Shown here piece after piece: positions 1 through 39,584 of a DNA stretch of 39,584 bases. Position numbers and translations under genes: made by a program. The stretch is from Terriglobia bacterium (GTDB lineage Bacteria; Acidobacteriota; Terriglobia; Acidiferrales; UBA7541): NCBI GenBank assembly GCA_020073705.1, contig JAIQES010000043.1, positions 1 through 39,584 on the forward strand. The letters run 5' to 3'. The notes under the pieces were generated by a model. The model searched no databases, had not been told where the DNA came from, and worked only from the letters and a program-made list of their open reading frames with translations. Position 1 is the stretch's first letter, and the number at the start of each line of letters is the position of its first letter.

Positions 1-2
1 TG

Positions 3-146
3 CTCCAAACGCAACCCGCCGCGATACAGCTCCGCTACCTGCAGACCTTGACCGAAATCGGCATCGAGAAAAACACGACCATCGTGTTCCCACTGCCGAT
101 TGACATCATCAGCGATTGGGCCAAGGCTCTCGGCTCAAAAAAGTAG
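3..146 (+). CDS. Slipin / SPFH (band 7) family protein, C-terminal end only
   Basis: The window opens inside this gene; only the last 47 residues are visible, ending at the TAG at 144-146. The tail contains LRYLQTL followed by a KNTTIVFPLPID segment, which is the typical C-terminal stretch of bacterial slipins (stomatin/SPFH membrane scaffold proteins that oligomerise on the inner membrane and often partner an NfeD-type protein). The N-terminal membrane anchor and the SPFH domain lie outside the window, so the assignment rests on the tail alone. The stop codon directly abuts the ATG of the SPOR-domain gene, so the two are probably co-transcribed and translationally coupled. Confidence 0.7.
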   Translation, partial: LQTQPAAIQLRYLQTLTEIGIEKNTTIVFPLPIDIISDWAKALGSKK

Positions 147-791
147 ATGGCTTCAAGAGGGGGAAAAAGCGGCGGCGATTTTGTGCTGGAAAGCAGGCAC
201 CTGGTTGGGTTGTTTCTGCTGCTCGTCGTGATTTTCGGCGTCGTCTTCACGCTCGGCTACCTGCTCGGCCGCAGCCAGTACGATTCCAGGTTGCGCGCAG
301 CGGTCGGGAAGCTACCCGAAGCCGGCCCGCCAACTGCTGGGTCACCTCCCAAATCGAAAGGGAAGGCGGAAAGCGAAGAGGCGGCGCCTTCGCAAACTGG
401 TTCCGATTGGGATTTTTATCACTCCGCCGAACCGAAGACGACCGAAGATCATCTGCAACCGCCGAAGAAAACGGTTGTTGCGGCGCAACCCGCCGCGTCA
501 AAACATGCCCCTGCCAAATCTACGACCCCGGCGAAGTCTTCCCCTCCGCTGAATGCACCGCTCATCGCGAAGGGGGCAATCATGCTTCAGGTCGCGGCAG
601 TCCAACGCGAAAGTGACGCACTGGCCCTTGCGCAGGCCCTGCAACAGAAGAAATTTCCGGCCTTTGTCATCACACCCGGCACGGACAAGTATTATCGCGT
701 CCAGGTCGGGCCATATGCCGATGCCCAGTCCGCCGCGACTGCGCGCCGCGATCTCGAAGCCAAGGGCTTCAAGTCCATCATCAAGCGCTGA
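147..791 (+). CDS. SPOR-domain membrane protein
   Basis: A 214-residue bitopic protein. It has a short basic cytoplasmic start, one hydrophobic segment at about residues 20-42 (LFLLLVVIFGVVFTLGYLLG), a long Pro/Ala/Lys-rich low-complexity linker to about residue 140, and a C-terminal SPOR domain from about residue 143 (IMLQVAAVQRESDALALAQ, then YYRVQVGPYADAQSA). SPOR domains bind denuded septal peptidoglycan, so a role at the division site or in cell-wall handling is likely; this layout is the FtsN/DedD type. The ATG at 147 immediately follows the slipin stop codon, which supports both this start and coupling. I see nothing that fixes a specific division function, so no gene symbol is given. 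Confidence 0.85.
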   Translation: MASRGGKSGGDFVLESRHLVGLFLLLVVIFGVVFTLGYLLGRSQYDSRLRAAVGKLPEAGPPTAGSPPKSKGKAESEEAAPSQTGSDWDFYHSAEPKTTEDHLQPPKKTVVAAQPAASKHAPAKSTTPAKSSPPLNAPLIAKGAIMLQVAAVQRESDALALAQALQQKKFPAFVITPGTDKYYRVQVGPYADAQSAATARRDLEAKGFKSIIKR

Positions 792-869
792 AGTTCTTTC
801 TGGCTGAGACCGGCTGTTCGTGTTTCCCAGCGTGCAGCAGAGGTATCGACGGTTTACAATGCCGAGGCC

Positions 870-2408
870 ATGACCTTATCGAGGACGGCTCGTCTATTGC
901 TCGCGGTTGCCTCCGGCGTTGCGCTCGCGCTGTCCTTTCCTTCTTTCCATGTTGCGCTTCTTGGATGGATTGCCCCCGCAGCTCTGATCCTCGCGGTTTT
1001 GAACGAAAGTCCCCGGTTCGCTTTGTTGCTGGGGTGGTTGCAAGGCGCAGTTTTCTACGCGCTCAGCGTTCCTTTTATCTATACGGTGATGCGCCAGTAC
1101 GGGCCGCTGCCGATGATCGAAGCAGGAGGAGTTTTTACGCTGACGGTGTTAGTGCTGGCGGCATTTCATGCCGCGTTTGGTTTTGGAGTGGCATGGTTTG
1201 GCCGTTCGGGGACGGGGCGGGCCTGTCTGGCCGCGCCATTCTTGTGGGTCTCGCTGGAATTCCTCCTGCTTCATCTTCCTGACATCGGATACCCTTGGAA
1301 TCTGCTCGGCTATGTTGCTGGGGGGAACCTTGCACTTGTGCAATTGACCACGATCACGGGAATCTTCGGCCTTTCACTCCTGGTCGTGTCCTACAACGCT
1401 CTGACGGCCTGGATGGTCCTGCAAATTTCACAACGCGACAAACGAGGTTTAGGGATATGGATCGGTGCGACGGCTGCATTGATCGTCGCCGGCGTTGCGG
1501 GTCCAAGACTTGTGCCGCAAGCAGCGGCGGATCACATCGCACATTTGGTGCAGACGAATTTCACTGTCTCGATGAGCTATCCGGCAGATTGGATGCAGTC
1601 GCACGCGCCGGAACTGGACCAACTCGAGCAGATCAGCGTCAGCGCGGCGCAAAAGATGCCCGGTATGGTCGTGTGGCCGGAGGTCCCGGCGCCGTTTTCG
1701 TTACAGGATGGGCGCTTGCTAACCCGTGCCACGCGCATTGCGCGCGGCGCAGGCGGCGGCTTTTTGCTTGGCGTGGTGGATTGGAAGCCACTGGCCAGCG
1801 GGGGGATTGGCGCGAACAACAGCGCCGCGCTGCTCGACTCGGCCGGCGCGTTGAGTTTCCTTTACGACAAGATCCATCTGGTGCCGTTCAGCGAATACGT
1901 GCCGTGGAGAAACTGGCTCACCTTTGCGGGAGGCTTAACGGGCCTCGTCGGTGATTTTCAGCACGGCTCGCAATACAAAGTAGGGCGGCTGCCCGGTGGT
2001 TCGTTCAGCGTATTCATCTGCTACGAGGCCATTTTCCCGAACGAAGTCCGCCGCTTCACCCTGGCCGGAGCGGCGCTGCTGGTCAATATCTCGGACGACG
2101 GCTGGTTCGGGGGGTCGGCTGCCCCGGCGCAGCATTTGGCGATGGCGCGCGTGCGCGCTGTGGAAAATCGCCGCTGGCTGCTGCGCGATACCAACAACGG
2201 AATCACCGTTTCGGTGGACCCTTACGGACGCATCGCCGCGCGCTTGGCGACCGACGTTCGCGGTGAGCTCGATGCGCCCTACGGTTTTCGCACCGGCCTG
2301 ACATTCTATACGCGCTGGGGTGACTGGCTTCCTTGGCTGTGCTTGATCGCCACGCTCATGTTACTGTTATTAGGAGTGCGCGATACACTCGCGCACCGTA
2401 ACGTATAA
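870..2408 (+). CDS. lnt: Apolipoprotein N-acyltransferase
   Basis: A 512-residue inner-membrane enzyme that transfers the third acyl chain from a phospholipid to the N-terminal cysteine of diacylated lipoproteins, the last maturation step before Lol-dependent export. It has a multi-helix N-terminal membrane domain (about residues 8-220), a periplasmic nitrilase-fold domain and a final transmembrane helix near residues 480-500. The catalytic triad of the carbon-nitrogen hydrolase family is visible: Glu271 in WPEVPAPF, Lys334 in [14 protein letters not shown] and Cys384 in FICYEAIFP. The length fits the family. The ATG at 870 follows a TACAAT hexamer by only nine bases, so a very short or absent leader is possible. 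prfB follows ten bases after the stop codon. Confidence 0.95.
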
Positions 2409-2418
2409 TAGGACACAC

Positions 2419-3571
2419 ATGGTCATCGAAGATTTGCAACGACGGCAGGATGAACTCCAGAAACGAATTGAGCTGGTGCGGAGCTATCTTTGACGTCGCC
2501 CGCAGCCGCGAAGTTGTCTCCTCGTTAGAAGCAAAAACCGCACAACCGGATTTCTGGCAGGACCAGGAACAAGCGCAACGAATTCTTCAACAACGCAAAG
2601 TCGCGGAAGAAGTTGTTGCGTCAGATACGAAACTCGCCCGCACGCTGAGCGACATCGAGACGTATTTCCATCTTGCCGAAGAGGAAACCGATGTTGCCCA
2701 GCGCGACTCGCTGCTCCACGAAATCGAGCGCGAAATCGCCGACGCCGACGCCTATGTCTCCGAACTGGAGACGGTTACGTTGCTCTCGGGTGAGAACGAT
2801 CGCCTGAACGCCATCCTGACGATCAAGCCCGGCGCAGGCGGCATGGAGTCGCAGGACTGGGCCGAAATGCTGCTGCGCATGTATCTCCGCTGGGCGGAGC
2901 GCAAGGGGTTTGTCGCGACTGTAATGGATCTGACGCCAGGCGAAGGCGCGGGACTCAAATCCGCTACCGTACGCGTCGAAGGTGAGAATGCCTTCGGATT
3001 TCTCTCCACGGAGAGTGGCGTACACCGTCTGATCCGTATTTCCCCGTTCGATCAAGCCGCACGCCGCCATACATCGTTCGCCTCGGTTTTTGTCATTCCG
3101 GAAATTGACGATCGAATCGAAATTGTGGTCAAGCCCGAGGAATTGCGCATTGACACCTTTCGCGCCGGCGGAGCCGGCGGCCAGAACGTGAACAAGGTGG
3201 AGACCGCGGTGCGCCTGACGCACTTGCCCAGCGGCATCGTCGTGCAATGCCAGAATGAACGCAGCCAGCACAAAAATCGCGAACTGGCCATGAAAGTCCT
3301 GCGGTCACGCCTGTACGAATTGGAAATAGAGAAACGCCAGGCAGAAACACGGAAGCTGGATGAAACCAAGCGGGACATCAGCTTTGGCAGCCAGATCCGG
3401 ACATACACGCTCCAACCATATCGGTTGATAAAGGACCATCGAACGAAGTTCGAGATGGGCGACGTCGATCGCGTGCTGGACGGTGATCTCGATCCCTTCA
3501 TCCGTAACTACTTGCTTTCACGACGCAAAGGGACTCTAGGTAGCGGAGACGGCTCCACTGATGCGTCGTAG
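2419..3571 (+). CDS. prfB: Peptide chain release factor 2, with programmed +1 frameshift
   Basis: RF2 recognises UGA and UAA stop codons and triggers peptide release. Translation starts at the ATG at 2419 and runs 24 codons to an in-frame TGA at 2491-2493 in the context TAT CTT TGA C, the classical RF2 autoregulatory slip site; shifting +1 there resumes at GAC (2492) and stays open to 3571. A purine-rich GGAG lies just upstream of the slip site, as expected for the internal Shine-Dalgarno stimulator. After the shift the protein carries the SPF tripeptide ([12 protein letters not shown]) that reads the stop codon and the catalytic GGQ loop ([18 protein letters not shown]). The product is about 383 residues, slightly longer than usual because of a Gly/Ser-rich C-terminal tail. 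An ATG at 2450 in the shifted frame is not the real start. Confidence 0.95.
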
Positions 3572-3664
3572 CTCCTGTCAAGGCCAGTCAGGCGTCTGCC
3601 GGATGCAGCACAACCCTGAAATTCTGCTATTTAGTGTTGCTATAGCGCGTCCGGGCCCAATTCG

Positions 3665-3693
3665 TTGACACGGTAGTACCCGCATGTTAGCGT
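3665..3693 (+). promoter_or_regulatory. Candidate sigma-70 promoter for metK
   Basis: A perfect TTGACA -35 box at 3665-3670 is followed after 17 bases by TAGCGT, a weak -10 box sharing T, A and the final T with the consensus. It lies about 80 bases upstream of the metK start, in the 199-base gap after prfB. The -35 match and spacing are good but the -10 is poor, so this is a tentative call. I see no convincing SAM or SAH riboswitch fold in this leader. Confidence 0.35.
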
Positions 3694-3770
3694 TAATTCG
3701 GATTGAAGGGATTGCCTCGCAAGGATTTGATCGGTAATTTCATAGCGATTCCCTCAGAAGGGGTGCTGGC

Positions 3771-4952
3771 TTGAGCGAGAACAAGCGGAAATTTCTGTTC
3801 ACATCGGAGTCGGTGACCGAGGGTCACCCGGACAAGATTGCCGACCAAGTTTCGGACGCGGTACTGGATGCGGTGCTGAAGGAAGACCCGATGGGGCGCG
3901 TGGCGTGCGAAACATTGGTGACGACTGGCCTGGTGATGGTGGCTGGAGAGATCACGACCAAGGCTGTGCTCGATTATTCCGAGATTGCGCGCGAGGTCAT
4001 CCGCGACGTCGGCTACACACGCGCCAAATACGGCTTTGACGCCGAGACCTGCGCAGTTGTTTCATCGCTCAAGCGCCAATCGCCGGACATCGCGATGGGC
4101 GTGGACACCGGAGGGGCAGGCGACCAGGGGCTAATGTTCGGGTTTGCTTGCGATGAGACTGAGGAGTTGATGCCGCTCCCCATTATGCTGGCGCACAGGC
4201 TGGTCGAGAGGCTTTCGCAAGTCCGCCGGCAAGGAATCGTCAACTTTCTGCGGCCGGACGGGAAATCGCAGGTCACGGTGGAGTATGCCGGCGACCGCCC
4301 GCTGCGCGTGGATACAGTGGTAGTTTCAACCCAGCACAGTGACACTGTCTCCAACGCCGATCTGCAGAAGGCCGTCCTAGATGAGGTCATCCGCAAAGTG
4401 GTGCCCGCCTCGCTGATGGACAAGAACACGAAGTTCCACATCAATCCGACCGGCCGCTTTGTCGTAGGCGGGCCGATGGGCGACGCGGGTCTGACTGGCC
4501 GCAAGATTATTGTGGACACCTATGGCGGCTACAGCCGGCACGGCGGGGGCGCGTTTTCGGGCAAGGATCCATCCAAGGTGGACCGCTCGGCCTGCTACAT
4601 GGCGCGGTACGTGGCCAAGAATCTGGTTGCGGCGGGCGTGGCACGCAAGGTGGAAGTCCAACTTGCTTACGCCATTGGCGTTGCTGATCCAGTTTCGATC
4701 ATGGCGGAAACATTCGGCACCGGTGCGATTTCCGATGAGCAAATTACGGATCTGATCCGCAGCACGTTCAAACTCACGCCGCGCGACATCATTGAGTCTC
4801 TGAATCTTCGCCGGCCGATCTATCGGCCGACGGCTTCGTTCGGTCATTTTGGCCGTTCGGGTCCGGGATTCACCTGGGAGCGGACTGACAAGGCGGATGC
4901 GATTCGCAACCGGGCGGGTTTGGCCGGCAAAGAAGTGGCCGTCCGCGGATAG
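3771..4952 (+). CDS. metK: S-adenosylmethionine synthetase
   Basis: A 393-residue cytosolic enzyme that makes S-adenosylmethionine from methionine and ATP. The family signatures are intact: the N-terminal [20 protein letters not shown] segment with the catalytic His and Asp, the [12 protein letters not shown] loop, and [16 protein letters not shown], the glycine-rich phosphate-binding signature. The length is normal. The start is a TTG at 3771 preceded by a GAAGGGG ribosome-binding site; no in-frame ATG lies near the conserved N-terminus. The ahcY gene follows 44 bases downstream in the same direction, so production of SAM and clearance of its by-product S-adenosylhomocysteine are probably one transcription unit. 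SAM from this enzyme also feeds the radical-SAM enzyme HpnH encoded further along. Confidence 0.97.
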
Positions 4953-4978
4953 CCGCAAACAATTCACCGCGATTTTGA

Positions 4979-6274
<1,296 letters not shown>

Positions 6275-6304
6275 CTCCGAGTTCTATCTGGAACCTTCTT
6301 TCAC

Positions 6305-6330
6305 GCTGCGCGGGGAATCCTCCGCGCAGC
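6305..6330 (+). terminator. Candidate terminator hairpin after ahcY
   Basis: A perfect 9-bp GC-rich stem, GCTGCGCGG paired with CCGCGCAGC, enclosing an 8-base loop. It lies 30 bases downstream of the ahcY stop. There is only a short mixed T stretch after it (GCTATTTCGG), so its strength as an intrinsic terminator is uncertain. Confidence 0.4.
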
Positions 6331-6510
6331 GCTATTTCGGACGAGCAACGGCTCAAGATTCATAACCATCGGTAAAGTGTTTTTGAGGTCTCTTCTTAGG
6401 ATGCTCTGAAACTTGTGTTGTAGAATGTCGCGGGGGAATCGGAAGGGAATTTTTCCTTGTGTTCTGCGTCCTCTGCGGTGATTCTGTTTGGTTGTGCGGA
6501 CTCTGAATTC

Positions 6511-7974
6511 ATGATGCGGGACTTTGCCAACTGGGCGCTTGAAACGGCGCGATCGCGCGGCGCGACGTACGCCGACGCGCGGGTCATGGACATTCGCCAT
6601 CGCGACCTCTCCACGAAAAATGGCCAGGTCGGCACGCTCGCCGAATCGGAATCACTCGGCATTGGAATCCGCGTCATCGCGCAGGGGTCCTGGGGATTTG
6701 CCTCCACAGATCGCCTGACGCGCGAGGGAATTGCTGCATGCGCCGCGGGAGCCGTGGCCATTGCCAAAGCCTCGGCGCTGGCCAAGCGCCACGACGTCGA
6801 GATGGCGCCGGTCGAGGCGTATCAGGACACCTGGCAGAATCCCTTCGTCAAAGACCCGTTCCGCATTCCAATCGAACGCCAATTGGACTTGCTGCTTGCC
6901 GCCGACCGCGAAATGTCGCGCGTCAAAGGCGTGACGCTCACGGAAACTTCCATGGCTTTTCGCCGCATCGAGCAGTTGTTTGCGTCCTCGATCGGTTCGG
7001 TGATCCATCAGGTCAAGATGGAATCCGGCGCGGGAATCGTCGCCACCACATTTGCGGGGACCGAAATCCAAAAGCGCTCCTATCCGAACAGTTTCGGCGG
7101 ACAGCATCAGCTTTCGGGCTATGAGCTGGTCGAATCGCTCGACCTTGTGGGCAACGCGCCGCGCGTCGCGGAAGAAGCTGTAGCTCTGCATTCGGCGCCG
7201 CAATCGCCCGAGGGCACCAAAACGATCATCCTCGACAGCTCGCAGCTCGGCCTGCAGATTCACGAATCCATCGGCCATCCCATCGAGCTCGACCGCGTGC
7301 TGGGCATGGAGGCAAATTTCGCGGGCATGAGTTTCCTCACGCTCGAGAAACTGGGCAAACTGCGCTACGGTTCGGACATTGTCAATGTCGTGGCCGACGC
7401 GCGCCTCGAGCACGGGCCGGGACTCGGAACATTTGGTTACGATGACGAAGGCGTTCCCGCGCAGTGCACGCCGGTCATCACCGACGGATTGTTCACGGGA
7501 TACCTGTCCAATCGGGAAACGGCCGTCTCCATCGGCCTGAAACGCTCCGGCGGCACGATGCGCACGGAATCCTGGAACCGCCTGCCGATCATTCGCATGA
7601 CGAACATCAGCATTCTGCCGGGCGCATGGCGCTATGATGACCTGATCGCCGATACCGACGACGCCATCCTGATGGAGACCAACCGCTCCTGGTCCATCGA
7701 CGACCGCCGCTATCATTTTCAGTTTTCGACTGAAATCGGATGGGAAATCCGGGGCGGCAAGAAGACGAAGATGCTGAAGAATCCCAGCTATAGCGGCATC
7801 ACAACCGAGTTCTGGAACAGCTGCGACGCCATCTGCTCGCGCAAGCACTGGACGCTCTGGGGCACGCCCAACTGCGGCAAAGGCCAGCCCATGCAGACCA
7901 TGGGCACGGGCCACGGGGCAGCGCCCGCGCGTTTCCGCAACATCAAGGTGGGCGCCGCGTTCGCCAAATCATGA
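6511..7974 (+). CDS. tldD: TldD-family zinc metalloprotease
   Basis: About 487 residues. TldD with TldE/PmbA forms a heterodimeric metalloprotease that degrades small unfolded peptides and in some bacteria matures ribosomal peptide products. The active-site helix HESIGHPIELD (His251, Glu252, His256) carries the two zinc-binding histidines and the catalytic glutamate; a C-terminal cysteine in WGTPNCGKGQPMQTMGTG fits the position of the third ligand. I place the start at the ATG at 6511, where the conserved MRDFANWALETARSRGATYADARV segment begins. The open frame extends to 6457, but that stretch encodes an atypical leader from low-complexity DNA. The stop overlaps the tldE start by four bases (ATGA), so the two subunits are translationally coupled and made together. 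Confidence 0.93.
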   Translation: MMRDFANWALETARSRGATYADARVMDIRHRDLSTKNGQVGTLAESESLGIGIRVIAQGSWGFASTDRLTREGIAACAAGAVAIAKASALAKRHDVEMAPVEAYQDTWQNPFVKDPFRIPIERQLDLLLAADREMSRVKGVTLTETSMAFRRIEQLFASSIGSVIHQVKMESGAGIVATTFAGTEIQKRSYPNSFGGQHQLSGYELVESLDLVGNAPRVAEEAVALHSAPQSPEGTKTIILDSSQLGLQIHESIGHPIELDRVLGMEANFAGMSFLTLEKLGKLRYGSDIVNVVADARLEHGPGLGTFGYDDEGVPAQCTPVITDGLFTGYLSNRETAVSIGLKRSGGTMRTESWNRLPIIRMTNISILPGAWRYDDLIADTDDAILMETNRSWSIDDRRYHFQFSTEIGWEIRGGKKTKMLKNPSYSGITTEFWNSCDAICSRKHWTLWGTPNCGKGQPMQTMGTGHGAAPARFRNIKVGAAFAKS

Positions 7975-9395
7975 GCCCTGCGACCAAAGACGCAAAAAGA
8001 CCCGCGAAGAAACGGCGCAACGCCGTTCACCGCGAGCCGCGAGCGGTAGCGGCATTGCACCTGCTCTCCGACGCGGAGATGCGCCGCATTGCCGGGAAGA
8101 TCTTCAAGCTGAGCGATGCCGACGAAACCGAGGTCGAAATCGGCGTGGTCTCGGATGCGCTGACGCGATTCGCCAACAACACGATTCATCAGAACGTCGC
8201 GGAGCAGGTCCTCACGGTTTCGGTGCGAACCGTGCTCGATGGCCGCACGGCGCGCGCGACGACGAACAAGACCGACGACGACTCGTTGCGCCGCGTGGTC
8301 GCCGCCTCCAAATCGCTGGCACGCAGCCAGCCGCGCATCCCCGGTTTGTTGCCGATGCCCGGACCGCAGAAATACGGCAAGGTTGCGCGCTATTTCGAAA
8401 ACACGGCCTACGCCACGCCTGCGGATCGCGCTCGCGCGGTCGCCCGCGTGGCGGAACTGGCGGAAAAGAACAAGCAGACGGCAGCCGGCATTTTCACCAC
8501 GGGCGTGACGCAATCCGCGATTGTAAACACGAAGGGCCTGTTCGCATCGCACCGTCAGACGCGCGCTGAATTTTCCATCACCATTCTGGAATCCGATTCC
8601 TCCGGCTGGGCCAAGGCCAATGCGCCCGATCTTGGCCGCATCGATCCGGACGCCCTGGCTCGCAGCGCCAGTGAAAAGTCGGCCGCATCGCGCAATCCAA
8701 GCGAAGCCGCACCGGGCCGGTGGACCGTGATTCTCGAGCCCGCCGCGGTGCTCGATCTGGTTGGGTTCCTCTTTTACGATTTTGCGGGGACGGCGGTGAA
8801 GGACCAGCGTTCGTGCTTCAACAAGCGCATGGGCAAGCGCGTCATGGGTGAAAATATCACGCTCCACGACGACGTGTTTCACCCGTTGCAGTCGGGCGCG
8901 CCCTTCGACGGCGAGGGCATGCCACGGCAACAGGTGCTGCTGGTCGATAAGGGTATCCCGAGCAACCTGGTGTACGCGCGCGCGACCGCAAAGAAAATGA
9001 AGGCGAAGCCGACAGGCCACGGGATGCCGCTTCCTAACGATTATGGCGAGGCGCCCATGAACCTGGTTTTTGGCGGCGGCAACTCCTCGGTGGACGATAT
9101 GGTGCGCTCCACTGAGCGCGGCGTGCTCGTGACGCGCCTCTGGTACATCCGGGAAGTGGATCCCTACGAAAAGGTGCTCACCGGCATGACGCGCGACGGC
9201 ACGTTCCTGGTGCAGGACGGCCGCGTGGCCGGCGGCATTCGCAATTTCCGGTTCAACCAGAGCATTCTCGAAATGCTTTCGAACGTCGAGTTGCTGGGCC
9301 CCGCCGTGCGCGCCGCCGGAGAAGAGTCGTTCGAAATGGTCGTTCCGCCAATGAAGGTGAACAACTTTCACTTCTCCGAAGTCACAAAATTCTAG
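7971..9395 (+). CDS. tldE: TldE/PmbA-family subunit of the TldD-TldE protease
   Basis: A 474-residue partner of TldD. It shares the TldD/PmbA fold, visible as an N-terminal domain (LSDAEMRRIAGKIFKLSD through DALTRFANNTIHQN) and a C-terminal domain with AMNLVFGGGNSSVDDMVRST-like sequence, but lacks the HExxxH zinc site, as expected for the non-catalytic subunit. It starts within the tldD stop codon (ATGA). The first 26 or so residues are an Ala/Lys/Arg-rich extension before the conserved domain and are probably dispensable. A compact inverted-repeat element begins ten bases downstream and may shape the 3' end of the transcript. Confidence 0.9.
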   Translation: MSPATKDAKRPAKKRRNAVHREPRAVAALHLLSDAEMRRIAGKIFKLSDADETEVEIGVVSDALTRFANNTIHQNVAEQVLTVSVRTVLDGRTARATTNKTDDDSLRRVVAASKSLARSQPRIPGLLPMPGPQKYGKVARYFENTAYATPADRARAVARVAELAEKNKQTAAGIFTTGVTQSAIVNTKGLFASHRQTRAEFSITILESDSSGWAKANAPDLGRIDPDALARSASEKSAASRNPSEAAPGRWTVILEPAAVLDLVGFLFYDFAGTAVKDQRSCFNKRMGKRVMGENITLHDDVFHPLQSGAPFDGEGMPRQQVLLVDKGIPSNLVYARATAKKMKAKPTGHGMPLPNDYGEAPMNLVFGGGNSSVDDMVRSTERGVLVTRLWYIREVDPYEKVLTGMTRDGTFLVQDGRVAGGIRNFRFNQSILEMLSNVELLGPAVRAAGEESFEMVVPPMKVNNFHFSEVTKF

Positions 9396-9404
9396 GCGGA
9401 GCAA

Positions 9405-9477
9405 GTAGCACAGGCTTCAGCCTGTGCCGGGCAGAAATTGCACGTACAAAAGACGCACAGACTGAAGTCTGTGCTAC
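9405..9477. repeat. Paired-hairpin intergenic repeat (REP-like)
   Basis: Two copies of a 23-base palindromic unit in inverted orientation, at 9405-9427 and 9455-9477, separated by 27 bases. Each unit alone folds into a perfect 9-bp hairpin with a 2-base loop (GCACAGGCT/AGCCTGTGC and GCACAGACT/AGTCTGTGC). Aligned in the same orientation, the two units differ at only two positions, and those two positions pair with each other in the stem, so the change is compensatory. The ends GTAGCACA and TGTGCTAC are exact inverted repeats. It sits between tldE and the convergent gene that ends at 9586. Confidence 0.8.
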
Positions 9478-9585
9478 CGAAGACCTCTGCGCAGTAAAGC
9501 CCCATTCGATGCACAAGGCCGGCATTCCAGGACGCGTCCATCACATACGCGTGAGAAATGCGGGTAGATTGTCTTCACGGGGTTC

Positions 9586-10515
9586 CTACTGCGCGGCAAA
9601 TGTGAGGCTGTTCACCGTTTTTGCGATGACGTTTTCTTGCACCTGAATGAGATCGGAGTTTGCCCAGGTCATCCCAAGCAGCGTGAAAGCATCATTTCCA
9701 CGCATGAACGTCAGCAGCACGACCGACCAGTCATGCCCATCGGCCGTTCCCCGGGAGCGCTGCTCGACCGCGGGCAATCCAGCAATCGTCACGTGGCGGC
9801 TGGAGATGAGCCGATAATTCTCATAAACTCCGCTGAGCGCCTCCCCGGTGGCTGCGGCGTGCGCGTCGAGCGAATCTCTTGCGCTCTTGCGGCCAATGAC
9901 CAAAAGTGTTGTTTCATCGCTTGTGCCCAGCGCGGCGACCGCATCGGGGAGCGCCTTGCGAGCCGCGGGGATCAGATCCCAGCTCGGTGGCTTATACATC
10001 TGGAACCCGTAGGTATGGTTCAGGTAGAGGTTGCCGCGAATCTCGTCGCGAATCACAGGCGGCTCGGGCGCGACAGGAGGCGCCGGCGGCGTGGGCGTTG
10101 CGGCCGTTGGCTTCGCAGGCATGGTTCCATTTTTCGCAGTGAGGGCAGATGTATTTGGTGCGACTAGAGGGCGCTCAGTTGCCGGCGGATTCGCCGCGGC
10201 CGGAACATTCTCGGGCGCGGCGGCAGAATGCGGAGTAACGGGAGGGTTTGCTTTCGCTTTTGGTTCGGGTTCTTTCTTCGGCGCCGAAACAACAATGTCC
10301 GCGACCTTGTCCTTGCGTATTACCGCAAATCCGTAAGCAGTTTCGACCTTGAACGAGTCGTTTTCGAATCCGACGATCGTGCCGCTGATTTTTGTGCCGT
10401 CTTTCAAGCGAATTTCATCGGCGTGCGCGACAATTGCGCCGGTCAACACAGTGAGGAGAGCCAGCCTGGGAATTACACGGCCACTCATGGCTTTGAGTAT
10501 GGCAAATGCTTCCAT
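9586..10515 (-). CDS. Secreted protein with Sm-like N-terminal motif and PsbP/DcrB-like C-terminal domain
   Basis: A 309-residue protein of unknown function. After the start comes a signal-peptide-like stretch (RLALLTVLTGAIVAHA, cleavage near AHA-DE), then a compact RLKDGTKISGTIVGFENDSF / GFAVIRKDKVADIVV segment resembling small beta-barrel (Sm-like) modules. A Pro/Ala-rich linker spans about residues 78-155, followed by a C-terminal domain from about residue 160 (LYLNHTYGFQMYKPPSWDL to the end) that resembles PsbP/DcrB-type domains of exported proteins. GGAGG lies 11 bases upstream of the first ATG at 10515; a second ATG at 10488 would give a more typical signal peptide. It probably acts in the periplasm or attached to the envelope. 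Domain names are by eye and would need a profile search. Confidence 0.75.
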   Translation of the reverse strand: MEAFAILKAMSGRVIPRLALLTVLTGAIVAHADEIRLKDGTKISGTIVGFENDSFKVETAYGFAVIRKDKVADIVVSAPKKEPEPKAKANPPVTPHSAAAPENVPAAANPPATERPLVAPNTSALTAKNGTMPAKPTAATPTPPAPPVAPEPPVIRDEIRGNLYLNHTYGFQMYKPPSWDLIPAARKALPDAVAALGTSDETTLLVIGRKSARDSLDAHAAATGEALSGVYENYRLISSRHVTIAGLPAVEQRSRGTADGHDWSVVLLTFMRGNDAFTLLGMTWANSDLIQVQENVIAKTVNSLTFAAQ

Positions 10516-10597
10516 CGCTCAGCAAGCCTCCAGGCCGGAGCGGTTTCCGGCGTGCCACCACTGGTTCTCGGGAGGTGAGAAGGGATTGGCCGGATCC

Positions 10598-11569
10598 TCA
10601 GGCTCCGTACGTGGTCCAGACTCCGGCTGCGAATTTCTTGATCGTAGTGAATCCAAGCTTCTCATACAGCCGCACCGCGCGTTCGTTTCCCGACGTCACA
10701 GTGAGTGACGCCATGGTGTACCGCCGCACTCGCAATGCCTGCAGGGAAGCCTCCATCAACCGCCGGCCAAGTCCACGTCCCTGGTATCCGGGCATAACGC
10801 AGATCTGCGTGGTGTGGCCGACTCCGGCAGAGACGCAGGAATTCAGAACGACCCCGGCAAGATGGTTCTCATGAGGCGGCCGAAGCACAAACGAGGCATC
10901 GGGCTGGAACTGTCCGCAGCCGGGCAGGATGATGATGTTCTTTAGAAAACGCAGCGCGCCGGATTCGCTGCGGTACTGGTCGTTGATTTCGCCGTCGACA
11001 TGGTTCGCATAAGCGAGCTGGATCAACCGTGCACAAGAGTCGAAGTAACGGTGGTCCCACCGCTCGAGGATCAGCCCAGCGCCCGAGCCTTCACGAATGA
11101 GCCCGGGAAGGACGTCAAAAATATGAGCGCCATTTGTCTGGGGCAGCGATGCGAGCATGAACTGCCGCAGGTACAGGCGAAAACCGTACTCGGAAAGGAT
11201 GGGATCGAGTGTGTAACCGAACGGGATCAGTTGCGCTTCCACGCGCTCGAGCTTTGGCATGCCGCTCAGCGTGGCGAGCGTGTCGGCGAGCAGCCGCCGG
11301 CTCAATTCCTGCTGGGAGTAACGCGGGGAAACGAATAATCCGCCGACCAGCCCCTTTTGTTCTTCGAGCACATAGAATGCATATCCGACCGGCTGGCCGT
11401 CCTCGATTACGGCCGAGCCCGTAAGCGAACGGGCATCCACGAATTTCTTGATTAGCTCAATCGAGGCGCGGTAATCCCACTGCAGCTCTTGCCGCCACTG
11501 CTGGGCCTCTTCGGCCAGCAGCGGTTCAAGCTGCCGCGAGGTCAGTTGTCGCAGGTCCACGATCTGCAT
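10598..11569 (-). CDS. Tandem GNAT-fold N-acetyltransferase family protein
   Basis: About 323 residues from the chosen start. Two GNAT-like halves are visible: an N-terminal one (about residues 1-150, with AVIEDGQPVGYAFYVLEEQ and GLFVSPRYSQQELSRRLL) and a C-terminal one (about residues 170-323) with the acetyl-CoA-binding motif A, ICVMPGYQGRGLGRRLMEA, and the NERAVRLYEKLGF segment typical of the family. The acceptor substrate cannot be read from the sequence. The frame is open to 11719, but I prefer the ATG at 11569, which has GGGAAG seven bases upstream and begins the conserved MQIVDLRQLTSRQLEPLL segment. It is divergent from the hydrolase-fold gene at 11782. Confidence 0.8.
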   Translation of the reverse strand: MQIVDLRQLTSRQLEPLLAEEAQQWRQELQWDYRASIELIKKFVDARSLTGSAVIEDGQPVGYAFYVLEEQKGLVGGLFVSPRYSQQELSRRLLADTLATLSGMPKLERVEAQLIPFGYTLDPILSEYGFRLYLRQFMLASLPQTNGAHIFDVLPGLIREGSGAGLILERWDHRYFDSCARLIQLAYANHVDGEINDQYRSESGALRFLKNIIILPGCGQFQPDASFVLRPPHENHLAGVVLNSCVSAGVGHTTQICVMPGYQGRGLGRRLMEASLQALRVRRYTMASLTVTSGNERAVRLYEKLGFTTIKKFAAGVWTTYGA

Positions 11570-11781
11570 GGGATATCTTCCCGCCCGGAGGCTTGGGCCG
11601 TGCATCAACCCTTCTATCATAATGCCAGGCGCATCGTGTGTTTCAGAAACATTCACGTCAGCATGTGTCTGTGGCGCGCCGCCATCTGTGCTAACATTCG
11701 CCAGCCGAGCGTCGCGCATCTCGCCCTGAGTGTTTCGACCGGCTGGGCGGCGGCGCGCTCCACGGCAACGAATCCGAGCAC

Positions 11782-12729
11782 ATGGATTTCATCTCCGAAT
11801 TCCGCTACCCCACCAAGTGGTACTCCAAGCTCGTCATTGCCATTCTGGCGCTCATTTTTTTCACGCTGCTCGCGACGACTGCGATCTCTGGATATCTGGT
11901 GTACCAAATGACATCACCCACACAGAGCCATTCTCAAATCGATCTGCAAGATTTCCCAGGACACCCCCAAACACTGTCCTATATTGTGCCCGGACAGGGA
12001 GGCCCGCACGACGGCTGGTTCTTCCCGGGCCTGAAATCCGCTCCCACGGTGATGCTTTGCCCGGCTTATCAATCGAGCCGCGGAGAACTGCTCACACTCG
12101 CATCGGCCCTGCAGGATCACCAGTACAATGTGCTCCTATTTGATTTTTCCGCGCAAGGGTCGAGCGGTGGCCGCACAACGCTGGGTTTCCGGGAGGTCGC
12201 GGAGTTGCGCGCCGCAATGAATGCGGTCGCCAGTCGCGGCGACGTGGATGCCGGGCGTTTCGGTTTGTGGGGGACAAACCTCGGCGGGTACGTCGCGCTC
12301 GCCGAAGCTACGGGCGATCCGCGCGTGCGCGCGCTCGCGGTGGAATCCCCATACGATCGTCCGGATGAGATGGTTGGATTGCTTATCAGGCGTACGGGAC
12401 TGGGTTCGCTGCCGCTGATCACTCCGATGGCCAAGTGGGGATTTCACTGGGTCAATCATCAATACCGGAACGTGCCGCCATTACAGGCAAATATCGGAAA
12501 ACTTGCGGGCGTCGCGCAGCTTTACCTGGAATCCTCCGACGATCCCGTGCTAGCCGCAAGTACAAGCGAACTATTCCGTGTTTCCCCGCCACCGCATGAA
12601 CTGGTGATTCTGTCACATGGGAATTATGCGGGAATGATGGACGAGGAAAAACGCAACTACGAAAACCGCATCGTGAGTTTCTTTCTGGCGAATCTGCCGC
12701 CCGCGGGCGGGCCCTCGCCCGGCCGCTAA
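11782..12729 (+). CDS. Membrane-anchored alpha/beta-hydrolase-fold protein lacking the usual nucleophile Ser
   Basis: A 315-residue protein. A single hydrophobic segment at about residues 17-42 (LVIAILALIFFTLLATTAI) anchors it in the inner membrane, with the hydrolase domain probably periplasmic. The fold is recognisable from VMLCPAYQSSRGE, NVLLFDFSAQGSSGG and the nucleophile-elbow region GLWGTNLGGYVALAEA. At the elbow the position normally occupied by Ser in GxSxG is Asn (codon AAC, confirmed in the DNA). A candidate acid Asp (ESSDDPVL) and a His (ILSHGNYAG) are in the expected order. It may be a non-catalytic or divergent member, so I give no enzymatic function. It converges with the glycosyltransferase gene, leaving a 20-base gap. 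Confidence 0.8.
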   Translation: MDFISEFRYPTKWYSKLVIAILALIFFTLLATTAISGYLVYQMTSPTQSHSQIDLQDFPGHPQTLSYIVPGQGGPHDGWFFPGLKSAPTVMLCPAYQSSRGELLTLASALQDHQYNVLLFDFSAQGSSGGRTTLGFREVAELRAAMNAVASRGDVDAGRFGLWGTNLGGYVALAEATGDPRVRALAVESPYDRPDEMVGLLIRRTGLGSLPLITPMAKWGFHWVNHQYRNVPPLQANIGKLAGVAQLYLESSDDPVLAASTSELFRVSPPPHELVILSHGNYAGMMDEEKRNYENRIVSFFLANLPPAGGPSPGR

Positions 12730-12749
12730 CAGAATCACTGCGCGTTCTC

Positions 12750-14363
12750 CTATCGCATCACATGCAACAGCAGGATCGTAGGCGGGCTGATATGGTCCAC
12801 TATCTGAATGCGCATCCCTTGATCATAAACATCTAATGCAGCTTGTGGCGTGGTAATAATCCAATCGGGCTGCGGCATTTCAGGGGTCCACTCTTTTGGT
12901 TCTTTCCCAAAGTAGTAATGCAAACCGTAACCCCATGATCGGGGGAGCTTGTATTCGGCGACGTTTGCTGCGGTTTGTCCTTGAGAGAGGATCGTGTTTG
13001 CCAATTCACGCGAGGATATAAGAGGGCTCATTTGCGGCAGGATTCCGACATTTACAATTTCAAGCAGCGCTATCATCAGCAATACGATTCCGATGAACGC
13101 GGTTCTCGGCCTCTTCAGCCAACTGAGCACGAGGACGGATAGTCCTCCCACGACCGCGATGAACAGTGCCGCTTCAAGGTAGCGAAAGTCATTGATTCTG
13201 ACCAGGCGTGCGGCTCTTAGGCCTGGTTCAGCCAAAAGTCCTGCCAAGGCCAGGAAAATAAACCCGGTGGCTCCCGTCTGCCAGGCTGTGCTTCGTCCGC
13301 CTTGTTCCAGTGACCGTGCAACCTCCCCTCCCAGGAGAACAAAAAGCGGCGGAATTGCCGGAAGAATGTACCCGGGAAGTTTTGATTGCGACAGGCTGAA
13401 GAACAAGACGATAAATCCACTCCAGGATGCAAAAAAAAGACCGGGTGAATTCGTCGAGCTAGCTTTTCGCCTGAGCCGGCCACCGAGTGCGCAAAATACC
13501 CAAACCCAGGGAACCATGGCGATCATGAGGATGTACGCGAAGAACCAGAAGGGCTGGCGATGCTCGAAAACGGGGGTGAGATAACGCTGGAAATTGTGCT
13601 GCCAGATAAAGACACGCAAAAAGTCAGGATTGCGCAGCGCGCAGAGGATGTACCACGGCAGCGCCGTCACGCAAAACACAGCGATGATGAGTGGATGTAG
13701 AAATCGAAACGAAGCGCGCCACTGGCGGGAAAGGGCGGCCCATAGCAATGTTGCGCCACCCGCGAGGATCACGGCCGCGGGGCCCTTCGCGAGTACCGCG
13801 GCGCCAAGAAAAAATCCGAATGCGATACGCAAGAGCGGCCCGGGGCGCGGCTTCTGCAACATTTCACAGGCGACGGCCATCGCAGCGGTCAGCAATCCCG
13901 CGAAGAGCATGTCGGGACTCGCTGCGCGCGCGAAGCCGATCATCGCGACCGAAGTGGGCAGCATCAGCAGCGCGTACCACGCCGCGCCAATGCCATAGGA
14001 ACGCAGCGCGGTCCATGCGGTGGCAAGGACGGCGAGCAGGGCCACCAGCGCCGACGGCAGCCGTGCGGCGAATTCACTCACGCCGAAGACGCGCATTGCG
14101 GCTCCGGCGGTCCAGTAATAGAGCACAGGCTTTTCGAACCATGGCGTGCCCCACAAACGCGGTGTGACCCAGTCATGGGTTTCAGCCATCGCCCGAGCGA
14201 TTGCGGCATAGCGCGGCTCGTCGGGGGTCACAAGTCCGAGCGCGCCCAGACCGCTGAACAGACATATATAGAGCACAACGAGAACCAGCGGCACGCTCCA
14301 AAGCGGAATCTGGATATTGCCTTCATCAGCGGCGCGCGAGCGAATTGGGGCAGCATGATCCAA
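12750..14363 (-). CDS. ArnT-like (GT39/PMT-superfamily) membrane glycosyltransferase
   Basis: About 537 residues with a dozen or so hydrophobic segments. The first periplasmic loop has the family signature LVTPDEPRYAAIARAMAET, with the acidic DE pair used by C-type glycosyltransferases that take polyprenyl-phosphate sugar donors, followed by WGTPWFEKPVLYYW. The closest functional types are ArnT (aminoarabinose to lipid A) and related dolichyl-phosphate-mannose-type transferases. Donor and acceptor are not deducible, but an LpxL-type gene and lpxD next door make lipid A plausible. The frame is open to a GTG at 14489, but the extra 42 residues are encoded largely by a palindromic repeat. I therefore place the start at TTG 14363, with low certainty and no clear ribosome-binding site. 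Confidence 0.8.
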   Translation of the reverse strand: MDHAAPIRSRAADEGNIQIPLWSVPLVLVVLYICLFSGLGALGLVTPDEPRYAAIARAMAETHDWVTPRLWGTPWFEKPVLYYWTAGAAMRVFGVSEFAARLPSALVALLAVLATAWTALRSYGIGAAWYALLMLPTSVAMIGFARAASPDMLFAGLLTAAMAVACEMLQKPRPGPLLRIAFGFFLGAAVLAKGPAAVILAGGATLLWAALSRQWRASFRFLHPLIIAVFCVTALPWYILCALRNPDFLRVFIWQHNFQRYLTPVFEHRQPFWFFAYILMIAMVPWVWVFCALGGRLRRKASSTNSPGLFFASWSGFIVLFFSLSQSKLPGYILPAIPPLFVLLGGEVARSLEQGGRSTAWQTGATGFIFLALAGLLAEPGLRAARLVRINDFRYLEAALFIAVVGGLSVLVLSWLKRPRTAFIGIVLLMIALLEIVNVGILPQMSPLISSRELANTILSQGQTAANVAEYKLPRSWGYGLHYYFGKEPKEWTPEMPQPDWIITTPQAALDVYDQGMRIQIVDHISPPTILLLHVMR

Positions 14364-14408
14364 GCGGCTGAGTCTAGCATTGGAGGAGGGAGTTTTCAGT
14401 GGTGAAGT

Positions 14409-14531
14409 TAGGACAGGCAGTCTTGCCTGTTCCTCAAGACGCACCGGCGTGAGCCGGTGCAACAGATTCAGTCTTTGCGCCCTGGCCACATCGGGGCGCG
14501 TCGTTACGGATAAGCAAGGGTGCCTGTCCTA
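14409..14531. repeat. Palindromic intergenic repeat element with 11-bp terminal inverted repeats
   Basis: The ends TAGGACAGGCA (14409-14419) and TGCCTGTCCTA (14521-14531) are perfect 11-bp inverted repeats 123 bases apart, end to end. Inside, 14413-14430 forms a 7-bp hairpin (ACAGGCA/TGCCTGT) and 14441-14460 an 8-bp GC-rich hairpin (GCACCGGC/GCCGGTGC). There is no transposase frame. It fills the space between two divergent genes and supplies DNA that, if translated, would add spurious N-termini to both. It is likely a non-autonomous dispersed repeat. Confidence 0.7.
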
Positions 14532-14576
14532 CCGGAGCCTCTAGCATCCGGCAACCTCCTCCAGCATAATCTCCGG

Positions 14577-15482
14577 GTGCGAGAACGCCTGGAATATGCA
14601 GCGGTGTGGCTGCTGCTCACGATGATCGGCGCGATGCCGCGCCCGCTCGCAAGATTTGCCGGGGCCCGTGCGGCGGCGTTCCTGTTGAGGTTGCGGCCGG
14701 GGTTGCGGCGCGCGGCCATGGAGAATTTGCGGCTGGCATTTCCGGAATGGAGCAAGAAACAGCGCCGTGCGGCAATACGCGGCATGGTGCGGCAACTCGG
14801 CTGGATGGGGGCGGAGTTCGCGCACTTTCCAAGTTACACGAAGAAAAACATCGAGCGCATCGTGCTTCTCGACGGCTTCGAGAACTTTGCTTCGGCGCAA
14901 GGCCGAGGCAAAGGGGTCCTGTTCCTGACCGGACACATGAGCGCATGGGAACTCGCGCCTTTTGCCCAAGCACTGTTCGGCTATCCGCTTCATTTTCTGG
15001 TGCGCGCGATTGACAATCCGCGCGTGGATGCACTGGTAACCCGCTACCGCTGTCTCAGTGGAAATTCTCCGATTGAAAAGAACCAGTCGGCCCGGGCGGT
15101 ACTGAAGGTGCTGGCCGCGGGTGGTACCGTCGGCATCCTGGCCGATCACAATACTTTGCTCTCCGAAGGTGTATTCGTCGACTTTTTCGGTATCCCGGCC
15201 TGCACGACGGCGGGACTTGCCCGATTTGCTCTACACACCGACGCCGCCGTGGTGCCGGGTTTTCTTCACTGGGATGCTGCATTGCGGAAATACAGGCTGT
15301 GCTTCGAGCCCGCCGTCGAACTGGTTCGCACCGGTAACGACGCGACGGACATTTGCGAGAATACACAGCGATTCACACGCGTGGTTGAGAATTGCATCCG
15401 GCGGAATCCGGACCAGTGGCTGTGGCTGCATCGGCGATGGAAGACGCGGCCACCGGGTGCCCCGCCGCTCTACAAGGATTAA
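14577..15482 (+). CDS. LpxL/HtrB-family lysophospholipid/lipid A acyltransferase
   Basis: About 301 residues. The enzymes of this family add a secondary acyl chain to lipid A precursors (or related glycolipids) at the inner face of the cytoplasmic membrane. The HX4D/E catalytic motif is present in LTGHMSAWELAPFA, followed by LHFLVRAIDNPRVD and the GGTVGILADHNTLLSEGVFV block expected for the acyl-acceptor region, and by FGIPACTTAGLARFALHTDAAVVP. An N-terminal hydrophobic stretch (AAVWLLLTMIGAM) anchors the protein. The frame extends to GTG 14520, but that part is encoded by the repeat element; the GTG at 14577 begins just before the conserved RERLEYA segment. lpxD follows 24 bases downstream, consistent with a lipid A operon. 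The exact acyl position is unknown. Confidence 0.87.
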   Translation: MRERLEYAAVWLLLTMIGAMPRPLARFAGARAAAFLLRLRPGLRRAAMENLRLAFPEWSKKQRRAAIRGMVRQLGWMGAEFAHFPSYTKKNIERIVLLDGFENFASAQGRGKGVLFLTGHMSAWELAPFAQALFGYPLHFLVRAIDNPRVDALVTRYRCLSGNSPIEKNQSARAVLKVLAAGGTVGILADHNTLLSEGVFVDFFGIPACTTAGLARFALHTDAAVVPGFLHWDAALRKYRLCFEPAVELVRTGNDATDICENTQRFTRVVENCIRRNPDQWLWLHRRWKTRPPGAPPLYKD

Positions 15483-15506
15483 AGCCGCAACAAGGAGAAA
15501 CGGGTT

Positions 15507-16532
15507 ATGACACGCACCGCAAATGAACTCGCAGAATTTCTGGCCGTCACACTCGAAGGTGATGGCTCGATACAATTGTCGGGCGTCGCCGCGCCGGAAT
15601 CGGCCCGCGTTGACGACCTGATTTACGTTGAGACGCCCCGCCATTTGGATCGGGCCGCTACTTCCCAGGCGCGTTGCGCGGTGATTGCGCCGGGGCTCGC
15701 GCTACATGGGAAAACGCTGTTACGTGCCGCGAATCCGAAACTGGTATTTGCACGCGCGGCGGCATGGCTCCTGCCGCCCGCTCCCATTGCGACGGGCGTT
15801 CATCCGACCGCTGTGATTTCAGCCACGGCACGACTTGCGCGTGGCGTTGCCGTGGGGCCCTACGCGGTGATCGAGGAAGACGTGGAGGCCGGGGAGGACA
15901 CGGAAATTGGAGCATTCTGCTTTCTAGGCCGCGGCTCGCGGCTGGGCGAACATTGCCGCCTGTATCCGCGCGTGACACTGTATGCGGGGGCATGGCTTGG
16001 AAATCGAGTGATTGCTCATTCGGGCGCGGTGATCGGCTCGGACGGGTTTGGCTATGTGGCAGAAGGGGGGAAGCGCTGGAAATTTCCACAGGTTGGCGAA
16101 ATTGAAATCGGGGATGATGTGGAGATCGGCGCGAATACGACGATTGACCGCGGCTCACTTGGTCGCACTGAAATCGCTGCAGGCGTGAAGCTCGACAACC
16201 TGGTGCATATCGCGCACAACGTACACATCGGTGAACACACGGTCATTGCGGCGCAGACGGGAATTTCAGGCTCGTCGATCGTGGGTCGGGGTGTGATGAT
16301 TGGCGGCCAGGTGGGCATTGCCGATCATTGTCGCCTGGAAGACGGCGCCATTGCAGGCGCTCAGGCCGGCATCCCTACCGGAAAGACGATCCGGAGCGGA
16401 CAGATCGTTTGGGGGACACCGGCGCGGCCGCTTAAGAAGTTCAAAGAGCAATTCGCCTGGTTCGGCCGCCTGCCGGAGTTGGCCGAACGGATCGGAAAGT
16501 TAGAAAAGACGATTGTCCAGGGTAAAGCCTAG
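15507..16532 (+). CDS. lpxD: UDP-3-O-(3-hydroxyacyl)glucosamine N-acyltransferase
   Basis: A 341-residue cytosolic enzyme of the Raetz pathway that N-acylates UDP-3-O-acylglucosamine to give the diacyl lipid A precursor. An N-terminal uridine-binding domain (about residues 1-100) precedes a left-handed parallel beta-helix made of hexapeptide repeats, starting at GVHPTAVISATARLARGVAV. The conserved HSGAVIGSDGFGYV block and the HIAHNVHIGEHTVIAAQTG segment with the catalytic histidine are present. A C-terminal helix closes the protein. The ATG at 15507 has a good AAGGAGA ribosome-binding site. It lies directly after the LpxL-type acyltransferase. A weak hairpin follows the stop. Confidence 0.95.
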   Translation: MTRTANELAEFLAVTLEGDGSIQLSGVAAPESARVDDLIYVETPRHLDRAATSQARCAVIAPGLALHGKTLLRAANPKLVFARAAAWLLPPAPIATGVHPTAVISATARLARGVAVGPYAVIEEDVEAGEDTEIGAFCFLGRGSRLGEHCRLYPRVTLYAGAWLGNRVIAHSGAVIGSDGFGYVAEGGKRWKFPQVGEIEIGDDVEIGANTTIDRGSLGRTEIAAGVKLDNLVHIAHNVHIGEHTVIAAQTGISGSSIVGRGVMIGGQVGIADHCRLEDGAIAGAQAGIPTGKTIRSGQIVWGTPARPLKKFKEQFAWFGRLPELAERIGKLEKTIVQGKA

Positions 16533-16548
16533 GTTGTAAGCATTTTTG

Positions 16549-16568
16549 AAACGCCAGAGGCTGGCATT
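16549..16568 (+). terminator. Possible weak terminator after lpxD
   Basis: A short hairpin with the 5-bp stem GCCAG/CTGGC around AGG, extended by flanking AAA and TTT across a C-A mismatch, 16 bases after the lpxD stop. The stem is short and the T tract brief, so this is tentative. It separates the lipid A genes from the hopanoid operon. Confidence 0.3.
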
Positions 16569-16733
16569 TCGCTCAACAATACATGCAATCTTTATTGACC
16601 CAAGCTTAAATACTGAAGATAATAGGGGTTGGGGATGTTAAGTTCTCGTGCTTGGGAGCGGATGGGTTTGTCTGCCCGTGCGAGTGCGAAGGGTTTTTCC
16701 CGAGCAACAACGCTTGTGTTAGAGCGAACAGGT

Positions 16734-16762
16734 TTGGTGTATTTGGGCTATCGTTATACGAT
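16734..16762 (+). promoter_or_regulatory. Candidate sigma-70 promoter of the hopanoid operon
   Basis: TTGGTG (16734-16739), a 17-base spacer and TACGAT (16757-16762), within a locally AT-rich stretch, 38 bases before the shc ATG. This is the best promoter-like match in the 268-base gap between lpxD and shc. A GAGGT ribosome-binding site follows at about 16785. Each box departs from the consensus at two positions, so the call is tentative. Confidence 0.4.
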
Positions 16763-16800
16763 TAATCTGCATCAGAATCTCTGTTGAGGTTTGGACATAG

Positions 16801-18825
16801 ATGTCTCTGGGAACACGTCTACAATTTGAGCAGCCACCGGGCCACCGATCCGACGGAAGGTTTCTGGCGTTAACCGAGCGTCTGCACGATGCCATCGACC
16901 GCGGCGTGGATTACCTTCTCTCGCTGCAGGCGTCGGAAGGGTATTGGCTAGGGGAACTTGAATCGGACACGACGCTCGAATCGGACTACATCTTCTACCT
17001 GAACGTAATCGGCAAAGCGCATCCAGAGCGCGTCGCTAAGCTCGCAAACTACGTTCGACGGCGCCAACTCGAAGACGGTGGCTGGAACATTTACTATGGC
17101 GGGCCGTCGGAGTTGAACGCGACAGTGAAGGCGTATGTCGCATTGCGGCTGGCGGGCGATTCGCCGGATTCGGAACACCTGCGGCGCGCTTGCCGGCGGG
17201 TTCACGAACTCGGTGGTCTTGAGGCGTCGAATTCTTACACGCGTTTGTATCTTGCGCTGGTGGGGGCTGTCGTCTGGGACATGGTGCCCGCGGTCCCGCC
17301 GGAGATAATGCTCCTCCCGAATTGGTTCGCGATCAATATCTATGCGATGTCATCGTGGACGCGCGGGATTGTGATTCCTCTTACGATCCTCTACGCGCAC
17401 AAGCCGCGCTTTGCTGTGCCGGGGGGGATTTCCGTGGACGCATTGTACCGGGATCCTTCACGGAAGGCCCTCGCATTTGATTGGGACAAACAACTCTTCA
17501 GCTGGCGGAATTTCTTTCTTGCTATCGACCGTGGCTTCAAGCTGTATGAGCGGGTGCCGTGGAAGCCATTGCGGCAGCGCGCGCTACGCCAGGCGCAGCA
17601 GTGGCTGCTCGATCATATCGAGCGCAGCGAGGGGTTGGCCGCGATTTATCCCGCCATGATGAACGCCATTTTTGCCCTGCTGGCCCTGGGGCATTCGCCC
17701 GACGATCCGCTGACTGCGCGAGAGATCGGTGAGTTTTCGCGATTCGAGATTGAGGAAGGCGACACGATCCGGGTGCAGCCGTGTGTTTCGCCGGTCTGGG
17801 ACACGGCGATCGCAATGGTTGCGCTGGAGGAAGCGGGACTGCCGCCCGATCATCCGGTGTTGATCGAAGCGGCGGGCTGGCTACTGAAGAAACAGATTGT
17901 TGGTCCGGGCGACTGGATGGTGAAGACTCCTGGCGTTATGCCCGGTGGATGGGCGTTTGAATTCCGCAATGATTTCTATCCCGACGTTGACGACACTGCG
18001 TTTGTGCTGATGGCGCTGCAGCGGGTGGATTATCCGGATAAGGTGCGCATGGAAGCTGCCACCCGGCATGGACTTACTTGGCTGCTTGCGATGCAGAACG
18101 ATGACGGCGGCTGGGGCGCGTTTGATCACAACAACGACCACCAATTCCTGTGTCAGATTCCATTTGCCGATCACAACGCGATGATTGATCCTTCGACTGC
18201 GGACGTGACCGCCCGCGTCGTCGAATGTCTGGGCCGGTATGGCTGGCCTGCAACTCATCCCGTGATCGAGCGGGCCGTGAAATTCCTGCTGAAGGATCAG
18301 ACGGATGAAGGACCATGGTTCGGACGCTGGGGTGTGAATTATGTGTATGGGACCAGCGGCGTGCTCCGTGCTCTCGAGACGGTCGCGCTGACCGCCCGGG
18401 AATACTGCCAGCGAGCAGTGCAGTGGCTGCGTGCAGTGCAGAATTCCGACGGCGGATTTGGTGAATCGATCGCGTCCTATTACGACCCGGCGCTCAAGGG
18501 CAGGGGTGTGAGCACCGCATCCCAAACCGCGTGGGGTCTGATCGGGTTGTTGGCGGCAGGGGAAACCGACGATCCAGCGGTAGCGAGCGCTGTAACGCAC
18601 TTGGTCGAACAGCAACAATCCGACGGTTCGTGGGCTGAGAATGAATTTACCGGCACGGGGTTCCCGTGCGTGTTTTACCTGAAGTATCACCTGTACCGGA
18701 ACTATTTTCCGTTGTACGCGCTGGCGCGATATCGCAATATGACACAGGGAAAATCTCAGTTCTGTGCATTGCAGGTGAAGCCCGGGGAGTTTGAGCGGCT
18801 AGAGGCATCCCAGGTGAATGGATGA
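16801..18825 (+). CDS. shc: Squalene-hopene cyclase
   Basis: A 674-residue monotopic membrane enzyme that cyclises squalene to hopene/hopanol in one step. The protonating DxDD motif is intact as Asp395-Val-Asp397-Asp398 in YPDVDDTAFVLM. Several QW repeats that stabilise the alpha-barrels are visible: LQASEGYWLGEL, LEDGGWNIYY, QNDDGGWGAFDHNN, QNSDGGFGE and QQSDGSWAENEF. The C-terminal GTGFPCVFYLKYHLYRNYFP block is characteristic of bacterial SHCs (also called HpnF). The length is standard. It is the first gene of the hopanoid operon, and its TGA overlaps the ATG of hpnH (ATGA). The squalene substrate would come from the HpnC-HpnD and HpnE products encoded downstream. Confidence 0.97.
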   Translation: MSLGTRLQFEQPPGHRSDGRFLALTERLHDAIDRGVDYLLSLQASEGYWLGELESDTTLESDYIFYLNVIGKAHPERVAKLANYVRRRQLEDGGWNIYYGGPSELNATVKAYVALRLAGDSPDSEHLRRACRRVHELGGLEASNSYTRLYLALVGAVVWDMVPAVPPEIMLLPNWFAINIYAMSSWTRGIVIPLTILYAHKPRFAVPGGISVDALYRDPSRKALAFDWDKQLFSWRNFFLAIDRGFKLYERVPWKPLRQRALRQAQQWLLDHIERSEGLAAIYPAMMNAIFALLALGHSPDDPLTAREIGEFSRFEIEEGDTIRVQPCVSPVWDTAIAMVALEEAGLPPDHPVLIEAAGWLLKKQIVGPGDWMVKTPGVMPGGWAFEFRNDFYPDVDDTAFVLMALQRVDYPDKVRMEAATRHGLTWLLAMQNDDGGWGAFDHNNDHQFLCQIPFADHNAMIDPSTADVTARVVECLGRYGWPATHPVIERAVKFLLKDQTDEGPWFGRWGVNYVYGTSGVLRALETVALTAREYCQRAVQWLRAVQNSDGGFGESIASYYDPALKGRGVSTASQTAWGLIGLLAAGETDDPAVASAVTHLVEQQQSDGSWAENEFTGTGFPCVFYLKYHLYRNYFPLYALARYRNMTQGKSQFCALQVKPGEFERLEASQVNG

Positions 18826-19958
18826 GATTTCCGCTGAAGATGACCGCGAATTTGGCGCGCTATGTCGCGAGCCAGCGCCTGCGCGGCTCGGAAAAGTTTC
18901 CGATGGTTCTGATGCTGGAGCCATTGCACGCCTGCAACCTGACGTGTACGGGATGCGGCCGGATCCGGGAGTACAAGTCCACGATCAGCGAGATGCTGAC
19001 CGTAGAGCAGTGCGTGGCCGCGTCGGATGAATGCGGCGCGCCGGTTGTCTCCATCTGTGGTGGCGAGCCGATGATTTATCCCGAGATTGGCCGGCTGACG
19101 CGCGAGATTCTGGCGCACGGGCGGCACATCATCTTGTGCACGAATGGGATGTTTATCCGCAAGCGCCTGCACGAGTTCAAGCCTACGTCCAGTTTCTTCT
19201 TTAACGTACACCTGGACGGGTTGGAGCGGACGCACGACCTGTGCGTTGAAAAAGATGGCGTATTCCGCGAGGCCATCGAAGGCATCAAGGCTGCCAAGGC
19301 CGCCGGATTCTTTGTCAGTTCGAATACGACGGTGTACAAAGAGACGGACGTCAACGAGATTGCCGAGCTTTACGCATACTTGGACACGCTGGGCGTGGAC
19401 GGATACATGCTCTCGCCGGCGTACAGCTACTCGGCGGTACAGACACAGGACGTCTTCATGTCGCGCGCGGACATTCGTGAGAAATTCCGCGAAGCGGTTG
19501 CACTGCTGGATAAGCACAACCTGATGGTCTCCCCGATTTATCTCGATTTCTTGAGGGGAGAGCGCGAGCTGGACTGCACGGCATGGGGAACGCCGACATT
19601 CAACCCGCGCGGGTGGAAAGGGCCGTGCTACGTAATCACAGACAATCACTACAACTCTTACCGGGAGATGATCGATAAGACGCCGTGGGAAAAATACGGT
19701 CCGGGCAACGACCCGCGTTGCGCGGACTGCATGATGCACGTTGGGTTTGAGACAACGCCAGTGCTGGGCGTGAAGCGCCAGTTGGGTGACGCCTGGACTA
19801 TGCTGAAATGGCAGTTTTCCGGGCGCATGGGTGGCAACGGGAACAAGGACGCAGGCAACCGGCCCACCAACGGCCACACAGGCAGTGGCACGCTGATGCC
19901 TCCGCCGCCGCAGAATGCGGAATTGGTCACCTCGGACGGCAGACTGCGGGTGCTATGA
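18822..19958 (+). CDS. hpnH: Hopanoid radical-SAM protein HpnH (adenosylhopane synthase)
   Basis: A 378-residue radical-SAM enzyme. Known HpnH proteins join a 5'-deoxyadenosyl group to the diploptene side chain, giving adenosylhopane, the first step of C35 hopanoid synthesis. The iron-sulfur cluster motif CX3CX2C is Cys38, Cys42, Cys45 (LHACNLTCTGCGRI), followed by the SAM-contacting CGGEP block. Further conserved parts are FFFNVHLDGLERTHD and the C-terminal cysteines near GPCYVITDNHYNSYREM and DPRCADCMMH. The last 40 or so residues are a Gly/Asn/Pro-rich tail of low conservation. Its start overlaps the shc stop and its stop overlaps the hpnA start, both by ATGA, indicating tight translational coupling. 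Confidence 0.96.
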   Translation: MRFPLKMTANLARYVASQRLRGSEKFPMVLMLEPLHACNLTCTGCGRIREYKSTISEMLTVEQCVAASDECGAPVVSICGGEPMIYPEIGRLTREILAHGRHIILCTNGMFIRKRLHEFKPTSSFFFNVHLDGLERTHDLCVEKDGVFREAIEGIKAAKAAGFFVSSNTTVYKETDVNEIAELYAYLDTLGVDGYMLSPAYSYSAVQTQDVFMSRADIREKFREAVALLDKHNLMVSPIYLDFLRGERELDCTAWGTPTFNPRGWKGPCYVITDNHYNSYREMIDKTPWEKYGPGNDPRCADCMMHVGFETTPVLGVKRQLGDAWTMLKWQFSGRMGGNGNKDAGNRPTNGHTGSGTLMPPPPQNAELVTSDGRLRVL

Positions 19959-20980
19959 AAACGCTGGTCACCGGGGCAACGGGCTTCCTGGGGAGTCACG
20001 TGGCGCGACAACTTGCCCAGCGCGGCGAACGCGTGCGCGTTCTGGTGCGTGCATCGAGCGATACGCGGGCGCTCGAAGGATTCGAGGCGGAACGCTTCAC
20101 CGGAGATTTGCGGGATGCGGCGTCGCTGGATCGTGCCGTAGCAGGCGTCACCATTGTATTTCACGTCGCTGCGGATTATCGCCTCTGGGCGCGCGACACG
20201 CGCGAGATCTACGAATCGAATGTGACCGGCACGCGGAATTTGCTCGAAGCCGCGCGACGCGCGGGAGTCGAACGGTTTGTGTACACCAGCACGGTCGCAA
20301 CGATTGCAGTTCCGCGCAAAAGTGGATTGCCGGATGAAGCGACGCAGTCGTTTCTGGCTGAGATGATCGGCCATTACAAGCGCTCGAAGTTCGAAGCGGA
20401 GCAGAGCGCGATGCGCGCTGCCGGGACGGGCCTGCCGGTTGTGATCGTCAATCCGACGACGCCGGTGGGACCCGGAGACTGGAAACCAACGCCGACGGGA
20501 AAAATTATCGTCGATTTTCTAAACGGGCGTATGCCGGGCTACGTGGATACCGGTTTGAATTTTGTTCCGGTGGAAGATTGCGCGTCAGGACATCTGCTCG
20601 CCGCCGAGCGCGGACGCGTGGGAGAGCGATACATTTTGGGCGGCCGCAATCTGACGCTCAAAGAAGTGCTCGACATGCTTGCCGGGATCAGCGGGCGGCG
20701 CGCGCCGCAGTGGAAAGTTCCGCATGCCTTGGCCTATGCTGCGGGATGTGTGGATACAGCCGTTTCCAGGCTGTTGGGCCGTGAACCGCAGATCCCGCTC
20801 GAAGGTGTGCGAATGGCTCGGCACAAGATGTTTGTGGATGCATCGAAGGCCGGGCGTGAGCTTGGCTTCACGCATGGGCCAATCGAAGCAGCACTGGAAC
20901 GCGCGGTTGGGTGGTACGAAGCAAACGGGTATATCGCCGCACGGCGCGCACAGGCGGTTGCGCGTGCGCATGCGGCATGA
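19955..20980 (+). CDS. hpnA: Hopanoid-associated NAD(P)-dependent sugar epimerase/reductase HpnA
   Basis: A 341-residue extended short-chain dehydrogenase/reductase. The Rossmann motif is at the very N-terminus (LVTGATGFLGSHVA), with the active-site serine region YTSTVATIAVP and a downstream HYKRSKFEAE segment whose Tyr-x3-Lys (Y-K-R-S-K) is the catalytic pair. HpnA occurs in most hopanoid clusters but its reaction has not been established; a role in modifying the ribose-derived side chain or a sugar headgroup is usually assumed. The start is the ATG at 19955, overlapping the hpnH stop; the same frame is open further upstream inside hpnH but lacks family sequence. Confidence 0.93.
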   Translation: MKTLVTGATGFLGSHVARQLAQRGERVRVLVRASSDTRALEGFEAERFTGDLRDAASLDRAVAGVTIVFHVAADYRLWARDTREIYESNVTGTRNLLEAARRAGVERFVYTSTVATIAVPRKSGLPDEATQSFLAEMIGHYKRSKFEAEQSAMRAAGTGLPVVIVNPTTPVGPGDWKPTPTGKIIVDFLNGRMPGYVDTGLNFVPVEDCASGHLLAAERGRVGERYILGGRNLTLKEVLDMLAGISGRRAPQWKVPHALAYAAGCVDTAVSRLLGREPQIPLEGVRMARHKMFVDASKAGRELGFTHGPIEAALERAVGWYEANGYIAARRAQAVARAHAA

Positions 20981-20988
20981 GGGACCCG

Positions 20989-21741
20989 ATGAAAATTCTG
21001 GTGACATTCGCGCTGAAGGCAGAGTTCGCGCCATGGGAGCGGCGCCGGGGATTCCGCCGTCTAGCGGGCGATTGGCCGTATTTTGAAGCGGAGTTCGGCG
21101 GTACGCGTATCCGCGCGGTTCTGACGGGCATGGGACGGGCCCATGCCCTCGAGGCAGTACGCCGCGTGCTGCCTGAACGCCCCGACATCTGCATCTCAAC
21201 GGGGCTGGCGGGTGCTCTGCGAAGCGGGTATCGCCCCGGTGACATCTTGGCCGCCCGTCTGGTCAGTGAAGTCGGTGAACCCGTGGCCGTGGCAAGTCAT
21301 CGCGAGCTGCTGGCTGCTGCGGTGGGTTGCGGCGCGCGGCAAATTGAACGGTTCGCGACCTCCCGGATGCTGGTTGCGCGCGCGGAAGAGAAGCGCCATC
21401 TTGGAAGCGAGGCGGAAGCAGTCGAAATGGAAAGCTACACGATCCTGGCGGAAGCGGCCCGGTATGGAGTGCCGGCGGTGGCCGTTCGAGCCATCAGCGA
21501 CACTGTGGATTTCGACATGCCTTATGATTTTGAACGCGCGCGCGATGCGCGCGGCGAGATCCATCTCCGTGATATCATCACACAAGCGCTGCGCCGCCCT
21601 TCCGGTTTGCCTGCGTTGCTCGCACTCGGGCGCGATTACCGCCTCGCTGCCCGACGACTCGCTGATTTTCTGGATGCTTATACGGGAACGCTCGGTGACC
21701 GGCTGATTCCCATCGAGCCGGATCTGGTGGCCGCCCTATGA
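20989..21741 (+). CDS. hpnG: Hopanoid-associated nucleosidase/phosphorylase HpnG
   Basis: About 250 residues, of the purine nucleoside phosphorylase / MTA-SAH nucleosidase fold. HpnG releases adenine from adenosylhopane to yield ribosylhopane or its phosphate. Family signatures are ALKAEFAPWERR near the start, LTGMGRAHALEAVRRVL, ISTGLAGALRSGYRPGDIL, the purine- and ribose-contacting EAVEMESYTILAEA, and VAVRAISDTVDFDMPYDF with the catalytic Asp. I choose the ATG at 20989, which has GAGGG five bases upstream; an in-frame ATG at 20977 overlaps the hpnA stop (ATGA) and would add four residues. The gene's own stop overlaps the next ATG (ATGA). Confidence 0.94.
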   Translation: MKILVTFALKAEFAPWERRRGFRRLAGDWPYFEAEFGGTRIRAVLTGMGRAHALEAVRRVLPERPDICISTGLAGALRSGYRPGDILAARLVSEVGEPVAVASHRELLAAAVGCGARQIERFATSRMLVARAEEKRHLGSEAEAVEMESYTILAEAARYGVPAVAVRAISDTVDFDMPYDFERARDARGEIHLRDIITQALRRPSGLPALLALGRDYRLAARRLADFLDAYTGTLGDRLIPIEPDLVAAL

Positions 21742-22841
21742 ACCAGTCTGGAACCATATTCGAAACTTCATTTGCGGCACCTCCCGTGCCTGCGATAATG
21801 CGTGCAGCTGTTTACCGCGGCAAGGGACGCGTCGTCGTGGAAGACGTTCCGGTGCCTCAGATTACGGCAGGCGAGGTGCTGATTCGCGTAGCGGCGTGCG
21901 GAATTTGCGGCACCGATATCAAAAAGATAGATCATGGTTTTGTCTCGGCGCCACAGATTTTTGGGCATGAGGTTGCCGGGACCGTCGTTGCCGTGGGCTC
22001 GGGAGTCACAAAGTGGAAGCCCGGCGACCGCGTCATGAGTTTTCATCACATCCCCTGCGGCGCGTGCTTTTACTGCGAGCGGCGCCTCTATTCGCAGTGT
22101 GCGGGCTACAAGAAGGTGGGCTTGACTGCGGGTTTTGATCCCAACGGCGGGGGATTTGCCCAGTACGTGCGGGCGATGCCGTGGGTCGTTCAGCGTGGAA
22201 TGCAGGCGATTCCAAAGGAAATCAGTTTCGAAGAAGCCACATTCATCGAGCCCGTCAATACCTGCATTAAGGCTGTGGAAAAAGCCCGGGTTGCCGCCGG
22301 AGAAACTGTTCTAATCATGGGACAGGGTCCCATTGGCCTGCTTCTCATGATGCTGTCGAAACTTGCAGGTGCGGTGGTCATCGGCAGCGACCCGATGCCG
22401 GAACGGCGCGCGAAAAGCTTGTCGCTTGGTGCTGATTTGGCCCTTGATCCAAGCCAGGGCCGGCTCGCGGATGAAATCCGCTTGCGTACGGAGGGTCGCG
22501 GCGCCGACGCGGTGCTTGTGGCCGTGCCGCACCCAGCGGCGCTGACCGATGCGCTGGCGATCGCCAGGCCTGGCGGTCGTGTTCTTCTATTTGCGCAGAA
22601 TGATCCGAAGATGCGCATCGAGTTTCCGGCGGCGGCAGTCGGCGTCGAAGAAAAGGAGATTTTGGGCAGCTACAGTGCTGCGGTCGACCGTCAGGAAGAG
22701 TCGGCACGGCTGATATTTTCACGCCAATTGCCGGTACGCAAACTGATTTCCCATCATTTTTCTTTGGAGGACATGAATCGGGCCCTTCAGTTGGCGGCTC
22801 ATCCCGAAGGCGATTCTTTGAAAGTGGTGATACAGCCTTGA
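21738..22841 (+). CDS. Zinc-dependent MDR alcohol/polyol dehydrogenase, first of two in the hopanoid operon
   Basis: A 367-residue medium-chain dehydrogenase/reductase. The catalytic-zinc ligands fit Cys57 (CGICGTD) and His77-Glu78 (FGHEVAG), and the structural zinc site has four cysteines (107, 110, 113, 121 in PCGACFYCERRLYSQC). The NAD(P)-binding turn is IMGQGPIGLL. The overall pattern is of the sorbitol / threonine / galactitol dehydrogenase branch, enzymes that interconvert sugar carbonyls and polyols. ATG 21738 overlaps the hpnG stop; an internal ATG at 21798 begins the conserved MRAAVYRGKG segment and is an alternative. The position right after the enzyme that makes ribosylhopane suggests, by inference, action on the hopanoid side chain. 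Substrate and direction are unproven. Confidence 0.85.
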   Translation: MNQSGTIFETSFAAPPVPAIMRAAVYRGKGRVVVEDVPVPQITAGEVLIRVAACGICGTDIKKIDHGFVSAPQIFGHEVAGTVVAVGSGVTKWKPGDRVMSFHHIPCGACFYCERRLYSQCAGYKKVGLTAGFDPNGGGFAQYVRAMPWVVQRGMQAIPKEISFEEATFIEPVNTCIKAVEKARVAAGETVLIMGQGPIGLLLMMLSKLAGAVVIGSDPMPERRAKSLSLGADLALDPSQGRLADEIRLRTEGRGADAVLVAVPHPAALTDALAIARPGGRVLLFAQNDPKMRIEFPAAAVGVEEKEILGSYSAAVDRQEESARLIFSRQLPVRKLISHHFSLEDMNRALQLAAHPEGDSLKVVIQP

Positions 22842-22876
22842 TAACAAGGAAAAATAACGGGCAACACAACGGTCAT

Positions 22877-23911
22877 ATGAACGCCGCGGTTCTATACGGA
22901 AGCGAGAACCTGAGAATTGAGAGGGTGGATATTCCCAGGCTCGCACCGGATGACGCGCTGATTCGCGTAAAAGTGGCGCTGACCTGCGGCACCGATCTGA
23001 AAGTCTGGAAGCGGGGGTACCACGCCCGAATGATCACGCCACCGGCCATTTTCGGGCATGAACTTTCCGGCATCGTCGAAATGCTGGGCGCCGAAGTGAA
23101 CGGCGGGTTAAAAGTCGGCGCGCGTGTCGTTCCATCGAACTCGGCCCCTTGCAACGTCTGCCTGTTCTGCCGCAAGGGGCAGAGTAACCTGTGTGAGGAC
23201 ATGTTGTTCAACAACGGAGCCTACGCCGAGTATATCCGCATTCCCGGCCGCATCGTCCGCCAGAATATGCTGGTGATTCCCGAACACGTTTCGTTCCAGG
23301 ATGCGGCGATGGTGGAACCGCTGGCGTGCGTGCTGCGCGGAATTCATGAGACCGGCATCGAAGCGGGCGACACGACTGTTGTGATCGGTTGTGGCCCGAT
23401 CGGATTGAAATTTATCCGCATCCTCTCCGGCCGCGGCGTGAATGTCATCGCGCTCGGGAAGCGTCCAAACCAAATCCGGGCGGCGGAGCGGTTCGGCGCG
23501 CGCGCGGCGTTCATCGCGCCGGATTTGACGGACCCTGCAAGGACTGTCCGTCAACTGACCGAAGGTGGCTGCGGCGCCGATTCCGTGATTGAGGCAGTCG
23601 GCACGCCGCAGACGTGGGAATGGGCGCTTCAGATGGTGCGCCGCGGCGGCACCGTAAACCTGTTCGGTGGCTGCCCTCGCGGCTCGCTGGTGCAGGTGGA
23701 CTCGAACGCCCTTCATTATTCGGAGATCACGATCAAATCCACGTTCCACCATACACCGCATTTCATCCGGGAAGCGCTCGAAGCCGTGGCTCGGGGGGAA
23801 ATCCGTTCGAGCGATTTTGTGAATGCTGAGATCCCGCTCTCCGATCTGCCGAAGATGTTTGAACACATGAAGTATCGCAACGGCGAAATGAAGGTCGCGG
23901 TGATTCCTTAG
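22877..23911 (+). CDS. Zinc-dependent MDR alcohol/polyol dehydrogenase, second of two in the hopanoid operon
   Basis: About 344 residues, another MDR enzyme but clearly different in sequence from its neighbour. It has LTCGTDLKVWKRGYH with the catalytic cysteine, IFGHELSG, the four-cysteine structural zinc site in PCNVCLFCRKGQSNLC, and the Rossmann turn VIGCGPIGLKF. I chose ATG 22877, where the conserved MNAAVLYGSENLRIE begins. A TTG at 22838, overlapping the upstream stop (TTGA), would add 13 residues and keep the coupling pattern of the operon. A divergent pair of paralogous dehydrogenases suggests two oxidoreductive steps or a heteromeric enzyme, but that is inference. A 63-base gap separates it from the hpnCD fusion. 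Confidence 0.85.
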   Translation: MNAAVLYGSENLRIERVDIPRLAPDDALIRVKVALTCGTDLKVWKRGYHARMITPPAIFGHELSGIVEMLGAEVNGGLKVGARVVPSNSAPCNVCLFCRKGQSNLCEDMLFNNGAYAEYIRIPGRIVRQNMLVIPEHVSFQDAAMVEPLACVLRGIHETGIEAGDTTVVIGCGPIGLKFIRILSGRGVNVIALGKRPNQIRAAERFGARAAFIAPDLTDPARTVRQLTEGGCGADSVIEAVGTPQTWEWALQMVRRGGTVNLFGGCPRGSLVQVDSNALHYSEITIKSTFHHTPHFIREALEAVARGEIRSSDFVNAEIPLSDLPKMFEHMKYRNGEMKVAVIP

Positions 23912-23974
23912 CAATTTCCTCCCGCACGGAGTTCTCGATGTCGCGCCGGGGATTCCGGTGGCCGATCGAGCGCC

Positions 23975-25909
23975 ATGCAGACACCTGCTGAACTCGAAAT
24001 CGCCCAGGGCATGCCTCTGCCGGGCTGCTCGGTCACCGAGGCCCAGCGGTACACGCGCAGGCTCGCCACACACCACTACGAAAACTTCAACGTGGCCTCG
24101 TGGTTGCTCCCCAGGCGCCTGCGACAGCATTTTTACAATTTGTACGCCTACTGCCGCTGGGCCGACGACCTGGGAGATGAAGTTGCCGATCCGTCGCGCG
24201 CTTTGGAGTTGCTGGACGGCTGGGATCAGGAATTGCGGGACTGTTATGCGGGCCATCCGTCGCATCCGGTATTTGTCGCGCTGCGTCAGACGATCCTCGA
24301 GTGCGACATTCCTATCGAGCCATTTGCGGATCTGCTCGTGGCATTCCGCCAGGACCAGACCGTGCGCCGTTATCCGACCTGGAATGGCGTGCTGGGCTAT
24401 TGCCATTATTCGGCGAATCCGGTCGGGCGCCTCGTGCTCTATCTTTGCGGCTATCGCGACTCCGGGCGCCACCAGCTTTCGGACGCGACGTGCACGGCGT
24501 TGCAGTTGGCGAATTTCTGGCAGGACGTCGGACGGGACCTGGACAGGGGCCGCATCTACATTCCGCTCGAAGCGCTGGCCGCGCACGGCCTCACCGAGGA
24601 CGACATCGTGGCGCGCCGCTTCGATGAGCGCTACGTTTCGTTAATGAAGGAATTAATTGCCCGGACGCGGGAATTGTTCGAAGAGGGTTTGCCGCTGGCT
24701 GGGCGTGTCGATTCTGCGTTGCGCGTGGACATTGAAATGTTCAGCCGCGGCGGACTCGCTGTGCTGGACTCTATCGAGGCCATTGGCTACAACACGCTGC
24801 GGCACAGGCCGTCGATCCCGAAGTCAAAACAGTTGCAGTTGTTGGCGCGCGCGCTCTGTCAGCGCCTGTTTGCGCAAGGCTCGATGGCAACTATGGTGGC
24901 GGCTCCTGGGCCGGGACGCCCGGCGATTGTTTCCAATGCGTCTCCGTTGCCGGGCACTGGAAAGGCCACGCAGGGCATTCCCGGCGAAGTCGCGCGGTCC
25001 TATGCGGAATGCAGGCGTGTGGCGCGCGATGCGGCCAGCAACTTTTATTACGCGTTTTTCATGCTCCCGCAGGCCAAGCGCGACGCGCTCTGCGCGCTCT
25101 ACGCGTTCATGCGGCTGGTGGATGACGTCTCGGACACGGCAGGGGACGCAGCGGACAAACAGCGCGGATTGGCGCGCTGGCGGGCTGCGCTGGACGCGGC
25201 TGTTGCCGGCAATGTTTCGGACCATCCGATCCTTCCGGCATTTGCAGATACGATGGAACGCTTCCGTATCCCGCCGCGCTATTTCCACGACCTGATTTCC
25301 GGGGCGGAAATGGATTTGACCGTCGGCCATTACGCCACGTTCGAACGCCTGCGCGAGTATTGCTACCGCGTTGCGGGAACCGTCGGCCTGACCTGCTTGC
25401 AAGTGTTCGGATTTGACGACCCGCATGCGCCGGACCTGGCGGAAAAGCTCGGGATCGCGTTTCAACTGACGAACATTCTGCGTGACGTGCCGAAAGACTA
25501 TGAGATGGGCCGCGTCTATCTTCCGCAGGAGGACCTTGAGCGGTTCGGTATCCGCGCGGAGGAACTTGCGCGCGGGCCGCTGACGCCCGCGCTGCGTGAT
25601 CTGTTCGCGTTCGAGGCCGGACGCGCCTGGGGTTTTTATCGCGAAGGCGTGGAACTGATCCCGCGCGTGCATCCCGATGCGCGCGCCGCGCTCTGGGCGC
25701 TGGTGCGGATCTATAGCAGTCTGCTGCCGCGCATCGAATCGCGCGGCTACGATGTTTTCTCCGGGCGCGTGCGGCTGAGCACGGCCGAAAAGACAGGGAT
25801 CCTCCTGCGCGCGCGTCTCGGCTGGTACTCCCAACACAATGTCCTCGAAGAGCGTGATCGTGATCGGCGGCGGCCTGGCGGGACTCTCCTCGGCCGTCGC
25901 GCTGGCTGA
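23975..25909 (+). CDS. hpnCD: HpnC-HpnD fusion: bifunctional presqualene-diphosphate / hydroxysqualene synthase
   Basis: One 644-residue frame with two trans-isoprenyl diphosphate synthase domains. Domain 1 (about residues 20-300) is HpnC-like, with Asp-rich motifs WADDLGDE (64-69) and FWQDVGRDLDRGRIYIP (D184, D188). Domain 2 (about residues 335-615) is HpnD-like, with LVDDVSDTAG (383-387) and NILRDVPKDYEMGRVYLP (D504, D508). A Gly/Pro/Ala-rich linker at about 305-335 joins them. In known pathways HpnD condenses two farnesyl diphosphates to presqualene diphosphate and HpnC converts that to hydroxysqualene, usually as separate proteins. The last 23 residues overlap the hpnE start in another frame and look like non-family tail. 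The ribosome-binding site before ATG 23975 is weak. Confidence 0.93.
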   Translation: MQTPAELEIAQGMPLPGCSVTEAQRYTRRLATHHYENFNVASWLLPRRLRQHFYNLYAYCRWADDLGDEVADPSRALELLDGWDQELRDCYAGHPSHPVFVALRQTILECDIPIEPFADLLVAFRQDQTVRRYPTWNGVLGYCHYSANPVGRLVLYLCGYRDSGRHQLSDATCTALQLANFWQDVGRDLDRGRIYIPLEALAAHGLTEDDIVARRFDERYVSLMKELIARTRELFEEGLPLAGRVDSALRVDIEMFSRGGLAVLDSIEAIGYNTLRHRPSIPKSKQLQLLARALCQRLFAQGSMATMVAAPGPGRPAIVSNASPLPGTGKATQGIPGEVARSYAECRRVARDAASNFYYAFFMLPQAKRDALCALYAFMRLVDDVSDTAGDAADKQRGLARWRAALDAAVAGNVSDHPILPAFADTMERFRIPPRYFHDLISGAEMDLTVGHYATFERLREYCYRVAGTVGLTCLQVFGFDDPHAPDLAEKLGIAFQLTNILRDVPKDYEMGRVYLPQEDLERFGIRAEELARGPLTPALRDLFAFEAGRAWGFYREGVELIPRVHPDARAALWALVRIYSSLLPRIESRGYDVFSGRVRLSTAEKTGILLRARLGWYSQHNVLEERDRDRRRPGGTLLGRRAG

Positions 25910-27260
25910 AGCTGGCTACCGCATCCGTTTGCTCGAAAAGCGGCCCCACCTGGGTGGCCGGGCGGCGTCCTACGTGCTGCCCGGAGGAGAGCATATAGAC
26001 AATTGCCAGCACGTCACGCTGGGCTGTTGCACCAACCTCGAGGATTTCTATCGCCGGGTGGGCGCGGCGGAGAAAATTCGCTCCTATGACCGGTTGTTGT
26101 TCGCCGGGCCAGATGGACGGCGCGGCGTCATAAAATCCTCTCTGCTACCTCCCCCCTTGCATATGGCGCCTTCGTTTGCACGGTTTCCATTGCTCGGTTG
26201 GGCCGACAAACGTGCCATCGCGCGCGCTCTGCTGACAATTGCGCGCAGCGGCGGGCGCCCGGCGGACCTCTCGAACGATTCGGGCGGCATCACGATGCTC
26301 GCATGGCTCCAGCGGCACCGCCAGACCGAACGCGCGATCCGCCGCTTCTGGGGAGTCATCCTGGTCAGCGCGCTCAATGAAGAGCTGGACCGTACCGACG
26401 CGCGCTACGGTATCGACGTTTTCTGGAAAGCGTTCCTTTCGACCCGTAGAGGGTACCGCGTCGGCATTCCGTGCGTACCGCTCGGAGAGCTCTACGACGG
26501 CTGCAGGGAAGCGATTGAACGCCGAAGCGGGGAAGTCCTGCTGCGCGCTGGCGTGCGCGGATTTCTGGTGACGGGTAACCGCGTCGAAGGCGTCGAGAAA
26601 GACAATGGCTCGGTGGAAGCTGCGGACTATTATCTTGCCGCTGTACCTCAAGACGTTTTGCCCGAACTGCTGCCTGCACATGTGGTGGAACGTGAGGCGG
26701 TGTTTTCGAACCTGCGCAACTTGCGAACCTCACCGATCACGGGTGTTCATCTCTGGTTCGATAGAGTCGTGATGGACGAGCCTTTCCTGACGCTGCTCGA
26801 CAGCACGACGCAGTGGATATTCAACAAGACGCAACTCTACGGCGGCGTCATGGAAAACGGCGGTCAATACCTCCAGCTCGTGATCAGCGCATCGTACAGT
26901 CTGGTGCCGCGCCCGCGCCAGGAGATCATCGCGCTTTGTCTGGACGAACTGCGTGAAGTGCTTCCCGCCATTCGCGGCGCCACGCTGATCAAGGGAACGG
27001 TCGTCAAGGAAACGTCCGCGACGTTCTCTCCTGCGTCTGGTTCGGAGCAATGGCGCCCCTCACAAAAAAGTCCGCTCGCGAATCTATTTCTCGCGGGGGA
27101 CTGGACTGCCACCGGCTGGCCATCGACAATGGAAGGCGCGGTACGCAGCGGATATCTTGCCGCCGAAGCGATCCTCTCCGATGCCGGCGCGCCGCAGAAG
27201 TTCCTGCGGCCCGGCCTGTCCGCGGAAGGTTTGGCCCGGCTTTGGGCCCGCGAATCCTGA
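25839..27260 (+). CDS. hpnE: Hydroxysqualene dehydroxylase HpnE
   Basis: A 473-residue FAD-dependent amine-oxidase-fold protein. HpnE reduces hydroxysqualene to squalene, completing the HpnCDE route. The N-terminal dinucleotide-binding motif SVIVIGGGLAGLSSAVALAE is followed by an RLLEKRPHLGGRAASY segment typical of phytoene desaturase-like flavoproteins; the C-terminal FAD contact region is NLFLAGDWTATGWPSTMEGA. The ATG at 25839 begins directly before the nucleotide-binding strand and is the only sensible start, so the 71-base overlap with hpnCD is real unless there is an assembly error. It is the last hopanoid enzyme gene of the operon in this window. Confidence 0.94.
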   Translation: MSSKSVIVIGGGLAGLSSAVALAEAGYRIRLLEKRPHLGGRAASYVLPGGEHIDNCQHVTLGCCTNLEDFYRRVGAAEKIRSYDRLLFAGPDGRRGVIKSSLLPPPLHMAPSFARFPLLGWADKRAIARALLTIARSGGRPADLSNDSGGITMLAWLQRHRQTERAIRRFWGVILVSALNEELDRTDARYGIDVFWKAFLSTRRGYRVGIPCVPLGELYDGCREAIERRSGEVLLRAGVRGFLVTGNRVEGVEKDNGSVEAADYYLAAVPQDVLPELLPAHVVEREAVFSNLRNLRTSPITGVHLWFDRVVMDEPFLTLLDSTTQWIFNKTQLYGGVMENGGQYLQLVISASYSLVPRPRQEIIALCLDELREVLPAIRGATLIKGTVVKETSATFSPASGSEQWRPSQKSPLANLFLAGDWTATGWPSTMEGAVRSGYLAAEAILSDAGAPQKFLRPGLSAEGLARLWARES

Positions 27261-27293
27261 CGGTTTCGCACATTTCTTTTTTGGGGTGCCTTC

Positions 27294-28394
27294 ATGACGA
27301 AATCAAAGCAGGGAGACGTTCTCTTGCTGGTCGGCACGCGCAAAGGCGCATTCACATTCCGCAGTGACGCGCGCCGGAAGAAATGGAGCATCGAGGAGCC
27401 ATTGTTTCCGGGCCGCCAGGTGCATCACTTCATACGCGATCCGCGCGGCGACGGGAAATCCCGCTTCGCGGCCACGTTCAATGATTGGTTTGGAAGCGAC
27501 ATCCAGCGCAGCACGGATGGCGGACGTACTTGGAAGGCTAGCGAAGGTGGCGTGCGCTATGCGGAGGACGCCGGGCTTTCAGTGAAATGTATATGGCACA
27601 TCCGTCCCGGACGCGCCGGCGAGCCGGGAGTGGTCTACTCAGGTGTGGATCCTGCCGGGCTGTTCCGCAGTGAAGACGGGGGCGCCACGTGGGCCGAGGT
27701 GCGCGGGCTCACGCGCCACGCGACCCGTTCGCAATGGACGCCTGGGGCGGGCGGCTTAATTGCCCACACGATCATTCTGGACCCCGCCGACCCGGCGCGG
27801 ATGTTCGTTGCAATTTCCGCAGCGGGAGTTTTCCGGAGCGATGACGGTGGCACAACTTGGCAGCCGCGCAACAAAAACACGCGCGCCGACTTTCTGCCTG
27901 TCAAGTTTCCTGAGATAGGACAGTGCGTGCACAAAGTTGTCCTCGCGCCCGGCTCTTCGACGCGGCTCTATCAACAGAACCATTGCGGCGTCTACCGGAC
28001 GGATTCAAGTGGCGATTCCTGGAAAGATATTTCCCGCGGGCTGCCTTCCCGGTTTGGATTTGTGATCGCCGTACACCCTCGTGAATCAGAGACGATCTGG
28101 GTGATTCCGGCCGTGGGTGCGGAATATCGTGCGTGTCCCGATGGGTGTCTTGCCGTGTGGCGGTCGACGACCGGCGGACGCTCATGGCACAAACAAACAC
28201 GCGGCCTGCCGACGCGCAATGCACATCTGCTCGTGCTGCGTGAAGCCATTTCTACCGACTCGAGCGATCCTGCCGGGGTGTATTTTGGTACCGAGACGGG
28301 ACAGTTGTTTGCGACTCGCGAGGAGGGCCGCAATTGGGAGTTAATCGCAGACTTTCTTCCCCCCATTTTGTCGGTCGAGGCGGCGACGCTTTAG
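27294..28394 (+). CDS. BNR/Asp-box beta-propeller protein (sialidase/Ycf48-like fold)
   Basis: A 366-residue beta-propeller. Asp-box repeats are evident: STDGGRTW (about 71), SEDGGATW, SDDGGTTW and STTGGRSW, at roughly regular spacing, as in BNR-repeat proteins, sortilin-like and photosystem-assembly (Ycf48-like) proteins. There is no signal peptide or transmembrane segment (the start is MTKSKQGDVLLLVGTRKG), so it is probably cytoplasmic. No catalytic sialidase residues are evident, and Asp boxes alone do not imply glycosidase activity. It starts 33 bases after hpnE in the same direction and is likely co-transcribed, but no known hopanoid step requires such a protein. Function is unknown. Confidence 0.82.
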   Translation: MTKSKQGDVLLLVGTRKGAFTFRSDARRKKWSIEEPLFPGRQVHHFIRDPRGDGKSRFAATFNDWFGSDIQRSTDGGRTWKASEGGVRYAEDAGLSVKCIWHIRPGRAGEPGVVYSGVDPAGLFRSEDGGATWAEVRGLTRHATRSQWTPGAGGLIAHTIILDPADPARMFVAISAAGVFRSDDGGTTWQPRNKNTRADFLPVKFPEIGQCVHKVVLAPGSSTRLYQQNHCGVYRTDSSGDSWKDISRGLPSRFGFVIAVHPRESETIWVIPAVGAEYRACPDGCLAVWRSTTGGRSWHKQTRGLPTRNAHLLVLREAISTDSSDPAGVYFGTETGQLFATREEGRNWELIADFLPPILSVEAATL

Positions 28395-28502
28395 GCGCCG
28401 TGCAGTTGCTCCCGACTGGTATGAATATTCACAGGTTTGCCTCTTTTTCGTGTTGCACGATGCGATTCAGAGTATGATGTAAGTATCCCCTCGGAGGTTC
28501 CT

Positions 28503-28961
28503 TTGGAGCGGAAGTATAAGCAGCGGGGCTACATGAGTGCGGACAAGCCCCAGAAAAAAGAGAAACGGCCGCCTGAGGGCCACCCACGACATGACCAGAT
28601 CGGGCCGCGCACGCCGCGCATGGTCGGCACCATCACGCGCGCACGATGCTCGAACTGCGGCGCCGTGTTGCAGCCGGGGTTCGACCCGAAGGGCAAGTGC
28701 CCGCGTTGCGCTTTCGAACTGCATTGCTGCAAGCAGTGCGCCTATTTCGATACGGCGGCGCGGTTTGAATGCATGCAACCGGTGCCCGAGCGCATCCCCC
28801 GCAAGGACCAGCGGAACGATTGCACGTTCTACGAATTTCGTACGACGATCGAAAAGGATACGGCGCCATCGGCGCCTGTTGCAGGATCACCGGTTCCCGC
28901 CGAGCGCGTTTCGCGTCCCCACACCGCCCGCCAAGCGTTCGAAGATCTTTTCAAGAAATAA
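28503..28961 (+). CDS. Small Cys-rich (zinc-ribbon-like) protein of unknown function
   Basis: About 152 residues. Lys/Arg-rich N-terminus, then a cysteine-rich core: RCSNCGAVLQPGFDPKGKC PRC (CX2C...CX2C, a zinc-ribbon pattern), followed by ELHCCKQCAYFD, a further Cys at RFECMQP, and DCTFYEF. A Ser/Pro-rich stretch and a short AFEDLFKK end complete it. The start is called at TTG 28503 because a strong GGAGG lies five bases upstream (28493-28497); an ATG at 28533 is the next candidate, with little upstream support. The cysteine spacing suggests one or two bound zinc ions. I do not recognise a characterised family. Confidence 0.72.
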   Translation: MERKYKQRGYMSADKPQKKEKRPPEGHPRHDQIGPRTPRMVGTITRARCSNCGAVLQPGFDPKGKCPRCAFELHCCKQCAYFDTAARFECMQPVPERIPRKDQRNDCTFYEFRTTIEKDTAPSAPVAGSPVPAERVSRPHTARQAFEDLFKK

Positions 28962-29010
28962 ATCGGGCCTTGATGGTTCCGCCCGAAATGTCCTTCGTTT
29001 TGGGATCAGC

Positions 29011-29057
29011 TTCTGAATTTGCAACCTCGCGGGGGACTTGCTATTCTGAATTTGCAA
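29011..29057 (+). repeat. 14-bp direct repeat spanning the promoter of the HPF-like gene
   Basis: TTCTGAATTTGCAA occurs exactly twice, at 29011-29024 and 29044-29057, 33 bases apart start to start (about three helical turns). The first copy contributes the -35 box and the second overlaps the -10 box of the adjacent promoter. This could be a pair of regulator sites or a local duplication. Confidence 0.7.
29019..29047 (+). promoter_or_regulatory. Candidate sigma-70 promoter of the HPF-like gene
   Basis: TTGCAA (29019-29024), a 17-base spacer, then TATTCT (29042-29047): four of six matches in each box with ideal spacing. It ends 75 bases before the ATG of the ribosome-associated protein gene and is embedded in the two copies of the 14-bp direct repeat. 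Confidence 0.45.
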
Positions 29058-29122
29058 ATGCGTCTGCGGGTCACACCGCGAGCCGCAATCTCCTTCCGTC
29101 TTCTTCCCGGAAAGGTGTTCTC

Positions 29123-29470
29123 ATGAAACTTTCGATTAGCTGTAAGCTTGAAGAGTGGCGGGAATCGGTCGAAGAAGAAACGCAGCGGCATGTCGCGAAA
29201 ATGGAAAAGCTGCTGAAACGGTATGCGCCCGACTTGGTGCAGTTGCGCTGTAGCATCGAGAAGCGCCCCCGAAAGCAAGCGTATCTCTTTTCCCTGAATC
29301 TTTCGCTTCCCACGGGCACATTGCACGCCACCGGTGAGGGCGCCGACGTGCGCAAGAGTGTCAAAACGGCCTTCGCCGAGATCGAGACACAGATCAAGAA
29401 ACACATGGCCATCGTTCGCAAAGACTATGAATGGAAGCGTAAACGGCCACGCGCGAAGGCGCTGGCCTGA
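29123..29470 (+). CDS. HPF/RaiA-like ribosome-associated protein
   Basis: A 115-residue protein with the beta-alpha-beta-beta-beta-alpha layout of hibernation-promoting factor / RaiA proteins: KMEKLLKRYAPDLVQLRCSIEK, then YLFSLNLSLPTGTLHATGEG, and the helix VRKSVKTAFAEIETQIKKHM with a basic tail (WKRKRPRAKALA). These proteins bind the 30S subunit decoding region and silence or dimerise ribosomes in stationary phase. Only the short form is present, without the long-HPF C-terminal dimerisation domain. The ATG at 29123 has AAAGG nine bases upstream. It is encoded just before the tRNA-Lys gene in the same direction. Confidence 0.75.
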   Translation: MKLSISCKLEEWRESVEEETQRHVAKMEKLLKRYAPDLVQLRCSIEKRPRKQAYLFSLNLSLPTGTLHATGEGADVRKSVKTAFAEIETQIKKHMAIVRKDYEWKRKRPRAKALA

Positions 29471-29510
29471 ATTCCGCGGTTCCTGCGCTCCCATACGGTC
29501 CCGTTTGCGG

Positions 29511-29539
29511 TTGCGGCAGTTGCGCGCAACCGATACAAT
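29511..29539 (+). promoter_or_regulatory. Promoter of tRNA-Lys
   Basis: TTGCGG (29511-29516), exactly 17 bases, TACAAT (29534-29539). The -10 box lies 16 bases before the first base of the mature tRNA, as expected for a tRNA promoter with a short 5' leader. Confidence 0.5.
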
Positions 29540-29555
29540 CGCGCGGTTGCACTCC

Positions 29556-29630
29556 AGGGGCGTAGCTCAGTGGTAGAGCAGCGGCCTTTTAAGCCGAAGG
29601 TCGTGGGTTCGATCCCCACCGCCCCTACCA
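29556..29630 (+). tRNA. tRNA-Lys (anticodon UUU)
   Basis: A 75-base cloverleaf with encoded CCA. The acceptor stem AGGGGCG pairs fully with CGCCCCT. The D stem is GCTC/GAGC with loop AGTGGTA, the anticodon stem GCGGC/GCCGA with loop CTTTTAA, the variable loop AGGTC and the T stem GTGGG/CCCAC with loop TTCGATC; discriminator A73. The anticodon TTT reads lysine codons. The outermost anticodon-stem pair (27-43) is a G-A mismatch, the other four pairs are canonical. Its 3' end lies 12 bases from the 3' end of a tyrosine recombinase gene, the usual arrangement for an element integrated at a tRNA. Confidence 0.95.
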
Positions 29631-29642
29631 AATTCCCTCTAT

Positions 29643-30802
29643 TTATGAGGGTGCCGGGACCCCCTGAACCTCAGAAGTATTGATTAGTATTGATTGAATT
29701 GCTTCCATAGCATCAATGTGGCCGTGTCCAATGACGTGCCCGTAAATTCCAAGGGTCGTAGTGGCATTGGCGTGGCGTAACTGACGTTGTGCTACTGCCG
29801 CCCCCGCAGAATCAACAAGCATGCTTGCCAAGCCGTGACGAAAAGCATGAAGGCCAATGCGACGGCCCTTCTGGTCAATGCCCAGCTTGTCAAGCACCGG
29901 GTGAAGCACTTTCTGGACGACCTTGTTACGTGAATATGGTCTTCCACGACGATTGACGAAGAGCAGTTCGTTGGTGTGGGTGAGCAGGTGTGCCGCGAGT
30001 TTCTTCTTAACCTCCGACGGCATCTGGACGCTGTTCTTGAGTCCTCGGTTTTCGTGCCCTGGATTATTTGACCTTCCCACGCCGTCTGACGTACGAAAAT
30101 CAGTGAGCGTTTGAGGTCACAATCCCTGACACGCAAGTCAAGAATTTCGCTTGCTCGTAGACCAGTTAGCGCCAACATCGTAAAGAAGAGGTCCCACGGA
30201 CGTTTGCCCTTGAAGGCGGTGAGGATGGAACTCATCTCTTCCGGAGAAAACGAATATGGTTCGCTGGGTCCCGCGCCGGGAATGTATAGCTGCGACAATT
30301 CCGTGACCGGAACCTTATGCTGCCACTGCTCGCCGCGTGCCGCTGACATAATCGCAAACAAATCCATGACGATGTTTTCTCGCGTTTTCCTGCTGCACCC
30401 TTCCAGTGAACTGACGAGGTTCTGTACCTGCTTAGCATCCAGCTTGGTGAGAGGTACATCTCCCAGAACTGGGAGTATGTGCGCACGGAGGCTGCTTTCC
30501 GCACCCTTGACCGTACTCGGCTTTAGGGTAGGGACAACCGTCTGACGCCATTCCGGGATAAATTCCGCCAGCGTGACACCCTTACTCTTGACCGAAATTT
30601 CTGTCTGGCTGTTGACGGCATCCAGAATGGGCTGGGCGGTGGCTCGGGCGGCACGAGAGGATAGATCGCGTGTTGACCCCAGCCGTTGGCTCGCCTGCAC
30701 CCTCCTGATGATCCCGTCCCGGTTTTCGTCCCGGTAGAAGTACAGAACCCACGACTCCCCGACTTTCCTGATGCATCCTTTCTGAAACCTGCGTTTTGGC
30801 AC
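29643..30802 (-). pseudogene. Tyrosine recombinase (phage-type integrase) broken by a frameshift
   Basis: The protein is split over two frames. The first (from GTG 30802, with GGAAAGG upstream) covers the DNA-binding N-terminus, the SAM-like core-binding domain (FIPEWRQTVVPTLKPSTVKG) and the first catalytic arginine in TGLRASEILDLRVRD. It then runs into unrelated sequence after GTKTEDS. The second resumes with KNSVQMPSEVKKKLAAHLL and contains the HAFRH box and the catalytic tyrosine in TTTLGIYGHV. A single-base loss near 30041 explains the break. All catalytic landmarks except the joined frame are present, so inactivation may be recent, or a sequencing error. The 3' end abuts tRNA-Lys, the presumed attachment site. 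The frame is open to 30865 on the N-terminal side. Confidence 0.85.
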
Positions 30803-30830
30803 GGCGGACCTTTCCCGCCTTACCGTGCCA
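30797..30830. repeat. 8-bp inverted repeat at the integrase start
   Basis: TGGCACGG (30797-30804) and CCGTGCCA (30823-30830), perfect inverted repeats with an 18-base spacer that covers the integrase ribosome-binding site and start codon. It could be an operator or RNA hairpin controlling integrase expression, or a recombination-directionality arm site. No direct evidence for any of these. Confidence 0.35.
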
Positions 30831-30850
30831 GATACCCTAGCTTCATTTAA

Positions 30851-31021
30851 TGCTATAGTAAACACATAAATAAATACTATGTCGCACGCAAGATTGGCAT
30901 TATCACTTCGCTACGGGAAGATGAGATAGACTGGCTGCGGCGGCACGGCACAAACGTTCTTATCCCCGAAGGCGATCACTTCCTGAAATTGGCTCCTTCG
31001 ACTGTGCCTTCTAATATTTGA
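30851..31021 (+). other. Possible decayed small reading frame in the integrated region
   Basis: An open frame of about 56 codons ending at TGA 31019-31021, with protein-like content (ITSLREDEIDWLRRHG, then TNVLIPEGDHFLKLAP) but no ATG, GTG or TTG at its beginning. It lies divergent from the broken integrase. It may be the tail of a degraded accessory gene. From here to the next feature at 31282 (about 260 bases) I see no gene, repeat or clear signal. Confidence 0.25.
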
Positions 31022-31281
31022 CCATTGTGGCAAGGCAACACCTCGCCTGACGCTAGGCCAATACACCTAATTTTGGCCATTGGGCCCGGACGACGCACTC
31101 GGGAACAATGGGCCTTGTCGTATTAGGCCCCTTCCTCCACCCCGGTCCGCACCCGGCTCGGGAACGGGTGAGCTAAAAACCCCACAAGAAATGCGCTGCG
31201 GAAACACCTAAAAGAGGACACTTAGGGACAGCAGTTGTGGCGGGCGGAAACCTGAAGTTTTGCGTTCACATCGGACAAGTC

Positions 31282-31617
31282 TCAGCGGCGAAAATTGTAC
31301 GTCCACGTTAAGCTTGCATAGGATCTTAGCGGCACCCCGACGATGCACTCGAACGGAGCAGATTCTCCTACGAGTTGCAGTGTTTCGGTGGTCTGTCCCG
31401 TGAAACCCGACGCCAACAGGAAATCAATTCCAATGTTCATCCGCCGGTCGCTCAAACTGCGCACTACAGCTCCTCGGATTTCGCGTACGAGAACGCCAGT
31501 AAATCCATCCCCCAGGGGCTTCGCGCCGACGTACTCGAACTCCTCAGCGTGGGCAAATTCGGATGTGCAGGAACCTCGGAGTGCTAACTTGTGGCTGGAC
31601 CAGAAACGAGGAACAGG
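31282..31617 (-). pseudogene. Orphan reading frame, probably an N-terminally decayed gene
   Basis: A 111-residue open stretch bounded by a stop at each end. The only usual start inside it is GTG 31464, which gives 60 residues. The composition looks protein-like: an EFEYVGAKPLGDGFTGVLVR segment, then a region rich in Gly, Thr and aromatic residues, ending SLTWTYNFRR. I do not recognise a family. Because the protein-like character extends upstream of the first possible start, I read it as a remnant of a longer gene in the integrated region. It is convergent with nothing and stands 27 bases from the end of the HD-GYP gene. Confidence 0.3.
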
Positions 31618-31644
31618 TCACAAGGCAACCCTGGTTAATTCAAG

Positions 31645-32718
31645 CTATTGTGATCCAGAATCTAATTCGACGCGAATACGCTTCCAAACTTGCTCCGGAA
31701 TGCCAAGAAAAGCCTGGACCACATCGGGGTCGAACTGACGTCCGGAACAACGGACGATTTCTTCTTGTGCGGCTTGGTATGGAAGTGCGGTGCGATACGG
31801 GCGATCCGATGTCATAGCATCTAGAGTATCTGCAACCGAGAAGATCCTGGCCCCCATCGGGATTTCTTTGCCAATCAATCCCTGGGGGTAGCCCGTGCCA
31901 TCGTAGAATTCGTGATGTGTCAGCACGATTTGAGCGGCGGGAGACAGGAAAGGAATTCGACTCACCATGTCATAGCCATTGCGCACGTGTTTCCGTATGA
32001 TTTCGGTCTCCTCAGGGTTCAGTTTTCCTGCCTTATGTAGAATCGCATCGGGGGTGCCAATTTTGCCGATATCGTGGAGGCATGCGCCGAGTGCAATCTG
32101 CCTGAATTCTTCCTCGCCGCAATGCATGGCCTGGGCTATTTCTAACGAATAGCGAGACACACGCTGGGAATGGCCAGCTGTTTCGTTGTCCCGTAAATCC
32201 AAAGCTCCACCCAACGCCTGCAATGTTTGGTCAAACGTCGATTCAATCCGTTTCACCGCAACCTGGAGTTGCTCAGTTCTCTGGTTCACCAGTTCTTCCA
32301 AGTGATCATTTTGCAGTTCCAATGCTTGCTGGAGCTCGTGCAGTTTGAGATGGGTTTCGACGCGGGCATCAACCTCTTCGAGCTGGAACGGCTTGGATAT
32401 GTAATCCGCGCCGCCAGTTTGAAAGGCTTTGACCTTATCTTCAGTGGTGTTGAGGCCGCTCAGGAAAATCACGGGTATAGTCAAAAGCTCCGGATTAGAC
32501 TTCAACCGCTCGCACACTTCGTAGCCGTTCATCTCCGGCATGTTGATATCCAGCAGAATCAAATCCGGAGGGTTCTGGGCGGCGGCCGCCAGTGCCAGCC
32601 GCCCCGTTGGAAAGGAACGTACTGTATAACCATGCGTTTTCAGCACATTTTCTAAGAGCTTTAGATTGGCTGGTTCATCATCCACCACCATGATGTTTGC
32701 GTTTTCGGCGTGTGTCAT
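31645..32718 (-). CDS. HD-GYP response regulator (cyclic-di-GMP phosphodiesterase)
   Basis: A 357-residue two-domain protein of the RpfG type. The N-terminal receiver domain has the acidic pair Asp13-Asp14, phospho-acceptor Asp57 (LILLDINMPEMNGYE), and Lys109 in YISKPF. A helical, coiled-coil-like linker (about 125-165) leads into an HD-GYP domain with the metal-binding His215-Asp216 (CLHDIGKIG) and the HHEFYDGTGYP signature (268-278). All expected metal ligands and the GYP triplet are present, so it should hydrolyse cyclic di-GMP when phosphorylated. No cognate kinase is adjacent; the hybrid kinase at 37161 is 4.4 kb away on the other strand. Confidence 0.93.
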   Translation of the reverse strand: MTHAENANIMVVDDEPANLKLLENVLKTHGYTVRSFPTGRLALAAAAQNPPDLILLDINMPEMNGYEVCERLKSNPELLTIPVIFLSGLNTTEDKVKAFQTGGADYISKPFQLEEVDARVETHLKLHELQQALELQNDHLEELVNQRTEQLQVAVKRIESTFDQTLQALGGALDLRDNETAGHSQRVSRYSLEIAQAMHCGEEEFRQIALGACLHDIGKIGTPDAILHKAGKLNPEETEIIRKHVRNGYDMVSRIPFLSPAAQIVLTHHEFYDGTGYPQGLIGKEIPMGARIFSVADTLDAMTSDRPYRTALPYQAAQEEIVRCSGRQFDPDVVQAFLGIPEQVWKRIRVELDSGSQ

Positions 32719-34124
32719 TTGCTGTGCCTCATTCCTGTAATTCTCGCTGTGTCTCTTCTAACAAAATGAGTCAGGGCATCGTATTCGTAGTTGTCCGCAA
32801 ATTCCTTTAACGCTCCCCTGGCTTGCCCGACAGCCGAGACCGCCTCTTTGCCGCCGTCATCCGCCGTGCGGGATCAAGTGCCGTATAGGAAGCACACATG
32901 GCAATGAGAACGGAGGGCGCTACGAGACAGCAACATACGAACCAGCCAGAACTGTCGTAGCTGAAGGCATGATTCCAGGCTCCCATGCGGTGACTAACAC
33001 GAAGACCTCTTAAGCGAGCCGCATATTGTTTTCTCGTGCAGTCGTTCCGCGCGCGGAGAGAGCGTCTGAACCCATTTACTGTGGAATGGGCCGTCTTCGG
33101 CGTTGAGCAGCGCATCTCGAACGGCTTCCGCATGAGCGGGGTTTTTGTCGATCAAAAAGAAATTGCCCGTACCAGTCCTCTGCTAGTAGCGATCAAGGAT
33201 ACTTATCGGGAGGGGAAATTGGCGACCGTCCAGATGTGTATATGTGTCTAGATGAGCACACTATCGAAAAGACGGTATGCTCGACGCGCGAAGAAGAAAT
33301 GAGGCACGCACTCCGGTAAAGGCACACTGGGAACACAGTCACTCCACCTGCGGCCCTCATTCCCGGTTTCGGTCAGGCTTCCACGTACAAACGACATCTA
33401 GGACACCGGGAGTCCTCATTGAATGGCTGACAAAGCGGCGCAGTCCACCGGCCCTGGGGGGGCGTGGCGCCCCATACCCATCATCGTCTCGTCGGCGACG
33501 TAGGCCACACAAAACTCGTTCTTCTAGTAAAGAAGCGGATACCCACATAGAGGTCCTAAAAAAATGGGGAGGTTTCCTGCCGCTGTTTTTATCGCCAGCG
33601 GCGGCTGATTGTTTCCTTTCTGCGGCGTGACAAATCATTTGGATGATGTCTCTGTTTCAGATTGCGAATCCCAAAGGTGGGTAAGCCAGAGGGCTTTCGC
33701 TTCACATCATCGCGTCAGAAAGCATCGGTGGCGAATTGTGAACTTCAAGTGGAGAACTGCCTTGTGTCCGCTATGCTTTGGGCTAAACTGAGGCTACTCC
33801 TTATCTTAAGGTGGCTCTCCTGTGCCGATTGCATTCTGTGTTGTCTGCGTGACTGAGGTCGATCCACCCAATACGAATAGGTGTTTATGAACTACGGCTC
33901 GCGTTCCGTATGTGTACCGCAGGCGGGCCTTCCCTCGAAGAGTTACATTTCGCTGGGTAAGGAAGAAGGTCTGGACGGTAAAGCAACATATCATCCCGGA
34001 TCCGAAAAGATTCGGGAGAACAGGACTGCAAAGTGTTTTTGCATAAGCTTTTGACTCTACAGCCCAAGTTAGCAGCTCAACAGCGCACTTTGGCCATTTC
34101 CGACGTGAGGGTGCAGTAATCATC
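32719..34124. other. Gene-poor 1.4-kb stretch without recognisable features
   Basis: Only short, mutually overlapping open frames occur here on both strands, none with a recognisable domain, consistent start signal or codon pattern. A minus-strand frame at 32807-33133 contains one hydrophobic stretch (SGWFVCCCLVAPSVLIAMC) but its Cys content and flanks look accidental. No inverted repeats of insertion-sequence type or tRNA-like fold were found by eye. It presumably holds the promoter of the TonB-dependent receptor gene near its right end, and may otherwise be decayed mobile DNA. Confidence 0.4.
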
Positions 34125-36272
34125 ATGGCGTTTGTCAAGAACCGAAGAACTCGCAGGGGGATGGTGAATCCAGGTCGCGTATCCGACACAACGGACCAGG
34201 GCCACATCGTCGTGGGTGCTCCCCATCGCTCCGGAAGCCGGCTTTGGCGAAGAAATCGCGCGGTGCACTGGCTTTTGTTGTGCGTGATGCTCTGCGCTGG
34301 CTCCGTCGCCGCGCAGGAGTCGAGCCAAACCGAGTTGGGCGGACGGAGCATGGAAGATCTTGCGAAAATGAAAGTGGAGTCGGTTTACGGTGCCTCCAAG
34401 TTTCTGCAGAAGGCTGCGGATACACCAGCCTCGGTAACCGTGGTCACGGCCGAGGAGATCCAGAAACACGGGTATCGGACCCTGGCGGACGTACTGCGAA
34501 GCGTTCGCGGCTTCTACGTGATCAACGACCGCAATTACAGCTATGTAGGGGTACGCGGATTTTCAAGACCAGGGGATTACAACGCGCGCATTCTCTTCCT
34601 ACTGGATGGCCATCGAGTAAACGACAACATTTTCGACGGAGCTTATGTAGGTACGGAATTTCCGGTCGATGTCGATCTGATTGAGCGCATAGAGATCATT
34701 CGGGGACCTAATTCCTCGATCTATGGCACGGGAGCATTTGTCGCGGTCATCAACGTAATCACAAAACGGGGCCGCGATTTGAATGCCATCGAACTTTCCA
34801 CCGCAGCCGGAAGCTGGAATACCTATAAAGGCCGAGCGAGCTACGGTGGCCGTTTCGACAACGGACTTGAAACACTGCTCTCCGGCTCTTTCTACAACAG
34901 CCAAGGGCAGAAAAATCTCTTCTTTCCGGAGTTTGACAACCCTGCAACCAACAACGGGATCGCTCAAAACGCCGACGCCGACCAGTCCTACAACATATTT
35001 GCTGATATCATCTACCGAGATTTCAACATCCATGTCGTCGACGCCTCTCGCACCAAACACATTCCGACCGCTTCATTCGGGACTGTTTTCAACGATTCAC
35101 GGACCCGAACCACAGATGCTCGCAGTTACATCGATGTCCAGTACCACCACACGTTTGGCTCATGGGAGACGCTTGGACGGATCTCTTACGATTGGTACAA
35201 CTATCACGGAATCTATATTTACGACTATGCGGGCACAGGTATCCCGCCATACACCGAAAACTACGACGCAGCCAATGGTGCCTGGTGGGACTTCCAAGGC
35301 GATGCTTCCAGAGCCTTTTTCAAACGACATCAGGTCACGCTCGGCACTGAATTCCGTCAGGATGTTCGGAAGCAGCAGACGAACTACGATATCCAGCCCT
35401 ATCACCTCTACTTTGACGATCACCGTTCCTCAGGGGTCTGGGCATTGTATGTTCAGGACGAGTACTCCATTCGCAAGAACTTGGCCGTCGTGGGGGGCCT
35501 TCGCAGCGACTGGTATAAGCAATTTGGAAACACACTGAGTCCACGGGTCGGCGTGCGCTTTACCCCATTGTCGAACACGGACGTCAAGGTGACCTACAGC
35601 TGGGCGTTCCGTGCACCCAACAGCTTTGAAAGCTTCTATACTGGCAACCTGAGCAATACTGCAAACCCTTCCTTGAAGCCGGAGAAAATTCGCAGCTGGG
35701 AACTGGACCTCGAGCATCGTTTCGGTAAGACGTATTCCGTGTCCGCGGCGGGCTTTTTGAATCGGATGGACGATCTGATCGAGCAGAGCATTGATCCCCT
35801 CACGGGCCGTCCTTCTTATACGAATTCCGACCCCGTGCAAACAAAGGGGATTGAATTCGAGCTGGGAGCAAAATGGCCGGGCGGCATGGAAGGTGCGCTA
35901 TCGTATTCCTTACAAGACTCCCGGAACGTAGTGACCGGAGACGTCTTGACCAATTCCCCGAAACATTTGCCCAAGGTGAATCTCAGTGTTCCTCTGGTGC
36001 AGAACAAGCTCTTTGCCAGCGTCGACGCCCAATACGTGAGCAAAGTAAGAACCATTGCGCAAACAGAATTGGGCGGTTTCCTCGTCATGAACCTGACCTT
36101 TTCCACCCGCAAAATAACGGACAAGTTCGATTTGTCCGGCGGTTTCTACAATCTTTTCGATAAGCGGTACGCCAACTCGGGCGGCCTCGAACATGTGCAA
36201 ACCTCGATTCCCCAAGACGGGCGAAACTTTCAGATAAAACTGACCTATCGGCCTCATGTGGGTTCGAAATAG
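34125..36272 (+). CDS. TonB-dependent outer-membrane receptor
   Basis: A 715-residue protein. A hydrophobic signal segment (AVHWLLLCVMLCAGSVAAQE) lies unusually far in, at about residues 45-64, so the real start may be a downstream codon such as ATG 34161 or a GTG near 34213. Then come a TonB-box-like SMEDLAKMKVESVYGASKF, the plug domain (PASVTVVTAEEIQKHGYRTL, IEIIRGPNSSIYGTGAFVAV) and a long alternating-pattern beta-barrel ending in QIKLTYRPH plus a short tail. It imports or senses an unknown ligand. The YfiR-like gene overlaps its 3' end by 17 bases, placing it in one unit with a periplasmic regulator and a sensor kinase, which favours a sensing role. Confidence 0.92.
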   Translation: MAFVKNRRTRRGMVNPGRVSDTTDQGHIVVGAPHRSGSRLWRRNRAVHWLLLCVMLCAGSVAAQESSQTELGGRSMEDLAKMKVESVYGASKFLQKAADTPASVTVVTAEEIQKHGYRTLADVLRSVRGFYVINDRNYSYVGVRGFSRPGDYNARILFLLDGHRVNDNIFDGAYVGTEFPVDVDLIERIEIIRGPNSSIYGTGAFVAVINVITKRGRDLNAIELSTAAGSWNTYKGRASYGGRFDNGLETLLSGSFYNSQGQKNLFFPEFDNPATNNGIAQNADADQSYNIFADIIYRDFNIHVVDASRTKHIPTASFGTVFNDSRTRTTDARSYIDVQYHHTFGSWETLGRISYDWYNYHGIYIYDYAGTGIPPYTENYDAANGAWWDFQGDASRAFFKRHQVTLGTEFRQDVRKQQTNYDIQPYHLYFDDHRSSGVWALYVQDEYSIRKNLAVVGGLRSDWYKQFGNTLSPRVGVRFTPLSNTDVKVTYSWAFRAPNSFESFYTGNLSNTANPSLKPEKIRSWELDLEHRFGKTYSVSAAGFLNRMDDLIEQSIDPLTGRPSYTNSDPVQTKGIEFELGAKWPGGMEGALSYSLQDSRNVVTGDVLTNSPKHLPKVNLSVPLVQNKLFASVDAQYVSKVRTIAQTELGGFLVMNLTFSTRKITDKFDLSGGFYNLFDKRYANSGGLEHVQTSIPQDGRNFQIKLTYRPHVGSK

Positions 36273-36918
36273 GACCGGGAACAGTATCAGTCTCATGGTT
36301 AACATGTACTTGCAAAGCCGCTCAGTGAAGAAGCCGCGCGCCCGGCCAGGAGGCAACTTTCTTGCCCGACCGATATGTGGAAGGCTCGGCTTGTCCCTGG
36401 TTTTCTGCCTTCTGGTGATCTCCATGATTCCCAGGACTGCTGCTGGGCAGGGGGGCTCCGCGGATGAGTATCAATTGAAAGCAGCTATGCTCTATAACCT
36501 GGCGCAGTTCGTCGAATGGCCAGCCTCGGCTTACCCTGATCCACAGGCTCCGATCCTCCTGTGCATCCTTGGGAGAGATCCATTCGGTAACTTTTTGACA
36601 TCCACAGTCCTCAAACAAACCGTTAACGGCAGGCCTGTGCTCGTTCTCCACCCTCACGACCAAGAAGTTCGGGGTTGCCAGGTCCTCTACATCAGCTCTT
36701 CTGAGAGGAAAACTACCGCACAGATCTTCTCAACCCTCAACGGGTCCAGCGTGCTCACGGTCGGAGAGATGACACAGTTCGCTATGCATGGCGGCATGAT
36801 TCAATTCTCCCTGGAAGATCAACAGGTGCGCTTCGACATCAACCTGGATGCGGCCTCCCGGGCAGGGCTTAAGATCAGCTCAAAACTGCTGGTGCTATCG
36901 CAAATCGTGAAGAACTAA
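36256..36918 (+). CDS. YfiR-family (DUF4154) periplasmic protein
   Basis: Up to 220 residues. A signal-peptide segment (LSLVFCLLVISMIPRTAAG) is at about 46-64, followed by the YfiR-type domain: EYQLKAAMLYNLAQFVEWP at its start, LCILGRDPFG, a VGEMTQFAMHGGMIQF block, and the C-terminal VRFDINLDAASRAGLKISSKLLVL. In the YfiBNR system YfiR is the periplasmic repressor of the CHASE8-sensor protein YfiN; here the nearby membrane sensor is a hybrid kinase. The start is uncertain: ATG 36256 overlaps the receptor gene, while ATGs at 36298 and 36304 give shorter N-terminal regions. Probably co-transcribed with the receptor. Confidence 0.85.
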   Translation: MWVRNRTGNSISLMVNMYLQSRSVKKPRARPGGNFLARPICGRLGLSLVFCLLVISMIPRTAAGQGGSADEYQLKAAMLYNLAQFVEWPASAYPDPQAPILLCILGRDPFGNFLTSTVLKQTVNGRPVLVLHPHDQEVRGCQVLYISSSERKTTAQIFSTLNGSSVLTVGEMTQFAMHGGMIQFSLEDQQVRFDINLDAASRAGLKISSKLLVLSQIVKN

Positions 36919-37045
36919 TGCAGCGAATCGGGCATAGAGGGAAAACGGATCGTCTTTGGGGCCGGGAGATATCTCGACCAGACTTCGAATTCAAGAGTCG
37001 TTTTTCGCCCACAACTCGTGCGCACGAGAAGAGGCCCACAATCAT

Positions 37046-37159
37046 ATGCGATTTATGATTAATACCGACGCTGCGGATCGCTCCCGACTAAAGTTCAGTT
37101 CGCAATTGCTCGCGCTGGCCAGGATCGTGCCTGACGAAGGGCATTCGAAGGGTGGATGA
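37046..37159 (+). pseudogene. C-terminal remnant of a second YfiR-family gene
   Basis: The 37 codons from ATG 37046 encode MRFMINTDAADRSRLKFSSQ followed by LLALARIV. This matches the C-terminal end of the adjacent YfiR-like protein (RFDINLDAASRAGLKISSKL, LLVLSQIV) position by position. Nothing of the rest of the domain is found in the preceding 120 bases in any frame. It is best read as what is left of a tandem YfiR paralogue lost by deletion, rather than a functional short gene. It overlaps the beginning of the kinase gene. Confidence 0.65.
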
Positions 37160-37160
37160 G

Positions 37161-39494
37161 ATGCGTTCGTACCTGGATTTATCAATCCGGCAGAAGCTTC
37201 AAAGCATTGTCATGGTCACTTGCGCTGTGGCCCTGCTGGTAGCGTCTGTCGTATTCACGTTATACGACCGGTCTACATTCTTGCGCGCGAAAATGCAGGA
37301 CCTTAGCGCTTCGGCAAAGATGGTTGGATCGAACAGCACCGCGGCATTGAGTTTTGGTGATGCGAAATCGGCGAGGGAGGTTCTATCCGCCCTGCAGGCC
37401 AAACAGAATGTGATCAACGCCTGCATTTACAACAAGGATGGCCGAGTTTTCGCCAGCTATAGCCGCGACGCGGCGCACAGTGATTTTTTCCCTCCTCCAG
37501 CGCAAGCCCAGGCAACTGCGATCGTCAAGCATAATATGGTCTTATTTCAACCCATCACCCTGAATGGCAAATCCATTGGGACCATTTTCATCGAGGCAGA
37601 TCTAACAGATCTTAGTGCGCGCCTTACGAGGTTCCTGGAGATTGATTTTCTTGTCTTGCTGGCTTCCCTGGCAGTCGCTTTCTTGTTGTCCACTCGGCTT
37701 CAGCGCGTAATTTCAGGCCCAATCCAGGAACTGGCAGATACGGCATTGTCGGTCTCCACCCGAGAAAACTATTCCGTCCGTGCAACCAAGAGGGGCGATG
37801 ACGAGATAGGGGTCCTCTTTGACCAATTCAACAGCATGCTCGATCGCATCCAGCAAAGAGAAACCGCGTTACAGGAGGTCCACAATGAGTTAGAGAACAG
37901 GGTCGTCGAGCGGACTTCGTATCTCAACGCGCTGATTGAGAACAGCCCGCTGCCCATCCTGGTTTTGGACTCCGGGCAGAAAGTCCAGTTGTGCAATCCC
38001 GCCTTCGACAAATTGTTTCAATCTGTGCCGCAGGAGGACATAGGGAAGCCTGTCGTCGCACTGTTTCCGAACGAGAAAACACTGCCAGAAGCGAGCGCTG
38101 CTTCCGGAGCAACATCCCCCGAGACGCCCGTGAGCCTGACCACTCGTCGAGAGCGAAAAGACGGCAGCTTCGTCGATGTTGAGCTTCACCTTGTGCCCTT
38201 GACTGTGAATGGAAGACTGCTTGGCTCGTTGAGCATCTATCAGGATGTGACGGAGCGGCGAGTGCTGGAGCGGCAACTCCGCATAGCGCAGAAAATGGAG
38301 GCAATTGGCCGGCTATCCGGAGGAATCGCCCACGATTTCAACAATCTCCTCGGAGTCATCCTCGGTTATATCCAGGTGATAAAACGAACCCTCGTTCACG
38401 GAAATCCCTCGTATGAGTACGCTGAGGAAATCGAGAAAGCCGGCCAGCGCGCTGTGTCATTGACAAGGCAGCTTCTGGCCTTTAGCCGTCAACAAGTTCT
38501 GGAACCGGTCATTTTGAACCTGAACACGCTGGTGTCCGAAATGGAAAAGATGCTGCCCCGTCTGATCGGAGAAGACATCCAGCTGAATTTGATCCTTGAT
38601 CCGGCTATCGGCCAGGTCAAAGCGGACCCCGGACAAATCGAACAGGTCGTGATGAATCTGGCTGTCAATGCCCGTGATGCAATGCCGGATGGGGGCAAAT
38701 TGACTATCCAGACAGCAAACGCGGAAATTGATGCTGCTTTTGCGAGGGCACATCCGGGTTCGGTCCGAGGCCAGTACATAATGCTGGTCGTCACGGATAC
38801 GGGCACAGGGATGGACCCGGAAACCCAGTCGCACATTTTCGAACCGTTTTTCACCACCAAGGAACGAGATAAAGGAACGGGACTGGGTCTCGCCACAGTT
38901 TATGGCGTGGTGAAACAGAGCAGTGGCTACATCACTGTTGAATCTGAGACGGGAAAGGGAGCTTCGTTCAAGATTTACTTGCCGCGTTTCGAACAGCCAG
39001 TCACAGTCCCAAGTAAAAGCTGTCCCGTACCACTGACTATCCATGGAACTGAGACGATCTTGTTGGTAGAAGACGCGGAGCCTCTGCGCAAACTGGCGCA
39101 TATGTTTCTGAGAGACAATGGGTACCAGGTTCTGACGGCAGCGGACGGGTCCGAAGCCCAGCAGGTAGCCGCGCAGAACCCCGGCCCCATTCATTTGCTA
39201 CTTACGGACGTAGTGATGCCTGGAATAAACGGACGCGTACTGGCAGAACGCCTTGCTCTTCGTCATCCGGAGATGAAGGTTCTTTATATGTCCGGTTACA
39301 CTGACAGCTCTATCGCCGGTCATGGGGTCCTCGAGGAGGGTATCCAGTTGCTCCGCAAACCTTTCACAGAGGAAGCGCTGATGCGCAAAGTGCGTGAGCT
39401 ATTGGATGCAAATAAAGAGACGGAGAATACAAACAGTGCGGCGGGCACGGATGCCCCGGTGGTCACCACGCCTGACGTCAAATCGAGGAGGTAA
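37161..39494 (+). CDS. Hybrid sensor histidine kinase with periplasmic CHASE8-like sensor
   Basis: About 777 residues. TM helix 1 (about 11-33), a roughly 130-residue periplasmic sensor domain with a [20 protein letters not shown] start typical of CHASE8-type sensors, TM helix 2 (about 160-180), a HAMP domain, a PAS domain ([17 protein letters not shown] onward), and a histidine kinase core of the HisKA type with His391 in [15 protein letters not shown]. The HATPase region has [23 protein letters not shown] and [15 protein letters not shown]-terminal receiver domain has Asp683 ([14 protein letters not shown]) and a KPF lysine. ATG 37161 is preferred; GTG 37152 is nearby. It is probably controlled from the periplasm by the YfiR-like product and relays phosphate to the response regulator that follows. 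Confidence 0.92.
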
Positions 39495-39508
39495 GAGACA
39501 ATCGCACC

Positions 39509-39584
39509 ATGAAGAAATTACTGATCGTCGATGATGAGGAGGCCATGCGGCGTCTCCTGCGAATAAATCTCGCAGACCGCTACG
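39509..39584 (+). CDS. Response regulator, N-terminal fragment cut by the window edge
   Basis: Starting at ATG 39509, the first 25 codons read MKKLLIVDDEEAMRRLLRIN and onward, the standard beginning of a receiver domain with the acidic pair after the first strand. A strong GAGGAGGT site lies 16-23 bases upstream, a long spacing. The output domain is outside the window, so its role cannot be told. It starts 14 bases after the hybrid kinase and is probably its partner. Confidence 0.85.
   Translation, partial: MKKLLIVDDEEAMRRLLRINLADRY

What the first reader, a model, noticed from the sequence alone, without database searches (positions are those of the whole stretch)
21738..23911. Two paralogous zinc dehydrogenases inside the hopanoid operon: candidates for the missing ribosylhopane reductase
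The genes from shc through the first dehydrogenase are joined by ATGA overlaps, and the first dehydrogenase stop overlaps a TTG start of the second, so both belong to the pathway unit. HpnH and HpnG are known to yield ribosylhopane; to my knowledge no enzyme has been assigned to its reduction to bacteriohopanetetrol. The ribose of ribosylhopane has an open-chain aldehyde form, and both proteins belong to the MDR branch that interconverts sugar carbonyls and polyols, with intact catalytic and structural zinc sites. Position immediately after hpnG fits this step. Two divergent copies could mean two steps or a heteromer.
Basis: partly seen in the sequence, partly recalled or inferred. Interest (0 to 1): 0.82.

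Follow-up and report, generated by a model that had tools for sequence, protein, structure and literature searches.

The report
Two dehydrogenases in a hopanoid operon
A bacterial gene cluster that makes hopanoids (membrane lipids whose fossils record ancient life) contains two zinc dehydrogenase genes that recur in hopanoid clusters of a second phylum, and the second one is a good, untested candidate for the unidentified enzyme that turns ribosylhopane into bacteriohopanetetrol.

Summary
Two intact zinc MDR dehydrogenases (MDR1 21738-22841, MDR2 22877-23911) lie between hpnG and a fused hpnCD in an acidobacterial hopanoid operon. The TTG overlap is probably wrong: homologues put the MDR2 start at ATG 22877. 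They share 28% identity and are ancient paralogues.

In 199 Acidobacteriota genomes MDR1 has a clean score gap: 28 of 29 carriers have HpnH and 28 of 29 carry MDR1 inside a hopanoid locus. The same pair sits in the operon hpnH-hpnG-hpnA-hpnD-MDR1-MDR2-ispH in Rokubacteria, a second phylum. MDR1 always has the NAD-type acidic residue; hopanoid-linked MDR2 has a basic, NADP-type residue in 35 of 36. Some Rokubacterial operons have lost MDR1 while MDR2 is intact. MDR2 is therefore the better candidate for an NADPH-dependent ribosylhopane reductase. Substrate and reaction are inferred.

Limits: many HpnH carriers lack the pair, so it cannot be the general reductase. Related pairs occur in Planctomycetota away from hopanoid genes. 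HpnA is a rival. The acidobacterial context was published in 2017 (unknown genes ug1, ug2); the reductase was still unassigned in 2025. New here: second phylum, cofactor split, MDR1/MDR2 asymmetry.

The parts
16801..18825 (+). shc, squalene-hopene cyclase
   Evidence: TIGR01507 781 bits, cut-off 431
18822..19958 (+). hpnH, radical-SAM adenosylhopane synthase
   Evidence: TIGR03470 422 bits, cut-off 225; ATGA overlap with shc
19955..20980 (+). hpnA, SDR 'sugar epimerase'
   Evidence: TIGR03466 480 bits, cut-off 368; ATGA overlap
20977..21741 (+). hpnG, phosphorylase/nucleosidase (second possible start 20989)
   Evidence: TIGR03468 123 bits, below its cut-off of 187; Pfam PNP_UDP_1; position between hpnA and MDR1 conserved
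21738..22841 (+). MDR1, zinc MDR dehydrogenase, NAD type (D218); probably 'ug1' of Sinninghe Damste 2017
22877..23911 (+). MDR2, zinc MDR dehydrogenase, NADP type (basic loop GKR after beta-2); probably 'ug2'; favoured candidate reductase. Start corrected from TTG 22838
23975..25909 (+). hpnC-hpnD fusion (squalene formation)
   Evidence: TIGR03464 549 bits and TIGR03465 468 bits on one ORF
25839..27260 (+). hpnE, hydroxysqualene dehydroxylase
   Evidence: TIGR03467 444 bits, cut-off 283

Best explanation
MDR1 and MDR2 are a co-inherited pair of zinc dehydrogenases working on the C35 hopanoid side chain. After HpnH adds 5'-deoxyadenosine to diploptene and HpnG removes adenine, the ribose of ribosylhopane opens to an aldehyde. 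MDR2, an NADP(H)-type enzyme related to ketose reductase and sorbitol dehydrogenase, most likely reduces that aldehyde to the primary alcohol of bacteriohopanetetrol. MDR1, an NAD(H)-type enzyme, is an accessory oxidoreductase on the same side chain and is dispensable in some lineages. Shown here: the operon, linkage and co-occurrence. Inferred from conserved residues: zinc catalysis and cofactor types. Inferred only: substrate and direction.
For: Acidobacteriota, 199 genomes: MDR1 at 481 bits or more in 29, next score 284; 28 of 29 HpnH-positive; Fisher 2e-19, and 6 of 6 MDR1 families lie among the 15 HpnH families of 68, p 5e-5. The one HpnH-negative carrier, G113, has hpnA-MDR1-MDR2-hpnD-shc. 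28 of 29 have MDR1 in a hopanoid locus. Second phylum: Rokubacterial operon hpnH-hpnG-hpnA-hpnD-MDR1-MDR2-ispH; HpnH and MDR2 on one contig in 53 genomes. Cofactor split: MDR1 D/E in 87/87, hopanoid-linked MDR2 K/R in 35/36. Six Rokubacterial operons lack or have truncated MDR1 with MDR2 intact. Enzyme for ribosylhopane to BHT still unassigned in 2025 (PMC12583986).
Against: 22 of 50 HpnH-positive Acidobacteriota lack MDR1, and HpnH-positive Nitrospirota, Verrucomicrobiota and most Planctomycetota checked lack MDR2; whatever reduces ribosylhopane there must be something else. Related pairs occur without HpnH in Acidobacteriota families f35, f46, f61 and in Planctomycetota (13 of 30 carriers). 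No substrate, cofactor or lipid data. In family f29 the pair is next to hpnA and hpnD but not hpnG or hpnH (G188 is an exception with hpnH in the cluster).
Confidence: 0.4

Rival explanations
1. HpnA, the SDR protein, performs or is required for the reduction of ribosylhopane, and the MDR pair does some other side-chain step.
For: HpnA is found in the hopanoid loci of MDR1-less as well as MDR1-carrying Acidobacteriota and in Rokubacteria, so it covers more producers than the MDR pair. Proposed in PMC5462960.
Against: [quoted passage not shown] SDR 'sugar epimerase' homology suggests epimerase or ketone chemistry.
Confidence: 0.2
2. The pair is a redox couple that changes the stereochemistry or oxidation state of a side-chain hydroxyl (NAD oxidation by MDR1, NADPH reduction by MDR2), making lineage-specific BHT isomers rather than performing the basic reduction.
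For: One NAD-type and one NADP-type partner encoded side by side and co-inherited; absence from many HpnH-positive genomes fits a lineage-specific tailoring step.
Against: Rokubacterial operons with MDR2 but no intact MDR1 do not fit an obligatory couple. The published acidobacterial analysis used Rohmer degradation of the side chain, which to my understanding loses stereochemistry, so there is no lipid evidence either way (PMC5462960).
Confidence: 0.18
3. MDR1, the gene directly after hpnG, is the ribosylhopane reductase, using NADH; MDR2 does something else.
For: Position directly after hpnG in most Acidobacteriota; catalytic zinc site intact in all.
Against: Acidic NAD-type residue in all 87, which for a reductive step is less usual than NADPH; lost or truncated in six Rokubacterial hopanoid operons that keep MDR2.
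Confidence: 0.1
4. The MDRs act in squalene or isoprenoid supply, not on the side chain.
For: MDR2 directly precedes hpnC or hpnD in many acidobacterial loci; [quoted passage not shown] ispH is a neighbour in Rokubacteria and in family f29.
Against: HpnC, HpnD and HpnE already account for squalene formation from FPP, so no step is missing there. MDR1 is tied to hpnA and hpnG.
Confidence: 0.07
5. The pair has a general carbonyl or sugar metabolism role and is in the operon only by co-regulation.
For: Related pairs in Planctomycetota and some Acidobacteriota sit beside unrelated genes with no hopanoid gene near.
Against: Repeated linkage to hopanoid genes in two phyla and near-absence of close MDR1 from HpnH-negative Acidobacteriota; many distant relatives differ at the cofactor loop or lack the catalytic cysteine.
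Confidence: 0.05

Closest known systems
ug1 and ug2 of acidobacterial hopanoid clusters (Sinninghe Damste et al. 2017, PMC5462960)
   Same: Same positions: ug1 follows hpnA-hpnG, ug2 precedes hpnC-hpnD-hpnE and was described as a Zn-binding alcohol dehydrogenase of about 350 aa; a fused hpnCD was also reported there, in SD2 genomes.
   Different: No function was assigned and they were not treated as a pair; HpnA was suggested for the ribosylhopane step. Identity of ug1 with MDR1 rests on position. The second phylum, the cofactor split and the loss of MDR1 are new here.
NADP(H)-dependent ketose reductase / sorbitol dehydrogenase (PDB 1e3j)
   Same: MDR fold; second-best PDB sequence match of the MDR2 profile, 190 bits, and 28% identity in the Foldseek alignment. 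Acts on a sugar carbonyl.
   Different: Its natural substrate is a small soluble sugar; the proposed substrate is a large lipid.
L-threonine 3-dehydrogenase (TIGR00692)
   Same: Best NCBIfam match of MDR1 (169 bits) and a close one for MDR2 (145 bits); similar fold.
   Different: Far below the curated cut-off of 458 bits.
scyllo-inosose 3-dehydrogenase IolM (NF041097)
   Same: Best NCBIfam match of MDR2 (152 bits); second for MDR1 (167 bits).
   Different: Far below the cut-off of 450 bits.

Membership tests
Zinc-containing MDR superfamily | GroES-like N-terminal domain plus Rossmann domain | tested here: met
   PF08240 and PF00107 over gathering score in both; AlphaFold models pLDDT 91 and 88 with MDR top hits
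Zinc-containing MDR superfamily | Catalytic zinc ligands and four structural-zinc cysteines | tested here: met
   All present and invariant in hopanoid-linked relatives
L-threonine 3-dehydrogenase (TIGR00692) | Score over the curated cut-off of 458 bits | tested here: not met
   169 and 145 bits
scyllo-inosose 3-dehydrogenase IolM (NF041097) | Score over the curated cut-off of 450 bits | tested here: not met
   167 and 152 bits
Ribosylhopane reductase (activity, no family defined) | Encoded with hpnH, hpnG and hpnA in hopanoid producers | tested here: met
   Acidobacteriota and Rokubacteria
Ribosylhopane reductase (activity, no family defined) | Present in all lineages that make bacteriohopanetetrol, if the enzyme is universal | tested here: not met
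   Absent from HpnH-positive Nitrospirota and Verrucomicrobiota checked; MDR1 absent from 22 of 50 HpnH-positive Acidobacteriota; so at best a lineage-specific reductase
Ribosylhopane reductase (activity, no family defined) | Reduces ribosylhopane with NAD(P)H | not testable with these tools
   Needs an enzyme assay
HpnG (TIGR03468) | Score over the curated cut-off of 187 bits | tested here: not met
   123 bits; called hpnG from best-hit family, Pfam PNP_UDP_1 and conserved position

The most novel reading that the evidence does not exclude
MDR1 (NAD) and MDR2 (NADPH) form a matched redox couple that sets the stereochemistry of the hopanoid side chain, so that the genotype of this pair would predict which BHT isomers a lineage makes.
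Probability: 0.15. Interest if true: 0.78.

Novelty: new member of a known kind. Interest (0 to 1): 0.6.

Why it matters
Bacteriohopanetetrol is the parent of most C35 hopanoid biomarkers. A 2025 paper still states that the enzyme making it from ribosylhopane is not established (PMC12583986). Naming one gene, MDR2, in culturable acidobacteria makes the question directly testable, and would show that the step is done by different enzymes in different lineages.

Tried and rejected
TTG start of MDR2: rejected from homologue starts. Recent duplication: rejected, 28% identity and separate old clades. Looking for a substitute reductase next to hpnG in MDR1-less Acidobacteriota: found squalene-synthase-like or mevalonate-pathway-like genes, no MDR (the mevalonate reading is from sequence starts, not profile-tested). 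NC10-type pairs (the subgroup of Methylomirabilota genomes I take to be Methylomirabilis-like, unnamed here): first taken as a second hopanoid lineage, rejected because they are not near hopanoid genes, have an acidic cofactor loop and an Asp in place of the catalytic Cys. HpnH-positive Rokubacteria without MDR2: four of them (L300-L303) are contig ends, not losses. A careful maximum-likelihood tree did not finish; the quick method was used. Planctomycetota as a third phylum of operon linkage: not supported, pairs there are not near hopanoid genes.

Full report
What is there. The window carries an acidobacterial hopanoid operon: shc, hpnH, hpnA, hpnG, MDR1, MDR2, a fused hpnC-hpnD, hpnE. NCBIfam places shc, HpnH, HpnA, HpnC, HpnD and HpnE well over their cut-offs; HpnG is below its cut-off (123 of 187 bits) but is a PNP_UDP_1 protein in the conserved place. 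The ATGA overlaps from shc to MDR1 are real. The claimed TTG overlap of MDR2 is probably not: all six homologues aligned begin at the residue encoded by ATG 22877, which leaves 35 nt between the genes.

The two proteins. Both are zinc MDR dehydrogenases with all catalytic and structural zinc ligands. They are 28% identical. Neither belongs to a named specific family: best NCBIfam scores are 169 and 152 bits against cut-offs of 450 or more. AlphaFold models (pLDDT 91 for MDR1, 88 for MDR2) match alcohol dehydrogenase, ketose reductase, threonine dehydrogenase and similar at 20-32% identity, which does not fix the substrate.

Co-occurrence in Acidobacteriota. In 199 genomes HpnH exceeds its cut-off in 50. 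An MDR1 profile gives 29 genomes at 481 bits or more, the next at 284. Of the 29, 28 have HpnH. The other, G113, has hpnA-MDR1-MDR2-hpnD-shc in one cluster, so it is a hopanoid genome with HpnH not recovered. Shc is also found over its cut-off in 50 genomes. MDR2 at 477 bits or more is found in the same 29 plus G132, which has no match over cut-off to HpnH or Shc. Relatedness inflates the genome-level test (Fisher 2e-19); by family, all 6 MDR1 families lie among the 15 HpnH families of 68 (p 5e-5). MDR1 lies in a hopanoid locus in 28 of 29 genomes; the exception is G066. The bit-score thresholds were set after seeing the gap in the scores.

A second phylum. A scan for HpnH relatives in GTDB genomes found a Rokubacterial contig with hpnH-hpnG-hpnA-hpnD-MDR1-MDR2-ispH. 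In 95 genomes of its phylum HpnH is over cut-off in 87 and MDR2 scores 290 or more in 82; in 53 of these both are on one contig, nearly all within about 11 kb (counted by hand from the tables). The gene order repeats in 28 loci read. Family f29 of the Acidobacteriota has a similar set of neighbours, ispH-hpnA-MDR1-MDR2-hpnD.

Which of the two matters more. At the end of the second Rossmann strand MDR1 has Asp or Glu in 87 of 87 sequences (NAD type). Hopanoid-linked MDR2 has Lys or Arg in 35 of 36 (NADP type). Many unlinked MDR2 relatives have Asp nearby instead, and 8 of 22 lack the catalytic Cys. In six of the Rokubacterial loci MDR1 is missing (L221, L225, L293) or truncated (L289, L290, L292) while MDR2 is intact. 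Several of these loci were chosen because MDR1 was not listed, and nearly all were found through MDR2, so the fraction is biased. The check the other way is small: of ten HpnH carriers without a full MDR2, four (L300-L303) simply end before that point and the other six show no MDR1 near hpnH either. So no locus with MDR1 but no MDR2 was seen. Assembly error in some of these draft genomes cannot be excluded.

Tree. The MDR1 and MDR2 families form separate clades with matching subgroups, so the pair is old and co-inherited (quick method; deep branches unresolved). The acidobacterial and Rokubacterial hopanoid-linked forms are not shown to be each other's closest relatives.

Limits. The pair is not universal: HpnH-positive Nitrospirota and Verrucomicrobiota lack MDR2, and several acidobacterial families lack MDR1, including f33, some of whose genomes have two large contigs and look like Chloracidobacterium, a known BHT producer (PMC5462960; the naming is my inference). 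These have a distant MDR2 relative (about 360 bits) but no MDR1. In Planctomycetota MDR2 relatives occur in 30 of 199 genomes, 17 with HpnH against 52 of the other 169 (p 0.011), and none of the 21 loci first read has hopanoid genes nearby. Alphaproteobacterial and cyanobacterial producers could not be searched.

Literature. Sinninghe Damste et al. 2017 described these genes in Acidobacteria as unknowns: ug1 after hpnG and ug2, a Zn-binding alcohol dehydrogenase, before hpnC; they suggested HpnA for the ribosylhopane step. A 2025 paper says the enzyme for ribosylhopane to BHT has not been established. The cell-free reduction in Methylobacterium organophilum (Bodlenner 2015) is cited there; its cofactor could not be checked, though I recall NADPH. 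The library holds open-licence papers only, so a recent assignment elsewhere cannot be excluded.

Verdict. The genes belong to the hopanoid pathway in these lineages (about 0.85). MDR2 as an NADPH-dependent ribosylhopane reductase is the single best reading (0.4), with HpnA and a stereochemical role of the pair as main rivals.

Noticed in passing
L160 9264-10004 and the same position in many of L218-L225, L286-L299, L305, L306, L308, L309: A PF04240 'carotenoid biosynthesis' membrane protein gene is repeatedly next to hpnH in Methylomirabilota, including genomes where the MDR pair is elsewhere; it may be an unrecognised hopanoid gene.
   Followed up: partly
window 18822-19958: HpnH of the window is only about 40% identical to HpnH of most class relatives but 60-71% identical to that of two genomes of families f29 and f51 (G188, G095); two HpnH types exist in Acidobacteriota.
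   Followed up: no
window 20977-21741: HpnG scores below the NCBIfam cut-off here; the model may miss acidobacterial HpnG.
   Followed up: no
L266 7406-12710: In a planctomycete (G380) the MDR pair lies between the two E1 subunit genes of a pyruvate-dehydrogenase-like enzyme, next to a PIG-L deacetylase.
   Followed up: no
L276, L280, L282: In three planctomycetes the MDR pair lies beside a type I phosphodiesterase gene and an M17 aminopeptidase gene (families checked in L282 only).
   Followed up: no
L226-L229: NC10-type MDR2 relatives have Asp in place of the catalytic Cys and an acidic cofactor loop: a different, possibly zinc-less function.
   Followed up: partly
L112, L146: Public MAGs titled Betaproteobacteria and Arcobacter carry acidobacterial-type HpnH and MDR pairs and look mislabelled.
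   Followed up: no
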